Shown here: positions 1-64,000 of the stretch, piece by piece
How positions within the stretch are numbered: the first letter of the stretch is position 1
How the letters are laid out: each line of letters begins with the position of its first letter
Assembly: GCF_016887565.1 (NCBI RefSeq)
Contig: NZ_CP069396.1
Coordinates: forward strand, 12,320,001-12,384,000
DNA from: Archangium violaceum
GTDB taxonomy: Bacteria; Myxococcota; Myxococcia; Myxococcales; Myxococcaceae
Length of the DNA: 64,000 nt
Reading direction: 5' to 3'
Position numbers and translations under genes: made by a program
The notes under the pieces: model-generated
Seen by the model: only the letters and a program-made list of their open reading frames with translations
Databases searched by the model: none
What the model was told of the DNA's origin: nothing

Positions 1-2655
1 GTCGGCACCGAAGAACACATGATCCCCGTTCCCGATGCGCACGTAGTCGGCGGGATTGCTGGAACGAGGCCCTGGGTTGATGTCCCCGATGGGGCGCGTC
101 CCCGCCTCGGTACCATCCGACATCCACAGCTCCAGGCCACTCACTCCATCCGAGGCGCTGAAGAGCACCACGCCCCGGTCCGCGATTCCCTGGAGGGTGA
201 AAACGTCGCCCATTCCGGTCGTGTAGCCCTCGCGAATCTGCTTCACCCTGCGCGTCCCCTCGAGAGTCCCATCGGAGCGCCACAGCTCGGTGCCATCATC
301 GAAGGTGTCGGCGCCGAAGTAGATGGCCCCGCCCACGGCCACCGCGGTGTAGGAGCTCCTGAACAGGTCCCGGGCGACCAGGGTCGCGTTCGCGGACGTC
401 CCGTCATACGTCCACAGCTCGAGCTTCGCGTTCTGGTTGGCGAAGAAGAAGAGCGTGCCATCGGCGACGACCGTCTCGTACACCGCGTCTCCCACCGCCC
501 CGGGCGCGGTGACGGCGATCTTCCGCTGCTGCCCCCGCTCGTCCACCTCCCAGAGCACCGCCCCCTCCGCGGGGACGTCGTTCCTGCCGCTGAAGACGAG
601 GCGCCCGTTGAGCTCCACCAGATGCCTGGGTTGGGAGTACGCCGGGCCCGGAATGATGTCCTTGATGACCGTGCCCTCGGTCGTCCCATCGGTCTGCCAC
701 AGCTCGTAGCCGTTCACGCCATCAATGGCGGCGAAGTAGACGGTGTCGCCCACGGTCACCAGGTACGAGGGCTCCGACGACGACTTGCCCGGGCGCACGT
801 CCTTCAAGAGCCGGGTGCCCTCGGGCGTCCCGTCACTCACCCACGGCTCCCATCCCTCGGCGGTGGTGATGGCGGTGAAGATGAGCTTGCCCCGGAGCTC
901 CACCCCGAGCGGCACGAACGTGTTGTAGGTGTGGAGGTTGATGTCCTTGACGAGCCAGGTGCCCTCCGGCGTCCCATTCGTCCGCCAGAGCTGGGAGGTG
1001 GAGGTGGTGGTGGACACCTTGAAGAACACCGCGTCTCCCACGCGCACACTCCACCGGTCGATGCTCTGGAAGCCATCGCGCACCAGGCGGGTGCCCGCAT
1101 CCGTTCCATCGCTCACCCACAGCGCCCGGCCCGTGTCGCTCCTGGCCGAGAAGAGGAACCTGCCCCCGCCCAGCTCCATCACGGCCCGGGGGGTACCGCC
1201 ATGCAGCCCCACGTCGAGGTCGCCCAGCGGCACGGTGCCTCCGGGGGTTCCATCCGTCATCCACGGCTCGAGGCCGTGCGAGCCATCATCCGCCCCGAAG
1301 AAGAGGGTGCTTCCCGCGGCGCCGAAGGAGCGCATGTACCCCATGAACCCCTCGCTCCAGGAGCCCCTGAGGAAGCCCAGCCGGGTCGTCCCGTCCGCGG
1401 TCCCATCGCTCGTCCACAGTTGGTTGCCAGAGAGGAAGTACACGCGGGGGCCGGCCACGGCGAGGGGGCCGGACACGGAGCCGAGCGTCGGCTGGAGGTC
1501 CCGGAGTCGCACGGTGCCCTCGTCCGTCCCATCGCTCTTCCACAGCTCGTTGGCGGCGAGGAAGAAGAGGACGCCGCCGGCGTCGCGCGGGTTGGACGGA
1601 TTGGAGGACCCGTTACCGGGAATGAGGTCCTTCACCCGCAGGGTGCCCTGGGGTGTCCCGTCCGTCTTCCACAGCTCGCGCCCGGCCGCGGTGTCCCAGG
1701 CGGCGAAGAAGAGCGTGTTGCCCACGCCCACCAGCCCCGCGACATCCGAGACCGCGAGGCCCGGCGGCACGTTCGTGAGGCGCACGGTGCCCGTGTCCGT
1801 CCCATCGCTCTTCCACAGCTCGCGCACGAAGGTCGCGCTCGTGACGGTGAAGTAGAGCGTGTCCCCCACCGCCACCAGCTCGTCGAAAGAGGTGCTCGCG
1901 GTCCCCGGAGTGACGTCCTTCACCAACACGGTGCCCGCTTCCGTCCCGTCGCTCTTCCACAGCTCGCGCCCGGTCAGTCCGTCGTCCACGGTGAAGTAGA
2001 GCACCCCGTTCACGTTGCGCAGCTTCTCGGGAGCGCGCCCACCCCACGGGTTGGAGGGCGTCACGAGCCGGGTGCCCTCGGGCGTCCCGTCCGTCTTCCA
2101 CAGTTGGAAGCCACCCGCGTCGGCGACCCCGGGGAAGAAGAGCGTGCCGCCGACGGCCTCCAACTCCGAGATGTAGATGAAACCGTACGGGCTACCACTG
2201 GGGATGGAACGGGTGCCCTCGGGCGTCCCATCGCTGCGCCAGAGCTTGTTGGAGGGCGAGTTGTCGTCCGCGATGAAGTAGAGCACCCCGTTCACGTCCG
2301 CGAAGTCGCGGGGGGTGGACTCCGACGAGCCGGTCCGGATGTCCTGGACGAGCCGGGCGCTCCCGGGCGTCCCGTCGCTGGCCCACAGCTCACGCCCGTG
2401 CAGGGAGTCCGTCGCGGTGAAGAAGAGGGTGTTGCCCACCTGGATGAAGTCCCGAGGGTCGCTCCCCACGGACGACGGGGCGGGGGTGGGCCGCAGGTCC
2501 TTCACCAGCTCGGGCGTGCTCGGGGTGAGCGCGCTCCGTTGCTGGCCGGGCGCCCGCGGGGCGGCCTCGGGGGCCCGGGGGTTCGAGTCCGCACAACCCC
2601 CCATCGCCGCCAGCCCCAGGGCCAGGCAGCTCACTGCTCCTCGAATGCGTCTCAT
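1..2655 (-). CDS. ELWxxDGT-repeat lipoprotein, 3' end beyond the window
   Basis: The reading frame is open from an ATG at 2655 to the left edge (885 codons, no stop), so the C-terminus is missing. The N-terminus (MRRIRGAVSCLALG, then a Cys near residue 21) is a lipoprotein signal peptide with a lipobox ending GGC. The remainder is a chain of about 16 visible repeats of 45-60 residues, each with a core such as RELWKSDGTDTGTV followed by a stretch of the type LFFxADDG. These repeats are known from large surface or secreted proteins of myxobacteria and are thought to form beta-propeller-like blades; no enzymatic function is established. It is a close paralogue of the gene at 2797-4239 and is transcribed in the same direction. 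I infer a cell-surface lipoprotein. The family call is firm; the biological role is unknown. Confidence 0.85.
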   Translation of the reverse strand, partial: MRRIRGAVSCLALGLAAMGGCADSNPRAPEAAPRAPGQQRSALTPSTPELVKDLRPTPAPSSVGSDPRDFIQVGNTLFFTATDSLHGRELWASDGTPGSARLVQDIRTGSSESTPRDFADVNGVLYFIADDNSPSNKLWRSDGTPEGTRSIPSGSPYGFIYISELEAVGGTLFFPGVADAGGFQLWKTDGTPEGTRLVTPSNPWGGRAPEKLRNVNGVLYFTVDDGLTGRELWKSDGTEAGTVLVKDVTPGTASTSFDELVAVGDTLYFTVTSATFVRELWKSDGTDTGTVRLTNVPPGLAVSDVAGLVGVGNTLFFAAWDTAAGRELWKTDGTPQGTLRVKDLIPGNGSSNPSNPRDAGGVLFFLAANELWKSDGTDEGTVRLRDLQPTLGSVSGPLAVAGPRVYFLSGNQLWTSDGTADGTTRLGFLRGSWSEGFMGYMRSFGAAGSTLFFGADDGSHGLEPWMTDGTPGGTVPLGDLDVGLHGGTPRAVMELGGGRFLFSARSDTGRALWVSDGTDAGTRLVRDGFQSIDRWSVRVGDAVFFKVSTTTSTSQLWRTNGTPEGTWLVKDINLHTYNTFVPLGVELRGKLIFTAITTAEGWEPWVSDGTPEGTRLLKDVRPGKSSSEPSYLVTVGDTVYFAAIDGVNGYELWQTDGTTEGTVIKDIIPGPAYSQPRHLVELNGRLVFSGRNDVPAEGAVLWEVDERGQQRKIAVTAPGAVGDAVYETVVADGTLFFFANQNAKLELWTYDGTSANATLVARDLFRSSYTAVAVGGAIYFGADTFDDGTELWRSDGTLEGTRRVKQIREGYTTGMGDVFTLQGIADRGVVLFSASDGVSGLELWMSDGTEAGTRPIGDINPGPRSSNPADYVRIGNGDHVFFGAD

Positions 2656-2796
2656 CTGTCCGGGTTCCCCGGGCGGACGGCATCCCCTTCTGAGAGCGCG
2701 TCGCCGGGTCCTTCGAGAGAGCACAGTCGGTGAGAGCGGTCCGGACTGTCAACGTCATCCCAGGCATCGAGAGCCCGGACCGCGAGCGAAGCCCGC
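2656..2796 (-). promoter_or_regulatory. Leader and probable promoter region of the ELWxxDGT gene, duplicated upstream of its paralogue
   Basis: This spacer resembles the region upstream of the second paralogue (4240-4345). Both carry on the minus strand a TTGACA/TTGACG hexamer (2752-2747 and 4343-4338) about 95-105 bases before the start codon, then a similarly ordered GC-rich leader. The hexamer matches a sigma70 -35 element, but I see no convincing -10 element, so the promoter assignment is weak. The similarity itself is visible and shows that the duplication included the 5' region. Confidence 0.35.
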
Positions 2797-4239
2797 TCAG
2801 CGGAGCGTCATCCCCGACGTTACGTCCCAGAAGGGCACGGTGCCCTCGGGCGTCCCATCCGTCGTCCACGGCTCCAGTCCGGTTCCGTCGTCCGCATGGA
2901 AGAAGAAGGTGTCACCGATGGAGACGGACATGCCCGGCACGCCAGAAATCCCCAGGCCCTCCTGGAAGGACCGCAGCGGCACCGTGCCTTGCGCCGTCCC
3001 GTCCGTCCGCCACAACTGCGCCTGCGAGGACCAGAGCTGGGACACACCGAAGTACACCCAGGGAGCACCGCCCCCCACCATGAAGCACTCGGAACCCTCC
3101 GATCCTCCCGGGAAGTCCGTGATGCGCACGGTCCCCTCGGCAGTCCCGTCACTCTTCCACAGCTCGCGCCCGGTCTCGTAGCTCCACGCGGTGAAGTAGA
3201 GGGTGCCGTTGACGACCCGCAGACCTCGCGGCTCGGACCAGCCCGTGGGGTAGATGTCCGTCACCATCCCGGTGCCCTCGGCCGTCCCATCGCTCTTCCA
3301 CAGCTCGACGCCGGGCCCGCCCGTATAGCTGGCGAAGAAGAGCGTGTCGCCCATGGCCGTCATCTGGAAGGAGTCTTCGGACCAGGGGAAGGGGTTGCGC
3401 AAGACGTCCGTGACATGCACGGTGCCCTCGGGTGTCCCATCCGTCTTCCAAAGGGCGCGCGTGGAGCTGTCCGCGCCGTTGGTGAGGAAGTAGAGCAACC
3501 CGCCAACGGCCGCCTTGTCGTAGATGGGGCTGTCCAGGTACTCGGAGATGCGCTTCACCGGCACGGTGCCCTCGGGCGTCCCGTCGCTCTTCCACAGCGC
3601 GCGCCCCCCCTCGCCATCGTTCGCGATGAAGAAGAGCGTCCCGTTCACGGCATCCACCATCTGGATGTCGGCGATGTCCCAAGGGAGGATGTCCTTCACC
3701 AGCACGGTGCCTTCGGCCGTCCCGTCGCTCTTCCACAACTCGAAGTCGTTGAAGCTGTCGGTACTCGCGGAGAGGAAGAGCGTCCCCCCAGCGGATACGA
3801 ACTCCTTCACATTGAAGCCCGTGGAGGGTGCCGTGCTCGCGGAATAGAGGGGCCAGGTCCCCCCGGCCGTCCCATCGCTGCGCCAGAGTTGGGAGCTCGT
3901 GTAGTAGCCATTGCCGAGGACGAAGAACAGAACCCCGTTCGCCGCCGTGAGCTTCTGGGGGAAGTCGCCCTCGCTGCCAGCAACCAGGTCCCGGACGAGC
4001 CGGGTGCCCCCGGCCGTCCCATCGCTCACCCACAGCTCGCGCCCATGGAGGGAGTCCTCCGCGGTGAAGAAGAGCTTGTCGCCCGTCCAGGTGAACTCCC
4101 GCGGGAAGCTGCCCCCCTCCCCCGCCAACCGCCCCTCGTGGCGCGCGCTCCGCTCCTCGCGAGCCTGACCCGAGTCCCCGCAGCCCACCGCCGCCAGCCC
4201 CAGGGCCAGGCAGCCCACTGCGCCTCGAACGAGTCTCAT
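2797..4239 (-). CDS. ELWxxDGT-repeat lipoprotein (complete paralogue)
   Basis: 480 residues from an ATG at 4239. An upstream in-frame ATG at 4305 would put 22 extra residues before the signal peptide and is less likely. The N-terminus MRLVRGAVGCLALGLAAVGC is a lipoprotein signal with lipobox AVGC. Nine repeats follow, each with a core like RELWVSDGTAGGTRLVRD or ALWKSDGTPEGTV and spaced 45-55 residues apart. The protein stops about ten residues after the last one, so it is much shorter than its neighbour. Signal peptide and leader DNA closely match those of the gene at 1-2655, which points to tandem duplication followed by a change in repeat number. It is probably anchored in the outer membrane. 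No catalytic motif is visible and the function is unknown. Confidence 0.85.
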   Translation of the reverse strand: MRLVRGAVGCLALGLAAVGCGDSGQAREERSARHEGRLAGEGGSFPREFTWTGDKLFFTAEDSLHGRELWVSDGTAGGTRLVRDLVAGSEGDFPQKLTAANGVLFFVLGNGYYTSSQLWRSDGTAGGTWPLYSASTAPSTGFNVKEFVSAGGTLFLSASTDSFNDFELWKSDGTAEGTVLVKDILPWDIADIQMVDAVNGTLFFIANDGEGGRALWKSDGTPEGTVPVKRISEYLDSPIYDKAAVGGLLYFLTNGADSSTRALWKTDGTPEGTVHVTDVLRNPFPWSEDSFQMTAMGDTLFFASYTGGPGVELWKSDGTAEGTGMVTDIYPTGWSEPRGLRVVNGTLYFTAWSYETGRELWKSDGTAEGTVRITDFPGGSEGSECFMVGGGAPWVYFGVSQLWSSQAQLWRTDGTAQGTVPLRSFQEGLGISGVPGMSVSIGDTFFFHADDGTGLEPWTTDGTPEGTVPFWDVTSGMTLR

Positions 4240-4416
4240 CTGTCTCGATTTCCCCGGGCGCCGGATGGCCTCCCCCTTTGGAAGCGCACCGCTTCCGGGT
4301 CCCACGGGGCTCGCACCGTGCGTGAACAGGGTTGGACCGTCAACGTTTTCGCGCTTGGGCTACGTGCAGGCACCGACTGAGGTAGAAACTCCCCGGACCG
4401 CGCCCTGGAAGCGTGC

Positions 4417-4432
4417 TTGATTCGTGAATCAA
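4417..4432. promoter_or_regulatory. Perfect 16-nt palindrome, candidate repressor operator for the Fe-S oxidoreductase gene
   Basis: TTGATTCGTGAATCAA consists of two 7-nt arms around a GT centre. It lies 89 bases upstream of the ATG at 4521, in the 281-bp region between divergently transcribed genes (4240-4520). It is much richer in A+T than its surroundings and is followed by an AT-rich stretch that could hold a promoter. The size and symmetry fit operators of TetR/FadR-type regulators of fatty-acid or amino-acid catabolism. No regulator is encoded nearby, so this is inferred from symmetry and position alone. Nothing else is recognisable in this spacer. Confidence 0.45.
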
Positions 4433-4520
4433 CCTTGTTAGGGTTGCAGCATTACAGCATTGCCGCAGCGCGGCATCCGGCCCCGGCCGCGCGGGCCTTC
4501 GCGAGGTTCACCGAACCGCC

Positions 4521-6719
4521 ATGAGTCCCATCATCACAGGCCTCCTCCTCACCATCGGACTCTCCATCTTCGCCATCACCATGGGAGGGCGCATCGGCGC
4601 CCTGCTGGCGATGAAGAAGGAGAACCGGCTGGACAACATCCCCCAGCGCGTCTCGACGCTCCTGCGCTTCGGCCTCGGGCAGAAGCGCATGGTGGACCCG
4701 GAGGAGTTCACGCCGGGACTGATGCACGTGCTCATCTTCGCGGCGTTCATGGTGCTGGCGCTGCGCACCATCATGATGTTCGCGATGGGCTTCTCCGAGA
4801 CGGCGCTCTCGGTGCTCACAGACCTGACGGACCCGTTCTGGGCGGACAAGCAGGCGCTGCTCACGGTGTACCGGGTGTACCTGCTGGCCAAGGACGTGGT
4901 GGCGGTGGGGGCGCTGCTGGGCGTGCTCTACTTCGCCTACCTGCGAGCCAGCGTGAAGCCGGACCGCATGAGCCCCTCGTGGGAGGCCTACCTCATCCTG
5001 GGCTTCATCGGCGGGCTGATGGTGACCGAGTTCATGTTCGGCGGCAGCCACATGGTGCCCCGCGAGCAGACGATGCCGCTGGCCACGGGCAACTTCGTGT
5101 GGTGGGAGCCGGCCACCAGCGTGATGGGCATGGCGATGAAGCCGCTCGGCTACACGGTGGCCCACGTGCTGGGCGCGGCGGGCTTCTGGATCCACCTGAC
5201 CATCATCCTGGCGTTCCTCAACTTCCTGCCGTGGGGCAAGCACTTCCACGTGATTACGGGCCTGTTCAACGTCTTCTTCCTGCGCATCTCGCCGGAGCAG
5301 CGCAACACGCAGAGCTCGAAGCTGCCCACGCCGAACCTGGAGAAGGAGGAGTTCGGCACCGCGACGGTGAGGGACCTGACGTGGAAGCAGGGCCTGGACC
5401 TGTACTCATGCACCGAGTGCGGCCGTTGCCAGACGCACTGCCCCACGTACATCACGGGCAAGCCGCTCACGCACAAGGGCGTGAACCAGGACCTGAAGCA
5501 CTGGGTCTGGGAGAACCAGATGTGGGTGGAGGAGGGCCGAGGCCCGTCCGGCACCACCGAGCCGCTGCCGGAGATCATCGGCAGCGCGCTGAAGGCGGAG
5601 ACGGTGTGGGCCTGTACGAGCTGCGGCTGGTGCGAGACGGCCTGTCCGGTGTTCATCGAGAACGTGCCGCGGCTCATCGACATGCGGCGCTACCAGGTGC
5701 AGGTGAAGGCGGAGTTCCCGGCCGAAATCCAGCGCGTGTTCGAGGGCATGGAGCGCCAGGGCAACCCCTGGGGCCTGGGCCAGGACAAGCGCGACGACTG
5801 GGCGGCGGACCTCGCGCTGCCGACCTGGGGTGATGGCGGTGGCCCGTACGAGTACCTGTTCTTCGTGGGCTGCGCGGGCAGCTACGACGACAAGCAGAAG
5901 AAGGTGAGCCGGGCGCTGGTGAAGATCCTGCGCGAGGCGGGGGTGAGCTTCGCCACGCTGAGCAAGCAGGAGATGTGCAACGGGGACTCGGCGCGCCGGA
6001 TGGGCAACGAGTACCTGTACCAGACGCTGGCGAAGACGAACGTGGAGACGTGGAACTCGATGGGGGTGAAGGCGGTCATCACCCAGTGCCCGCACTGCTT
6101 CAACACCATCAAGAACGAGTACCCGGAGTTCGGAGGCGAGTACCGGGTCATCAACCACACGCAGCTCATCAATGACCTGCTGAAGGAGAAGCGCATCAAG
6201 CTCTCGCAGGTGATGAACGAGAAGCTGACGTACCACGACCCGTGCTACCTGGGCCGGCACAACGGGGTGTACGACGCGCCGCGCGAGGTGCTGAAGGCGA
6301 TTCCGGGGCTCGAGGTGGTGGAGATGCAGCGCAGCAAGCGAGAAGGCTTCTGCTGCGGCGCGGGTGGCGGGCGGATGTGGATGGAGGAGCACATCGGCAC
6401 GCGCATCAACCACAACCGGTTGAACGAGGCGGCGCTGACGCTCAAGCACGCGGAGGATCCGAACACGCCGTACCCGTCGGCGACGGACAAGCACAAGCCG
6501 GGCCTGGTGGGCGACTACAAGGAGCCGGGAGGCAAGGGCGTGGTGGCGGTGGCGTGTCCGTTCTGCTCGACGATGCTGAAGGACGCGGTGAACGACACGG
6601 GCCGCGAGGAGCTCATCAAGGTGAAGGACATCACCGAGCTGGTGGCGGACGCGATGGAAGTGAAGACGGGAGCGGGGACGGTGGCACCGAGCGTCGCGGT
6701 GAACGCCAAGCCCGAGTAA
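4521..6719 (+). CDS. EtfD/FadF-like membrane Fe-S oxidoreductase (CCG-domain heterodisulfide reductase-like)
   Basis: 732 residues. The first 260 hold several membrane helices in a NarI-like arrangement. Next come two ferredoxin-type cluster motifs, CTECGRCQTHCP near residue 296 and CTSCGWCETACP near residue 365. The C-terminal half has two CCG (heterodisulfide-reductase) modules: CPHCFNT with DPCYLGRHNG near 571 and GFCCGAGGG near 609, then ACPFCS near 678. This architecture is that of FadF and of EtfD (electron-transfer-flavoprotein membrane oxidoreductase), which pass electrons from acyl-CoA dehydrogenases via EtfAB to quinone. The expected role is therefore beta-oxidation electron transfer at the inner membrane. 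No etfAB genes are adjacent. It is a single-gene unit, divergent from the ELWxxDGT genes and behind the palindrome at 4417-4432. The family is secure; the electron donor is inferred. Confidence 0.88.
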   Translation: MSPIITGLLLTIGLSIFAITMGGRIGALLAMKKENRLDNIPQRVSTLLRFGLGQKRMVDPEEFTPGLMHVLIFAAFMVLALRTIMMFAMGFSETALSVLTDLTDPFWADKQALLTVYRVYLLAKDVVAVGALLGVLYFAYLRASVKPDRMSPSWEAYLILGFIGGLMVTEFMFGGSHMVPREQTMPLATGNFVWWEPATSVMGMAMKPLGYTVAHVLGAAGFWIHLTIILAFLNFLPWGKHFHVITGLFNVFFLRISPEQRNTQSSKLPTPNLEKEEFGTATVRDLTWKQGLDLYSCTECGRCQTHCPTYITGKPLTHKGVNQDLKHWVWENQMWVEEGRGPSGTTEPLPEIIGSALKAETVWACTSCGWCETACPVFIENVPRLIDMRRYQVQVKAEFPAEIQRVFEGMERQGNPWGLGQDKRDDWAADLALPTWGDGGGPYEYLFFVGCAGSYDDKQKKVSRALVKILREAGVSFATLSKQEMCNGDSARRMGNEYLYQTLAKTNVETWNSMGVKAVITQCPHCFNTIKNEYPEFGGEYRVINHTQLINDLLKEKRIKLSQVMNEKLTYHDPCYLGRHNGVYDAPREVLKAIPGLEVVEMQRSKREGFCCGAGGGRMWMEEHIGTRINHNRLNEAALTLKHAEDPNTPYPSATDKHKPGLVGDYKEPGGKGVVAVACPFCSTMLKDAVNDTGREELIKVKDITELVADAMEVKTGAGTVAPSVAVNAKPE

Positions 6720-6733
6720 GCCCGAGTCACATG

Positions 6734-6773
6734 AAAAAGGCCCGGAGACCCGCCGTCAGGGTCCCCGGGCCTT
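6734..6773 (-). terminator. Intrinsic terminator between convergent genes
   Basis: Read on the minus strand, a 15-bp stem (one G-U pair) with a 7-nt loop is followed by TTTTT. The arms are 6737-6751 and 6759-6773. It lies between the stop of the plus-strand oxidoreductase (6719) and the stop of the minus-strand PD40 lipoprotein (6790). The U-tract is on the minus strand, so it mainly ends the lipoprotein transcript, but the hairpin can form in both directions. Confidence 0.8.
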
Positions 6774-6789
6774 CGTCCATCCAGGAGGC

Positions 6790-7764
6790 CTACGGACCGC
6801 CGTAAGCGGGCTCGAGGGCCACGGGAACGACGAGCTGGAGGGCGCCGGAGCCGCGGACGGAGGTAGCGCTCACGCGGTAGACGTTGTCGTTGCCGCCGGC
6901 ATCGGAGAGGAAGGCGATCTCCGCGAGGCCGCGCCAGCTGGGATAGGTGTCCTCGGAGCCGAGCTTCTCGGTGACCTGGGTGACGTCATAGACCTGGGAC
7001 TGGGCATCGAGCTGGCCCACGAAGATGCGCGAGCCGCTGCTGGTGCTGGCGTCGAAGGCGACCTTGGTCCCATCGGGCGACACGGCGACGCGAGACATGA
7101 CGAGCTGAGCGCCCGCGTTGCCCAGACCCGGGGAGATGACGTTGGCGAGACCGGTCGTCAGATTCACCTGGACGAGGTCCCGGTACTGGTTGAGGGCGGA
7201 GCCGCGGGCGGCGATGACGCTCCTGCCATCCGCCATGAAGGAGGAGGGCCCGTAGAAGTAGCCGCTGTTGGTGAGCTGCTGGAAGACGCGGCCGTCGGTG
7301 CTCACGCGGGCCAGCAGGGAGTAGCCGCCCTTGTCCAGGGTGAAGACGATGTTCTGCCCGTCCGGGCTGAAGGTGGGGTAGCGGAAGTTGCCGCAGCCTG
7401 CGCAGTTGGTGTTGGTGCTGGAGAACACGGTGGAAGGCTGACCCGTGCCGGTGGTGGGGACGGTGCGCAGCTCGAAGGTGGAGCCCACCCGCTGAACGAA
7501 GGCCACCAGCCGGCCGTTGCGCGACACGGCGGGGAAGTAGGCTCCGCCCTGGGTGGTCAGCTGCAGCGGGAAGTTCGGGTCCCCGGCATCGTCCACCGCG
7601 TACAGGTTGCGGCCGCCGCTGCCATCGCGCACGAAGACGAACCCGCGGCTGAAGGCCGTACCGCCGCCGGCGCCACCACCCAGGTCGATGTCATCGAACG
7701 GCTCGCAGGCCGACAGTCCCACCGCCGCTACCGCCAGTCCCAGAATCCTCCACAACGACTTCAT
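6790..7764 (-). CDS. PD40/TolB-like beta-propeller lipoprotein
   Basis: 324 residues from the ATG at 7764. A longer in-frame start at 7851 would bury the signal peptide. The N-terminus MKSLWRILGLAVAAVGLSAC is a lipoprotein signal with lipobox LSAC, followed by a Gly-rich linker. The body carries WD40-like PD40 repeats seen as PAVSRNGRLVAF, PTFSPDGQNIVF and AVSPDGTKVAFD, as in the TolB C-terminal propeller. It lacks the TolB N-terminal domain and no tol or pal genes are nearby. I infer a periplasm-facing or surface propeller lipoprotein of unknown ligand. A strong terminator follows directly. The fold is well supported; the function is not known. Confidence 0.75.
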   Translation of the reverse strand: MKSLWRILGLAVAAVGLSACEPFDDIDLGGGAGGGTAFSRGFVFVRDGSGGRNLYAVDDAGDPNFPLQLTTQGGAYFPAVSRNGRLVAFVQRVGSTFELRTVPTTGTGQPSTVFSSTNTNCAGCGNFRYPTFSPDGQNIVFTLDKGGYSLLARVSTDGRVFQQLTNSGYFYGPSSFMADGRSVIAARGSALNQYRDLVQVNLTTGLANVISPGLGNAGAQLVMSRVAVSPDGTKVAFDASTSSGSRIFVGQLDAQSQVYDVTQVTEKLGSEDTYPSWRGLAEIAFLSDAGGNDNVYRVSATSVRGSGALQLVVPVALEPAYGGP

Positions 7765-7895
7765 ACGCTCGTGCTCCTGTCTCCGGCCCGGAAGAGGCAC
7801 CCCGGGTGTCCGGGGTCGCCGCGCATGGAGACGCCCCTGCGCGCGGGGCATTCAAGCACGAGTGGAGGGAGGGTGCGCGCCTGTGGCCGGCGCGC

Positions 7896-8429
7896 CTACC
7901 GGTTGAGCTTGTTCAGTTCATTGCGGCAGTTGTTGCACAGTGACTGTTGCTTGCGGTCACAGTCCTGCTGGGACTGGGCGAAGAACATGACGCACCGGGG
8001 GTCCTCGCAGTAGGAGAGCCCCAGCAGGTGCCCGGCCTGGTGGACGGCCTCCACCTGCAGGCGGCGCCGGAGCAGCTCGCCATCGGCGCCCTGGCGCAGC
8101 CGGGCCAGGCTCAGCACGGCGCTCTTGGACTCGCGGTCCGCCTCGCCCAGCACGAAGGGCGAGTCCGGCACGAAGAGGTCCACGTCCGTGACGCCCAGCA
8201 CCATGGAGTGCCCCGGCTCCAGCAGGGTCACCAGGCGGCGCATGATGGCGTTGCAGTGGTACTGGCCCCGGTCCTTGTTGAAGGCGTAGGTGGGCGTCGG
8301 CAGGGCGGTCTTGCTCACCACCGTGGCCAGGCCCAGCTGCAGCGAAATGGGCTCCTCCACTTCCCGGAGAAGCACCGGAGGCGGATGACCCACGGACACC
8401 AGAAGGAGCACCTTCTGCGGCTGCGTCAT
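7896..8429 (-). CDS. Archaemetzincin-like protein with altered active site
   Basis: 177 residues. The C-terminal half matches the archaemetzincin (peptidase M54) pattern: VHQAGHLLGLSYC, CEDPRCVM, then CNNC. In the family the core is HExxHxxGxxH followed by a structural zinc site built from four Cys. Here the structural Cys residues (C141, C146, C165, C168) and the Met-turn-like M148 are kept. The general-base Glu is replaced by Gln (H130-Q131) and the third zinc-ligand His by Tyr (Y140). A normal metallopeptidase mechanism is therefore unlikely. No signal peptide is seen, so it is probably cytoplasmic. A binding role or altered chemistry is possible. The homology is clear; the activity is unknown. 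Confidence 0.75.
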   Translation of the reverse strand: MTQPQKVLLLVSVGHPPPVLLREVEEPISLQLGLATVVSKTALPTPTYAFNKDRGQYHCNAIMRRLVTLLEPGHSMVLGVTDVDLFVPDSPFVLGEADRESKSAVLSLARLRQGADGELLRRRLQVEAVHQAGHLLGLSYCEDPRCVMFFAQSQQDCDRKQQSLCNNCRNELNKLNR

Positions 8430-8498
8430 GGGCCCACCGTCCTTAGTGCATCACGGGCGCGCAAGGGCTCGCGCCACCCGGCGAGAGAAGAAGAAGGG

Positions 8499-8572
8499 TG
8501 GCTGGGGCGCAAGGATTCGAACCTTGATAATCAGATTCAAAGTCTGACGTCCTGCCATTAGACGACGCCCCA
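8499..8572 (-). tRNA. tRNA-Gln (anticodon TTG)
   Basis: Read on the minus strand, the acceptor arms TGGGGCG and CGCCCCA pair over 7 bp. A D-arm follows, then the anticodon stem TCAGA/TCTGA around loop CTTTGAA (anticodon TTG), then T-stem CAAGG/CCTTG around TTCGAAT. The discriminator is G and the 3' CCA is encoded at 8501-8499. All cloverleaf parts are in normal order, which makes it a useful contrast with the rearranged genes at 47849-48149. Confidence 0.97.
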
Positions 8573-8702
8573 GCAAGGTCGCACGGCTACGGCTTGCTTC
8601 CAGAGTGTATGCCATCCAGCGGGGCACGGAAACATTTACGTACAGAGGTCGGCTGGTCGACAACGGGGAGAGCTGGCAGGTAGGTGTCCGCCGCCCTGCC
8701 CA

Positions 8703-10817
8703 TCACGTTGGATGGGAGTCGGCGGGCGCGGTGGGCCAGGGAGAGGGGGCGAGCCCGGGCACGTAGGAGGAGGAGCGGGGCGAGGCGGGCAGCTCCAGGA
8801 CGAAGGTGGCCCCCTGCCCCGGCTGGCTGGTGACGCGGATATGGCCCTCGTGGGCCTCGACGATGCGCTGGGTGAGGAAGAGGCCCAGCCCCAGGCCTCC
8901 GTACTCCCGGGAGGACACCGCCCGCTCGAAGCGGCCGAAGATGCGCTCCAGCGCCTCGGGGGCCAGGCCGATGCCCTGGTCCCTCACGGTGAGGTACGCC
9001 CGGTCCTCCCGCTGCTCCACCCGGAGCTCGATGGGGTGGCCGGCGCCGAACTTCGCCGCGTTGCCCAGCAGGTGGTTGAGGGCCTGCTCCAACCGGGTCC
9101 GGTCCCACAGGCCGCGGACGCACGGCTGGAGGACGAGGGACACCTCGCACCCGGCGCGCTCCAGCTCGCCGGAGAGCTGCTCCACCACGTCGTGCACCAG
9201 CTCGCCCAGGTCCAACAGCTCGCGCTCCAGGTACAACCGGCCGGTGTTGATGCGCCCCACGTCCAGCAGCCCCTCCACCAACCTCCCCAGGCGCTCCACC
9301 TGCCGGGACATGGAGTGGAAGCGCGGGCGCACCGCCTCGGGCGCCGCGGTGGCGGGCTGCTGCAGCAGGCGCCCGAAGCTCCGCATCTGGAGCTTGAGCG
9401 AGGTGAGCGGGGTGCGCAGCTCGTGGGCGGCGACGGTGATGAACTCGTCGCGGACGTGGATGGCGGCCTGGTAGTCCGCCAGGAGCCGGGCGTTCTCCAA
9501 CGCGAGCGCGCAGTGGTGGGCCAGGTCCTCGGCGAAGGCCGCCGCCCGGAGCCGCGGCAGGTGCGTGAAACCGAGCCGCACCAGGGCCATGCCGCCCAGC
9601 ACGCGCCCCTGGTGTTGGATGCGCGCCAGCACCGCCGCCCCCTCCGGGCGGACACACCGTCGCGAGGGCTCGGACAGCTGGCGCACGTCCTCGCGCAGCC
9701 GCGCCTCCTGCTCCGGCGTCAGCCCCACGCACACCGCCGGCACCCACCTCCCCTGCTCGTCCACCAGCCACACGGCGAAGCCGGAGACCAGCTCCGGCAC
9801 GAGCAGCCGGGCCACGCGCGGCAGGGTGTCGCGGGGCTCCATCGACGCGGCGAACACCGCGCCGGCCTCCGCCAGCACCCGCTGACTCCGCTCCACCCGC
9901 CAGCGATCCCTCGCCATCGCCGCCAGGAAGAGCGAGGACATGCTCGCCACCGACAGGAAGACCTGGACCGAGAGCACACGCTCCGAGACGGTGGCGGGCA
10001 GCACCCCGAAAGGCCCACGCCCCAGGGCGGTATGCCAGACGGCGATCGACCCCAACACCCCGGTGGCGGTGGCCGCGCCGCGTGGACCCAGGCGCAGCGC
10101 CGACCAGAGGATGAAGGGCAGGCACGCGTAGGGCAGGGACAGGAGGATGCCCCAGGGTGAGAGCATTCCGAAGGTGACGTGGGCCACGAGCCCCAGCAGC
10201 ACCAGGGCCCCCACCAGCTCGGCCCGCTCCCAGGGGCGCCGGGGAAGGGAACGCTCGCCGCTCCAGGTGAGCAGCAGGGGGGCCACCAGCAGCGCGCCCA
10301 GCCCATCGGAGAGGTACCAGTTGAGCCAACCCTCCCAAAGCTCCGCGGGGCTCAGCGGCAGGGTGAACAGCGTCACCGCGCCCACCCCCAGCGTGGCACT
10401 CGGCAGGGGGCTGAGCAGTCCGCCAGCGAGGATGAGGGCGATCACCTCCCGGGGCCGGGAGAAGGTCACCGGAGCGTTCAACCAGCGCCGCATCAGCCCC
10501 GCGCCCACCACCGTCCTCAGACAGTTGCCCAACGACCAGGAGAGGGCCAGCTCCCACGCGTCTCCATAGAAGAGCACCAGGAAGTACTCCGTGAGGAAGA
10601 CGGTGGCCAGGTACACGGGCCAGCGGCGCCTGCTCGCGCGCAGGAAGACGGCGAGCGTCAGTCCGCTGGGAAGCCAGACCGCGGCGTTCTCCTGGGGTGG
10701 GAAGACGAACAGGGAGCTGAGCGCCTTCAGCCCGCAGTAGGCCCCGCAGAGCAGCACGGCGCGCCCCAGCACCTCCCCCCACGGCCCGCGCGGCACGCTC
10801 TGTTTGTCGGAAGCCAT
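8703..10817 (-). CDS. MASE1-domain sensor histidine kinase
   Basis: 704 residues from the ATG at 10817; the frame stays open further upstream but that part overlaps truB. Residues 10-300 form a MASE1-type sensor with about eight membrane helices (GAYCGLKALSSLF, AAVWLPSGLTLAVFL). A GAF-like region follows, then a HisKA domain with phosphoacceptor motif AAHELRTPL near residue 464. The HATPase domain has N-box GNAAKFGAG, DQGIGLAPEALERIF and GGLGLGLFLTQRIVE. It autophosphorylates on His in response to an unknown envelope or intracellular signal. No response regulator is adjacent, as is common for orphan kinases in myxobacteria. It is divergent from truB with 102 bp between starts. Confidence 0.9.
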   Translation of the reverse strand: MASDKQSVPRGPWGEVLGRAVLLCGAYCGLKALSSLFVFPPQENAAVWLPSGLTLAVFLRASRRRWPVYLATVFLTEYFLVLFYGDAWELALSWSLGNCLRTVVGAGLMRRWLNAPVTFSRPREVIALILAGGLLSPLPSATLGVGAVTLFTLPLSPAELWEGWLNWYLSDGLGALLVAPLLLTWSGERSLPRRPWERAELVGALVLLGLVAHVTFGMLSPWGILLSLPYACLPFILWSALRLGPRGAATATGVLGSIAVWHTALGRGPFGVLPATVSERVLSVQVFLSVASMSSLFLAAMARDRWRVERSQRVLAEAGAVFAASMEPRDTLPRVARLLVPELVSGFAVWLVDEQGRWVPAVCVGLTPEQEARLREDVRQLSEPSRRCVRPEGAAVLARIQHQGRVLGGMALVRLGFTHLPRLRAAAFAEDLAHHCALALENARLLADYQAAIHVRDEFITVAAHELRTPLTSLKLQMRSFGRLLQQPATAAPEAVRPRFHSMSRQVERLGRLVEGLLDVGRINTGRLYLERELLDLGELVHDVVEQLSGELERAGCEVSLVLQPCVRGLWDRTRLEQALNHLLGNAAKFGAGHPIELRVEQREDRAYLTVRDQGIGLAPEALERIFGRFERAVSSREYGGLGLGLFLTQRIVEAHEGHIRVTSQPGQGATFVLELPASPRSSSYVPGLAPSPWPTAPADSHPT

Positions 10818-10919
10818 CCAGTACCCTCGAGAATAAAGGTATGCCTGGGCATCCAGCGGCTCACGAAGCCCGCGCACCGGCGGGCGGGAAGTCGGAGTCA
10901 GCGCGAGGAGACCCGACGC

Positions 10920-11819
10920 ATGAAGCCCGGCATCTATCTGGAGCACAAACCGGCGGGAGGGACGAGCTTTTCCCTGGTCCGTGCATTCATGGAAGAGGTG
11001 GATGCAGCGGGCTTCTCGCGCAAACAACTCCCCGTGTGTCACGGCGGCACGCTCGACCCCTTCGCCGAGGGTCTGTTGCTGCTGCTGGCGGGCCCCGCCA
11101 CGCACCTCATGGAGTTGCTGCACGCAGTGCCCAAGACGTACGACGCCGAGGTCGTCTGGGGAAGGGAGACGGACAACGGAGACCTGCTCGGCCGGGTCGT
11201 CCACGAGGGTGATGCCACGGCCCTCACGCCGGAGGCGCTGGACACGGCGCTCGCTCCCTTCCTCGGCTGGACGGAGCAGGTGCCCCCCGCCACCAGCGCG
11301 AAGAAGGTGGATGGCGAGCCCGCCTACAAGAAGGCCCACCGGGGCGAGGCCGTGGAGCTGCCGCCCTCGCGCGTCTACCTCCACGAGGCCCGCTGGCTCT
11401 CCCATGAGCTGCCCGCGCGCAGCCGCCTGCGCATCACCTGCCGGGGTGGTTACTACGTGCGCGCCCTGGCCAGGGATCTCGGCCGGGCGCTCGGGTGCGG
11501 CGCCCACCTCTCCCGGCTGCACCGCACCGCCATCGGCCCCTGGAAGGACCCGGGCCCGGGCCAGCGCGTCTGGCTGCATGGCGCCGAGCTGCTGCCCTGG
11601 TGCCCCTCGCGCGCCATCGCGGGCGACGAGGTGAACGATCTCAAGCACGGGCGCGGCATTCCCCCGGGCGAGCTGCGGCCTCCGGAGTGGCGCCTGCCCG
11701 AGGGCTTCCCCGACCCCCAGGCTCCCGTGCGCGCCCTGCAGCGCGGCCGACTGGTGGCGCTGCTGCGCGAGCAGGACGGGAGGCTGCGCGCCGTCACCCA
11801 CCTGTGGTCCGGACTGTGA
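10920..11819 (+). CDS. truB: tRNA pseudouridine synthase B
   Basis: 299 residues from an ATG at 10920, with a GGAG about 11 bases upstream. It converts U55 in the T-loop of tRNAs to pseudouridine. The catalytic Asp lies in GGTLDPFAEGLL (D46), and the RNA-binding motifs KTYDAEVVWG, PPATSAKKVDGEPAYKKAHRGE and CRGGYYVRALARDLG are all present in family order. The opening MKPGIYLEHKPAGGTSF is typical. It is not in the usual rbfA-truB-rpsO context; it stands alone between a histidine kinase and a giant kinase gene, with which it converges (12 bp between stops). Confidence 0.93.
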   Translation: MKPGIYLEHKPAGGTSFSLVRAFMEEVDAAGFSRKQLPVCHGGTLDPFAEGLLLLLAGPATHLMELLHAVPKTYDAEVVWGRETDNGDLLGRVVHEGDATALTPEALDTALAPFLGWTEQVPPATSAKKVDGEPAYKKAHRGEAVELPPSRVYLHEARWLSHELPARSRLRITCRGGYYVRALARDLGRALGCGAHLSRLHRTAIGPWKDPGPGQRVWLHGAELLPWCPSRAIAGDEVNDLKHGRGIPPGELRPPEWRLPEGFPDPQAPVRALQRGRLVALLREQDGRLRAVTHLWSGL

Positions 11820-11831
11820 GCCCGCGCGGGC

Positions 11832-14800
11832 CTACGGGGCCCGGAGCGCCTCGGCCTCTCGCAGGTGACCCGCGCAGCCCAGGCGCGTGAAGCCCTCCAC
11901 CGCGTGCCGCAGGGCCTCCTCGCGCTCCGGGCTCCCGGGCGTCGCGGTGCGCGCCAGCTCGAGCCAGGCCAGCGCCTCGTCGTAGGGCAGGTGGAGCTCA
12001 CGGGCGAGCCGCGCGCCGCGCTTCCACGCCCTGCGCGCCCGCCACGTCCGGCCCTCCAACCAGAGCCTCTGCCCGGTGCAGCGCAGCGCCGCGGGGCGGG
12101 CCAGGGGGAAACGGGTGGCGAACGACGACAACCGCTCGCATGCGCTCCGGGCCTCGTCGGCCACCGGCGGAGGAGGCTGGCCGGGGACTCGCTCGCGCTC
12201 CCACAGCGCCAGGTACACCCGCGCGGCGCCCTCGTAACCGTGGCACTCGGTGAAGAGCATGGGCGGGTAGCGCCGCGCCAGTTCCATCACCCCGTCCGCC
12301 CGCGCGCGCGCCTGCTCCCACTCACCGCGTTGCAGATGCGCCACCGCCAGCAGCCCGCCGGTGATGATGAACGACAGCGGGTCGTGCTTGCCCTCGAGCA
12401 GCTGACTCGACTCGCGCAGCAGCGGCATGGCCTCGTCCAGACGCCCGAGCGCCATGAGGCTGCGCGCCATGGTGTACGCGCTCCACACCTCGTGCTGGAA
12501 GTGACCGCGCCGCCGGGCCGACTCGCGCACCTCGGCGAAGCGCTCCAGCGCCGCCTGGAAGCCACCCGTGTAGTACTCCACGTGCGCCTGGAGCACCTGC
12601 GCCAGCTCGAACTCGCCCCGGTCCCCGAGCCGCAGCAACACCCGCTGGGCCTCGCACGCCTTGCTCGTGGCCGGCTCCCACCGCGCGAAGCCCGCGTGGT
12701 ACATGGACTCCACGATGAGCCCGAAGGCCGTCGCGCTCGGGTCCTCCACCAACTGCCCCTCGCCCTGGGCCCGGCGGAAGTAGGAGCGCGCCAGCGAGTC
12801 CAGGCGCCCGAAGCCGGTGATGGAGCCGAGCTGCCCGTACAGCCGCAACACCTCCGCGTCGCGGCCCGCGCGCTCGGCCAGGTTCGCCGCCAGCAGGGCG
12901 GTGCCCACCATGCGCAACGGGTCGTAGCGCCAGTAGTAGCACTCGGCCAGCCGCACGGCCGCGAGCGCCGAGGCCCCCAGCGACTCACGCGCCTGCCGGT
13001 CCTCCACCCTCACCCAGCGCCGGGGCAGCACCAGGTGCAGCACCTGCCGCACCGCCTGCATCAGGATGAAGCGGCCCCAGCCGCCCTCGGTGTCGGGCAA
13101 CGGCCGTCCCAGCTCCTCCATCGCCCGGAGACAGTGCGAGATGCAGGCCTCGAAGTCGGCCAGGCCGTGCATGGCCTCGCCCAGCAGCCGCTCCCAGCGC
13201 GCGCGCCGCAGCGCGTCCAGGCGCACGCCCGTGTCACGCCCGCGCCGCTCCTCCAGCTCCAGCGCCCGGCGCAGGTACCCCGAGGCCTCCACGTTCGAGC
13301 CCGCCTTCAGCGCGTGCCGGCCCGCCTTCTCCAGGTACTCGAAGGTCCACACGTCGTCCCGGGCCAGCTCCCAGTGGTGCGCGAGGATGGGGTAGAGCGC
13401 GGGCGGCACCTCGCTCTCGGCGTAGCGCGCCTCCAGGGCCATGGCCGCCGCGCCGTGCAGCACGAGGCGCCGCTCGGGGAGGATGCCCTCGTAGGAAATC
13501 TCCCGCAGCTTGTCGTGGACGAAGCGCAGCCGCCCGCCGCCCGCGTCCTCCAGCACGTGGCGCGCGCGCAGCTCCTCCAGGGCCTCCAACTCCTGGATGT
13601 CGCCCAGCCCGGCGGCGCCCGCCAGCACGTCGGCATCCACCTCGCGGCCCAGCACCGCCGCCACCTCGAGCAGGCCGCGCGCCTGCGCGCTCAGCCCCTC
13701 CAGCCGGCGGCCCACCAGGTCGTGCAGCGCCCCGGGCAGCGGCAGCGCCTCGTGCAGACGCTCCAGCGCGGCGTCGCTCGCGGACACCTGCCACCGGCCG
13801 AAGAGGTCGCGGAAGAGCAACCGCTCGTCGATGGCCGTGCGCAGGTACTCCGCCACGAAGAAGGGATTGCCCGCCGAGCGCGTGGTGAGGAAGCGCACGA
13901 AGGACTCCGGCGGCGAGGGCAGCGCCAGCATGTCCTCCACCATCCGCGCCACCATGGGCTCGTCGAGCTGCCCCAGCACCCGGTGCGTCACCCCCGGGGC
14001 GGCGAGCAGCAGGCGCAGCGCCGCGTCCAGCTCCTCGGTGCGGTAGGTGCCCACCACCAGCACGTTCGAGCCATGGAGGAAATTGGCCTGGAGGTAGTCC
14101 AGCACGCCCAGGGACAGCTCGTCGGCCCACTGCAGGTCGTCCAGAACCACCAGGACCGGCGCCTGGGCGGAGAAGGCGGCGAGCGTCTCGACGAGGCAGA
14201 GCATGACGCGCTCGCGCGCGGCCTGCGGAGGGAGCCGGGGAGGCTCGGGCCAGGCGTCCTGTCCCGGCAGGTCCGCCAGCGCGGGCTCGTAGAGGGCCAG
14301 CACCTGCCCGCGGCCTCCCAACAGCCGCTCCGTCTCCTCCAGGCCCTTCTGCCGGCACTCGTCGGCGATGGCCTGCAGCAGCGGCTTGAAGGCGTGCAGC
14401 GGCGAGCCATGGACCGGGTCTCCCACGCTCCCGCCGGACAGCGGCATGCAGCCCCCGGTGACGACCTGGAAGGCGGTGCGCACGGCGGACACCGTGCACT
14501 CCATCACCACGCGCGTCTTGCCCGAGCCACTCTCCCCGCCGATGAGCAGACACCCACCGCTGCCATCCCGGGCGAGCGCCAGCCGCTGCTCCATCTCCAC
14601 GAGGAGCTGGTGGCGCCCGACGAAGCCGGGCCGGTAGAGGTAGGGACGCGGCGGCCGCGAGGGGGGAAGGGGCAGGTCCTCCGCCCCGAGCTCGGCGAGC
14701 ACGGCGCCCACGTCGGCGGCATAGCCGATGCGCTCGCGAGCCACCTTGGCCAGCATCCGCAACACCAGCGCGTCCAGCTCCGGGCGCACGCCGAGCACCC

Positions 14801-15653
14801 ACTGAGAGAGCGGATAGGGCGTGTCCTGCAGGTGCCGCCGCAACACCTCCCAGCCCGAGCCGGGAAAGGGCGGCTGCCCCACCACCATCTCATGGAGCAT
14901 GCAGCCCAGCGCGTAGAGGTCGGCGCGCGCGTCCACGAGCCCGGCCTTGATCTGCTCGGGGGCCATGTAGACGAAGGAGCCCTCCATGCTGCCGGAGACC
15001 TCGAGCGACTCGCGGCCCAGGGGCCCGCCGAAGACGGAGGCCAGCCCGAAGTCCACCAGCACCGGCGTGCCGTCGGGACGGACGAAGACGTTCTCCGGCT
15101 TGAGGTCGCGGTGGACGATGCCCTCGCCGTGGAGGAAGGCCAGTGTGGAGCACAGGCGGCGCACGAGGGTGAGCACCTCGTGCAGACGCTCCATGGCGGC
15201 GGCGCGCCGCAGCTCCTCGGGCGGAGGGGCGATCGGACGCGCGGAGGCGGGGGTCGGGCTGTCCGCCTTCTGGGTCTCGGGCACGGAGACGACCTGGGTC
15301 ACCGTCTCCTGCACGGAGCGCGGGTCGCGCATCCACAGGTTGTCGATGTAGCGCCGCAGGGTGTGCCCCTCGAGCAGCTCCATCGCGTACCAGGGCAGGC
15401 CGTCCTGCACGCCCTCGGCGAGCACCCGCACCACGCCCGGGTGGTGGATGCGCCGCAGCGCGTGGATTTCCCGGCGGATGCCGCGCAGCATGACCGCTTC
15501 TGGCACGCGCACCGTCTTGAGGGCGACCAGCTCCCCCGTCTCCGCGTGGCGGGCCCGGTACACGACTCCCATTCCCCCTGAGCTCAGCTTCCCCAGGAGG
15601 CGGTAGGGACCGATCCTTCCCAGCTCCTCCTCGAGGAGCTCCGCGGCCGACAT
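11832..15653 (-). CDS. Giant Ser/Thr protein kinase with AAA ATPase and TPR regions
   Basis: 1273 residues from the ATG at 15653. The frame runs 67 codons further upstream, but the kinase fold begins right after this Met. The kinase domain (about 17-290) has GKLSSGGMGVVY, the ATP-binding K46, HRDLKPEN at 181-188, DFG at 201-203 and APEQ, with a Pro-rich insert before the catalytic loop. An STAND/AAA ATPase module follows, with Walker A GGESGSGKT near residue 374 and Walker B VLVVLDDLQWAD near 504. The last 500 residues are helical, TPR-like repeats. No membrane helix is seen, so it is probably cytoplasmic. Such PknB-AAA-TPR proteins are abundant in myxobacteria and are presumed signal integrators. 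All catalytic residues are present. Partner and signal are unknown. Confidence 0.88.
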   Translation of the reverse strand: MSAAELLEEELGRIGPYRLLGKLSSGGMGVVYRARHAETGELVALKTVRVPEAVMLRGIRREIHALRRIHHPGVVRVLAEGVQDGLPWYAMELLEGHTLRRYIDNLWMRDPRSVQETVTQVVSVPETQKADSPTPASARPIAPPPEELRRAAAMERLHEVLTLVRRLCSTLAFLHGEGIVHRDLKPENVFVRPDGTPVLVDFGLASVFGGPLGRESLEVSGSMEGSFVYMAPEQIKAGLVDARADLYALGCMLHEMVVGQPPFPGSGWEVLRRHLQDTPYPLSQWVLGVRPELDALVLRMLAKVARERIGYAADVGAVLAELGAEDLPLPPSRPPRPYLYRPGFVGRHQLLVEMEQRLALARDGSGGCLLIGGESGSGKTRVVMECTVSAVRTAFQVVTGGCMPLSGGSVGDPVHGSPLHAFKPLLQAIADECRQKGLEETERLLGGRGQVLALYEPALADLPGQDAWPEPPRLPPQAARERVMLCLVETLAAFSAQAPVLVVLDDLQWADELSLGVLDYLQANFLHGSNVLVVGTYRTEELDAALRLLLAAPGVTHRVLGQLDEPMVARMVEDMLALPSPPESFVRFLTTRSAGNPFFVAEYLRTAIDERLLFRDLFGRWQVSASDAALERLHEALPLPGALHDLVGRRLEGLSAQARGLLEVAAVLGREVDADVLAGAAGLGDIQELEALEELRARHVLEDAGGGRLRFVHDKLREISYEGILPERRLVLHGAAAMALEARYAESEVPPALYPILAHHWELARDDVWTFEYLEKAGRHALKAGSNVEASGYLRRALELEERRGRDTGVRLDALRRARWERLLGEAMHGLADFEACISHCLRAMEELGRPLPDTEGGWGRFILMQAVRQVLHLVLPRRWVRVEDRQARESLGASALAAVRLAECYYWRYDPLRMVGTALLAANLAERAGRDAEVLRLYGQLGSITGFGRLDSLARSYFRRAQGEGQLVEDPSATAFGLIVESMYHAGFARWEPATSKACEAQRVLLRLGDRGEFELAQVLQAHVEYYTGGFQAALERFAEVRESARRRGHFQHEVWSAYTMARSLMALGRLDEAMPLLRESSQLLEGKHDPLSFIITGGLLAVAHLQRGEWEQARARADGVMELARRYPPMLFTECHGYEGAARVYLALWERERVPGQPPPPVADEARSACERLSSFATRFPLARPAALRCTGQRLWLEGRTWRARRAWKRGARLARELHLPYDEALAWLELARTATPGSPEREEALRHAVEGFTRLGCAGHLREAEALRAP

Positions 15654-15953
15654 GGTGGGTACCAGACTCGCACGGTTCGGTGTCCCCCTCCAAGTCCAGG
15701 CCCTCCCGAGAGGCGGGAGCGGCTGCTCGCCCGCTCGGAAAACGAGACCGGGCAGGCAACCTGGCAGGTCAAGTCCACCGGCCCGCCGTGACAGCTCCGT
15801 TGCATCGAACGCGGCCGTGAGCGGGCCGTCACGGGCCGTCACCTCGTGACCCATCCGTCAGGGAGCCGCCAGGAAACGGTGACACACCGCGTGACGAAGT
15901 GTTGCGGGGGCTGGACGTGACCGAGACATGGCCCCGCTATACGGCGGTGCGTC

Positions 15954-16697
15954 ATGTTCGAGACCTTCGACAGCGCCACCGATGTGCAGACGGCTCGCCG
16001 GTTCGCGCTCTCCACCGTGGCGTCCCTCGGCGTGTGCGCGCTGATCGGCCTCGGCGCGGTGGTGGTGGGCAGTCAGGTGAAGGAGGTCATCAAGGAGAAG
16101 CGGGTGGACGTGGTGTTCCGTCCGCCGCCGCCTCCGGTTCCGGTGGCCGAGGTGAAGCCGCCGCCACCGCCCCCTCCACCGCCGCCCAAGCCCAAGGCGA
16201 AGCCGCCTCCGCCAGCGCCCACCGTCGCCGCGCCCGCGGCCATGGTGGCGCCCAAGGAGATTCCGGTGGAGAAGCCGCCCGAGGCCGATGCCGCCAACGC
16301 CGTGGCCGCCGCCCCCATCGCCGTGGGAGGCACGGGCCAGCTGGTGGCGGGCGCCATCGTCACGGGCGTGGACACCCCGGGCGTGGCCGGTGGCATCCGC
16401 CGCGCCGCCCCCATCAACCTCCCCGAGGCCGCCACGCCTCCCCGGGAGCTGGACTCCAACGTCCTGCCCGACTTCCCCGCCGACATGCGCGCGAAGGGAC
16501 AGGAGGGCCTGGTCATCCTCAAGGTCGTCATCGAGGTGGATGGCCGGGTGGGCGCCGTGAAGGTGATGCGCGGCGAGGAGCCCTTCGTCAGCGCCGCCCT
16601 CGCCGCGGTGAAGACGTGGCGCTACGAGCCCGCGCTCGTCGAGGGCCAGCCCACCGCCGTCTTCCGCATCGTGAAGGTGCCGTTCCGTCTCAAGTAG
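15954..16697 (+). CDS. tonB: TonB-family energy transducer
   Basis: 247 residues. A short cytoplasmic start is followed by one membrane helix (residues 17-40) and a periplasmic spacer rich in Pro with runs of up to ten consecutive Pro, Lys-Pro and Ala-Pro. The C-terminal TonB domain reads LPDFPADMRAKGQEGLVILKVVIEVDGRV, ending AALAAVKTWRYEPALVEGQP. TonB couples the inner-membrane proton gradient, through ExbB/ExbD, to outer-membrane receptors. It is the first gene of a co-directional set, tonB-exbB-exbD-exbD-receptor-lipoprotein (15954-22771). The kinase gene at 11832-15653 diverges from it. The call is firm. Confidence 0.92.
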   Translation: MFETFDSATDVQTARRFALSTVASLGVCALIGLGAVVVGSQVKEVIKEKRVDVVFRPPPPPVPVAEVKPPPPPPPPPPKPKAKPPPPAPTVAAPAAMVAPKEIPVEKPPEADAANAVAAAPIAVGGTGQLVAGAIVTGVDTPGVAGGIRRAAPINLPEAATPPRELDSNVLPDFPADMRAKGQEGLVILKVVIEVDGRVGAVKVMRGEEPFVSAALAAVKTWRYEPALVEGQPTAVFRIVKVPFRLK

Positions 16698-16731
16698 TGC
16701 CGTCTCACCCACCGTCCCGGAGCCCCCCGAG

Positions 16732-17487
16732 ATGAACTTCAACCTGCTGGAAATCTACGCGCACATGGGCTTCTTCGCCCGGTGCATCGCCTACACGCTG
16801 GTCGCCTTCGCGCTGGCGTCGTTGATCGTCTTCTTCGAGCGGCTCCTGTTCGTCTTCCGCTCGAAGGCGGCGGACCGGAAGTTCGCCTCGCGCGCGGGCC
16901 GGCTGCTGGAGTCGCAGCAGCACGCGCAGTTCGTCACCGAGGCCACGGCGGCCAAGGGGAGCAGCCTGGCGAAGCTGCTGGGCGGCGGAGTGAAGACGTA
17001 CGTGTCCAAGAAGGCGGCGCCGCAGGGCAAGCTGGGCGCGGTGGAGCTCACGCGGCGCGAGCTGGAGCGCCTCTACGAGCGCGTCACCGCCGACGTGCGC
17101 CGGGGCATGAGCGTGCTGGCCACGGTGGGCTCGGTGGCCCCCTTCGTCGGACTGCTGGGCACGGTGGTGGGCATCATCGAGTCCTTCGCCGGCATCGCGA
17201 AGACGGGCTCGGGCGGCCTGGGTGCCGTGTCCGCGGGCATCTCCGAGGCGCTCGTCGTCACGGCGCTCGGCCTGCTGGTGGCCATCCCCGCGGTGATGAT
17301 GTTCAACCTGCTCTCCACCCGCGCGGACGCGCTGCTGCTGTCGCTGGACCTGGCGCGCAAGGAGTTCATGGACCACCTGGAGGACGTGCACGGTGTCCCC
17401 GGTCCGGCGGTGCGCGGCGAGGGCGCGGTGGCGCTGGACGTGGAGCGGGCCACGCGCACGGAGGCGCACGATGTCCGCCCGGCGTAG
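16732..17487 (+). CDS. exbB: ExbB/TolQ-family proton channel protein
   Basis: 251 residues, starting 34 bases after tonB. Three membrane helices are visible: one near residues 17-40 and two in the C-terminal half within TVGSVAPFVGLLGTVVGII and EALVVTALGLLVAIPAVMM. These two blocks are the MotA/TolQ/ExbB signature. It forms the pentameric stator that, with ExbD, powers TonB. Its 3' end overlaps the following exbD by 17 bases, which implies translational coupling. The C-terminal tail is hydrophilic and somewhat extended. Confidence 0.93.
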   Translation: MNFNLLEIYAHMGFFARCIAYTLVAFALASLIVFFERLLFVFRSKAADRKFASRAGRLLESQQHAQFVTEATAAKGSSLAKLLGGGVKTYVSKKAAPQGKLGAVELTRRELERLYERVTADVRRGMSVLATVGSVAPFVGLLGTVVGIIESFAGIAKTGSGGLGAVSAGISEALVVTALGLLVAIPAVMMFNLLSTRADALLLSLDLARKEFMDHLEDVHGVPGPAVRGEGAVALDVERATRTEAHDVRPA

Positions 17488-17881
17488 CCCTCTGACGCCG
17501 GAGATGAACGTGACGCCGCTGGTGGACGTGGTGCTCGTCCTCCTCATCATCTTCATGGTCGTCACGCCCCAGCTCGAGGCCGGTGCCGCGGTGGAGCTGC
17601 CCGCGGTGCTCAACCCGGACAAGGGCGAGGAGAACTCGCTCACCCCCATCACCGTGAGCCTCACCGCCCAGGGCGCCCTCTTCCTGGACCGCAAGGAGCT
17701 GCCCCGGGCCCAGCTCGTCGAGCAGCTCCGGGCCGCCCACGAGAAGGACTCCGAGGCGCGCGTGGTGCTCAAGGCGGACCGCGCCGTGCGCTACGCCGAG
17801 GTGCGCGGTGTCTTCAAGACGCTGCAGGACATCGGCTTTCCGGGCATCTCGTTGCAGGTCGTCGACCTGAAGAAGAACTAG
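17471..17881 (+). CDS. exbD: ExbD-family biopolymer transport protein (first copy)
   Basis: 136 residues from an ATG lying inside the end of exbB. A short cytoplasmic N-terminus is followed by a single helix in EMNVTPLVDVVLVLLIIFMV, which contains the proton-carrying Asp conserved in ExbD/TolR. The periplasmic domain follows (about 45-136). It works in the TonB-ExbB-ExbD complex. It is followed after 12 bases by a second, diverged exbD. Confidence 0.92.
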   Translation: MSARRSPLTPEMNVTPLVDVVLVLLIIFMVVTPQLEAGAAVELPAVLNPDKGEENSLTPITVSLTAQGALFLDRKELPRAQLVEQLRAAHEKDSEARVVLKADRAVRYAEVRGVFKTLQDIGFPGISLQVVDLKKN

Positions 17882-17893
17882 GAGCACGCTGCC

Positions 17894-18334
17894 ATGGCTT
17901 TTGATCTCGGTGGTGGCAAGGGCGGCATCCGCCCGGCGATGAACGTGACCCCCCTGGTCGACGTGGTGCTCGTCCTCCTCATCATCTTCATGGTCGTCAC
18001 TCCGTTGATGACGAAGCAGATGTGGCAGGACGTGCCGGGCAAGGCGGACGAGCAGGCGGAGATCGCTCCGCCTCCTCCGGGTGCGCTCCCTCCCGTGGTG
18101 CTCACCGTCACGAAGTCCGGCGCGGTGCAGATCAACCGCGAGGACGTGCCGCGAGATCAGCTCGTGGCCCGGCTCCAGCGGATGCTCAACGCGCGTCCGG
18201 ACAAGATTGTGTTCTTCGACGCGGAGAACGACGTGCCGTACGGCAGCGCGATGGATGTCCTGGACCTCGCACGCGGCGGGAACATCACCGTCGCGGTGGT
18301 CCCGGACGCCGTCGCCGAGCCCGCGGCTCCGTGA
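17894..18334 (+). CDS. exbD: ExbD-family biopolymer transport protein (second copy)
   Basis: 146 residues, with the same membrane segment as the first copy including the conserved Asp (NVTPLVDVVLVLLIIFMVVT). The periplasmic domain differs: it contains a longer linker (PGKADEQAEIAPPPPGALPP) and the motif VLTVTKSGAVQINREDVP. The 65 bases encoding the membrane segment are almost identical in the two copies while the rest is not, which suggests strong selection or gene conversion. Paired exbD genes are common in myxobacterial and other delta-proteobacterial Ton/Tol-like operons. The two proteins may form a heterodimer. Confidence 0.92.
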   Translation: MAFDLGGGKGGIRPAMNVTPLVDVVLVLLIIFMVVTPLMTKQMWQDVPGKADEQAEIAPPPPGALPPVVLTVTKSGAVQINREDVPRDQLVARLQRMLNARPDKIVFFDAENDVPYGSAMDVLDLARGGNITVAVVPDAVAEPAAP

Positions 18335-18432
18335 CCTGAAGTCTTCGTCTCGTTCTCCAACTCTTCACATCCCATCCATTTCGTTGCCACGGGCCTCGCG
18401 TTTCGTACGCGCGCCCGTCGGTGAGGAGTCCC

Positions 18433-21363
18433 GTGTTGTCTCTTCGTCTCGATTCCATTCGCGCCGCGCTCGCGGCGCTCGCACTGCTGGCCGCGCCCGT
18501 CATGGCGCAGGCCCCCGTCGAGGGCACCTCCCCCGCGACGGCTCCCACCGAGCCCGCTGCTCCCGTCGAGGCCCCGGCTCCCGTCGAAGCCACCGCTCCC
18601 ACCGAAGACCCTCACCCCAGCCCTCTCCCAGAGGGAGAGGGGGCGGACACGGGCAGCGAGGACGAGATGATGGCGGAGTCCGCCACGCCTCCTCCGGGTT
18701 TCACCGGCGTCTATGGCCAGGTCACCGACGCCCAGACGAAGGAGACGCTCATCGAGGCCACGGTGAAGGTCGTCGCCGGCGCGCAGAAGAGCGTCCTCAC
18801 CGACGTGGACGGCAACTACCGGCTGGCGCTGCCTCCCGGGAAGTACGACCTGCGCGTCTTCTATGACGTCTACGAGGGCCGCCGCATCACCGGCGTCGTC
18901 GTGGAGGAGGGCAAGGCCACCCGGCTGGACGTGCAGCTGAGCGCCGACGCGGGCGCCGTACAGGAAGTGGTCGTCGAGGCCCGCGCGGACCGCCGCGCCG
19001 AGGGCGCGCTGCTGCAGGAGCGCAAGAAGGCCGCCGCCGTCTCCGACGCCATCAGCTCCCAGGAGATGTCGCGCACACCGGACTCGAGCGCCTCGGACGC
19101 GGTGAAGCGCGTGGTGAGTGCCACGGTGGTCGGTGGTCGCTACGTGCTGCTGCGCGGCCTGGGGGGCCGCTACTCCACCACGCTGCTCAACGGCGCCATC
19201 CTCCCCAGCCCCGAGCCGGACGAGCAGGCCGTCCCGCTCGACATCTTCCCCACGAGCCTCCTGGCCAACCTCAACATCCTGAAGAGCTACACCGCCGACC
19301 TGCCGGGCACCTTCGCTGGCGGCGTGCTGCTCATCGAGACCAACAACTATCCGTCCCAGTTCGAGTTCAAGCCGCGCATCAGCTTCTCGGGCGACACGGC
19401 GAGCACGTTCCGCGACCGCTTCACCTACAACGGTGGCGGGCTGAACTGGCTGGGCTTCGACGATGGCACGCGCAAGCTGCCGGACTCCGTGCCGCGCACG
19501 GGTCCGCTGCTCCCCGGACAGAACGGGATGACGGTGGATGACGTGAACCGGGTGGGCCGGGACTTCCCCAACATCTGGACCCTGGAGACCGCGCGCGCCC
19601 TTCCCAACCTCGGCATCGGCGCGTCCATTGGCGACACGCTGCGCTTCGACAACAAGCGCCTGGGCTACCTGGCCATGGTGAACTACGGCCACAAGGAGAG
19701 CGTCCAGCTCACGGACGTCACGGGCACCCAGGCCGCGCAGGGGGGCGGTGTCACCATCGAGGACACCTCCCGCAACGTGCTGGGCACCGAGAGCGCCAGC
19801 CTCAGCGGTCTCGTCAGCGCGGGCTTCCAGCCGAGCCGCGACTTCGAGCTGTCCCTCTTCTCGCTCTTCACCCGCACGGGCGAGAGCCGGGCGCGCTCCA
19901 TCGCCGGCGCCGACGCCCAGGGCCAACAGTTCAGCAAGACCGCCTCCGAGTTCACCAGCCGCGCCCTCACCTTCAACCAGCTCCGCGGCTTCCACCGGCT
20001 GAACGTGCTCGGGGACATGGAGGTCGACTGGCAGGCCAACTACTCCTACGTCGACCGCTCCGAGCCGGACACGCGCAGCCTGCCCTACGGCTACACAGAG
20101 TCGGGCACGCGCCGGTACAACAACGACCCGGGCGCCGAGCGCTGGTACAGCGAGCTCGGGGAGAGCTCCTTCGGTGGCAGCGCCAACGCCACCCTGCCGC
20201 TGTCCGGCGTGCGCCTGCGTGTGGGCGGTATGGCCCAGGGCTCGATGCGCGCGCTCGACATGCGCCGCTTCCGCTACCAGTACGTGGGGGGCAACCTGCC
20301 CGTGTTGAACCAGGGGCCGGAGGACATCTTCGCCTCGGACAACATCGGCAACGGCATCCGCGTGATGGAGAACACCCTGTCGGACGATGCCTACGAGGCC
20401 ACGCTCGGCCTGTTCGCCGGCTACGCCACCGCCGACGTGTCCCTCTGGGAGCCGCTGCGCCTGGTGGCGGGCCTGCGCTACGAGGCCAGCATCCAGCGGC
20501 TCACCAGTGGCAGCGACTTCGGTGGCCGCGCGGACCCCAAGGAAGCCAACCAGGACTACAGGGACTTCCTGCCGACGCTCAACGTCATCTACGCGCTCAA
20601 CCCCCAGCTCAACCTGCGCGCCGGCTACAGCTACACGCTGGCCCGCCCCACCTTCCGCGAGCTGGCGCCCGTCCTCTACTACGACTTCGTCCGCAACCGC
20701 TCCGTGTCGGGCGACCCGACGCTGGTGCAGACGCGCATCCACAACGTGGACGCGCGCGCCGAGTGGTTCCCGGGTGAGAACGACGTGCTCGCCGCGAGCG
20801 TCTTCTACAAGCGCTTCCAGCAGCCCATCGAGCGCATCATCGTCTCGTCCTTCCAGCAGGACGTCAGCTTCGACAACGCCCCGGGCGCCACCAGCTACGG
20901 CGTGGAGTTGGAGGCGCGCACCTCGCTGGGGCGCCTCACGCCCACCCTGGCGCCGCTGCGCGTGGGAGCCAACCTGACCCTCACCCGCTCGGAGATCGAC
21001 CTCGGGGACTCCGCGCCCCTGCAGACGAATCAGCAGCGTCCGCTGCAGGGCCAGTCGCCCTATGTGGTCAACCTCAACCTCGGCTACGCGCGGACGGAGA
21101 GCGGGACGGAGATCTCCCTGCTCTACAACGTGGTCGGCGCCCGCATCTCCGAGGTCGGCATCGAGGGTCTGCCGGACGTGTACGAGCAGCCGTTCCACCG
21201 CGTTGACCTGACGGTGGGGCAGAAACTGAGCGACAGCCTGCAGCTCAAGCTCGCCGCCACCAACATCCTCAACCAGCCCGTGGTGTTCCGGCAGGGCGAC
21301 GTCGACGTCCTGAAATACCGGCCCGGCGTGGCGTTCTCCGCGTCGCTCGGCTGGAGCCTGTAG
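18433..21363 (+). CDS. TonB-dependent outer-membrane receptor with N-terminal carboxypeptidase-regulatory-like domain
   Basis: 976 residues if translation begins at the GTG at 18433, which has GAGGAG just upstream; a GTG at 18421 is possible but has no ribosome-binding site. A signal peptide (LAALALLAAPVMAQA) is followed by a Pro/Ala-rich spacer, then a CarboxypepD_reg-like domain (GVYGQVTDAQTKETLIEATV). The plug comes next (AISSQEMSRTPDSSASDAVK and RYVLLRGLGGRYSTTLLNG), then a large beta-barrel ending with an aromatic-rich strand (SASLGWSL). It imports a ligand across the outer membrane using the TonB/ExbBD complex encoded just upstream. The spacer includes a peptide specified by a palindromic repeat (18609-18643). 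The substrate is unknown; the downstream lipoprotein probably assists it. Confidence 0.9.
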   Translation: MLSLRLDSIRAALAALALLAAPVMAQAPVEGTSPATAPTEPAAPVEAPAPVEATAPTEDPHPSPLPEGEGADTGSEDEMMAESATPPPGFTGVYGQVTDAQTKETLIEATVKVVAGAQKSVLTDVDGNYRLALPPGKYDLRVFYDVYEGRRITGVVVEEGKATRLDVQLSADAGAVQEVVVEARADRRAEGALLQERKKAAAVSDAISSQEMSRTPDSSASDAVKRVVSATVVGGRYVLLRGLGGRYSTTLLNGAILPSPEPDEQAVPLDIFPTSLLANLNILKSYTADLPGTFAGGVLLIETNNYPSQFEFKPRISFSGDTASTFRDRFTYNGGGLNWLGFDDGTRKLPDSVPRTGPLLPGQNGMTVDDVNRVGRDFPNIWTLETARALPNLGIGASIGDTLRFDNKRLGYLAMVNYGHKESVQLTDVTGTQAAQGGGVTIEDTSRNVLGTESASLSGLVSAGFQPSRDFELSLFSLFTRTGESRARSIAGADAQGQQFSKTASEFTSRALTFNQLRGFHRLNVLGDMEVDWQANYSYVDRSEPDTRSLPYGYTESGTRRYNNDPGAERWYSELGESSFGGSANATLPLSGVRLRVGGMAQGSMRALDMRRFRYQYVGGNLPVLNQGPEDIFASDNIGNGIRVMENTLSDDAYEATLGLFAGYATADVSLWEPLRLVAGLRYEASIQRLTSGSDFGGRADPKEANQDYRDFLPTLNVIYALNPQLNLRAGYSYTLARPTFRELAPVLYYDFVRNRSVSGDPTLVQTRIHNVDARAEWFPGENDVLAASVFYKRFQQPIERIIVSSFQQDVSFDNAPGATSYGVELEARTSLGRLTPTLAPLRVGANLTLTRSEIDLGDSAPLQTNQQRPLQGQSPYVVNLNLGYARTESGTEISLLYNVVGARISEVGIEGLPDVYEQPFHRVDLTVGQKLSDSLQLKLAATNILNQPVVFRQGDVDVLKYRPGVAFSASLGWSL
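18609..18643. repeat. Interspersed palindromic repeat inside the receptor coding sequence
   Basis: The core at 18621-18641 is CCCTCTCCC, AGA, GGGAGAGGG: a 9-bp perfect inverted repeat with a 3-nt loop, preceded by CCCTCACCCCAG. It is in frame and encodes the tract HPSPLPEGEG in the low-complexity spacer of the receptor. A near-identical copy lies between genes at 61353-61387. This places it in a mobile REP-like repeat class rather than in the receptor family itself. Confidence 0.8.
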
Positions 21364-21397
21364 GTCCTTGCAGTTGCCTTCGAAAGGAAGCCCCACC

Positions 21398-22771
21398 ATG
21401 AAGTTGTCCTGGAAGACCTCACTCCTCGGTGGCCTGGTGGCCGCCAACCTCCTGGCCTGTGGCGAGGAGCAGAAGCCCACGCCGGACGACAAGCCGGCCG
21501 GCCAGCGCATCGAGGTGACCGAGAAGATCACCACCGACACCACGTGGAAGGCCGAGAACGTCTACGTCCTCAAGGGGCACGTCTTCGTGGAGAGCGGCAC
21601 CCTGAAGATCGAGGCGGGCACCCGCATCGAGGGTGAGGGTCTCAGCTCGCTGGTCGTCACCACGGGTGGCCGCATCGACGCGGTGGGCACCCAGGACAAG
21701 CCCATCGTCTTCACCAGCACCAAGGCGGAGGGCACGCGTGCTCCGGCCGATTGGGGTGGCGTGGTGCTGCTGGGCAAGGCGCCCATCAACGTGCAGGGCG
21801 GCACGACCCTCATCGAGGGCTTCCCCGCCACCCAGCCGGGCATCACCTACGGCGGCACCGACGAGGCGCACGACTGCGGCAAGCTGAAGTACGTCCGCAT
21901 CGAGTTCGCCGGCTTCAAGCTCACCGCGAACAACGAGCTCAACGGCCTGACCCTGGGTGGCTGCGGCAACAAGACCGAGGTCGACTACCTCCAGGTCCAC
22001 AAGGGCGCGGATGACGGCGTGGAGATGTTCGGCGGCACCGCCAACCTCAAGCACATCGTCGTCACCCAGCCGGACGACGACGGGCTGGACTGGGACATCG
22101 GCTACCGGGGCAAGGTGCAGTTCCTCATCGTCCAGCAGAACCCGGACGTGGGCAACTTCGCCTTCGAGGGTGACAACAGCCCGAACAACCCGGGCGTGGC
22201 CACGCCGGTCTCCACGCCGGAGATCTGGAACGCGACGCTCATCGGCTCCAACCAGGAGCCGGGCAAGGCGGGCAAGCTCCAGGGCGGCATGCACCTGAAG
22301 AACGGCACCGCCGGCACGCTGCGCAACATCATCGTCGCCAACTTCACGGACATCGCGGTGGACATCGACGGCACGCCCACGGTCGCCCGCCTGAGCGACA
22401 CCGCCAACACGCTGTCCCTGCAGAACATCCTGTACTGGGACAACAAGAACGTGAGCGACACCGTCCCGCCCGCTCCGCAGGTGGTGAAGGACGCCAGCGG
22501 CAACGTCACGGATCCGGACAAGACCAGGTACGACGAGTCGGCCCTGGCGGCGAGTGGCAACCGCGCCCTCCTCAACAATGACCCGAAGCTGACCGGAGCG
22601 CTCAACCTGCTCGCGCCGGACTTCAAGCCGCAGGCCGGGTCGCCGGCGCTCGTCTCGGACTACGCCGCGGTGCCTGAGAACAAGGGCTTCTTCGACACCA
22701 ACGCCCGGTTCATAGGTGCCATCGGCACCGAGGACTGGACCAAGGGCTGGACGGCCTTCCCGCGGGACTAG
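21398..22771 (+). CDS. Lipoprotein, probable beta-helix partner of the TonB-dependent receptor
   Basis: 457 residues from the ATG at 21398, 34 bases after the receptor stop. The N-terminus [21 protein letters not shown] is a lipoprotein signal with lipobox LLAC. The body has short repeating strands such as [40 protein letters not shown] and [18 protein letters not shown]. Numerous Gly/Asn turns suggest a right-handed parallel beta-helix. Similar lipoproteins accompany TonB-dependent receptors in several phyla, so I infer that it caps or assists substrate capture at the cell surface. No catalytic residues can be assigned. It is probably the last gene of the Ton operon. Confidence 0.7.
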
Positions 22772-22796
22772 CCGTCACCTGAACACGATTCGGTAC

Positions 22797-22826
22797 GCCG
22801 CCCCCTGACTGTCCGCAGAGGGCGGC
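22797..22826. terminator. Hairpin between convergent genes, possible terminator
   Basis: GCCGCCC (22797-22803) pairs with GGGCGGC (22820-22826) across a 16-nt loop, just after the stop of the receptor-associated lipoprotein (22771) and before the convergent HNH gene end (22901). There is no U-tract on either strand, so termination efficiency is uncertain. Nothing else is seen in this 129-bp gap. Confidence 0.4.
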
Positions 22827-22900
22827 CCATCGCCCGGGGGTACGTTCTTCCGACGGAGGGGGCTCCGGGAGAAGACGTGCCTCCGGGCGGTGATTTTTCG

Positions 22901-23482
22901 TCACCCGTCTTCCTGGACGAGGCCCTGGCGGAGCAGCTCCTTCGCCAGGAAGGGGCAGTGCTTGACGAAGAAACCAAAGTGCAAGGAGCGCTCTTGCCAT
23001 AGCTTGAAATACTCCTCTCGTTGCTGGGTGAACTCACTATCGTTCAAGCGCAGGCGATCGATCGTGGCCTGAACTCGCGTACGGAGTTCCTCATCAAGCC
23101 CTTCACCAGGAGCGACGTGGAGGGTGGAGAGCTCAAGCGTGAACCACCCATCCTGTACTTCAAACGGATCCAGCACGTCCTCGAAGTTGTTCTTCCGCGC
23201 GTTCATCAGGTCGCAAGCGAGTCGATAGTTCCTCCACTCGTAAGCCAAATCGCGACGTTTCGACTTGGGCAGGAAGTGATCCACCGAGCGCGCGCCCGTA
23301 CCAGGTGGAATATAGGTCGCGGAGTACGCGCAGACGCCGCGGTATGCCTTCCAAAGCTGCGTCAAGCACTGCCGCCAATGCGGCCGCAACTCGCCCTCTG
23401 GTGAAGCCAAGTCGGCACAGCCCGGCTGGCGGACCCTGGCATCGAAGTCCGGGGGCTCGGGTTGGGGCTCGACGTGAATCAA
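22901..23482 (-). CDS. HNH endonuclease of the PtuB/TIGR02646 type, putative Septu effector
   Basis: 193 residues if translation begins at the TTG at 23482. That codon overlaps the ATPase stop in the sequence TTGA and has a GGAG about 9 bases upstream. The core is CAYSATYIPPGTGARSVDHF, LPKSKR and YEWRNYRLACDLMNARKNN. It gives D68-H69, N85, N94 and K97 in the spacing of the PtuB/TIGR02646 HNH family. Only single Cys residues (C51, C90) remain where the family often has a Cys pair. In Septu, PtuB is the nuclease and PtuA the ATPase. The gene lies directly downstream of, and is translationally coupled to, such an ATPase. DNA here is less GC-rich than its neighbours, which hints at acquisition. 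System membership is inferred. Confidence 0.7.
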   Translation of the reverse strand: MIHVEPQPEPPDFDARVRQPGCADLASPEGELRPHWRQCLTQLWKAYRGVCAYSATYIPPGTGARSVDHFLPKSKRRDLAYEWRNYRLACDLMNARKNNFEDVLDPFEVQDGWFTLELSTLHVAPGEGLDEELRTRVQATIDRLRLNDSEFTQQREEYFKLWQERSLHFGFFVKHCPFLAKELLRQGLVQEDG

Positions 23483-24726
23483 GGCTCGATCTCCGCTGCT
23501 TCGGCACGCGCGAGCCAGCGTGGCCAGAACGGATCCGTATCCTTGAGGAGCCGGTACAGCTCGTTGTGGATCCGCTTCACCTCCTCGATGGGGAGGTGGG
23601 GGTCCTTGAGCGCGGCCCGGGCGCGGGTGATGGCGTCCTCGGCTTCCTTGGAACGGGGCTCCTTGAGGTCGAAGACCTCCGAGGTGAGCCACGCGTTGGC
23701 ATCGCCACGGGGCCGCCATTCCGCCTTGGTGACCTGTACCTCATGGCCCACGAGGTCGAACATGAAGAGGGCATCCTGGGCCGGGTCGAACAAGGGCTCC
23801 ACCGAAGCGAGGACCAGGGGCGCGTGGGTGACGGCAATCACCTGGACCTTCACGTCCGGGCGGAGCTCGCGGACGACGGCCAGCACCGAGGGAAGAATGA
23901 GCCGCTGCCAGCGGGGATGGAGGTGCGCCTCCACCTCGTCGATGAGGAGTACGACATGCTCAGTCGCCTTCCGCTGAAACAGTTCGGCGGCCCGCCTGTG
24001 CTCTTCCCACGCCCAGACGAGAAGATAAGCGAGACCGACAATGCGCCGGATACCGGCGGATGCGTGGGTGAGGGGAACGACGCCATACGGCATCTCCAGC
24101 GTCGGAATATCCCGAGCGTCATCGATCCCCAGACGGGTGGGCTCACCAGGCGTCAACGGCTCTTTGGCATCTGGCGAGAGGACCGCCAGTACCTTGCGCA
24201 AGCGCTCGAAGGATTCCGAGTGCTTCAACTGCCAGTAGACCCAGTCTCGAATGAGTCCGTTGCAGAGCACACGCCCATCCGCCATCAAGCCGTTCCAAAG
24301 CGTCTCTTGCGAGAAGTCGTAAAACCTCGGGCTGCCCACTCCTTCATGAGTGCGCGCGAGGGGATTTCGCACGGGGTCCCATACGCGGAATCCCCCATCG
24401 ATGCGTGCGTACAGGGTCAATCCAGGGTTCGGCTCCCAGGCAAAGTACTCATCGCCTTTGACACGCGTATCCCAGCGCACCGCGCGCTCGAACTCCATCT
24501 TATGACCAGTCTCTGTAACAACCGACGCGGAGACATTCCCCCGTCGGCCAGGACTGGGCAGCGCGGGCACTGGTTCACCGTTCTGGGTCAGCGCCCACCA
24601 CGCCAGGTCGAGAACGAAGGTCTTCCCCAGACCGTTGTCGCCGGTCAGCAGGTTCAGGCGCGGTCCGAACGAGAACGAAAGCCGGGGGCTCGGCCCGACC
24701 TCCTCCAGCTTCAGCTCACCGAGCAT
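23479..24726 (-). CDS. ABC/SMC-like AAA ATPase of the PtuA type
   Basis: 415 residues. Walker A is GDNGLGKTFVLD (residues 29-40), Walker B is VVLLIDEVEAHLHPRW near residue 260, and a switch-His motif is VIAVTHAPLV. It belongs to the AAA_15/AAA_21 group of ATPases found in OLD-, Septu- and retron-type defence systems. It has no fused nuclease and no membrane segment; at 415 residues it is on the short side for PtuA. It overlaps the HNH gene by 4 nt. Two-gene ATPase+HNH order and coupling match Septu, in which the ATPase is thought to regulate the nuclease upon phage infection. The call as defence ATPase is good; exact subtype is uncertain. Confidence 0.72.
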   Translation of the reverse strand: MLGELKLEEVGPSPRLSFSFGPRLNLLTGDNGLGKTFVLDLAWWALTQNGEPVPALPSPGRRGNVSASVVTETGHKMEFERAVRWDTRVKGDEYFAWEPNPGLTLYARIDGGFRVWDPVRNPLARTHEGVGSPRFYDFSQETLWNGLMADGRVLCNGLIRDWVYWQLKHSESFERLRKVLAVLSPDAKEPLTPGEPTRLGIDDARDIPTLEMPYGVVPLTHASAGIRRIVGLAYLLVWAWEEHRRAAELFQRKATEHVVLLIDEVEAHLHPRWQRLILPSVLAVVRELRPDVKVQVIAVTHAPLVLASVEPLFDPAQDALFMFDLVGHEVQVTKAEWRPRGDANAWLTSEVFDLKEPRSKEAEDAITRARAALKDPHLPIEEVKRIHNELYRLLKDTDPFWPRWLARAEAAEIEP

Positions 24727-24792
24727 CCGGGTTCTCTCCTCCTCGCGAGGCCAGCAAGCGACTCCTCTTATGTGAGTTCCCGCGCGCCCATC

Positions 24793-24835
24793 AAAAATAA
24801 AGCCGGCCTGGAGCCCCAGAGGAGTTCCAGGCCGG
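24793..24835 (-). terminator. Strong intrinsic terminator of the AT-hook-like gene
   Basis: On the minus strand a perfect 10-bp stem (CCGGCCTGGA with TCCAGGCCGG, arms at 24835-24826 and 24812-24803) is followed by a run reading CTTTATTTTTG. It begins 31 bases after the stop of the gene at 24866-25384 and insulates it from the Septu-like operon downstream. Confidence 0.88.
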
Positions 24836-24865
24836 ACGGAGCCGGTGCAACCGGATGCCTGGGGC

Positions 24866-25384
24866 TCAAGCCGCCGCGGGGCGGGCCGCCATGGGCGCCT
24901 CGGAGGCCTCCGCGGCGACGACGGCCTCGGGCGCGCTGCCGTCGGCGAACAGCGGAGCGCTCGGGCGGGACTTCGGCGGACGGCCCCGGCGCTTCGGCGC
25001 GGACTCGTCGTTCTGCGCGGGGGCCTCGGCGGCCACCGTGCCGTCCGGACGCACCAGCTTGCGCGCCGCCTTCGGCAGGCTGATGGCCTCCAGCTTCGTG
25101 CTCAGCGCCGCGTCCTCCTCGGCGAACACCCGCGCGTACGACAGCGCCCGCTGGCCCTTCTGCAGCAGCGCCTCCTGGCCCTCGGCCAGCGCCTGGCGCG
25201 CCGCCTCCAGCGCCGCCTGCGCCTTCGCCACCGCCTCGGCCTGCGCCTTCACCCGAGCCGCGGCCTCGTCCAACACCTCCGCGTCCACGTCCGGGAACTT
25301 CACCTCGGACAGTTCCGTGGAGAACACCTCGAGCAGCGCCCGCATGGCGGGCGAGATGGGATCGTTTTCGTTCGCGTCGAACAT
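24866..25384 (-). CDS. Coiled-coil protein with AT-hook-like motif
   Basis: 172 residues from the ATG at 25384 (MFDANENDPISPAMRALL). The middle (about residues 30-95) is an Ala/Glu/Lys-rich helix likely to form a coiled coil. It is followed by KRRGRPPKSRP, which matches the AT-hook core RGRP flanked by basic residues. The tail is Ala-rich. AT-hook motifs bind the minor groove of AT-rich DNA, and myxobacteria use several such proteins (for example CarD). This one is not CarD. I infer a small nucleoid-associated or regulatory protein. A strong terminator follows. The function is unproven. Confidence 0.6.
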   Translation of the reverse strand: MFDANENDPISPAMRALLEVFSTELSEVKFPDVDAEVLDEAAARVKAQAEAVAKAQAALEAARQALAEGQEALLQKGQRALSYARVFAEEDAALSTKLEAISLPKAARKLVRPDGTVAAEAPAQNDESAPKRRGRPPKSRPSAPLFADGSAPEAVVAAEASEAPMAARPAAA

Positions 25385-25551
25385 GGGCCTGGGCCTCCCC
25401 TCCAACGTGCGGCGTGGTGCCGGGCAACGTGGGGCCCCCATGTGCACAGATGTTCAGTGCCAATTCAAGGGGGTCCGCTCCGGAGCCGATTTACCGGCCT
25501 CGCGCCGCGTTCAGGCTCCGCCCCGCCAGCGGCGAGGCGCCCGAATGACCC

Positions 25552-25563
25552 CCCACATGTGGG
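25552..25563. promoter_or_regulatory. 12-bp perfect palindrome between two minus-strand genes
   Basis: CCCACATGTGGG lies 22 bases beyond the stop of the phosphoesterase gene (25585-26685) and 168 bases upstream of the AT-hook-like gene start (25384). It could be an operator for the latter or a short hairpin. The symmetry is visible; the role is not known. Confidence 0.3.
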
Positions 25564-25584
25564 CGGAAGACCCTACATTTCCGG

Positions 25585-26685
25585 TCAGTCCACGCGTACC
25601 AGGGACACGGTGCGCACGCCCACGGCCGGGTCCACATCCACGGACAGGAAGTGGCGCCCGATGCCGTCGAACTGCTCGGGGATGGCCCCGCCACCGCCGG
25701 AGATGAAGGCCGGAATCCCCGCGTTGGAGAACGAATAGTACGAGTGCACGTGGCCGTAGAGCGTGAGGTCCAGATTGGCTCGCGTCAGCTTGCCCAGCAG
25801 GGCCGCCGCCTCGTTGCGGCTGGCGAAGGCGCCGTTGCGCACGCCGATGGGGTCCACCAGCGGGATGTGCGTGCCCAGGATGTGCACCGCGTCGCGCCCC
25901 GCCTCCAGCCACCCGCCCAGAGACTCCTCGGCCCTCGGGTCCAGCGTGCCGTTGCCCGAGTCGATCATCGTGAAGTGCACCCCGTGGAAGGTGAAGTGCA
26001 GGTTCCCCCGTCCGAAGTACTCGTGGTAGCGCGGGTCGGGGGTGATGAGCTCGTGGTTGCCCAGCGTGGCGAAGAGGGGAATCCGCGACTCCTGCAGGCG
26101 GGACTGGAACTCCTCCAGTTGCTCCACGGTGCCCCGCTGCGTCAGGTCCCCCGAGAAGAAGATGAAGCGCAGCGAGGGGTCCGCGTTGATGCGCCTGTAG
26201 ATGTCACCCACGCGCGGCAGGGCCTCCTGAACGTCCGCCAGCGCCACGAAGCGGAAGGGCATCGGCTGGTTCCACATCGGAGGCGCCACCGTGAGCCGGA
26301 CCTCCGAGCCCGCCGGCACGTGCACGCGCCACACCTTCTCCGTGGGCAGAGGAGAGGGCAGGGACTCCACCTCCAGGGGCTCGTCTCCCCTCTGGGCCGA
26401 CAGCTCCGCGTCCGGCATGGCGTTGCGCACCCGAAGCGTCCAGGACTCGGTGGCCCCGGCCGAGGCCACCGCGCGCACGTGGAAGGCCGGTGCCGAGCCC
26501 CACAGCGTCAGCGCCCCCGGCTCCATCTGGCGCACCACGGCCAGCCCGTCCTCCACGGTGAAGGCCACGCCGCTGATCTCCACCCGGCCGATCTCCTGCT
26601 CCTTCAGCGCGCGCTCCTCGGCCGGCCGCGTGCAGCCCGCGGCCCCCAGCGCGAGCGCGAGGATTCCCAGACGCACCTGCCTCAC
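25585..26685 (-). CDS. Calcineurin-like metallophosphoesterase lipoprotein
   Basis: 366 residues from a GTG that overlaps the upstream stop in GTGA. The N-terminus MRQVRLGILALALGAAGC is a lipoprotein signal. A beta-rich region (about 25-160) precedes the phosphoesterase domain, whose motifs are ALADVQE, FFSGDLTQRG, LGNHELI, LGTHIPL and LYGHVHSYY. The usual first motif D-x-H is D-x-Q here; the other metal ligands are present, so binuclear metal binding remains likely. It is expected in the periplasm or on the surface, hydrolysing phosphomonoesters, diesters or nucleotides. It is coupled to the outer-membrane-protein gene at 26682-27842. The substrate is unknown. Confidence 0.85.
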   Translation of the reverse strand: MRQVRLGILALALGAAGCTRPAEERALKEQEIGRVEISGVAFTVEDGLAVVRQMEPGALTLWGSAPAFHVRAVASAGATESWTLRVRNAMPDAELSAQRGDEPLEVESLPSPLPTEKVWRVHVPAGSEVRLTVAPPMWNQPMPFRFVALADVQEALPRVGDIYRRINADPSLRFIFFSGDLTQRGTVEQLEEFQSRLQESRIPLFATLGNHELITPDPRYHEYFGRGNLHFTFHGVHFTMIDSGNGTLDPRAEESLGGWLEAGRDAVHILGTHIPLVDPIGVRNGAFASRNEAAALLGKLTRANLDLTLYGHVHSYYSFSNAGIPAFISGGGGAIPEQFDGIGRHFLSVDVDPAVGVRTVSLVRVD

Positions 26686-27842
26686 GGCTCACCTCCCAAC
26701 GCGTAGACGAGTGACAGCCGGCCCACCAGGGCCGAGCCCGCCTGCAGGTCCGCGGACATGCCCCACCGCTCGGTGAGCAGCACGCGCCCGCGCAGCCCGA
26801 CGTACCCCGGCACGCCGCCTCCCGCCTTGATGCCGCCCGGGAAGTCGTCCTTGCGGTGGTCGTAGTAGAGCATCGCCTCGCCCCGGAAGGGCCCGCCGCG
26901 CCCCAGGTACACGCCATAGCCGAAGGTGAAGAGGAGCTGCTCGAAGAGCATGTCGTCCGTGGGGCCCGCGTAGACGTAGCGCTGCACCGTCATCCCCACG
27001 CCCATCTCCGCGAAGGAGCCGGCCATGCGCGGGCTGAAGCGCGCCATGTCGTAGCGGCCTCGCAGGAAGGCCTCGCCGCCCGCCAGGGTGAAGCGCTCGG
27101 TGGGGTAGCGGTGGGCGAGCGCTCCGAGCTCCAGATCCAGCGCAGAGCCATCCGCGCCGCCCCGGGCGCCGTCGGGCCCGCCCAGCAGCCGGTACGCGCC
27201 GCCCAGGCGCACGCGCAGGTTGCCGTCATCCGGCGACAGGCGCGCCCCGGCCTCCAGGCGCACGCGCTCCAGCCGGGCCATCGCTCCCAGCGAGACGAAG
27301 TGCCGGTAGCTGAAGGAGGGATCGTCCGCGTACTGGTAGCCCAGCTCCAGCTCGAGCGGGGGCAGTCGCTGGGCGACCATGCCCGGAGAGAACGCGGGAG
27401 ACACCGCCGCGTAGAGGTTGGCCAGCGTGGAGATGGAGATGAGGCCCGCTCCCGTCAGCGCCACCGCGTACAGCGGGCCGATGACCCGGCGCGACGCTCC
27501 GGACATGGCGATGGGCACCCCGCTCACGGCCAGCAGCCCGAAGCCCGCGCCCTCCAGGAGGAAGAGTCGCTTCGCCGTCCCCGTGTCCCCCGCGACGAGC
27601 GGCCCCAGTCCGTGCAGCACCAGGCCGGGCACCACCGCCACGACCGCGGGCAGCACGGCGAAGGGAGGCCGCACCTCCTCCAGGGGCGCGGACCCGGCCA
27701 GGGTGGGCACATCCACAGGCCCCGCCGCCGGCACCCCGGACGTCTGTCCCCAGGCTCCGCCCGGCAGCACCGCCAGGGCGAGCACCATCAGCCCGCCCAG
27801 CACGGGCGAGCCCCTCCGCTGTCGCACCATATGACCATCCAT
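26682..27842 (-). CDS. Probable outer-membrane protein with N-terminal membrane helices
   Basis: 386 residues from the ATG at 27842; a second ATG four codons on (27830) is equally plausible. A signal peptide (LMVLALAVLPGGAWG) is followed by a region with two or three hydrophobic segments (PPFAVLPAVVAVVPGLVLHG; IGPLYAVALTGAGLISIS). After these the protein alternates short amphipathic strands with aromatic residues (ELELGYQYADD, YDMARFSPRMAG, AMLYYDHRKDDFPGG), as in beta-barrels. No family is recognised with certainty. Its stop overlaps the start of the phosphoesterase gene by 4 nt, so the two are probably co-expressed. Confidence 0.55.
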   Translation of the reverse strand: MDGHMVRQRRGSPVLGGLMVLALAVLPGGAWGQTSGVPAAGPVDVPTLAGSAPLEEVRPPFAVLPAVVAVVPGLVLHGLGPLVAGDTGTAKRLFLLEGAGFGLLAVSGVPIAMSGASRRVIGPLYAVALTGAGLISISTLANLYAAVSPAFSPGMVAQRLPPLELELGYQYADDPSFSYRHFVSLGAMARLERVRLEAGARLSPDDGNLRVRLGGAYRLLGGPDGARGGADGSALDLELGALAHRYPTERFTLAGGEAFLRGRYDMARFSPRMAGSFAEMGVGMTVQRYVYAGPTDDMLFEQLLFTFGYGVYLGRGGPFRGEAMLYYDHRKDDFPGGIKAGGGVPGYVGLRGRVLLTERWGMSADLQAGSALVGRLSLVYALGGEP

Positions 27843-28032
27843 TCTAACGAGCGGACCCGGCCTTCCGCCCGGCCCGGGGCTCCCACCGGGCTCGGATCCA
27901 GGATAAAGCGTTGGCGGGTGGATTCGCAGCCCACCTCCAAAGGTAGGTAAGACGTCCACCCGGCCCCCCCTTCGGGATTTTTGGAGGAGCGGGGTATGCT
28001 CCAATTCCCCCTCTCCACCTCGACGCGCATCC

Positions 28033-30675
28033 GTGGCAGCCAACGAAGCCGGGCAGTTTGGCAAATACGAACTGGTATCGAAGCTCGCCGCGGGCGGGAT
28101 GGCGGTCACCTACCGCGCGCGGATGAACGGCGCGGCGGGGGTGACCAAGCCAGTCGTCATCAAGCAGATCCTCCCCCACTTCGCCGACGACCCCGGGTTC
28201 GTGGAGATGTTCGTCAGCGAGGCGCGCGTGGCGGCGGGCCTCACCCACGGCAACATCGCCCAGGTCTTCGACTTCGGAGAGATCGACGGCCAGTTCTTCC
28301 TGGCCATGGAGTTCGTGCACGGCCAGCCGCTGTCCAAGGTGCTGCGCCGTGCGCAGCGCACGGGGCTGCCGAGCCTGCCGCTGCCCCTGGCGCTGCACGT
28401 CGCCATCCAGATGTGCGATGGGCTGGACTACGCGCACCGGCACGTGAGCGAGGATGGACAGCCCATGGGGCTGGTCCACCGGGACGTGTCCCCGGACAAC
28501 GTGCTCATCTCCTACGAGGGCCAGGTCAAGGTCATCGACTTCGGCATCGCCAAGGCGACGAGCGTGGTGGAGTCGCGCACCTCGCCCGGCACGCTCAAGG
28601 GCAAGTACCCGTACTTCTCCACCGAGCAGGCCCGGGGCCAGCAGGATCTGGACGCGCGCTCGGACATCTTCGCCGTGGGCGTGGTGCTCTACGAGATGGT
28701 GTGCGGCCGGCGCCCCTATGAGGGCGAGCTCGTCGCCGTGCTGCCGCGCATCCTCTCGGGAGACTACGCGGCGCCCTCCGCGCTCAACCCGGCCATCACC
28801 CCGGAGCTGGAGTCGGTGATGGCCACCGCGATGGCGCTGGACCGGGACACGCGCTACCCCACCGCGCAGGCCTTCTCCGAGGCGCTGCGCGAGCAGCTCT
28901 ACTCGGCCAACGCGCGCTTCTCACCCGCGATGCTGTCGCAGCTGATGGGCCACCTCTTCTCCGAGGAGCTCGCCGCCGAGGGACGCCGGGTGGAGGTGCC
29001 ACCGAGCTTCCTGGAGCAGCTCTCCGTGTGGCAGGCGCAGGCGCAGCCCACGGGCGAGCCCACCGGCGTCCTGCCGCGGCAGTCGGGCACGGGCGGTGGC
29101 CGCACCAGCACCGGCTCCGGCGTGCGCGCCGTGCGGCCCGGCAGTGACAGTGGCCGTCCGGCGAGCGGCCCGGGCATCCGCTCCGGCGCGTCCGGTGCGC
29201 AGAAGCCCCCCTCCAACGGCACCGGCGGACGGCCCTCCAGCAACGCCAGCGGGCGGGCCGTCAGCTCGGCCTCGGTGCGCCGGGTGACCTCGAGCGCCGT
29301 GCCTCGCACTCCGGCCTCCCCCACCCTGGCGGAACCGCCAGACCTGGCGGCCGAGCCCTCCACGGCCGTGTCGCAGCAGGCCACCGCGGCGACGGACTCC
29401 GTCGAGGAGCCGCGCGACACCCCCGTCGACATGCCGGCCGTCACCGTGCCGGCGGCCAGGCTGGATCCCCTCGGCTCGTTCCGCCAGGCGCAGGAGCGCG
29501 ACGCCCAGGAGCGTGCCGACCGGCGCCAGCGGCTGGTGATGCTCATCAGCCTTCCCCTCATCGGACTCGCGCTGTTCCTGGGAGCCATCAACTACTTCCT
29601 CTCCGGCAGGGGCGACGGATCGCCCACGGGCTCGCTGTGGCTCACCTCCACACCGTCCGGGGCCTCGGTGAAGCTCAACGGCAAGGATGTGCCCGGCGTC
29701 ACGCCGCTCGTCGTCGGGAGCGTTCCGCTCGAAGAGGCCAACACCCTGGTGCTCACCCTGCCCGGCTACCGGCCGTGGACGAAGCGCTTCACCCGGAGCA
29801 GCGATGCGGATCCGCCCATCCACGCGGAGCTCGAGCGCCTCCAGGAGGAGCCCGCCCCACCGGAGAAGCCCCAGCCCACCGAGGCCGTCGCCGCGACCAC
29901 CGCCGAGCCAGTGGACGCGGGCACCGAGGCGCCGAAGTCCAACCCCTACAACGAGGTGGACTACCCGGCGCGGCTGATCGTCCTCCGCCCGAAGTACAAC
30001 GCCTTCCCGGTGACGCAGTACACCACCGCGTCGATCGACCTCAGCCCGTCCGCGAGCTACTCCGTCAACACGGAGGGCAGTGCCTCGCTGGCCGAGGAAC
30101 GTGGAGGCGCGTCCGGCACGCTGGCCTACTTCCTCGAGGGCGACAACGTGTCCGTGGACGAGTCCTTCGGGCTGATCGGCCCCGCCTCGCGCACCATCAA
30201 GGGCGCGCGCCGGCTGCACGTCTTCCTGCTGGACGATGACGTCTCGGACAACAGCGGCACGGTGCGGGTGCACCTGCGCCAATCCAAGTGGACGGCGCCA
30301 CGCCAGCTCACGTTCAACGCCGCACAGGACGCGCTGGCGCTCAAGCCCGAGCACCAGCTGGTGCTGCGCGGGCTCAACCCGGACGCCCTCTACCTGCTCA
30401 CCGTGCGCGATGACCTGCCGGAGCTGCGCTCGGGTGCCGGCGGGCGGACACGTCGGGTGCTGTGCGCGGAGAGCAACCAGAAGTCCGCCCGGCGCACACA
30501 CCGCCTGTTCGAGTCAGGAAAGCGCTACCAGCTGACGGGGGCCGACACGCTGCGCTGCACCTACCCGGACACCCGGTTGGAGGACAACGCCGGGGCGCTC
30601 GAGGTGGACATCGTCGACGTCACGGACATGTCCCGAAGGGACAGGGCAGCGGCGCTGCGCGGCGCATCTCGTTGA
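28033..30675 (+). CDS. Transmembrane Ser/Thr protein kinase with PEGA domain
   Basis: 880 residues from a GTG. The kinase domain (about 11-290) has the Gly-rich loop KLAAGGMAVTYRA, K44 in VVIKQIL, the catalytic loop HRDVSPDN near residue 150 and DFGIA. The catalytic-loop Lys is Ser, a change frequent in myxobacterial kinases. A long Ser/Gly/Pro linker leads to one membrane helix near residue 500 (LVMLISLPLIGLALFLGAIN). An outside PEGA domain follows (GSLWLTSTPSGASVKLNGKD) and then a C-terminal region of about 250 residues without recognisable family. PEGA domains are often surface-binding, so this resembles a sensor kinase at the inner membrane. It converges with gyrB. Confidence 0.9.
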   Translation: MAANEAGQFGKYELVSKLAAGGMAVTYRARMNGAAGVTKPVVIKQILPHFADDPGFVEMFVSEARVAAGLTHGNIAQVFDFGEIDGQFFLAMEFVHGQPLSKVLRRAQRTGLPSLPLPLALHVAIQMCDGLDYAHRHVSEDGQPMGLVHRDVSPDNVLISYEGQVKVIDFGIAKATSVVESRTSPGTLKGKYPYFSTEQARGQQDLDARSDIFAVGVVLYEMVCGRRPYEGELVAVLPRILSGDYAAPSALNPAITPELESVMATAMALDRDTRYPTAQAFSEALREQLYSANARFSPAMLSQLMGHLFSEELAAEGRRVEVPPSFLEQLSVWQAQAQPTGEPTGVLPRQSGTGGGRTSTGSGVRAVRPGSDSGRPASGPGIRSGASGAQKPPSNGTGGRPSSNASGRAVSSASVRRVTSSAVPRTPASPTLAEPPDLAAEPSTAVSQQATAATDSVEEPRDTPVDMPAVTVPAARLDPLGSFRQAQERDAQERADRRQRLVMLISLPLIGLALFLGAINYFLSGRGDGSPTGSLWLTSTPSGASVKLNGKDVPGVTPLVVGSVPLEEANTLVLTLPGYRPWTKRFTRSSDADPPIHAELERLQEEPAPPEKPQPTEAVAATTAEPVDAGTEAPKSNPYNEVDYPARLIVLRPKYNAFPVTQYTTASIDLSPSASYSVNTEGSASLAEERGGASGTLAYFLEGDNVSVDESFGLIGPASRTIKGARRLHVFLLDDDVSDNSGTVRVHLRQSKWTAPRQLTFNAAQDALALKPEHQLVLRGLNPDALYLLTVRDDLPELRSGAGGRTRRVLCAESNQKSARRTHRLFESGKRYQLTGADTLRCTYPDTRLEDNAGALEVDIVDVTDMSRRDRAAALRGASR

Positions 30676-30984
30676 CCGGACGACACCTCCCGGGTTAGTG
30701 AAGACGGGCGGGCGGTCAGGCGCAGGGTGCCTCCTCCGTCCAACCCTTTCGTACTCCCCAGGCAGGCAGCAACCGCTTCCGTTCTCATCCCGGAAGCGAT
30801 GCGTACCATGAAGCGCACAGGGACCCACTGAGGGGTACCCGGGAATACAACAGATTCCTTCCGTAAAGGCTCAAGGGGGCCGCAGCGGTTCCGCGGCCCG
30901 GCTCGATAAGGACGGGAAAGGCACGTGGGCGCGGAGCCGAGACAGGCACCGGGCCCACTTGTCTTTTGGGGGTCTGGAACTCCC
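30676..30984. terminator. Convergent intergenic region with two hairpins
   Basis: This 309-bp gap separates the PEGA kinase stop from the gyrB stop. It holds two inverted repeats. One is CGCTTCCG/CGGAAGCG (30774-30781 with 30791-30798, 9-nt loop). The other is GGGCCGC/GCGGCCC (30877-30883 with 30893-30899, 9-nt loop). Neither is followed by a U-run, so they are only possible terminators, the first for the kinase and the second for gyrB. I see no small gene or other element. Confidence 0.4.
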
Positions 30985-34022
<3,038 letters not shown>

Positions 34023-34120
34023 GCGAGCACCTGAACCCTAACCTCCCGGAGGCTCCGCCGGGGATTTTCCTGATACGAGCTGTCCACCCGCGAGCGCTGG
34101 AAGTGCCTACCCTGCGGCCC

Positions 34121-34888
34121 ATGACGGACGCTGAACTCACCGAGCGCCTGCGGACCAATCTCTGGGACTTCAAGACCCTGCAGGCCCGCGGCGGTCCGCT
34201 GCGGATGCTCGACCTGCCCGGGGTGCGGGCCTTCGCGCTGCCGGATCATCCGGACAACCTCTTCCAGCAGCAGGTGATGTACGAGGACACGCGCTCGCTC
34301 GCCGAGGCCCTCGCGCCGCTGGAGGCCTGGTACCGAGAGCAGGACGTGCCCGTCTGGCGCGTGCCCGTGTACCCGGGGGAGTCCCTCGCGGAGGGCCCGC
34401 TGGCCCGCGCCGGCTACCGGCCCGCGGACACCATCCCCGCCATGGGCCTCACCCTGAACCACCCGCCGCCGCCCCACCTCCCTCCGGGCCTCACCCTGGA
34501 GCACCCGGAGGACCTGGACGAGGTGCTCGCGCTCAACGCGCTCTGCTACGGCGAGGAGAACGCCGGCTTCTTCGAGGACTGGCGCATCCAGCCGCTGCCG
34601 TCCGACCAGCTCCATGCCGTGCTGATGCGCGAGGGAGGCAGGCCGCTCGCGGGGGCCGTCTCCTTCGAGCGGGGAGACGCGGCGGGCATCTACCTGGTGG
34701 CCACCCACCCGGCCGCGCGCCGCCGGGGCCTGGGCGCCCGGGTGATGCACTGTCTGCACGCGGACGCATTCGCCCGGGGCCGCTGCGTGGCCGTCCTCCA
34801 GGCCTCCGACATGGGGCACGACCTGTACCGGCGGCTCGGCTACCGGGAGCTGGGCGGGTGGCCCAACTGGGTGCGCCACACCCGCTGA
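34121..34888 (+). CDS. GNAT-family N-acetyltransferase
   Basis: 255 residues from the ATG at 34121; a GTG at 34103 is also in frame. The C-terminal half carries the GNAT acetyl-CoA site in YLVATHPAARRRGLGARVM, followed by GHDLYRRLGYREL, typical of the last strands. The N-terminal 110 residues are weakly similar in pattern to a second, degenerate GNAT fold. It transfers an acetyl group to an unknown amine. It ends 4 bases before the convergent response-regulator gene. Confidence 0.8.
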   Translation: MTDAELTERLRTNLWDFKTLQARGGPLRMLDLPGVRAFALPDHPDNLFQQQVMYEDTRSLAEALAPLEAWYREQDVPVWRVPVYPGESLAEGPLARAGYRPADTIPAMGLTLNHPPPPHLPPGLTLEHPEDLDEVLALNALCYGEENAGFFEDWRIQPLPSDQLHAVLMREGGRPLAGAVSFERGDAAGIYLVATHPAARRRGLGARVMHCLHADAFARGRCVAVLQASDMGHDLYRRLGYRELGGWPNWVRHTR

Positions 34889-34892
34889 GGAC

Positions 34893-35264
34893 TCACTCCG
34901 GCAGCGCGTGCTGGCCCACCGTCTCCACCAGCACCTCCACGTCCACCGGCTTGCGCAGGTAGGCGCACGCGCCCACCTCGCGGGCCACGTCCGCGTTGCT
35001 GGCCGAGGCGGAGAAGATGACCACCGGGATGTCCCTCCACGCGGGGCTCGCGTGCAGCTCCTGGGCGAAGCCCAGGCCGTCCAGCACCGGCATCATCATG
35101 TCCAGCAGCACCAGCCCGGGCAGGGGCCGGGTGCGCGCGAGCACGTCCAGCGCCTCGCGGCCATTGCCGGCCCCCAGCACGGTGAAGCCCGCGTCGCGCA
35201 GCACCTCCTCGAGCGCCTCGCGCAGGTCCGCGTCGTCATCCACCACCAGCAGGGGGCGCGTCAT
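34893..35264 (-). CDS. Single-domain response regulator
   Basis: 123 residues, a stand-alone receiver domain. The acidic pocket is in LLVVDDDADLREAL, the phosphoacceptor Asp in LVLLDMMMPVLDG, the conserved Ser in VVIFSASA and the Lys in AYLRKPVD. There is no output domain. Its ATG overlaps the stop of the upstream kinase in ATGA, so it is translated with that protein and is the likely recipient of its phosphoryl group. It is the last gene of the four-gene operon. Confidence 0.9.
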   Translation of the reverse strand: MTRPLLVVDDDADLREALEEVLRDAGFTVLGAGNGREALDVLARTRPLPGLVLLDMMMPVLDGLGFAQELHASPAWRDIPVVIFSASASNADVAREVGACAYLRKPVDVEVLVETVGQHALPE

Positions 35265-36907
35265 GAGGGCTCCTTGGACGACTGCGCGGGAGTCTCCAGG
35301 GGCAGCTCCAGGGTGAAGCGGGCCCCCCCCTCCTGGCGCTGCTCGGCCCACACGCGGCCTCCGTGTGCCTCGGCCGCCCGGCGCGCCAGGTACAGCCCCA
35401 GCCCCAGCCCTCCATAGGAGCGCGAGGACACCGCCCGTCCGAAGCGCTCGAAGATGCGCTCGAGCTGGTCCGCCGGAATGCCGATGCCCCGGTCCTCCAC
35501 CACCACCCGCGCCACCGTCCCGTTGCGCTGCACCCGCACCTCCACCGGATGGCGCGCACCGAACTTGAGGGCGTTGGACAACAGGCTGGACACCACCTGC
35601 TCCAACCGCATCCGGTCCCATTGGCCGACGACGTCCGGAGCCACCTCCAGCCGAAGCACGCAGCCCATGGCCTGGGCCTCCGCCTCGAAACGCTCCAACA
35701 CATCGCCCATCAACTCTCCCAGGTCCAGCCGCTCGAGGGACAGGGGTAGCCCGCTGGTGGACAGGCGCGACACGTCCAGCAGCGTCTCCACCAACGTGCC
35801 CAGGCGCCGCACCTGGCGCAGGCCTCGCTCCAGCCGCGCCACCAGGTCCGACGAGGTCTCCCGCCGCGCCCGCTGCACGAGGGTGCTCAGCTGCAACCCC
35901 AGCGTGGTGAGCGGCGTGCGCAGCTCGTGGGCGGCCACGGCGAGGAACTCGTCGCGCAGGCGGATGGCCTCCTGGGACTCCTGGAAGAGGCGCGCGTTGT
36001 CCAGCGCCAGGGCGGCGCGGCGCGCCAGCTCCTGCACCACGGGCATGTCCCGCGAGGAGAAGCGCGGCCGCCCTCCCTCGCTGGTGCCGAGCGTCATCAC
36101 GCCCAGGGTCCCCGAGCGCCCCTGCAGCGGGACGTGGATGACGGAGCGCAGCTTCAAGGAGCTCATCCGGCGCAGGTGCTCCGGAGAGCGCGCCAGCACC
36201 TCCAACCGGGCCGAGGGCACGTCCGTCAGCAACTGCGGCTCGCCGGTGCGCCACACCCGCACGGGGCCCGAGGTGGCGTTCGGGTCCAGGGGAAAGAGGC
36301 GGTCCGTCTCGAAGCCTTTGGCCACTCGTTCGGGATCCTCGTGCGCCAGCGCCACCACCTTGAGGGCCTCGCCCGTCTCCGAGAAGTAGACGGCGCACCA
36401 GTCCGCCAGCTCCGGCACGCACAGTTGCACCACCCGCGCCAGCGTCTCCTGGAAATCCAGCGAGCGGGCCAGCACCTCGCCGGCGCGGGCCAGCAGGGCC
36501 CGGTCCCGCTCGGCCAGCCTCCGCTCGTGGCGGATGCGCGCCTCCCCCAGCTCGCGCGCCACCGCGGCGGGCAGCCGGGTGAGGAGCGTCTTGGGAAAGT
36601 AGTCGCGGGCCCCGGCCTTCATCACCTCCACGCCCTCGAATTCCCCCACGCTGCCGGAGACGACGATGAGGGGGATGTCCTGGCCGCTGTCCTGCAGCAC
36701 CCGGAGCGCCGTCGGCGCGTCGAAGCCGGGCATGCTGTAGTCGGAGAGGATGATGTCCCAGGAGCCATCCTTCAGCGCCGCGCGCATGTCCTCGGCCGTC
36801 TGCACCCGGTGACTCTGGACGTCGAAGCCACCCCGGCGCAGCTCGCGTTCCACCAGCATCAAGTCGTCGGGATTGTCCTCGACCTGCAGGACGCGCAGGG
36901 GCGTCAT
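35261..36907 (-). CDS. Hybrid histidine kinase with N-terminal receiver and GAF domain
   Basis: 548 residues. The N-terminal receiver (1-125) has VLQVEDNPDDLML and the Asp in IILSDYSMPGFDAP. A GAF domain follows (about 150-300), then HisKA with AVAAHELRTPLTTL near residue 325. The HATPase has SNALKFGARHPVEV, EDRGIGIPADQLERIFERFG and GGLGLGLYLARRAAE. There is no membrane segment, so it is cytoplasmic. Its start overlaps the preceding response regulator and its stop overlaps the following one by 4 nt, suggesting a stepwise relay: CHASE3 kinase, receiver, hybrid kinase, receiver. Confidence 0.92.
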   Translation of the reverse strand: MTPLRVLQVEDNPDDLMLVERELRRGGFDVQSHRVQTAEDMRAALKDGSWDIILSDYSMPGFDAPTALRVLQDSGQDIPLIVVSGSVGEFEGVEVMKAGARDYFPKTLLTRLPAAVARELGEARIRHERRLAERDRALLARAGEVLARSLDFQETLARVVQLCVPELADWCAVYFSETGEALKVVALAHEDPERVAKGFETDRLFPLDPNATSGPVRVWRTGEPQLLTDVPSARLEVLARSPEHLRRMSSLKLRSVIHVPLQGRSGTLGVMTLGTSEGGRPRFSSRDMPVVQELARRAALALDNARLFQESQEAIRLRDEFLAVAAHELRTPLTTLGLQLSTLVQRARRETSSDLVARLERGLRQVRRLGTLVETLLDVSRLSTSGLPLSLERLDLGELMGDVLERFEAEAQAMGCVLRLEVAPDVVGQWDRMRLEQVVSSLLSNALKFGARHPVEVRVQRNGTVARVVVEDRGIGIPADQLERIFERFGRAVSSRSYGGLGLGLYLARRAAEAHGGRVWAEQRQEGGARFTLELPLETPAQSSKEPS

Positions 36908-37356
36908 TCATGGACCCCCGGCTGCGGTACGCGGTTGAGCGCCAGCCAGTACAGGCCGAGCTGGCGCGCCGCCTCGACGAACTCGTTGTAGCTCACCGGC
37001 TTGCGCACGTAGCTGTTGCAGCCCTGGCTGTAGCTCTGCACCAGGTCCTTCTCCTCGTCCGAGGAGGTGAGGATGACCACCGGGAGGAAGCGGGTGCTCG
37101 GGCTGGCGCGGATCTGCCGCAGCACCTCGTGCCCGTTCAGGCGGGGCAGCTTGAGGTCCAGCAGCACCAGGGCGGGAAGGGGCTCGCCAGCCCGGTGCGC
37201 GTACGCGCCCCGCGCGAAGAGGTAGTCGAGCGCCTCCACCCCATCATCCACCACCTCCAGCGGCTGGGGGTGGCCCGCGCGCTGGAAGGCACGCCGGGTG
37301 AGGTCCACATCGTCCGGGTTGTCCTCCACGAGGAGGATGGAGCGTTGGGGGCTCAT
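36904..37356 (-). CDS. Rcp1-like single-domain response regulator
   Basis: 150 residues, one receiver domain. The acidic residues are in ILLVEDNPDDVDLTRRAF, the phosphoacceptor Asp in LVLLDLKLPRLNG, the conserved Thr/Ser in VVILTSSDEEKD and Lys in SYVRKPVSYNEF. The insert LFARGAYAHRAGEPLP before the Asp is typical of Rcp1-type regulators, which usually pair with phytochrome-like kinases. The kinase at 37353-38777 immediately upstream (4-nt overlap) is of that type. It probably relays to the next kinase. Confidence 0.9.
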   Translation of the reverse strand: MSPQRSILLVEDNPDDVDLTRRAFQRAGHPQPLEVVDDGVEALDYLFARGAYAHRAGEPLPALVLLDLKLPRLNGHEVLRQIRASPSTRFLPVVILTSSDEEKDLVQSYSQGCNSYVRKPVSYNEFVEAARQLGLYWLALNRVPQPGVHE

Positions 37357-38777
37357 GCGAGCGACTCCTGCAAGGTGAAGCGGAAGGTGGCGCCGCCACC
37401 CACGGTGGCCTGGGCCTCGATGTGTCCACCATGACGATGGACGATGCGCTGCACCGTGGCCAGACCAATTCCCGTGCCGGGGAAGTCGGTGACCTTGTGC
37501 ATCCGCTGGAAGGGGGTGAAGAGCTTGTCCGCGTAAGCCATGTCGAACCCCACGCCGTCGTCGCGGACAGCGTAGTGAGTCACCCCGTCGACCGTCTCCG
37601 CGAAGAACTCGATGAGGGCCCCGGGGCGCTTGCTGGTGAACTTCCAGGCGTTGCCCAGGAGGTTCTCCATCAACACCCGGAGCAACCGCGGGTCGCCCCG
37701 GGTGGAGAGACTGGATTGGATGGAGAGCTTCACCTCCCGCCCCGGCTCGCGCTGGCGGAGCTCGTTGGCCACGGAGCCGGCGAGCGCGCTGAGGTCCACC
37801 GGCTCGCGGCGCAGCTCGGCGCGGGTGACGCGGGAGAGCTGCAACAGGTCGTCGATGAGCTGGCCCATGCGCGTGGCGGCCGCCTGCAGCCGCTCGAGGA
37901 GTTGGAGACTGCTGGGCGACAGCCGCTCGGCCTCGTCCTCGCGCAGCGCCTGGGCGAAGCCGTCGATGGCGCGCAGGGGCGCGCGCAGGTCATGGGAGAC
38001 GGAGTAGCTGAAGGACTCCAGTTCCTGGTTGGCGGCGGTGAGCTCGGCGGTGCGCTGGGCCACACGCGACTCCAGGCGGGCCTCACTGGCACGCAGGGCG
38101 TCCGCCTGGGCCTGCACCCGAGCCAGGCTGGCATCGTAATCCCGGGCCAGGGTGAGCAACTGACGCCGGCTGAGCCAGGCGAGCAGCACGCCCACGGTGA
38201 GCGTCCACAGCAGCCCCAGGAAGAGCACGGTGCGAGCGCCCCGCTCGGCCTCGGCGCCCTGGAGGGTGGCGCGCTGGCGCTCCTCGGCGACGATGGCATC
38301 CAGGGTGGCGCGCAGCGCATCCATGCGGACCTTGCCGGCACCCGAGCGCACGAGGGAGAGCCAATCGCCCCCCTCCTTGAAGAGGGTGAGCATCTGCATG
38401 GACACCTGCTCCCAACTCTTCCAGCCCTCTCGAAGCGCCTCCATCCGGGCCTGCTCCGTGGGTTTGCCCTCCAGGTCCCGTTCCAGCTCATCGAGCGCCC
38501 GGGGTAGCAGCTGTTCGGCTGCCTGGTAGGGCTCGAGGAAGGCGCGGTCCCCCGTGAGGAGGAAGCCGCGCACGCCCGTCTCCCGGTCGATGAAGAGCTG
38601 GCGCACGCGCTCCACCCGGACGAGGGTCACCTGGGAGTGGCGTGCCGCCTCCTGCGTCTGGAGCAGGTCCTTCACCTCCCACAGGAGGAGGGCCGCGAGC
38701 AGGAGCAGCAGCCCCACCGGCACCAGGATGGCGCGCAGCAGCAGGCGGCGGAAGCGTCGCGGATCGGTCAGGGGCAT
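37353..38777 (-). CDS. Membrane histidine kinase with CHASE3 sensor domain
   Basis: 474 residues from the ATG at 38777; a GTG directly in front (38780) is possible. Membrane helix 1 is LLLRAILVPVGLLLLLAALLL. A periplasmic CHASE3-like helical domain (RQLFIDRETGVRGFLLTGDR) follows, then helix 2 near residues 185-205. HisKA has SYSVSHDLRAPLRAIDGF near residue 265. The HATPase has MENLLGNAWKFTSKRPGA, VRDDGVGFDMAYADKLF and GTGIGLATVQRIVHRHGG, as in Cph1-type kinases. It is the first gene of the operon 38777-34893; the 134 bp upstream should hold the promoter. Confidence 0.92.
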   Translation of the reverse strand: MPLTDPRRFRRLLLRAILVPVGLLLLLAALLLWEVKDLLQTQEAARHSQVTLVRVERVRQLFIDRETGVRGFLLTGDRAFLEPYQAAEQLLPRALDELERDLEGKPTEQARMEALREGWKSWEQVSMQMLTLFKEGGDWLSLVRSGAGKVRMDALRATLDAIVAEERQRATLQGAEAERGARTVLFLGLLWTLTVGVLLAWLSRRQLLTLARDYDASLARVQAQADALRASEARLESRVAQRTAELTAANQELESFSYSVSHDLRAPLRAIDGFAQALREDEAERLSPSSLQLLERLQAAATRMGQLIDDLLQLSRVTRAELRREPVDLSALAGSVANELRQREPGREVKLSIQSSLSTRGDPRLLRVLMENLLGNAWKFTSKRPGALIEFFAETVDGVTHYAVRDDGVGFDMAYADKLFTPFQRMHKVTDFPGTGIGLATVQRIVHRHGGHIEAQATVGGGATFRFTLQESLA

Positions 38778-38911
38778 CACACAGTCAACGGTGGCAGGGC
38801 TCCTCCGTCAAGGTTGGGAGCAGGAAGGAGTTGTTCAACCCATACCGTTGGCCATTCCGGGCGGGCGGGGGAGGAGGCTCGTCTGGAGTGGAGGGGAGGG
38901 CAAGCGAGCGG

Positions 38912-39562
38912 TCACGCCCGGGTCCCCATCACCTTCGCGGCCCAGCGGCGTGTCGAGTCGTCCACGTGCTTCATCAACGCGTCGAAGCGCCCCGCGCGCA
39001 TCAACTCCACCAGCCGCTCGTCCCGCGCGAGGATCCCGGCCGCGTCCCAGGGGAAGGTGAGGACCGTCTCACCGGACTCCTGATAGCCCGGGTGTGCGAC
39101 CAGGGCTTCCAGGTAGCGCGAGTAGCTGTCGAAGAACCGGTCCACGTTCGAGGCCACGGGCATGACCTTGGGTCCATCGAGGTCATAGGTGTTCACCTCC
39201 ACCACGGGCTGCATTCCCCGCGCATCCATGAGACCCGGCACGGTGGCATAGGCGTAGACGTCACCACCGAAAACAATCACGGGCTCACCCAACTCATCCC
39301 AGTAATTCTCCTGCCACCACTTGTTGTTCTCCTCCAGTCTGTTCACCTCATCATCGAACTGGGTGAGCACCCAACTGTTGACCTTGGTTGCGAACGCGGC
39401 ATGTCCCAGACGCGCATAGAGGCTCGCCAGTACTGGGTCGAGAGGCAGGCCCGCCAACAAACTCCCAGCCTTCAACGGTTCACGGGCGGGTGGCGAGGTT
39501 TTCAACCCCAGGTTCAACCGTTGGCATGCATCCAAGAGTCGATCCAAACCAGGCAGTTCCAT
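38912..39562 (-). CDS. SUKH-like immunity protein for the adjacent lipoprotein toxin
   Basis: 216 residues, starting 24 bases after the toxin stop. The pattern DPVLASLYARLGHAAFAT, EPVIVFGGDVYAYATVP and MQPVVEVNTYDLD, then VDRFFDSYSRYLEALV is that of SMI1/KNR4 (SUKH) proteins, many of which neutralise polymorphic toxins. No signal peptide is seen, so it should act in the cytoplasm where a nuclease toxin would strike. Position downstream of an HNH-type lipoprotein supports the role. Family assignment rests on pattern only. Confidence 0.6.
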   Translation of the reverse strand: MELPGLDRLLDACQRLNLGLKTSPPAREPLKAGSLLAGLPLDPVLASLYARLGHAAFATKVNSWVLTQFDDEVNRLEENNKWWQENYWDELGEPVIVFGGDVYAYATVPGLMDARGMQPVVEVNTYDLDGPKVMPVASNVDRFFDSYSRYLEALVAHPGYQESGETVLTFPWDAAGILARDERLVELMRAGRFDALMKHVDDSTRRWAAKVMGTRA

Positions 39563-39586
39563 GACTCCTCTACTGTTCCCAATGAT

Positions 39587-41416
39587 TCACTCAAGACCAG
39601 GGAATCGGAGCCGCAACTCACGCAATGCAGCCTCCCTGGCATCTTCCGTGGCCTTCAACAACCCTGGCGACTCTTCGGCGTGGTGGTACCAGGACTCGAA
39701 TCGCCCATCGATGATTTCGGCTGCGCGTCTCACATCATCAGCTGTCGGGTTGGGACGGGCCTTCCGAAACCTTCCCCACAACAGATTGATTTCCTTGTGG
39801 ACGTACTTCGGTAACATCGCCAGGTTCTCCGCAGCATTGATGTCTTCGGATGGAAAGAGGTGTGCGTATTGAAGCGGACGTCGATGGTGGATGGGAAGCT
39901 CTTCGCCCAGCCTGTCCAGAACTTCCGCGAGCTGTGGATGCAACTCCGCGTAAAACCTGCGAGCCTCCACTCGAAGAGTTTTCTTCAGGTTGCCATCCAG
40001 CGGCTGCTGGATGACCTGCTCGAGGCGAACGAAGAGGCCCCGCAGCGTCTCGCGCTCGCCCCGGCTCATGGCCTGCTCGCCTTCCAGAGCCATCTTCCGC
40101 CAGAGACGCTCGAACGCGGCCTGCTCCTCCACGGACAGGCGCCTGAGCGCGGTACGCAGCCACCCCGCCGCCATCTCGGGCTCGCGTCCTAGAGCCCTCG
40201 GCACCCACTCCAGCCCCTTCGTGGCGAAGAAGCCCGCGCCCTTCGCGACAACGCCTCCCACGAACCAGAGGGCCGTCTCCTCCACGCCCTTCTGCGCCAG
40301 CCAGGCCGAACCTTCGTGCACGTCCTCCCGCCAGCGCAGCAGGATGGCCTCGTGCATGGACCGGTACCAGCTCAGTTCCGGCACGGGCGGTGGACGCTCG
40401 ACCCAGGCGGACTCCACATGCCCCCGCGCATCCGCGTCCCCCAACCGATGCTCGGCGCGCAGTACCATGTGCACGGTGCGGGAACCAAGCCCCTCGGTGA
40501 AGGGCAGCAGCACCTGGCTGGAGTGTCCCGCCACTTCGGATGACAAAGGCCGAGAGACTCCCCCTGTTCCCTCGCGCGTGCGCCGAACCTCCAGCAACTC
40601 CCAATCGAGGAGTCGACCATCCTCCAGCCGCGCCACGAGCTCCACGCGCATCGCGCCCCCGGCCGGCACCTGCACTGCGCGCAACCACTTCCCCGCCGTC
40701 TCGTGGAGTACGAGGAAACGCTCGCCCGCGGTTCCCCGGGTACGCACCGGGAGTGCCCTGGCCTCAGCGGGGCGGGGAGACTGACGAGAGGCATCGTAGT
40801 CCACCGCCCAGCGAGCATCCTCGCGCCGCAACCGCAGCACCACTTCACCCGTACGCCGGCCCACGTAATCAGCGAAGACCTGGCGCAGCACCCGAGCCAG
40901 CCCGTTCCCCCCTACCGGCCGCCCCTCGCGCCCTCCACCGCTTTCTTCGCGGTAGCCCACCAGCGTCAGAGCGCCCTCCTCCGCCCAGAAGGTGAAGGCC
41001 AGCGTCGCTCCCACCGCATCCACTCCACGAGTCAGGCCCAGCACATGAGCGGTCGCTCTGTCCGCCTCGGCCTCTCGCGCCGCAGTCGGCTCCCGCCCAT
41101 CCCGCCATGCATCCAGCACCAGCGCTTCGACTCTCTTCTCCTCCACCCGCCGCGCACGCCCCCTGGCGTCTTCCTCGCGGATGGCTTCGCCGGCCGGCAC
41201 CTGCGCCAACGCGGTGACTGGTGGCCGCGCCAGGGCCAGAGCACTTCCGAGGCTGCTTCCGCTGTTGGACGCTGCCGGCGGCAGCCCCCACGACGCCGCC
41301 GCGTGCCCAAATGTTTCCGAGGAACGCAGCACCCCGGTGGACGGAGCGTGCGCGGCGCACCCGGCCAGAAGCAACCCCACCAGACCGAGCACACAGGAAC
41401 GCCACCGAGCGGCCAT
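39587..41416 (-). CDS. Lipoprotein toxin with C-terminal HNH-type nuclease domain, Sit-like
   Basis: 609 residues from the ATG at 41416; an ATG at 41425 is also possible. MAARWRSCVLGLVGLLLAGC is a lipoprotein signal (Cys near residue 20). The long middle has no recognisable domain. The last 110 residues contain IHHRRPLQYAHLFP and NAAENLAMLPKYVHKEINLL, an HNH/LHH-superfamily nuclease pattern with paired His and Asn. A lipoprotein carrying a C-terminal nuclease next to an immunity gene matches the Sit toxins of Myxococcus xanthus, which are passed between kin by outer-membrane exchange. No sitB-like gene or traAB is in the window. Delivery route is inferred; toxin plus immunity organisation is well supported. 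Confidence 0.68.
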   Translation of the reverse strand: MAARWRSCVLGLVGLLLAGCAAHAPSTGVLRSSETFGHAAASWGLPPAASNSGSSLGSALALARPPVTALAQVPAGEAIREEDARGRARRVEEKRVEALVLDAWRDGREPTAAREAEADRATAHVLGLTRGVDAVGATLAFTFWAEEGALTLVGYREESGGGREGRPVGGNGLARVLRQVFADYVGRRTGEVVLRLRREDARWAVDYDASRQSPRPAEARALPVRTRGTAGERFLVLHETAGKWLRAVQVPAGGAMRVELVARLEDGRLLDWELLEVRRTREGTGGVSRPLSSEVAGHSSQVLLPFTEGLGSRTVHMVLRAEHRLGDADARGHVESAWVERPPPVPELSWYRSMHEAILLRWREDVHEGSAWLAQKGVEETALWFVGGVVAKGAGFFATKGLEWVPRALGREPEMAAGWLRTALRRLSVEEQAAFERLWRKMALEGEQAMSRGERETLRGLFVRLEQVIQQPLDGNLKKTLRVEARRFYAELHPQLAEVLDRLGEELPIHHRRPLQYAHLFPSEDINAAENLAMLPKYVHKEINLLWGRFRKARPNPTADDVRRAAEIIDGRFESWYHHAEESPGLLKATEDAREAALRELRLRFPGLE

Positions 41417-41582
41417 GGCCCCCATTGTTCCCACTCGCGCAACCAACGTCCATCGGCAGCACCTTGGTTAGAGACAGGCTCGAAACCGGAAACTCACATG
41501 ACCTGAGCAGTAGCATGCGGGGTGATTCCGTGAGTAGTGTCGCGAGGCGTGACTTGTTGGTTCACGTTTGGAGGCCCCGCGC

Positions 41583-43637
41583 ATGGCAGAAGACGCGAAG
41601 AACCCTTCCGAGACCGGCTCCTCCGAGCCCTCCGACCCAGGCCCCCGCCAGCCTCCACCGCCGCCGCTGACCCGAGGCTCGCGGGTGGCCGGCTACACGG
41701 TGGAGGACCAGCTGGGAACGGGAGGCTATGGCACCGTGTACAGTGCGCGCTGCGGGGAGAATACCGTCGCGCTGAAGGTCCTCCCGCTGAAGACCTCCGG
41801 GGGATGGGAGGAGCGGGAGGTGGACGTGCTCCGCCGGCTGAAGCACCCCCACGTGGTGCGGCTGCTGGGGTATTTCGACTGGCCAGAAAACGCCCCGTGC
41901 TTCCGCGTCCTCGTCATGGAGTTCGTGGACGGCTCGCCCCTGGACGAGTGGGCGCGCAGATTCAACCCGTCGGCACTCGAGGTGGTGGAGCTGCTGCTGC
42001 CGCTGTTGGAGGCACTGGAGGCGGTGCACACCTCGGGCGTGGTGCACCGGGACGTGAAGTCCTCCAACATCCTGGTGCGCGCCTCGGACGGACAGCCGAT
42101 GCTGGTGGACTTCGGCGCGGGCTCCTATGCGGGGGCTCCGCAGCTGACGTCCACGCTGCCACCGGGCACCGCGGAGTACCGCGGTCCCGAGGTCTGGGAC
42201 TTCTTCCGCAACCACGTGGGCGAGAGCACGGCACGTTACTCACCCAGTCCCGCGGACGACCTGTGGGCGGTGGGCGTCATGCTCTACTGGCTGCTGACGG
42301 ATCGCCTGCCCTTCACCGGTGGGGATGTCCTCGCGGTGGGCAGGGCCGTCCTCACGCAGAAGCCCGTGCCGCCCCACGTACGCAACGTCCGCGTCCCGGA
42401 GGCACTGAGCCGCGTGTGCCTGCGCATGCTGGAGAAGGCCCGCGAGTCCCGGTACGCGAACGCGTGGGAGGTACGTGCGGCGCTTCTGGCCCTGAAGGCA
42501 CGAGCGAACGGGTCGTGGAGCCTTCCCCTGTTCGAGCCCCGGGGCCCACACACCGTCACCACACGGTCCGCGCCATCATTGGCGGACGGGCAGGATCTCC
42601 TGGCGCGAGCGGAAAGGCTCGCACGGCAGCCACCGCTCCGAGGAGAAGCCATGGAGGAGGCGCCCTCGCCATCGAGAGCCGGCCCGCTGGCGGCGCGCCT
42701 GCTCTTCGTCCGTGGCGGTGTATGGGCCGGGATGGTGTTGGGGCTGGCGGGCCTCGCCCTGGCCCTGGGCTGGTGGCAGAGCACCTCCCTCCATGCACAG
42801 CCGTCCTCGGCGGTAGTACACGCGACCCTACCTTTCATGTCCCCCGAGCCCTATCCCATACAAGGAGATACTTTTTTCCAAGTTGTCGCGCCCCCGTGGA
42901 AGTCGCCTGATGTTGGTGGGGACGCGGCGCCCAACGGGAAGGTCATCCCCGCGCCCGTCGTCAACGCCAGATACGGAGAGAAAGACATGCGCGCGAAGAA
43001 CAAGAAGAACGTCTCCCCCGCCCAGGAGGAGAAGAAGCCCGTGGAGAACAACAACCGTCTCGCTACGTTGTGCGCCGCCGGGGCGCTGGCCCTCACCAGC
43101 TCCGCCTGCGCCGCGCCGTCTGCCCTCACCCAGGCCTTCGCGAAGTATGAGCCCAAGGTGGTCGACCCGGAGGAGCTCCAGCTGGCGCTGAAGTGCCCTC
43201 GCGAAGCGGTCGAGTACATGAAGAAGCATGGCATCAAGATCGGGAGGATCTACGAGAGCGTCTGGCCGGACACCTACCTTGGACCTCCGCTGGAAGAGAT
43301 CCCCTATACCGAGCAGGTCGAGCTGACGATACCGTTTGCCAGGACTCGACATGAGAAGAACAAGTCCCTGGGCAGCCTGCCCATCTCGGACGATACCCAG
43401 GGGTTCGCAGGGCCGTTCGTCATCCATGAGAACCGCGTCCATGCCCGGTTCGTCTACTACAACTATCTCACCAAGAATCTTATTGCCCAGGGAAAGGATC
43501 CAAACCAGTTCGGGCCCGTGTGCATGGAGGCCTGGTACGATGGCGAGCCGGGTGTCCCCTACCTCGGTCCGGGGACGGAGGAGGATACGATCAGGACTTT
43601 TGCCCGCATGCAGCTCAGAGCGGTGGATCACTGGTAG
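41583..43637 (+). CDS. Ser/Thr protein kinase fused to a C-terminal module with a second signal-like segment
   Basis: 684 residues; GGAGG lies 8 bases before the ATG at 41583. The kinase domain (about 30-310) has QLGTGGYGTVYSA, the Lys in VALKVLPL, HRDVKSSNILV, VDFGAGS and GTAEYRGPEVW. A membrane helix follows (WAGMVLGLAGLALALGWW). From residue 469 a second module begins, MRAKNKKNVSP, with its own hydrophobic segment LCAAGALALTSSACA, then about 180 residues ending RMQLRAVDHW. The internal ATG at 42987 has a good GGAG 8 bases upstream, so the module could also be made separately. It is followed by a DUF2381-type gene, a pairing seen repeatedly in myxobacteria. Role unknown. Confidence 0.8.
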   Translation: MAEDAKNPSETGSSEPSDPGPRQPPPPPLTRGSRVAGYTVEDQLGTGGYGTVYSARCGENTVALKVLPLKTSGGWEEREVDVLRRLKHPHVVRLLGYFDWPENAPCFRVLVMEFVDGSPLDEWARRFNPSALEVVELLLPLLEALEAVHTSGVVHRDVKSSNILVRASDGQPMLVDFGAGSYAGAPQLTSTLPPGTAEYRGPEVWDFFRNHVGESTARYSPSPADDLWAVGVMLYWLLTDRLPFTGGDVLAVGRAVLTQKPVPPHVRNVRVPEALSRVCLRMLEKARESRYANAWEVRAALLALKARANGSWSLPLFEPRGPHTVTTRSAPSLADGQDLLARAERLARQPPLRGEAMEEAPSPSRAGPLAARLLFVRGGVWAGMVLGLAGLALALGWWQSTSLHAQPSSAVVHATLPFMSPEPYPIQGDTFFQVVAPPWKSPDVGGDAAPNGKVIPAPVVNARYGEKDMRAKNKKNVSPAQEEKKPVENNNRLATLCAAGALALTSSACAAPSALTQAFAKYEPKVVDPEELQLALKCPREAVEYMKKHGIKIGRIYESVWPDTYLGPPLEEIPYTEQVELTIPFARTRHEKNKSLGSLPISDDTQGFAGPFVIHENRVHARFVYYNYLTKNLIAQGKDPNQFGPVCMEAWYDGEPGVPYLGPGTEEDTIRTFARMQLRAVDHW

Positions 43638-43670
43638 ACGTCACCACTCGCCCCGGGAAACGGCTCGTAC

Positions 43671-44579
43671 GTGATCTCCGCACCCCTTGCCCCCCTTCTT
43701 GTCTGGCTCCTCATGAGCACGGCTCCGTCTCCCGGCTCGCGTGCATGTGAGCAGGACATGCACCGCATCGAGCTGACGCAGGCTCCCCCTCATGACATCC
43801 AGGAGGTGCGCATCAGCGCGGGGCTCGTCACCACACTGCTCTTCGATTCACGCATTCATCCTGGGCGGATTGAATTGGAGGCAGAGGAGGACTTCACCGT
43901 GGTGGAAGCCAGCGGGCGTCTCCTCATGCTCATTCCCTCGAGCAGGCTGGCGGCGGGGAGACGCTTGAGGCTGTCCGTGAGATTCGAGGACGGTGAAGCC
44001 CCCGTTGGCGCGACTTTCATCCTCGTGATGGACCCCCAGCGAGCAGAGAGGCAGGTGGAGGTGTTCCGCCTTCGGAGAGCCCCGGAATCATGCCAGCGAG
44101 AGCTGGACGCCGAGAGAGCCAGGACCGAGCAATTGCAGGCCGAGCTTGAGCACCTGCGTACACGTACGCATCAGGAGAGGAATCTCGAGAGAATGGCCCT
44201 GTTGAAGATTCCGAACGAAGGTGGAATCATCGTTCGGAATCTGAGCAAGAGCATCACCTGGAATGAGAAAGCAGTGCTTGCCGTGAGGCTTCTCAGCTAT
44301 CGTGACATGCACTCCAAGGGGTCCCTGGTGCTTCAAGTGGAGCTGACGCTTCCACGAAGAGACCAGCCCTGGCGCCTCGACAAGGCGGAACTGTCTGTCC
44401 AAGCAAAAATCAACAAACACTATACCCCAGTCTGGGAGGCTTTCACGCCCTCCAATAATGGCTTGTATTTGCTGATGGAGAGCGAGGTACCCATGGCCAA
44501 TCCCAACACCCTGTACAAGCTCACCCTGACAACACAAGGGGGTCAGCAGTTGATCATCGGGAACATCCCGATTCCTTGA
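43671..44579 (+). CDS. DUF2381/TIGR02268-like exported protein
   Basis: 302 residues from a GTG 34 bases after the kinase gene. A signal peptide (PLAPLLVWLLMSTAPSPGSRA) precedes a beta-rich N-terminal half (RISAGLVTTLLFDSRIHPG, FTVVEASGRLLMLIPSSRL). A short coiled-coil comes next (QRELDAERARTEQLQAELEHLR), then a beta domain (LAVRLLSYRDMHSKGSLVLQ). This is the order in the Myxococcus paralogous family TIGR02268, known only from myxobacteria and commonly encoded behind kinase genes. It is probably periplasmic. The gene is less GC-rich than the core genes around it. Function unknown. Confidence 0.75.
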   Translation: MISAPLAPLLVWLLMSTAPSPGSRACEQDMHRIELTQAPPHDIQEVRISAGLVTTLLFDSRIHPGRIELEAEEDFTVVEASGRLLMLIPSSRLAAGRRLRLSVRFEDGEAPVGATFILVMDPQRAERQVEVFRLRRAPESCQRELDAERARTEQLQAELEHLRTRTHQERNLERMALLKIPNEGGIIVRNLSKSITWNEKAVLAVRLLSYRDMHSKGSLVLQVELTLPRRDQPWRLDKAELSVQAKINKHYTPVWEAFTPSNNGLYLLMESEVPMANPNTLYKLTLTTQGGQQLIIGNIPIP

Positions 44580-44702
44580 GCCCCGCGCGCGAGTTCCCGC
44601 CAGGCCCCATGGCAGTGGCAATTGATTACTATCCATGATGTTCACTTCGGTGCGCCCCAGAGCAACACCGACGCATCCAAGTGCACTGGCTCCAAGGTGG
44701 TC

Positions 44703-45503
44703 ATGCCCGTCAAATACCTCGACCTCCAAATCAAACTTCCTCCAGGCATCCCATCGGGTGAAGTCGTGAGGGAGTTTCTCGCGCTCGTCCTTGGCAAGTA
44801 CAAATGGTTCGGGCCCAGGCGCTATGGCTCTGCATCCCTGGACAATCCCATAGACCCGACCCGCCTCGAACTCTCCTCACTGATCGCTCATTATGAGGAT
44901 CGCAACAACCTGTGCGTTGCAGCCAAGACGGACCGGGACTTCATCTGGTTCTCACCATCACCCGCTGGATGTCCACCCTATACAGGTTCGATCTCCTGGA
45001 TGACGTCCGCCAGCTCAGCAACGAAGGCATCCTGGCGCACAACCCATGCCCAGCAAGTCGCCGAGCTCATGCGACTGGTCCAATCGCCCATAGCTCTAGT
45101 GGGGCTCGTCGAGGATCTCGATAGCAAGCAGTGGCGGCTCGTACACAAGAGCATTCCCACAGAGGGGAATGACTTCACGTACTCGACAGAGGAGTTCACC
45201 GTACGCGACTACAGCGAGGGACTTCCTGGCCTCGCCTGGCGCAACTTCTATGGCCCGCCCTTCGTGCGCATGTTCGGCCAGAGGCTCGATGCCCTCCCTC
45301 CCGAGTGCCGCAAACCACTCGGCGAGGACATCGTCCTCGTCCAGCCCTACGAGCTGCCCACCGAGGCGGGGACCGAGTCAGGCATCGCCCGTGAGCGCGA
45401 GCTCATCTCCCTCCTCGGCGCCGAGTGCTTCTACGACCACGAGCGCCTCACCCTTCCCACCCGCCGCCCCGTCCTCGACGCCCTCGGTCAGCCCATGCAC
45501 TGA
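44703..45503 (+). CDS. Immunity-like cytoplasmic protein
   Basis: 266 residues from the ATG at 44703; an in-frame TTG at 44622 would add 27 residues with no clear ribosome-binding site. No signal peptide or membrane helix is present. The C-terminal half is compact and rich in aromatics: GLPGLAWRNFYGPPFVRMFG, EDIVLVQPYELPTEAGT and ECFYDHERLTLPTRRP. Proteins of this appearance occur as stand-alone immunity genes in polymorphic-toxin islands, and the position in this accessory region fits. I cannot name the family with confidence. No toxin partner is encoded next to it. Confidence 0.45.
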   Translation: MPVKYLDLQIKLPPGIPSGEVVREFLALVLGKYKWFGPRRYGSASLDNPIDPTRLELSSLIAHYEDRNNLCVAAKTDRDFIWFSPSPAGCPPYTGSISWMTSASSATKASWRTTHAQQVAELMRLVQSPIALVGLVEDLDSKQWRLVHKSIPTEGNDFTYSTEEFTVRDYSEGLPGLAWRNFYGPPFVRMFGQRLDALPPECRKPLGEDIVLVQPYELPTEAGTESGIARERELISLLGAECFYDHERLTLPTRRPVLDALGQPMH

Positions 45504-45508
45504 GCGCC

Positions 45509-46678
45509 TCACCCCGCCGAGAGCAACTCCGTCTGCGCGGCTGCCACCGCCACGCCCGGCGTGGCCCGGTGCCCCGCCGCCGCGAGCGCCCGTTCCACCG
45601 CTCCCACCGTGGCCAGCACGTCCCCAGGGCCCACCACGTTCATGTGCCCCACCCGGAAGTAGCGCGTCTTGAGTTGCGGGTGCAGTCCCCCGGCGAGCAC
45701 CACCCCCTGCTCTCGCGCCCGGCCGAGCACCGCCGCATCCACTCCCTCCGGGTAGTAGAGGGCGCTGAGCGTGTGGGCCGTCACCGACTCCGAGACGGGC
45801 AGCATCTTCAATCCCAGCGCGCGCCAGGCGGCGCGGAAGGACCGTGCCATGCGGCGATGCCGGGCGAAGCGCGCCTCCATCCCCTCGCGCAGGATCTGCC
45901 CCAGGCTCACGTCCAGCGCGCACACCAGGTTGACCGGCGGCGTGGCGAAGTAGGCGGCCTTGCCGGCCTCGTAGGCCTCCATGATGGGAAGCCACTCGCT
46001 GAAGTCCGCGTACAGCGAGCGCACCGGCGTCCGGCGCGCACGCCACGCCGCCATGGCGCGCGGGCTCACGGTGAGCAGCGCCAGCCCCGGTGGCACTCCA
46101 ATCGCCTTCTGGCTCGCGGTGAGATACACGTCCGCGCCCCACGCCTCCTGGTGGAACGCCTCCCCCGCGGTGGCGCACACCCCGTCCACCACCGACAGCA
46201 CCCCGTGCCGGTCCGCCGCCTTCACCAGCGCCTCCGCCGGCGCCAGCACTCCGGTGCTGGTGTCCACGTGGGTGACGGTCATCACCTTGAAGCGCCCACT
46301 CGTCAGCAGCGCCTCCACCGACGCCACGTCCGGCGCCTCACCCGGCGCGCACCGCGCATGCACCACCTCCGCCCCGTAACGCTCGAGCAGCAGGGCCATC
46401 CGGTCGCTGAAGTAGCCGGTGTTCACCACCAGCGCGCGATCGCCCGGCTCCACCAGGTTGGCCACCGCCAGCTCCATGGCCAGCGTGCCACTGCCCGCCA
46501 CCACGAAGGGCTGCGCCGAGGGCGCCAGGCACACCTCGCGCAGCCTCTTCAGCGCCCGGCCGAAGACGGCGATGAACTCGGGGGCCACGTGGCTGGCCGT
46601 CTTCGCCCCCAGCGCCCGCAGCACCTCCGGGTCGAACTCCACCGGGCCGGGAATCATCAGCAGGTCTCGCTCGCTCAT
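45509..46678 (-). CDS. Class V aminotransferase, alanine-glyoxylate/serine-pyruvate type
   Basis: 389 residues. The start MSERDLLMIPGPVEFDPEVL and the motif TASHVAPEF are typical of the alanine-glyoxylate/serine-pyruvate/phosphonoacetaldehyde aminotransferase group. The glycine-rich PLP phosphate loop is GSGTLAMELAVANL, the Asp that contacts the pyridine N is in SVVDGVCATAGEAFH, and the Schiff-base Lys is in LTASQKAIGVPPGL. It transfers an amino group from Ala or Ser to a 2-oxoacid in the cytoplasm. It is a single gene, convergent with the immunity-like gene (5 bp) and divergent from the ChaN-like gene. Exact substrates are not determined. Confidence 0.88.
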   Translation of the reverse strand: MSERDLLMIPGPVEFDPEVLRALGAKTASHVAPEFIAVFGRALKRLREVCLAPSAQPFVVAGSGTLAMELAVANLVEPGDRALVVNTGYFSDRMALLLERYGAEVVHARCAPGEAPDVASVEALLTSGRFKVMTVTHVDTSTGVLAPAEALVKAADRHGVLSVVDGVCATAGEAFHQEAWGADVYLTASQKAIGVPPGLALLTVSPRAMAAWRARRTPVRSLYADFSEWLPIMEAYEAGKAAYFATPPVNLVCALDVSLGQILREGMEARFARHRRMARSFRAAWRALGLKMLPVSESVTAHTLSALYYPEGVDAAVLGRAREQGVVLAGGLHPQLKTRYFRVGHMNVVGPGDVLATVGAVERALAAAGHRATPGVAVAAAQTELLSAG

Positions 46679-46783
46679 CGCACTCCTCCTCGCGGTTGCA
46701 CCCCAGGGGCGTAGCGTAGCGTGGTCCGGGACTCCATGACGGATTTGATGGAGGGCCCCGGCTGTGGCTGACTGCCGCACCCG

Positions 46784-47794
46784 ATGAGCGCTCCCACTTC
46801 CCTCCGCGTAGGCCTCGCCTTCCTCCTGGTCTGTGGCTGTGCCACGCCGTCCTCCTCGAGCCGCGCCACGCCACCCGAGGCGCGGACAGCGGAGTGGCGG
46901 AGCCCGCTGCACCGCGACCACCCGCTGGTGGGTCGCATCTGGGACGCGCGGCGGAACCGCCAGGTGGATGAGCCGACATTGCTGGCGGAGCTCTCCCGAG
47001 TGCGCTTCGTGCTCCTCGGTGAGCGCCACGACAACCCCGACCACCACCGCCTCCAGGCCGAGCTGGTCCGGGGGCTCACCGCCTCTGGCCGCGAGCCCGT
47101 GCTCGCCTTCGAGATGCTCGACACGGAGCAGCAGGCCGCCGTCGACGAGGCACTCGCCCGCGCTCCGGGGGACCCGGATGCCATCGCCCAGGCTGTGGCA
47201 TGGGAGAAGAGTGGCTGGCCCGACTGGTCTCTCTACCGCCCCATCTTCGCCGTGGGCACCGAGCGCGGCCTGCCCATCCTCGGCGCCAACCTCCCACGCC
47301 GACAGGTGAGGGAGCTCGTCACCCGGGGCCCCGAGGCCCTGGCCCCGGAGACGCGCGCGCGGCTGGGGCTCGACACACCGCTGCCGGAGGCGGTCGACCG
47401 CGCCATGCGCGCGGAGATGCACGAGTCCCACTGTGGCCACCTGCCCGAGTCCATGCTCGCGCCGATGGTGCTCGCCCAGCGGGCCCGCGACGCACAGATG
47501 GCCGACCGCCTGCTGTCCACCTCAGCGGAGGACGGGGCCATCCTCATCACCGGCGCCGGTCACGCTCGCACCGACCGGGGCGTCCCCGCGGACCTCGTCC
47601 GGAGAGCCCCAGAGCAGCCGGTGCTCGCCGTGGCCTTCCTCGAGGTCTCGCCCGAGGCCCGCGAGCCGAGCGACTACGCGCCCACCGACAGTCCCGGGAA
47701 GCTGCCCTACGACTATGTCTGGTTCACGCCCGCCGCGGAGCGGGAGGATCCGTGCGCCGCGTTCCGCTCGCGTGAGAACCCCACGAGAAAATAG
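46784..47794 (+). CDS. ChaN-family (haem-binding-like) lipoprotein
   Basis: 336 residues. MSAPTSLRVGLAFLLVCGCA is a lipoprotein signal. The core motif FVLLGERHDNPDHHRLQAEL and the sequences LAFEMLDTEQQ, MHESHCGHLPES and ILITGAGHARTDRGVP match ChaN/DUF399 proteins. ChaN of Campylobacter binds two haems at its surface and is linked to iron uptake. The His residues in ERHDNPDHH are retained. It is probably outer-membrane or periplasmic. No iron-uptake genes adjoin it; the permuted tRNA-like region follows immediately. Confidence 0.8.
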   Translation: MSAPTSLRVGLAFLLVCGCATPSSSSRATPPEARTAEWRSPLHRDHPLVGRIWDARRNRQVDEPTLLAELSRVRFVLLGERHDNPDHHRLQAELVRGLTASGREPVLAFEMLDTEQQAAVDEALARAPGDPDAIAQAVAWEKSGWPDWSLYRPIFAVGTERGLPILGANLPRRQVRELVTRGPEALAPETRARLGLDTPLPEAVDRAMRAEMHESHCGHLPESMLAPMVLAQRARDAQMADRLLSTSAEDGAILITGAGHARTDRGVPADLVRRAPEQPVLAVAFLEVSPEAREPSDYAPTDSPGKLPYDYVWFTPAAEREDPCAAFRSRENPTRK

Positions 47795-47848
47795 CCTGTC
47801 AGGTCCGCTCTGGCCGCCGCGTCACTGAGAGCATGGACGCAAAGCTTT

Positions 47849-47990
47849 GAAGCGCCCGCCCGGAGAGGCCATACACGCACGTTCTGTTGGTTCGAATCCA
47901 ACTCCCGGCACTCCACGCCGGGATAGCCAAATGGTAAAGGCACTCGACTCTTCATCGAGCAACTCGACGGCTTCCCCACTCGGGCGCTTC
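47849..47990 (+). tRNA. Circularly permuted tRNA-like gene, Lys-type anticodon CTT
   Basis: The 3' half comes first: T-stem GTTGG/CCAAC around TTCGAAT (47886-47902), then acceptor strand TCCCGGC (47903-47909). After a 7-nt loop (ACTCCAC) comes the 5' half: acceptor GCCGGGA (47917-47923, perfect 7-bp match), TA, and a D-arm GCC/GGC with GG in the loop. The anticodon stem CTCGA/TCGAG surrounds loop CTCTTCA, giving CTT at 47950-47952. The break falls in the variable region. The unit is enclosed by GAAGCGCCCG (47849-47858) pairing with CGGGCGCTTC (47981-47990) and by motifs at 47860-47880 and 47966-47983 that recur in the next unit. No CCA is encoded next to the acceptor. Position 37 is C, which is unusual. 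Whether a mature tRNA is made is unknown. Confidence 0.65.
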
Positions 47991-48009
47991 ATTTATTCTT
48001 GACGATATT

Positions 48010-48149
48010 CGTGTCTGGCCGAAGAGGCCCTACAAGCACATGGGCTCTCGTGGTCGCCGGTTCGAGTCCGGCCCTCCCGATCCGCTTCACCGGGGGGTAG
48101 CTCAGGGGTAGAGCTCGAGACTGAAAGACGGCTTCCTCACTCGGACACG
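48010..48149 (+). tRNA. Circularly permuted tRNA-like gene, Phe-type anticodon GAA
   Basis: The 3' half comes first: anticodon-stem 3' strand TCTCG (48046-48050), variable TGGTC, T-stem GCCGG/CCGGC around TTCGAGT, then acceptor CCTCCCG (48073-48079). After an 11-nt loop comes the 5' half: acceptor CGGGGGG (48091-48097; six Watson-Crick pairs and one G-U), TA, D-arm GCTC/GAGC, anticodon-stem CGAGA (48116-48120) and CTGAAA with GAA at 48123-48125. The break is in the anticodon loop next to position 37; joining CTGAAA to the C at 48045 restores a normal 7-nt loop. CGTGTCTG (48010-48017) pairs with CGGACACG (48142-48149) outside. Motifs at 48019-48039 and 48127-48144 match those of the first unit. 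Confidence 0.65.
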
Positions 48150-48179
48150 TTCCCTTTTCCCCGGTCCTCTTCCGGTGGC

Positions 48180-48578
48180 ATGCTCGGCCGCATGCCGCCC
48201 CCGGTGCGAATCCTGCGACTGGACCACGTGCAGCTCACCGTTCCCAAGGGAATGGAAGATGCCGCGCGAGCCTTCTACCGCGACACCCTCGGCATGACCG
48301 AGGTCATGAAGCCGGAGGCCCTGAAGGGGCGCGGAGGCTTCTGGCTCCAGCTCCCCGGTGCCCAGGTTCACATCGGCACCGAGGAGGGCGTGGAGCGGCT
48401 GCGCACCAAGGCGCATCCCGCTTTCGAGGTGGAGGACCTCGAGGGTGTGCGGCTCGTCCTCGAACGAGCGGGTCTCACCCTCCAGGACGGCATTCCCATT
48501 CCCGGAATGCGGCGCTTCGAGTGCCGGGACCCCTTCGGCAACCGGCTGGAGTTCCTCCAGATGACTCCGGAGGAATAG
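48180..48578 (+). CDS. Glyoxalase/VOC-superfamily protein
   Basis: 132 residues; an ATG four codons on (48192) could also be the start. The single VOC module has LRLDHVQLTVPKGMEDAA, FYRDTLGMTEV, FWLQLPGAQVHIGTEE and the end FECRDPFGNRLEFLQ with the typical metal-ligand Glu. VOC proteins bind divalent metals and act as lyases, dioxygenases or resistance proteins, usually as dimers. Nothing in the context indicates the substrate. The gene begins 30 bases after the second tRNA-like unit. Confidence 0.85.
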   Translation: MLGRMPPPVRILRLDHVQLTVPKGMEDAARAFYRDTLGMTEVMKPEALKGRGGFWLQLPGAQVHIGTEEGVERLRTKAHPAFEVEDLEGVRLVLERAGLTLQDGIPIPGMRRFECRDPFGNRLEFLQMTPEE

Positions 48579-48608
48579 TCCTTCCAACCGCGCCTCGCCG
48601 GTAACGCC

Positions 48609-51600
48609 TCACGCCCGCGAGGTGCTGCCTCCCAGCGCGGGTCCGCAACGGTCCAGTTCCCGGAGCGCCTCTCGCAGGTCCGACGAAGCCGCCTCCGGTG
48701 GAGCGCTCCGGGCCCGGGTCACGCGCCGCCGCGCCTCCGTCAGGGCCCGCCCGCGCTCGTCGCTCTCCGCGGGAGCCCACTGGGCCACCGCCAGGTCCAG
48801 CGAGGCCCGCAGCAGCGAGGAGAGCTCGCGCAGCACGGCGTCCCCCTGGAGCTCGGGAGCCGCCTCCAGCGATTCGAAGTCCTCGCGGGCGCCCACGAGG
48901 TCTCCGAGCACGGCTCGCACCGAGGCGAGGTGCGCGGTGAAGCGCAGCGCGTGCCAGCGGGACACCCGCTCCAGGATGCAGATGGACTCCGACAGGCCGG
49001 CACGCGCGGCCTCCAGCGCCCCGAGCGCCACCAGGGCCCGGCCGAGCTCGCCCAGCGCGACGCCCTCCAGCATGCGCATGCCGAGCTGCCGGCCAATGCG
49101 CACGGCCACCTCCAGGTGCTCACGGGCTTCCGCCGCCCGGCCCGCGTCGAGCAGGAAGCAGCCCAGGTTCACCCGGGCCAGCGCCTGCCCCGCCCGGTCC
49201 CCCACGCGCGAGGCCTTGTCCAGCGCCTCGTCCAGCAGGACCACCGCCTCCGCCGTGCTCCCGCTCTCGCCCATCGCCATGGCGTAGTTGGTGAGGAAGC
49301 CCACCTCGAAGGCCACGTCTCCCACGGCGCGGAACAGCTCCAGCGCGGTGCGCAGGTACGGCAGCGCCGCTCCAGCTCCGTGCCGCCCCAGCTCCAGGAT
49401 GCCGAGGTTGCCCACCGCGTACGCGTCCAGCCACCGGTCCCCCTCCGAGGGCAGCTCCTTCGCATCCTGGACCAGAGCCCAGGCCGAGCCCGTGTCCCCC
49501 TCGTCGCGGGCCACGATGCCCAGGTCCACCAGCACGCGCTTCTCCCGGTCCACCGCGCCGAGCGCCTGGAACGTGGACCGGGCCGCCTCCAGGTCCCTCC
49601 GGGCCGCCGCGAGCTGGCCCGCCCCATGGTGCGTCCGGCCCCGCACCGCGAGCGCCTCGGCCCGCAGCAGCGGCTCCACCTCCACGTTCGCCGACAGCTC
49701 CAGCGCCCGGTCCAGCCGCGACAGCGTGATGCCGACAGGGCCTCGGGCCGTCACGTCCGGCTCCAGCGCCACCAGCACGCCCAGCGCCCGCTCCAGGGCG
49801 CTCGCCGCCACGGGCACCACCGCCAGCGCGTTGTCACACGCCACCAACAGGTTCTCCCGCTCCAGCGCGAGCCGGCGGAAGGCCACCTCGCCCCCCTCTC
49901 CCCTCATCCGCGCGCTCAACCGGCGGGCCTTGGCCAGGTAGTAGTCCGCGTGGCGCGCCGCCAGCATCCCCCCCTCGCCCCGCTCCGCCAGCCGCGAGGA
50001 GGCGTACTGCTGGATGCTCTCGTACATGCCCAGGCGCAGCTCTCCGGTGAGCCCGTCCGGCGCGTAGGCCCTCAGCAGCGACTTCGAGCGCAGCGAGTAG
50101 ATGATCTCCAGCACATCCGGCCCGCCGGGAGGGAACATGAGCACCGACTCGGCCGCCCGCAGCGTGAAGCCTCCCCGGAACATCGAGCACTGGGCCAGGG
50201 CCGCCCGCTCCGTCGGCTCCAGCAGGTTCCACGACCAGTCGATGGCGCCCCACAGCGTGCACTGCCGCGCCGAGCCGTCGCGACGCCCTCCGCGCAGCAG
50301 CTCGAAGCGGCGGGACAGCCGCTCCTGAATCTGCATCACGCCCAGCAGGTTGGTCCGAGCCGCCGCGAGCTCGATGGCCAGGGGGATGCCATCCAGCTTG
50401 CGCACGATGTCCGCTACCCGCGGCGCATCCGCGTCCGTCAGCTCGAAGCTGCCCCGCACCGCCCGGGTCCGCTGCACGAAGAGGCGCACCGCGTCCGAGC
50501 CCGCCAGCCGCTCCAGGCGCGTCTCCCCTTCCTCCGGCACTTCCAGCGGCTCCAGCTCGATGACCCGCTCCTCGGGGAACAGGAGCGCCTCGCGCGAGGT
50601 GACGAGGAACCTCGCCCGGGGTGCCAGCCCCCGCCAGCGGCCCAGCGTGGCTGGCAGGTGGTGGATGACGTGCTCCACGTTGTCGAGGATGACCAGCACG
50701 TCCCCCCGCCCGGCCAGCGCCCGGCCCAGCCGCTCCGCCGGCTCGCTGACCTCCGCATTGCGCGTCAGCGCGACCCCCAGCGCCTGGCCGACGGCGTGGC
50801 AGATGTCGTCCACCGTCGCCGAGTCCGTCAGCCCGCACATCCACACCCCGCCCGGCCACATGCCCGCGCCGATCTGGAGCTCGCCGAAGCTGGTGGCCAG
50901 CCGGCTCTTTCCCATGCCACCCGGGCCCAGCAGCGTGACGAGCCGGGCTCCCTCGTCGAAGCAGCACCGCAGCAGCGCCAGCTCATCTCTCCGCCCGATG
51001 AGCTCGCTCGTCTCGGCCGGGACGTTGCCGCGCCGCACCCGCTGGACCCGCGGGGCCGCGAAGCGCCGATCCGCCAGCGCCTCGGGCAGCACCTCCACCA
51101 GGGTGACGGCATCCTCGATGCCCTTGAGGTGGTACTCGCCCAGGGGACGCACCACGGGCTGGCCCAACGCCTCCAGCATGCCCTCCACCTGGGCCCAGAC
51201 GGCCCCACTCACCAGCACCTGCCCACCATGGCCCGCGGCCGCCACTCGCGCCGTCACGTTCACCATCCTCCCGAAGTAGTCCGCCCGGCCCGTCCGCGTG
51301 TCGATGCGGCACTCCGGCTCTCCCAGGTGGACGCCCATGCGCACCCGGAGGCCGCGGTGCACCAGCCCGCGCGGGCCTCGCACCTCCGCCGCGTCCGCCT
51401 CGGCGAGCAGCTCCTCCGGCCAGGGCGCATGCAGCAGCTCCTGCTGCGCCAGCAGACACCAGCGCACGGCCTCCACCGCCGAGTCGAAGGCCACCATGAA
51501 GGAGTCGCCCTGCGTCTTCACCTCGTAGCCATTCCCCTCCACCAGCAGGGCGCGCAGCACCCGGTCATGCACGTCCAACGCGGCGCGCATGCCGGAGCTG

Positions 51601-51764
51601 CACCGCTCCCATAGCTGCGTGGAGCCCTGCACGTCCGTGAAGACGAGGGCCACCGTTCCGGTGGGCACCTCGGCGGCCGGACGGGATCGATGCCGAGAGG
51701 AGCCCCCGAAGCCGGAGACCTCGGCGGTGCTGAACGGTGAGAACATTCGCAGGACTCTCCCCAT
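48609..51764 (-). CDS. Class III nucleotide cyclase domain fused to an NB-ARC-type ATPase and TPR repeats
   Basis: 1051 residues from the ATG at 51764. The cyclase homology domain (about 35-215) has VALVFTDVQGSTQLWE and QGDSFMVAF, which provide the two metal-binding Asp, and GRMVNVTARVAAAG with the Asn/Arg transition-state pair. So it is probably active, though ATP versus GTP specificity is not clear. The STAND ATPase follows, with Walker A LLGPGGMGKSRLA, LVILDNVEHV, LVTSREALLF and GIPLAIELAA. The last 400 residues are TPR-like. Cytoplasmic cyclase-ATPase-TPR proteins are common in actinobacteria and myxobacteria as putative regulators. Its domain logic parallels the giant kinase at 11832-15653. 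The signal is unknown. Confidence 0.88.
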   Translation of the reverse strand: MGRVLRMFSPFSTAEVSGFGGSSRHRSRPAAEVPTGTVALVFTDVQGSTQLWERCSSGMRAALDVHDRVLRALLVEGNGYEVKTQGDSFMVAFDSAVEAVRWCLLAQQELLHAPWPEELLAEADAAEVRGPRGLVHRGLRVRMGVHLGEPECRIDTRTGRADYFGRMVNVTARVAAAGHGGQVLVSGAVWAQVEGMLEALGQPVVRPLGEYHLKGIEDAVTLVEVLPEALADRRFAAPRVQRVRRGNVPAETSELIGRRDELALLRCCFDEGARLVTLLGPGGMGKSRLATSFGELQIGAGMWPGGVWMCGLTDSATVDDICHAVGQALGVALTRNAEVSEPAERLGRALAGRGDVLVILDNVEHVIHHLPATLGRWRGLAPRARFLVTSREALLFPEERVIELEPLEVPEEGETRLERLAGSDAVRLFVQRTRAVRGSFELTDADAPRVADIVRKLDGIPLAIELAAARTNLLGVMQIQERLSRRFELLRGGRRDGSARQCTLWGAIDWSWNLLEPTERAALAQCSMFRGGFTLRAAESVLMFPPGGPDVLEIIYSLRSKSLLRAYAPDGLTGELRLGMYESIQQYASSRLAERGEGGMLAARHADYYLAKARRLSARMRGEGGEVAFRRLALERENLLVACDNALAVVPVAASALERALGVLVALEPDVTARGPVGITLSRLDRALELSANVEVEPLLRAEALAVRGRTHHGAGQLAAARRDLEAARSTFQALGAVDREKRVLVDLGIVARDEGDTGSAWALVQDAKELPSEGDRWLDAYAVGNLGILELGRHGAGAALPYLRTALELFRAVGDVAFEVGFLTNYAMAMGESGSTAEAVVLLDEALDKASRVGDRAGQALARVNLGCFLLDAGRAAEAREHLEVAVRIGRQLGMRMLEGVALGELGRALVALGALEAARAGLSESICILERVSRWHALRFTAHLASVRAVLGDLVGAREDFESLEAAPELQGDAVLRELSSLLRASLDLAVAQWAPAESDERGRALTEARRRVTRARSAPPEAASSDLREALRELDRCGPALGGSTSRA

Positions 51765-51982
51765 CACCTGCTCCCTCGTCTCTGTTCATGATGAACGGAG
51801 CGACTGGCGCTGGCGCCCCCCGCGTGCGGCATCCGTGCACCAGCGTACGGAGCGTCCACCTGACGGCTAGCGAGCCAACACCTCCGCACCGCACGAGGAC
51901 GCGCACCTCGGACGACAATCCCTCACGCGAGATCCGCTGACGGTGGAATGCCAGACGGGAAGGCCCCGAGCTCGGCGACCCG

Positions 51983-52756
51983 CTACGGGAGGGCACCGCT
52001 CGAGCCCGGACCGCGGCTCTGGAGCAGATAGAAGACGTAGCCGTAGGACGAGCCATGCCGCGAGTAGAGGGAGATCTCACGCTCCGTCTCGGCGATCGCG
52101 GTGGCGAGGAGCGCGTCCTCGCGCGCCCGTGCGCGAAGCGACTCGATGCGCGCCCGCAGCGGAGCGTAGTACTCGTCCCACCACGCCGACTCCGGCAGGA
52201 CGAAGGTGTCCAGCACCTCGAAGCCGGCCGCGCGCGCGGCGGCGCCGTTGGACGCGATGGTGCCCATGGTGGGGTAGGCCTCGCGCCAGAAGGCGGCGGC
52301 CTTGTCCGGCGGCGAGCCCGTGAGCCATGTCGCCTCGGTGACGGCCATCAGTCCACCGGGACGCAGCAGCGGGCGCCACCGCCGCAGGCCCTCGGCCCAG
52401 CCCAGCAGGTAGATGGCACCCTCGGACCAGAGCAGGTCCACGCTGCCCGGCGCCTCCTCGAGCGCCCCGAAGTCGGCGCACCGCGTGCGGACGAGGTGCC
52501 CCAGTCCCCGTGCCGCGGCCTCGGCCTCCAGCCGCGCCAGGAAGGGCGCATGCAGATCCACGGCGGTGACGCGGGTAGCGAGCTCCTCCGCCAGCACGAG
52601 CGTCTGCCGGCCGGGACCACAGCCGAGGTCGAGCACCTCGGGCGCGGCGGGAAGCAACGGACGGAGCCGGCGAAGCGCCTCGCGGGTGGTGTCGTCACTC
52701 CCAGGCGCCTCTCGGGGCAGGTCCGTGTGCAGCAGCATGAAGGCATCGGCCAGCAT
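51983..52756 (-). CDS. SAM-dependent methyltransferase (class I)
   Basis: 257 residues. Motif I is EVLDLGCGPGRQTLVLAEEL; the acidic residue after strand 2 is in VTAVDLHAPFL; post-I and motif II are in TRCADFGALEEAPGSVDLLW; and LLRPGGLMAVTEATW is motif III. The C-terminal part is aromatic-rich (ESAWWDEYYAPL, YGYVFYLLQ). It is probably a cytoplasmic small-molecule methyltransferase; no substrate can be inferred. The 218 bp upstream of the neighbouring cyclase start (51765-51982) hold nothing recognisable. Confidence 0.82.
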   Translation of the reverse strand: MLADAFMLLHTDLPREAPGSDDTTREALRRLRPLLPAAPEVLDLGCGPGRQTLVLAEELATRVTAVDLHAPFLARLEAEAAARGLGHLVRTRCADFGALEEAPGSVDLLWSEGAIYLLGWAEGLRRWRPLLRPGGLMAVTEATWLTGSPPDKAAAFWREAYPTMGTIASNGAAARAAGFEVLDTFVLPESAWWDEYYAPLRARIESLRARAREDALLATAIAETEREISLYSRHGSSYGYVFYLLQSRGPGSSGALP

Positions 52757-52798
52757 GGGCGGAACCTACCCCGACCGGGGAGGCCAGGTCTCGCGGCC

Positions 52799-53389
52799 TC
52801 AGGCGTGGAGCTTGCGCATCGCTCCGCGTACCGCGAGCGAGCCCGCCATGAGGGAGACGCCACGGGCGAGGATCTCCACGCCCACCACCACGCCCAGGGC
52901 CCACAACGAGGAATAGGGCAGCTGGGCGAAGATGATGGCGCCCAGCGCCACGGACACGATGCCGTAGGCGAAGTCCCACCCCCAGCCGGTGTACCGGTCC
53001 GCGAGCGACGTGATGCTCCGGAAGAGCCCGCTGGCGAAGAAGTACCCCGCCATCAGGAGCGTCAACGCCACCAGCCCGGCACCCGGACGAGCGAGCACCA
53101 GCGCGCCCACCACGAGGGAGAGGATGCCGCCCAACAGGAAGAGCAGGAAGGGGCCTGTCTTTCGGACGCGGAAGGCGTGGACGACCTCGAAGATGCCCGC
53201 CGCCACCAGCATCGCCCCGTAGAAGATGACCGACAGGAAGCTGGTGAGGACGACCGCGCCCAGCGCCACGATGCCGAGCAGGGCAATGAGCAGCCCCATC
53301 ACGAAGGGGCCGCCCCACATGCTCGCCAGCGTCCGTGAGCCACGCGTGTCGTTGATGTCCGAACCGGGATTCGAATCCGAGATGGCCAT
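52799..53389 (-). CDS. HdeD-family membrane protein
   Basis: 196 residues from the ATG at 53389. Six membrane helices are visible in three pairs (VMGLLIALLGIVALGAVVL; GAMLVAAGIFEVVHAF; FLLFLLGGILSLVVGALVL; GYFFASGLFRSI; FAYGIVSVALGAIIF; LWALGVVVGVEILARG), with the typical HdeD polar residues between helices. HdeD-type proteins are linked to acid or envelope stress. The N-terminal 25 residues are hydrophilic. It lies downstream of zwf in the same direction, with 74 bp between. Confidence 0.8.
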   Translation of the reverse strand: MAISDSNPGSDINDTRGSRTLASMWGGPFVMGLLIALLGIVALGAVVLTSFLSVIFYGAMLVAAGIFEVVHAFRVRKTGPFLLFLLGGILSLVVGALVLARPGAGLVALTLLMAGYFFASGLFRSITSLADRYTGWGWDFAYGIVSVALGAIIFAQLPYSSLWALGVVVGVEILARGVSLMAGSLAVRGAMRKLHA

Positions 53390-53463
53390 GACGGAACTCC
53401 GAGGCAGCGGAGGTGCACCTTCAAGCTGGGAGTGCCCCGAAGTCCCGACAAGCGTCCAGGGCG

Positions 53464-54945
53464 TCAATGTACGGCCGTCGGGCCGGGGCCTCGCGCGGCT
53501 TCCTCCTCCTGGGCGAGTCGAGGCTCATCGGTGTGAGCGAGCCCTGGGACCTCCGCCCCTCCCGAGGTGCTCAGCGTGGGGCGCCACCTGCCATGAGGAG
53601 CGATGAGGTCATCGGCCTGGGGCGGGCCCCAGGTACCGGGCTCGTATTCGTACAGCGGCGTGGCGCCGCCCACGATGGGGTCCACCACCCGCCACGCCTC
53701 CTCGACGCTCTCCTGGCGCGCGAAGAGCGAGACATCGCCGCGCATGGCATCGCCGAGCAGCCGCTCGTAGGGCCTCATCGTCCCGCCGGCGTGCTGGATG
53801 GCCACCAGGTCCACGTCCTCGCCCGTCATGTTCCCACCGGGCTTCTTCGCGCGCGCGCCGATGGAGATGCGCACGTCCGGGCCAAGGCGGAAGCGCACCG
53901 AGTTGGGGGAGGCCATGAAGGGCTCCTCGAAGATGGGGCGCGGCGGGTGGTTCAGCTCGACGAACACCTCGGTGGCGTTGGTGGGCAGACACTTGCCCGA
54001 ACGGATGAAGAAGGGCACGTCCGCCCAGCGCCACGAGTCGATGAACAGGCGCACCGCGGCGAACGTCTCCACGTCGGAGGTGGGCGAGACGCCGCGCTCC
54101 CCCCGGTAGCCGCGGAACTGGCCACGCACCACGCTGGCCGGGTCGAGCGAGCGCATGGCCTTGAAGACCCGGGCCTTCTCGTCGCGCAGGTTCTCGGGGT
54201 CCGAGCAGAACGGCGCATCCATGGTCAGCAGCCCGACGATCTGCAGCAGGTGGTTCTGCAGCACGTCCCGGATGGCGCCCACCTCCTCGTAGAAGGCGCC
54301 GCGGCCCTGCACGCCGAAGCTCTCGGCCAGCGTCACCTGCACGCCGCGCACGTGCTGCCGGTTCCAGATGGGCTCCAGGAAGACGTTGGCGAAGCGGAAG
54401 AAGAGCAGGTTCTGCACCGGCTCCTTCCCCAGGAAGTGGTCGATGCGGAAGATGGCGGACTCGGGCAGGAAGCGGTGCAGCGTCTCGTTGAGGGCGCGCG
54501 CGGAGGCCAGGTCCCTCCCGAAGGGCTTCTCCACCACCACCCGCACGCCCTGCCCCAGACAGGTGGAGTGGGACAGTCCCTCCACCACCGTGGCGAAGAG
54601 GCTCGGAGGGATGGCCAGGTAGTGCAGCGGGCGCTTCGCTCCACCGAGCGCCTCGCGGACGCGGTCGAAGGTCTTCGGGTCGCGGTAGTCCCCATCCACG
54701 TAGCGCAGCAACTGACTCAGGTGCTGGAAGGCGGCCTCGTCGAATCCACCGTGAGCCCGGATGCTGTCGCGCGCCCGCTCGCGCAGCTGCTCCAGTCCCC
54801 AGCCCGCCTTGGCCACGCCGATGATGGGAATCGCCAGCCGGTGGCGGACCACCAGCGCCTGCAGGGCGGGAAATATCTGCTTGTACGCCAGGTCTCCGGT
54901 GGCTCCGAAGAAGACGAGGGCATCCGAAACGGGCACATCCGCCAT
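53464..54945 (-). CDS. zwf: Glucose-6-phosphate 1-dehydrogenase
   Basis: 493 residues, normal length. The nucleotide-binding loop is [28 protein letters not shown] and the active-site motif [20 protein letters not shown] follow, with the catalytic His. [10 protein letters not shown] and [18 protein letters not shown] complete the family pattern. It oxidises glucose-6-phosphate to 6-phosphogluconolactone with NADP+, the entry to the oxidative pentose-phosphate pathway. It begins 3 bases after gnd, whose product acts two steps later. The C-terminal 40 residues are extended and hydrophilic. Confidence 0.95.
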
Positions 54946-54948
54946 GAC

Positions 54949-55965
54949 TCACCCTCCCTTCTTCTCCTGGTGACCGCCGAACGCGTGGCGCATGGCGGAC
55001 AACAGCTTGTCGGCGAAGTCGCCCTGCCCCCGGCTGCCGAATCGTTGGAAGAGGGCGCTGCCGAGCACGGGCGCGGGCACGCCCTCGTCGACGGCCGCCG
55101 CCAGGGTCCACCGCCCCTCGCCGGAGTCGGAGACCTGGCCGGAGAACCCGCTCAGCTCGGGGTCGCCGCGCAGCGCCTGCGTGGTGAGGTCCAACAGCCA
55201 GGAGCCGACGACACTGCCCCGCCGCCACAGCTCGGCCACCTCGGGCAGGTCGAGCTCGTACAGGAACTCCTCGGGGTTGCGCAGCGGCGTCGTCTCCGCG
55301 TCCGCGTCGTGCCGGTGCTTGCCGACGTTGGCGTGGCGCAGGATGTTGAACCCCTCGGCGTAGGCGGCCATGAGGCCGTACTCGATGCCGTTGTGCACCA
55401 TCTTCACGAAGTGGCCCGCGCCATTCGGCCCGCAGTGCAGCCAGCCCTGCTCGGCGGGGGACGGTGGGCCCTCGCGGCCCGGCGTACGCGGCGCGGAGAG
55501 GACTCCGGGGGCCAGCGCGGCGAAGATGGGCTCCAGCCCGCGAACCTGCTCCGGCTCTCCGCCAATCATCAGGCAATAGCCCCGCTCCCGCCCCCACACT
55601 CCACCGCTCACGCCTACGTCCACGTAGTGCAGTCCCCGCGGACGCAGCTCCGCCGCGCGGCGCAGGTCATCGCGGTAGTACGAATTGCCGCCGTCGATGA
55701 CGGTGTCCCCGGCGTCGAGCAGCGGCACCAGCCTCGCCAGCGTGCCATCCACCACGGCCGCGGGCAGCATCAGCCACACCCTGCGCGGAGCGGGGAGCCG
55801 CCGTACCAGCTCCTCCAGCGAGAAGGCGCCCACCGCTCCCTGCCCCTGGAGCTCCTCGACGGCCCGCCGGTTCAAGTCATGGACGACGCACCGGTGCCCC
55901 CCGTCGAGCAACCGGCGCACCATGGAGGCCCCCATCCGTCCGAGCCCGATCATCCCCAGGTCCAT
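54949..55965 (-). CDS. gnd: 6-phosphogluconate dehydrogenase, decarboxylating (short form)
   Basis: 338 residues from the ATG at 55965. The Rossmann motif is [16 protein letters not shown]; substrate motifs are [11 protein letters not shown] and the catalytic block [23 protein letters not shown], with the Lys and Asn expected. The length is that of the shorter, YqeC/GntZ-like class rather than the 470-residue E. coli type. It converts 6-phosphogluconate to ribulose-5-phosphate and CO2, making NAD(P)H. It is co-transcribed with zwf and divergent from the GH15 gene. Confidence 0.92.
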
Positions 55966-56126
55966 GTCCTCCACTCCTCCACGCGAGCCAGGGAGGGCCC
56001 GGCTGCCCGTCCGCGTTCCCATCCCGGGTGCTCGCACGACACACGGGTGACCACGCTCAACCTGTGCACCCTGGCCGGGCTTGCCCGCTTGTGTCGTGAC
56101 GCTCGGAGCCCCACCTTCCAAGGGAC

Positions 56127-57953
56127 ATGCCCCGCCCCATCGAGGACTACGCACTCATCGGAGACACCCAGACCGCGGCACTGGTGGGACGGGACGGCTC
56201 CATCGACTGGCTGTGTCTGCCCCGCTTCGACTCGGGCGCCTGCTTCGCGGCCCTGCTCGGTGAGCCGGAGCACGGCCGTTGGAAGCTGGCGCCCGCGGAA
56301 GAGCCTCCCCGGCAGGTGCGGCGGCGCTACCGCGAGGGCAGCCTGGTGCTGGAGACGGAGTTCACCACCGCCGACGGCGTGGTGCGGGTGGTGGACTGCA
56401 TGCCTCCGCGCGACCGCACGCCGGACGTCATCCGCGTGGTGGAGGGCGTGAAGGGCCGGGTGCCCATGCGCATGGAGCTCGTCATCCGTTTCGACTACGG
56501 CTCGGTGGTGCCGTGGGTGACCCGGACGGGCGAGGAGCTGCGCGCGGAGGCGGGACCGGATGCCCTCAGCCTCTACTCTCCGGTGAGGACGCAAGGGCAG
56601 GGACTTCACACGTTGGCGGACTTCACCGTGTCCGAGGGCCAGCGCATCCCCTTCGTCCTGCGCTGGCATCCCTCCAACGAGCCACCGCCTCCGCCCCTGG
56701 ACGGACTGACGGCGGCGGCGGACACCCAGGCCTGGTGGCGGGAGTGGTCGAGCCACTGCACCTATCGAGGCTCCTGGCACGAGCCCGTCCACACCTCGCT
56801 GATGACGCTCAAGGCCCTCACCTACGCGCCCACCGGAGGCATCGTGGCGGCGGCCACCACCTCGCTGCCCGAGCGGCTCGGCGGCGTGCGCAACTGGGAC
56901 TACCGCTTCTGCTGGCTACGGGACGCCACCTTCACCCTCTACTCCCTGGTGCTCAGCGGCTTCCGGGAGGAGGCCCAGGCGTGGCGCGACTGGCTGCTGC
57001 GCTCGGTGGCGGGAGACCCCGCGAAGCTGCAAATCATGTACGGGGTGGCCGGCGAGCGCCGCCTCACCGAGACCGACCTGGACTGGCTGCCCGGCTATGC
57101 GGGCTCCAAGCCGGTGCGCACGGGCAACGCCGCGGTCCACCAGTTCCAGCTCGACGTCTATGGAGAGGTGATGGACGCGCTGCACCAGGCGCACCGCACC
57201 GGGCTGGTCCGCGACAGGCGCGCCTGGGACGTGGCGCTCGTGCTGATGGACTTCCTGGAGTCCGGGTGGAGCAAGCCCGACGAGGGGCTCTGGGAAGTGC
57301 GCGGGGAGCGCCAGCACTTCACCCACTCGAAGGTGATGGCCTGGGTGGCCTTTGATCGCGCGGTGAGGTCGGCGGAGCACAACAAGCTGCCGGGGCCCGT
57401 GGAGCGCTGGAGGAAGCTGCGCCACGCCATCCACGAGGAGATCTGCCAGCGGGGCTACGATCCGAAGCTCGGAGCCTTCACCCAGGCGTATGGCTCATCG
57501 AGCATGGACGCGAGTCTGCTGTTGATGCCGCTGGTGGGCTTCCTTCCGCCCAGGGATCCACGGGTGCTGGGCACCGTGCGCGCCATCGAGCGGGAGTTGA
57601 TGCACGAAGGCCTCGTTCGGCGCTACCACACCCACGAGACGGAGGACGGACTGCCCCCGGGCGAGGGAGTCTTCCTCGCCTGCTCCTTCTGGCTCGCGGA
57701 CAACTACATCCTGCAGGGCCGCATGGACGAGGCGGAGGCGCTCTTCAACCGGCTGCTCGGCCTGCGCAATGACGTGGGGCTGCTGTCCGAGGAGTACGAT
57801 CCGGTGAACCGGCGCATGCTGGGCAACTTCCCGCAGGCCTTCTCGCACGTGGGACTCGTCAACACGGCGTTCAACCTCGAGCGGCACCGCAACAGCCCCG
57901 CCATCCACCGGCGAGAGAATCACAACGGCGTGCAGGAGCAGCCGTCATCCTGA
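56127..57953 (+). CDS. Glycoside hydrolase family 15 (trehalase/glucoamylase-like)
   Basis: 608 residues with no signal peptide. The N-terminal beta-sandwich begins [20 protein letters not shown] and continues [16 protein letters not shown]. The (alpha/alpha)6 catalytic domain has [40 protein letters not shown] with the likely general-acid Glu, and LLSEEYDP with the likely general-base Glu. The pattern, especially [15 protein letters not shown], resembles mycobacterial GH15 trehalases. It would release glucose in the cytoplasm, feeding the adjacent zwf/gnd pair. That metabolic link is inferred from context. It is divergent from gnd with 161 bp between starts. Confidence 0.85.
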
Positions 57954-57978
57954 CGCGCCCGCCGGTAGGATGGGCCAT

Positions 57979-58656
57979 ATGGACATCCTGACCGTCAGGA
58001 GAGGACTCGCGCTCCTCTGCACGCTGCTGAGCGCTTGTGTCACCTCGCCGGGCCCGGTGCATGAATCCGACGAGGCACCCGAAGCCGTGGCCTCGTGGGA
58101 GGAGGCCCGAGCGGACCCGAGCTGTGTGGTACCGCGGTGTGACGAAGAGCGCTGCGCGCTCTGGCGCTGCCAGGACCTGGTGGAGGTGGACTCCCATCCC
58201 GTGGTGCTGGTGCGTGGGGCCGTGGGCCTACGACCTCCCCTGGTGGGCAATCCCAATCGCTGGTGGGGCCGCACACTGGCCGCCCCCACCTCCGTAGAAC
58301 CCGTCTTCGAGATCCCCTGGCACAACTGGAAGACTCGAGACCAGCGCGCTCAGCCCAAGCACCCGCTCTCATGCATGCTGCCGCCCGAGCCGCTCGAAAA
58401 GCACCACCTCTTCCCGCAGCAGGACAGGCTGGCCGCATGGTTCAAGGTCAAGCGGATCGACATTCACGCATTCACCATCCGCCTCCCTCAAGGTTTCCAC
58501 CGATGGCTCCACAGTGGTGGCCCTGAAGGCGGCCAATGGAATGAGGCCTGGCGGCAGTTTCAAAGAGAAAACCCTGGAGCCTCCACGGAGCGGATCTGGC
58601 AGTTCGCGTTCGAGCTCATGGAACGGTTCAGGGTCAATGGTCCGCTCGTGCCCTAG
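57979..58656 (+). CDS. TIGR02269/DUF2380-like lipoprotein toxin, Sit-family candidate
   Basis: 225 residues from the ATG at 57979, which has AGGA at a good distance; an ATG at 57970 has none. The signal peptide ends in lipobox LSAC (Cys 20). A Cys-containing spacer follows. The C-terminal domain has KHHLFPQQDRLAAWFKVKRI, DIHAFTIRLPQGFHRWLH and GGQWNEAWRQFQRENP, the pattern of the myxobacterial TIGR02269/DUF2380 lipoprotein families: an HHxFPQ motif, downstream His residues and an Asn-Trp pair, suggestive of a nuclease. Such lipoproteins include toxins passed by outer-membrane exchange. The next gene encodes a double-CXXCG protein, the usual partner. Assignment by pattern is strong; activity is untested. 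Confidence 0.78.
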   Translation: MDILTVRRGLALLCTLLSACVTSPGPVHESDEAPEAVASWEEARADPSCVVPRCDEERCALWRCQDLVEVDSHPVVLVRGAVGLRPPLVGNPNRWWGRTLAAPTSVEPVFEIPWHNWKTRDQRAQPKHPLSCMLPPEPLEKHHLFPQQDRLAAWFKVKRIDIHAFTIRLPQGFHRWLHSGGPEGGQWNEAWRQFQRENPGASTERIWQFAFELMERFRVNGPLVP

Positions 58657-58691
58657 TACTGCCAGTGAGCATGGGGGCGAGAAACGTCTGT

Positions 58692-59411
58692 ATGCACTAC
58701 TTCATTGTCGAGAAAGACAAGTCCTCGGATTACACGGGTATCATCAATGGCTCGCACAAATGGGGACTCCCGGGAGTCATCTCCTGTCCTGCATGCAAGG
58801 CCACCTGGGGTGACAATTCCAGAACGTACCCCTCCGCGGACTTGACCTCCGTGGCTGCCCTGGCCGACTTCGAAGAGGCACGAGCCGAACCCATCGAAGA
58901 ATACGAACGACTCCGTGATTTGGTGCGGCCCCTGCTTCCCCCGGAGGCCCAACTGGATCCGGGTACAGCCCTCGGCCCGATCGTTGGAAGCGCCCAGGGC
59001 CGCTTCGGGCCACTCGTGTCGCCCGATCCCTGGTGGCTGCTGGTGCAGCGCGAGGCGCTCGAGAAGCTCCAGGCCGAGGGCTTGCGAGGGCTCAAGGGCT
59101 GCCGCACCCAGCTGCGCTTCCGCCAGAGGAACGCACCCGAGCTGCTCGAGCTGGAGCTCCTCTCAGCGGGCCGCCTGCACACGGACTGCCTGCCCCCAAA
59201 CCGCCAACCGCCCTGCCCCCGCTGCGGCCGATTCGGCCTCACCCTACCCAAGACCCGGCTGCTGGATGCCGCCACGGTTCCCCCCCACGTGGACGTGTTC
59301 CGCCTGGAGGACTTCTCCACCGTCATCGTCTGCACGGAGAACTTCGTCAACGCCTGTCAGCGCCTGGGACTGGACGGCGTTGCCTTCCACCCGCTGCCTG
59401 TCTCCCGGTAG
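58692..59411 (+). CDS. Double-CXXCG protein, probable immunity partner
   Basis: 239 residues from the ATG at 58692; in-frame GTG and ATG at 58665 and 58671 would add a few residues not seen in the family. The start MHYFIVEKDKSSDYTG and KWGLPGVISCPACKATW is characteristic of the Myxococcus paralogous family TIGR02264. The first Cys pair is C32/C35, with Lys instead of the usual Gly after it. The second is CPRCG at C175-C178. The Cys pairs probably bind zinc. These proteins are normally encoded right after TIGR02269 lipoproteins and are the likely cytoplasmic antidotes. Only 35 bases separate the two genes. Confidence 0.78.
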   Translation: MHYFIVEKDKSSDYTGIINGSHKWGLPGVISCPACKATWGDNSRTYPSADLTSVAALADFEEARAEPIEEYERLRDLVRPLLPPEAQLDPGTALGPIVGSAQGRFGPLVSPDPWWLLVQREALEKLQAEGLRGLKGCRTQLRFRQRNAPELLELELLSAGRLHTDCLPPNRQPPCPRCGRFGLTLPKTRLLDAATVPPHVDVFRLEDFSTVIVCTENFVNACQRLGLDGVAFHPLPVSR

Positions 59412-59446
59412 GGGAACCCCACTCGGGTCTACCTGGGAGCGGGGCG

Positions 59447-59977
59447 TCAGACGCGGAAGGGACCGGAGTGGCCCTCGGGCCAGAGCACCCGGGGCTCCTC
59501 GCCCTCGCGTACCACGGCGATGACCGCGTCCTCCAGCTGGTCCTCCTCGTCGAGCGCCTCGGCGATGGTGCGCATGGCCACCTCCAGGTCCATCACCCGG
59601 CAGAAGACGTTCATGCGCCCGGGCTGCGTCTCGCCGCCCTCCACCTCGCCGTTGCCCGTCCACCCCAGCACGTCCGTGAGCAGCTCCTCCACCGCGTGCC
59701 GCTTCTCGAAGTCGTGCCCCGTGCCCTTGCCCTTCAGCGCGTACTGGATGACGAGCGGCACCATCGCGTCCAGGTCCGGCTCGTCGTAGCCCTGGTCCAC
59801 CAACGGCTCGGCGGCCTGGGCAATGGCCATGTCCGGGTCCTCGTCGGCCGGGAGCGGCTGCTCCTTCTCCTCGCCCGTCTCCCCGACGGTGCCCCAGTGC
59901 ACGGTGAGCTTGTCCTCGTGCACCCAGGCCTCCCAGTAGCGGAGCGTGTCGCCTTCCTTCTTGTAGAGCTTCAGCAC
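59447..59977 (-). CDS. WGR-like small protein
   Basis: 176 residues. The N-terminus LKLYKKEGDTLRYWEAWVHE and KLTVHWGTVGETGEEKEQP resembles a WGR domain with Thr in place of Arg. The rest is acidic and helical (DPDMAIAQAAEPLVDQGYDE; VMDLEVAMRTIAEALDEEDQ). WGR domains occur in PARP-like and regulatory proteins. No catalytic residues are seen. It is a single gene on the minus strand, convergent with the immunity gene. Confidence 0.5.
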   Translation of the reverse strand: MLKLYKKEGDTLRYWEAWVHEDKLTVHWGTVGETGEEKEQPLPADEDPDMAIAQAAEPLVDQGYDEPDLDAMVPLVIQYALKGKGTGHDFEKRHAVEELLTDVLGWTGNGEVEGGETQPGRMNVFCRVMDLEVAMRTIAEALDEEDQLEDAVIAVVREGEEPRVLWPEGHSGPFRV

Positions 59978-60014
59978 GCGCGCACTCTACACGCCAGGGC
60001 CGCGTCGGCCCGAG

Positions 60015-60785
60015 TCAGAAGGCACGGCCCTGTCCACCATCCACCGGCACGGTGGCCCCCGTCACCCAGCGCGCCCGCTCCGAGCAGAGGAAGACGACCA
60101 CGTCGGCCACCTCCTCGGGCGCGCCGAAACGGCCCCAGGGCAGCTCCTCGCGCACCATCTTCTCCACCTTCTCCGGGTTCGCCTGCCGCCGCCGGTCCCA
60201 GCTGCCCCCGGGGAACAGGATGGAGCCCGGCGCCACCCCGTTGACGCGGATGCGGTGGCGCGCCAGGTCGATGGCCATCTCCTTGGTGAGCGCCGTGAGC
60301 CCCGCCTTGGCCGCCGTATAGGGCGCGCTGGTGCCGTACTCGCGTCCATAGATGGAGTTGATGTGCACGATGCTGCCGCCACCCCGCGCCTTCATGACCT
60401 CCAGCGCGCGCTGGCTGCACCACACGGCGGCCAGGAGGTTGCGGTCGAGCACGTCCTTCCACTGAGAGGCGGTGGCCGCGTCGAAGGCGCCCGCGCCACC
60501 ACTGCCGCCCACGTTGTTGACGAGGATGTCCAGCCCCCCGAAGGCCCGCACCGCCGTGTCCACCGCCGCCGCCGCCCCCTCCGCCGTGGTCACGTCACCC
60601 GCCACGGTGACCACCTCGGCGCCCGAGGCCCGCAGCTCCGCCGCCGTGGCCTCCAGTCCCTCCGCCCCCCGCGCGCTCAGACACACCCGCGCACCCTCCC
60701 GGGCCAGCGCCGTGGCGATGGCCCGACCAATGCCCCGGCTGCTCCCCGTGACGAGCGCCGCCCTTCCCTTGAGTTCCAGGTCCAT
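60015..60785 (-). CDS. Short-chain dehydrogenase/reductase
   Basis: 256 residues from the ATG at 60785. Cofactor motif is VTGSSRGIGRAIA; NNVGGSG is the NNAG-type motif; the catalytic residues are Ser in HINSIYGREYG and YxxxK in PYTAAKAGL; PVDGGQG closes the fold. The Arg after TGSS and ARG after strand 2 favour NADP(H). It is a classical SDR of the FabG-like group, reducing or oxidising an unknown hydroxy/keto substrate. No operon partners are visible. Confidence 0.9.
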   Translation of the reverse strand: MDLELKGRAALVTGSSRGIGRAIATALAREGARVCLSARGAEGLEATAAELRASGAEVVTVAGDVTTAEGAAAAVDTAVRAFGGLDILVNNVGGSGGAGAFDAATASQWKDVLDRNLLAAVWCSQRALEVMKARGGGSIVHINSIYGREYGTSAPYTAAKAGLTALTKEMAIDLARHRIRVNGVAPGSILFPGGSWDRRRQANPEKVEKMVREELPWGRFGAPEEVADVVVFLCSERARWVTGATVPVDGGQGRAF

Positions 60786-60989
60786 GCGGCGCGTTCTACC
60801 CTGGTCCCGTGCTCCCCTGGAGTCCCCAGGAGCCGTCAATCCAGCACCCGGCCTCCTGGTGGCTCAGCACCCGGGCAGGAGACCGCCAGGCACACGGGGG
60901 ACAGCATGGCGTCTCCGCCACTCCTGGGATTGCCCGCACCTCCGGGGCTCCACACGTTTCGTCACGAGAGGGGGACAGGAGCGCGCGCC

Positions 60990-61319
60990 ATGGTCCGCGG
61001 AAACACCCGCCCCGCCAACTTCACCTCCCGGATGCTCGTGGCGTACCTCATCGCCTACGCCATCGCCGCCGCGGGGGTCGTGCTCGGATCCTTCATCCGC
61101 TCCGTCCCCTGGCTCGCCTTCGGCCTCTGGCTCGCGGCCAGTCTCACGGTGATACTCATCGACCGCGCCGTCACCGCTCGCATGCCCCGCGATGTCCCCT
61201 CCAGCCGCGAGGCCCGGAACAACCCCGGCTCCATGTTCCAGAGCAGCCCCGCCGCCCTCACCGTCATCGGCATCATGGCCGTGGCCGCCCTGATCGTCTC
61301 ACTCTTCGCCCACTGGTAG
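60990..61319 (+). CDS. Small membrane protein
   Basis: 109 residues from the ATG at 60990. Three hydrophobic segments are visible: MLVAYLIAYAIAAAGVVLG, WLAFGLWLAASLTVILI and AALTVIGIMAVAALIVSLF, separated by a basic loop (DRAVTARMPRDVPSSREAR). The gene is short, but its start, length and hydrophobic pattern support a real gene. Function unknown. A palindromic repeat follows 33 bases after its stop. Confidence 0.5.
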   Translation: MVRGNTRPANFTSRMLVAYLIAYAIAAAGVVLGSFIRSVPWLAFGLWLAASLTVILIDRAVTARMPRDVPSSREARNNPGSMFQSSPAALTVIGIMAVAALIVSLFAHW

Positions 61320-61352
61320 GCAGGGGTTCGTCACGAGCACAGGGGGCGCATA

Positions 61353-61387
61353 CCCTCACCCCGACCCTCTCCCAGAGGGAGAGGGAG
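61353..61387. repeat. Interspersed palindromic repeat between convergent genes
   Basis: CCCTCACCCCGA is followed by the core CCCTCTCCC, AGA, GGGAGAGGG at 61365-61385. It matches the copy at 18609-18643 apart from one base before the core. It lies between the stop of the small membrane protein (61319) and the mlaD stop (61400). The hairpin may help terminate both transcripts, but there is no U-tract. Confidence 0.8.
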
Positions 61388-61399
61388 TGGGCGTGGGTG

Positions 61400-62626
61400 T
61401 CAGGGACCGTTGTTCGGGGGTATGGGCGGCGGGAGGGGGAACTGGAGAGGCGAGGGGCCCGAGCCTCCGACTCCGGTGGGAGACTCGTTTCCCTTCGGCG
61501 GCGGCAACGGCCGGCCCACGTACTGGACGTTGTCGTTGTTGTCGATGGCGAACCGCACCAGCGCGCGCAGCACCTTGTTGCGCCGCACGTTGCCCACCAT
61601 CTGTCTCAAATCCTCGTACACCGTCGGGTCCTTCAGGATGCCGCCCAGCGAGCCCTCGCCACGCGCCACCATGGACGTAATCTGCTTGATGTCGGCCGCC
61701 GCGCTCCCCAGGTCCGCCAGCATGTTGCCCGCGTTGCCGTAGATCAGCTGGTGCACCGCGCTGTCCGGGTTCTTCTTCGCGTCCTCCATCAACCCGGCCA
61801 GCTGCCCCGCCGCCGCCCCCAGCTCCTGCACCGCCTTGGCGCCCTCCGGGCCGTAGATGAGCGCGTGCGCGGTCCCATCCCCGTTGCGCACCTCGTCGAG
61901 CAGCCCCTCCACGTGGCCCACCGCCTTGTCCACCCGTATCGCCACGCGCGAGGCGTTGGACACCAGCGTGCGCACCTGCCTGCCCGTCTCCTTGTCGTAG
62001 ATGAGCGCGTGCAGCGCGCCGTCGCCCTTCTCCACCTCCTCGAGCAACAGCCGCAGGCTGCGCACACTGGCCGCCGCGTCCTCGGCCAGCTGCGGGTCCG
62101 CGTATGCATCCACCGCCTCGCGCAACTTGTGGCTCGTCGCCACCAGGTCCTCCGTCACCTGCGCCGCCCCCTTCATCAGCGTGGACAGGTCCCCACCCGA
62201 TGCGCTCGGAATCTCTCCCTCCTCCAGCACCTGGGGCTGGTCCAGCGAGCCAATGGAGATGTCCACCGCCTTGTCACCCAGCACGCCCAGGCTGGACAGC
62301 CGCGCCACCGAGTCCGCCCGCACCCGCTGCGCGTACTTCTGGCTCAGCTTCAGCCGCACCTCCAGCCGCTTCTCTCCGGGCTTCGACGGGAAGCTCACCC
62401 CCTCCACGCGGCCCACCTCCAGGCCGCCCAGCCACACGGGGGATTGATCCGACAGGCCCTCCACGTTCTCGAAGTAGGCGCGGTACGTTACCTCCCGCTC
62501 GAAGAGGCGCGTCTCCTGTCCGATGAGGAAGACGACGAGGCCCGCCAGCGCCAGCGCCAGCGCCACGAAGACCCCCACCCGCAGCGACAGGCGCCGCTCC
62601 TGGGACGTGCCACTGAAGAGGCTCAT
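61400..62626 (-). CDS. mlaD: MlaD-family (MCE) lipid-transport protein
   Basis: 408 residues from an ATG overlapping the ATPase stop in ATGA. One N-terminal membrane helix (VGVFVALALALAGLVVFLIG) is followed by the MCE domain (TYRAYFENVEGLSDQSPVWL, GLEVGRVEGVSF). A long helical extension follows with repeats of the type GDGALHALIYD, GDGTAHALIYG and NPDSAVHQLIYG, then a Pro-rich tail. MCE proteins form periplasmic hexameric rings that shuttle phospholipids between the membranes. The extension is longer than in E. coli MlaD and may form a needle-like tube. It is the last gene of mlaE-mlaF-mlaD. Confidence 0.88.
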   Translation of the reverse strand: MSLFSGTSQERRLSLRVGVFVALALALAGLVVFLIGQETRLFEREVTYRAYFENVEGLSDQSPVWLGGLEVGRVEGVSFPSKPGEKRLEVRLKLSQKYAQRVRADSVARLSSLGVLGDKAVDISIGSLDQPQVLEEGEIPSASGGDLSTLMKGAAQVTEDLVATSHKLREAVDAYADPQLAEDAAASVRSLRLLLEEVEKGDGALHALIYDKETGRQVRTLVSNASRVAIRVDKAVGHVEGLLDEVRNGDGTAHALIYGPEGAKAVQELGAAAGQLAGLMEDAKKNPDSAVHQLIYGNAGNMLADLGSAAADIKQITSMVARGEGSLGGILKDPTVYEDLRQMVGNVRRNKVLRALVRFAIDNNDNVQYVGRPLPPPKGNESPTGVGGSGPSPLQFPLPPPIPPNNGP

Positions 62627-63444
62627 GGCGCCACCTCCGCCCCGGGCTCCAATTCCTGACGCCGCGCGTCCAGGAAGGCCCTCACCTCGGGCAGCGTGGA
62701 AGCGCGCATCTCCTCCGGCGTGCCCACCTGGACGATGCTCCGGTTGGCCAGCATCGCGATGCGGTCCGACACGCTGAAGGCACTCATCATGTCGTGGGTC
62801 ACCACGATGGACGTGCACCCGAGCTTCTTCTGCATGGAACGAATCATCTGGTTGATGGTCTCGGTGGTGACGGGGTCCAACCCCGTGGTGGGCTCGTCCC
62901 AGAGGATGACCTCCGGGTCCGTGGCGATGGCCCTCGCCAGCCCCACCCGCTTCTTCATGCCGCCGGACAGATCCGCCGGCCGCATGTCCTCGATGCCCGG
63001 CAGGTCCACCAGCTTCAGCTTCTCGGCCACCCGCCCCCTCAGCTCCTCGGCGGACATGCTCGGGAAGTGCTCGCGCAGCGGATAGGCGATGTTCTCCCCC
63101 ACCGTGAGCGAGTCGAACAGCGCCGCGCCCTGGAACACCATGGCCACATGCCGACGCACGTCGATGAAGTCCTCTTCCCGGTAGCCGGTGATCTCCTGCC
63201 CCTGGAAGAGGATGCGTCCGGCATCCGGCCGCAGCAACCCGATGAGGCACTTGAGCAACACGCTCTTGCCCGTGCCCGAGCCGCCGATCACCGTGAGGGT
63301 CTCGCCCGCGTACACGGAGAGTTGCAGGTCGTCGAAGACGCGCTTGGGTCCGAAGGATTTGCGCAGGTGCTCGAAGCGGATGAGCTCCTCGCCTCGCGTG
63401 GGCGGACGGAACTCCAGACGGGGTGTGCGGTGGCGGAAGAGCAT
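62623..63444 (-). CDS. mlaF: MlaF-family ABC transporter ATPase
   Basis: 273 residues. Walker A is IGGSGTGKSVLLK, the Q-loop is AMVFQGAALFDSLTV, the signature LSGGMKKRVGLARAIA, Walker B VILWDEPTTGLDP and the H-loop IVVTHDM. The signature with GGMKKR is typical of MlaF/Mkl ATPases that work with MlaE and MCE proteins in phospholipid transport. Its start is 1 base after the mlaE stop and it overlaps mlaD by 4 nt. Confidence 0.93.
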   Translation of the reverse strand: MLFRHRTPRLEFRPPTRGEELIRFEHLRKSFGPKRVFDDLQLSVYAGETLTVIGGSGTGKSVLLKCLIGLLRPDAGRILFQGQEITGYREEDFIDVRRHVAMVFQGAALFDSLTVGENIAYPLREHFPSMSAEELRGRVAEKLKLVDLPGIEDMRPADLSGGMKKRVGLARAIATDPEVILWDEPTTGLDPVTTETINQMIRSMQKKLGCTSIVVTHDMMSAFSVSDRIAMLANRSIVQVGTPEEMRASTLPEVRAFLDARRQELEPGAEVAP

Positions 63445-63445
63445 C

Positions 63446-64000
63446 TCAGAGGTAGAGGGTGAGCTTGGTGATGAAGAAGTCGGCCAGACACACCGAGACG
63501 GAGGTGATGGCCACCGTCTGGGTGGTGGCGCGGCCCACGCCCTCGGTGCCGCCCTCCACGGTGAGCCCCTTGAAGCAACCCACCACGCCGACGATGCCTC
63601 CGAAGACGAAGCCCTTGAAGACGCCGGAGAGGAAGTCGCCCATGAGCACCACCTCCAGCGCCCCCTGGAAGAACAGGTGGAAGCTGATGTCGTACTGGGC
63701 ATTGACCACCAGGGCGCCGGCCACCATGCCGATGACGTCCGCCAGCACGGTGAGCGCGGGCATGAGGATGAAGCAGGCGAGCACCCGGGGCACCACCAGC
63801 TTGCGCAAGGGGTCCGCCCCCAGGGCGCGGATGGCGTCCACCTGCTCCGTCACCGTCATGGAGCCCAGCTCCGCGGCGATGCCCGAGCCCACGCGCGCCC
63901 CCACGGTGAGGGCGATGAGCACCGGGGACAGCTCGCGGAAGAGGGTGAGCACCACCACCCGGCCCACCGTGTACTGCACGCCGAAGCGCGCCAGGAAGAA
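63446..64000 (-). CDS. mlaE: MlaE-family ABC permease, 5' end beyond the window
   Basis: The frame is open from the right edge to its stop (184 visible residues before the stop). Typical MlaE features are LFRELSPVLIALTVGARVGS, GIAAELGSMTVTEQVDAIRA, LGADPLRKLVVPRVLA and five or so membrane helices. It is the permease core of the Mla lipid transporter in the inner membrane. The N-terminal helices are missing because the window ends. It is upstream of mlaF in the same operon. Confidence 0.92.
   Translation of the reverse strand, partial: FFLARFGVQYTVGRVVVLTLFRELSPVLIALTVGARVGSGIAAELGSMTVTEQVDAIRALGADPLRKLVVPRVLACFILMPALTVLADVIGMVAGALVVNAQYDISFHLFFQGALEVVLMGDFLSGVFKGFVFGGIVGVVGCFKGLTVEGGTEGVGRATTQTVAITSVSVCLADFFITKLTLYL

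Follow-up and report, generated by a model that had tools for sequence, protein, structure and literature searches.

A permuted tRNA-like unit at positions 48010-48149 of the window raises the question of whether it encodes a tRNA-Phe or an RNA of another kind. The window is a 64,000-nucleotide stretch of the Archangium violaceum genome (contig NZ_CP069396.1, positions 12,320,001 to 12,384,000, forward strand; the genome is G000 below). The preliminary description took the unit for a tRNA-Phe(GAA) gene broken in the anticodon loop, with halves to be joined in the RNA, beside a second permuted unit with another break point. Every cloverleaf element and pairing it named at 48010-48149 is present, and the second unit is real, spanning 47852-47987 and broken at the variable loop. 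The description overlooked that each unit's own ends pair with one another. The two units are most likely tRNA-mimicking structural RNAs of the Y RNA kind and not a tRNA-Phe gene. Their features are given below; R1 is a covariance model of unit 2, the unit in question, built from 23 aligned sequences.

47797-47823 (contig 12367797-12367823), + strand: promoter-like element TGTCAGG-N16-CGTC, upstream of unit 1 (pattern search)
47852-47987, + strand: unit 1, candidate Y RNA-like RNA, tRNA-like body entered at the variable loop (stem scan, fold, ARAGORN join, R1 73.3 bits)
47852-47870, + strand: unit 1 terminal stem, 5' strand, GCGCCCG, CCC, GGAGAGGCC (sequence, stem scan, fold)
47886-47910, + strand: unit 1 T arm, acceptor 3' strand, position 73 (sequence, fold, ARAGORN join)
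47917-47959, + strand: unit 1 acceptor 5' strand, D arm, closed anticodon-like hairpin with loop CTCTTCA (sequence, fold, ARAGORN join)
47969-47987, + strand: unit 1 terminal stem, 3' strand, GGCTTCCCC, ACT, CGGGCGC (sequence, stem scan, fold)
48011-48148, + strand: unit 2, candidate Y RNA-like RNA, tRNA-like body entered via the anticodon stem (covariation, R1, Rfam)
48011-48029, + strand: unit 2 terminal stem, 5' strand, GTGTCTG, GCC, GAAGAGGCC (covariation, helices 1 and 2)
48046-48080, + strand: unit 2 anticodon-stem 3' strand, variable region, T arm, acceptor 3' strand, A73 (helices 3-5, ARAGORN join)
48091-48126, + strand: unit 2 acceptor 5' strand, D arm, anticodon-stem 5' strand, CTGAAA (helices 3, 5 and 6, helix 6 invariant; ARAGORN join)
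48130-48148, + strand: unit 2 terminal stem, 3' strand, GGCTTCCTC, ACT, CGGACAC (covariation, helices 1 and 2)

Structure and conservation of the two units

Unit 2 reads 5' to 3' as GTGTCTG, GCC, GAAGAGGCC, a linker, TCTCG, the variable region, the T arm and the acceptor 3' strand with A73, followed by a short linker, the acceptor 5' strand, the D arm, CGAGA, a linker, GGCTTCCTC, ACT and CGGACAC. The anticodon stem pairs TCTCG (48046-48050) with CGAGA (48116-48120), and the acceptor strands stand in inverted order (CCTCCCG at 48073-48079, CGGGGGG at 48091-48097). The T arm occupies 48056-48072 and the D arm 48100-48114; the break lies between the C at 48045 and CTGAAA at 48121-48126. At the ends, GTGTCTG pairs with CGGACAC and GAAGAGGCC with GGCTTCCTC, with one mismatch in the window copy. 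The terminal stem of both units consists of 7 bp, a small internal loop and 9 bp. Unit 1 is built on the frame of unit 2 with two differences: a closed anticodon-like hairpin and entry into the body at the variable loop. Each unit is read as one closed RNA because its own ends pair together, and the permuted order is explained without splicing because these ends form a conserved stem. The transcript would fold back so that its ends form the two-part stem with the complete tRNA-like body on top. Entry into the body via the anticodon stem (unit 2) or the variable loop (unit 1) would make the gene read as a permuted tRNA, with no splicing needed. A single intron-bearing tRNA assembled from the 5' part of unit 1 and the 3' part of unit 2 scored 28.1 bits against a cut-off of 29 and was rejected because the acceptor strands of each unit pair together. 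A Twister-sister ribozyme match was weak (20.8 bits, cut-off 34).

A DNA search returned matches in 30 of the 96 family genomes, counting the genome of the window; a small number of these matches were short or weak. The alignment comprised the window and 22 of the 30 loci (23 sequences); the window's own locus (L001), a near-copy of L010 (L011) and the weak or odd matches L025-L030 were left out. The structure tested for covariation was written by hand from the window. Across the 23 sequences 98.0% of 851 cells were paired, and 16 of the 37 pairs (57 cells) had changed on both sides. None of 500 shuffles reached the covariation score. Helices 1 and 2 of the terminal stem comprise 16 pairs with 95.2-99.4% of cells paired, seven of them changed on both sides. 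Changes of this type occurred in five of the six helices; the D stem (helix 6) never varies and is therefore uninformative on conservation. When the structure was slid by 1-3 columns, pairing fell to 35.5-50.8%. The spread over genomes, the covariation score and the slid structures show that the arrangement is more than chance. Decay of the halves in close relatives had been named as the outcome that would count against the proposal; the halves are conserved and the anticodon is not.

A similar picture could arise by chance or from what is left of adjacent tRNA genes, as tandem tRNA genes likewise read T arm and then D arm and R1 matches some of them. Such an origin is extremely improbable in view of the two-sided changes in five of six helices beside an invariable D stem, the presence of an upstream element and a geometry kept in all 23 sequences. 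Folding of single sequences gave different results for the two units. Unit 1 folded as modelled with a stability of z = -3.47. Unit 2 was no more stable than its shuffles (z = -0.20), and its minimum-energy structure departs from the covariation model in the inner stem and the linkers.

Joining tests and the tRNA-like bodies

Neither unit was detected by ARAGORN or Rfam at standard cut-offs. As had been proposed, joining CTGAAA to C48045 restores the cloverleaf: with its 5' part joined to its 3' part, unit 2 is called by ARAGORN as a 72-nt tRNA-Phe(GAA). The equivalent join produced a tRNA call in 23/23 aligned sequences, compared to 0/23 unjoined units and 0/920 dinucleotide shuffles. Unit 1 joined at the variable loop was called tRNA-Lys(CTT) at 24 of the 25 join points tried. 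Anticodon identity is not conserved, and the triplet at positions 34-36 takes seven forms among the 23 sequences (GAA 8, AAA 5, TGA 4, CCA 2, CCC 2, CAA 1 and GGA 1). The 5' linker measures 14-18 nt and the 3' linker 9-13 nt, and with such variable lengths there is no fixed splice point. A comparison with the regular tRNA-Phe gene had been suggested, and ARAGORN finds an ordinary tRNA-Phe(gaa) elsewhere in G000 (L214), which argues against the tRNA-gene reading. The idea of a Phe tRNA gene with halves to be joined is not supported in view of GAA in only 8 of 23 sequences, varying linkers and an ordinary tRNA-Phe in the genome. What stands of the earlier reading is the complete permuted cloverleaf, the existence of two units and a structure under selection.

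In a true permuted tRNA-Phe gene the precursor would be cut and joined in the anticodon loop, for example by RtcB, and the acceptor trimmed to give a working tRNA. The full cloverleaf of the joined form in 23/23 sequences fits such a gene, as do eight stretches of G000 with RtcB matches and a break at 37/38, which PMC3978253 describes as one of the known positions in permuted tRNA genes. The same source describes the maturation of known permuted tRNAs as running through a circle. This explanation is very unlikely given the unconserved anticodon, the linkers of varying length, the ordinary tRNA-Phe and the equivalent stems elsewhere that hold unpermuted, partial or absent tRNA bodies. Unit 2 resembles the circularly permuted tRNA genes of algae and archaea in that the 3' half precedes the 5' half. 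There the halves are joined via a BHB motif into a true tRNA, whereas unit 2 has an unconserved anticodon and a long conserved end stem. Before a permuted tRNA-like gene of a bacterium is annotated as a tRNA gene, its ends should be examined for pairing.

What stays constant in these units is the stem and not the body, and this is the most telling point against a tRNA-Phe gene. A stem scan of the loci yielded 72 distinct units shorter than 200 nt, many of them from related genomes. Wrapped as circles with an intron allowed, 38/72 were called tRNAs compared to 1/1440 shuffles; among the other units of the scan, some combined a T arm with different hairpins and some lacked any tRNA part. A second script took as input 46 of 88 R1 matches, those from the more distant of the protein loci described below, and found an unpermuted tRNA-like body inside the stem in 6/46 units and in 0/920 shuffles. 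The six units with a complete unpermuted body are:

L187 3043-3177
L188 2749-2883
L178 2192-2334
L186 1971-2104
L191 3821-3955
L209 3515-3643

Stems were found with differently permuted and with unpermuted bodies, and tRNA bodies are therefore accepted in at least three rotations. A single stem that presents tRNA mimics in different rotations, among them an unpermuted one, is a natural experiment on the role of the tRNA body of Y RNAs. The loci L028 and L029 of one genus (g5) have the full stem with a partial tRNA body. The 3'-stem pattern by itself is at background (27 matches, 29 in the reversed control). Genome annotation could list the unpermuted bodies within stems as ordinary tRNA genes. 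Two further stem-bearing units lie in G000, L066 (C1 8496000-8496121) and L067 (C1 9936988-9937088), each behind a promoter-like element; each body is an incomplete tRNA in which a T arm is accompanied by other hairpins.

Probable YrlA-type RNAs and a Ro60-like protein

Established YrlA RNAs are bound by Ro60/Rsr, carry tRNA-type base modifications and contact PNPase. In an Rfam search of 421 bases YrlA (RF02553) was the best family for unit 2, matched over the full model with 40.8 bits (E = 9.4e-8) against a gathering score of 69, which is a library threshold and not a biological definition. Unit 1 scored 16.0 bits (E = 1.4), also below 69, and relatives in two other loci (L133 and L184) gave 43.2 and 38.2 bits. 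The YrlA consensus in the Rfam alignment has the order T arm, acceptor hairpin, D arm, which is the order of unit 2, so the permuted order as such is not new. The ends of the units pair into a long stem, and the tRNA-like domain has D, T and acceptor arms. According to PMC8394870, the ends of YrlA RNAs pair into a large stem, which the Ro60 orthologue Rsr binds, and the RNAs also contain a tRNA-like domain. By that description and the Rfam alignment, the units share with YrlA the paired-end stem and a tRNA-like body with the same permuted order of arms, continuing into the position of the anticodon stem. They differ in scoring below the Rfam cut-off, in stem sequence, in standing in arrays, in having bodies also entered at the variable loop or acceptor end and in a candidate partner protein that has no TROVE match. 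Both units are very probably non-coding Y RNA-like RNAs of the YrlA type, and their likely partner would be a divergent Ro60-like ring protein.

The paired-end stem would bind this Ro-like protein. The tRNA mimic would dock a tRNA-recognising enzyme or exonuclease, or gate the ring, in RNA quality control, and tethering of this kind could affect RNA decay or repair. The Ro60 site of vertebrate Y RNAs is given in PMC4726728 as a conserved seven-base-pair lower-stem helix with bulges. Compared by description with that source, the units too have a 7-bp helix followed by a small internal loop, and bacterial Y RNAs are called non-homologous with the vertebrate clades there (PMC4726728). Unlike vertebrate Y RNAs, the units carry a tRNA mimic as an internal domain. 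Their CTTCACT strand presumably resembles a strand of vertebrate Y RNAs. YrlA-like matches below the cut-off were also seen in two phages, Arthrobacter phage Atuin (L031 2501-2559), near an annotated Ro-like gene, and Microbacterium phage Floof (L032 2484-2578), near an RtcB-like ligase gene.

In several genomes the units stand 8-10 kb apart in a conserved neighbourhood with the gene for a 587-aa vWA-domain protein. R1 matches were found in 86 of the 195 phylum genomes and the protein in 84 at E ≤ 0.001, of which 76 are strong and 8 match only around the vWA part. Co-occurrence of the RNA (R1 E ≤ 0.001) with the 76 strong proteins was counted by hand from the R1 and protein searches. Among the 195 genomes 74 have both, 12 the RNA only, 2 the protein only and 107 neither (Fisher p = 3.7e-38, inflated by shared ancestry). 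The counts within the family are 73, 1, 1 and 21, respectively (p = 6.1e-19, likewise inflated by shared ancestry). The R1 matches of G000 at L065 and L068-L070 are, by eye, tandem ordinary tRNA genes and were excluded as units; L071 and L072 were left out. Weak R1 matches are unsafe because R1 also matches tandem tRNA genes; unit 2 itself scored 143.6 bits and is among the 23 sequences from which the model was built. Eleven of the 12 genomes with the RNA only lie outside the family (E = 8.2e-4 to 2.8e-7), and the twelfth, G007, has E = 1.7e-4. Genus g5, with 16 genomes, gave only weak R1 matches (E = 6.5e-5 to 2.3e-6). Genus g7 is divided: RNA and protein are both absent from G035-G038 and both present in G039-G041.

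A protein-profile search of named genomes gave 75 loci among the matches listed. They come from Archangium, Hyalangium, Myxococcus, Corallococcus, Pyxidicoccus and others, Labilithrix, MAGs of Polyangiaceae and Kofleriaceae, two Virgisporangium genomes and MAGs labelled Planctomycetota, Gammaproteobacteria and Schekmanbacteria; labels on MAGs can be mistaken. At E ≤ 0.05, R1 made 88 matches in these loci, all on the strand of the protein. A total of 83 are found upstream of the protein gene at a distance of up to 1.6 kb, in 46 of the 75 loci among the matches listed, with up to seven per locus. The remaining 29 listed loci lack an in-range RNA match, 25 of them have none at all, and three of those 25 offer at most 203 upstream bases. 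G000 has one protein gene (L119 10067-11842), about 2.4 Mb from the window pair, and no such gene adjoins the pair itself. Homologues of the window pair precede a copy of the protein gene by 80-82 nt in two other genomes. In G042 the units L133 4077-4208 and 4234-4368 end 82 nt before a second copy at 4451-6250; in G039 a copy on the minus strand, at C29 18957-20720, follows R1 matches at 20800-21098. The window pair therefore looks like the G042/G039 pair minus the protein gene. The upstream, same-strand position in 46 of the 75 loci among the matches listed would also suit a structured cis-acting leader of the vWA-gene operon that is not a free RNA. Such a leader is unlikely, considering the copies with no adjoining vWA gene (both window units, L066 and L067) and the several units within one locus.

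Ro60 is a human autoantigen, a ring protein with a TROVE and a vWA domain. The TROVE family (PF05731) has no match in G000. Pfam assigned vWA-type domains to the protein, and TROVE was matched by 0/22 members at E ≤ 10. Profile comparison with phage Ro proteins gave an alignment confined to the vWA part. Solved structures searched by sequence returned a vWA protein and one unrelated weak match, and the profile search of solved structures returned vWA-type proteins only. The protein is termed Ro60-like and not a TROVE member because it has no Pfam TROVE match. The lone TROVE match among the 96 family genomes (L033, G032:C23 130735-130896; E = 3.0e-4, over the cut-off) is a short stretch in a 556-aa reading frame and not the Ro60-like vWA protein of that genome.

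An AlphaFold2 model was calculated from 50 sequences (pLDDT 83.1, pTM 0.69). The first nine Foldseek matches in the PDB were all Ro60/TROVE entries (E = 1.9e-9 to 7.6e-8; TM by query 0.43-0.51), with a moderate fold likeness at 13-15% identity. VIA aligned 429 residues to human Ro60 (9nen; Z = 15.2, 4.5 Å) and 426 residues to 9kop (Z = 15.4, 5.5 Å). Among the 50 matches listed, more than 400 residues were aligned only in nine Ro60/TROVE entries (426-442 residues). Chains with only a vWA domain reach equal Z over about 160-190 residues, and the fold argument therefore rests on the whole-length alignment. A poorer first model (pTM 0.46) had Ro60 as its first six Foldseek matches, and VIA gave vWA-only chains and Ro60 similar Z. 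A helical ring with a vWA domain is seen in the predicted whole-protein model only. D400, S402 and S404, which we take to be the metal-site residues of the DxSxS motif, are invariant in the 50 sequences, consistent with a vWA metal site. The protein shares with Ro60/Rsr the predicted helical domain plus vWA, the whole-length match to Ro60, to D. radiodurans Rsr and to a TROVE structure, and a gene beside Y RNA-like RNAs. It differs in the missing TROVE sequence match and the about 13-16% identity in structural alignments. The model indicates that the vWA protein is likely a divergent Ro60-like ring protein.

Promoter-like element and gene neighbourhood

Of 73 distinct units, 38 have an element of the type TGTCAGG, 14-19 bases, CGTC in the 150 nt before them, compared to an expectation of 0.0085 per unit. 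The element is present before unit 1 and absent before unit 2. Transcription probably starts at the TGTCAGG-N16-CGTC element, and unit 2 is probably co-transcribed with unit 1. The neighbourhood encodes sigma-type (Sigma70_r2) and zf-HC2 proteins. A like element precedes the neighbouring sigma-type gene in 9/12 loci and stands 28 nt before the Ro-like gene of G000, and perhaps the adjoining ECF-type sigma factor reads it and so regulates the units. The element alone is not specific (23 matches and 15 in the reversed control; 19 and 10 in another search), and the two-part stem was found in 0/20 further element matches.

The gene caller was crude, with unreliable starts and wrong-frame ORFs in the clusters, and for this reason only genes with a Pfam match or a clear frame were used. 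A protein of about 310-330 aa with no assigned family is encoded 3' of the Ro-like gene and is followed by a Prok-JAB protein. Distant loci also encode an 80-aa protein with no Pfam match and a ThiF-type enzyme; the ThiF-type cluster occurs in 22 of the 74 loci compared, in clusters that include wrong-frame ORFs. The downstream set (about 310 aa, Prok-JAB, 80-aa, ThiF/E1-like) is found at L184 5755-7892 and also at L142, L164, L180, L182, L197 and L209. The 80-aa protein might be ubiquitin-like, and from gene content the JAB/80-aa/ThiF set is perhaps a ubiquitin-like modification operon tied to the Ro60/Y RNA system. These JAB and ThiF-type neighbours differ from those in Salmonella, for which PMC7790460 describes rtcBA genes.

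We infer that the units belong to a divergent Ro60/Y RNA system, in which tRNA mimics of three or more rotations stand behind a common ECF-like promoter element. A wider reading is tentative and somewhat less probable than its opposite: myxobacteria and scattered other bacteria would have a distinct Ro60/Y RNA system in which a ring protein that escapes TROVE models is served by arrays of up to seven RNAs, each carrying a tRNA mimic of its own in one of three or more rotations (acceptor end, variable loop, anticodon stem) on a common binding stem. The system would be under an ECF sigma factor and, in many lineages, joined to JAB and ThiF/E1-like genes, and the array would be a repertoire of mimics recruiting tRNA-recognising enzymes or decoying tRNA-attacking toxins. 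The system is known in kind, and the protein branch, the rotations of the tRNA mimics, the arrays and the neighbours are new as far as the open-licence papers listed show; their titles and abstract openings contained no description of such a system in myxobacteria. PMC4726728 puts Ro60 homologues in about 5% of sequenced bacterial genomes. Should the linked vWA protein prove to be a relative of Ro60 that TROVE models miss, the system would be more widespread, and social bacteria such as Archangium, Myxococcus and Corallococcus would become models for it.

Three minor observations concern the surroundings of the units. At L230 (G000:C1 9143012-9143337) a hairpin and a T arm, making up a tRNA-like fragment, stand behind the promoter-like element; no two-part stem was found there and ARAGORN called no gene. 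A metallophosphoesterase gene lies between two units in 10/16 regions; this calcineurin-like phosphoesterase, encoded between or after units at L073 13292-13993 with equivalents at L074-L079, L081, L082, L084 and L086, partly resembles ApaH and bacterial Pnkp, with scores under their cut-offs. G000 has several RtcB ligase genes, one of which is located at C1 9914144-9915394, about 22 kb from the L067 unit and 35 kb from the Ro60-like gene.
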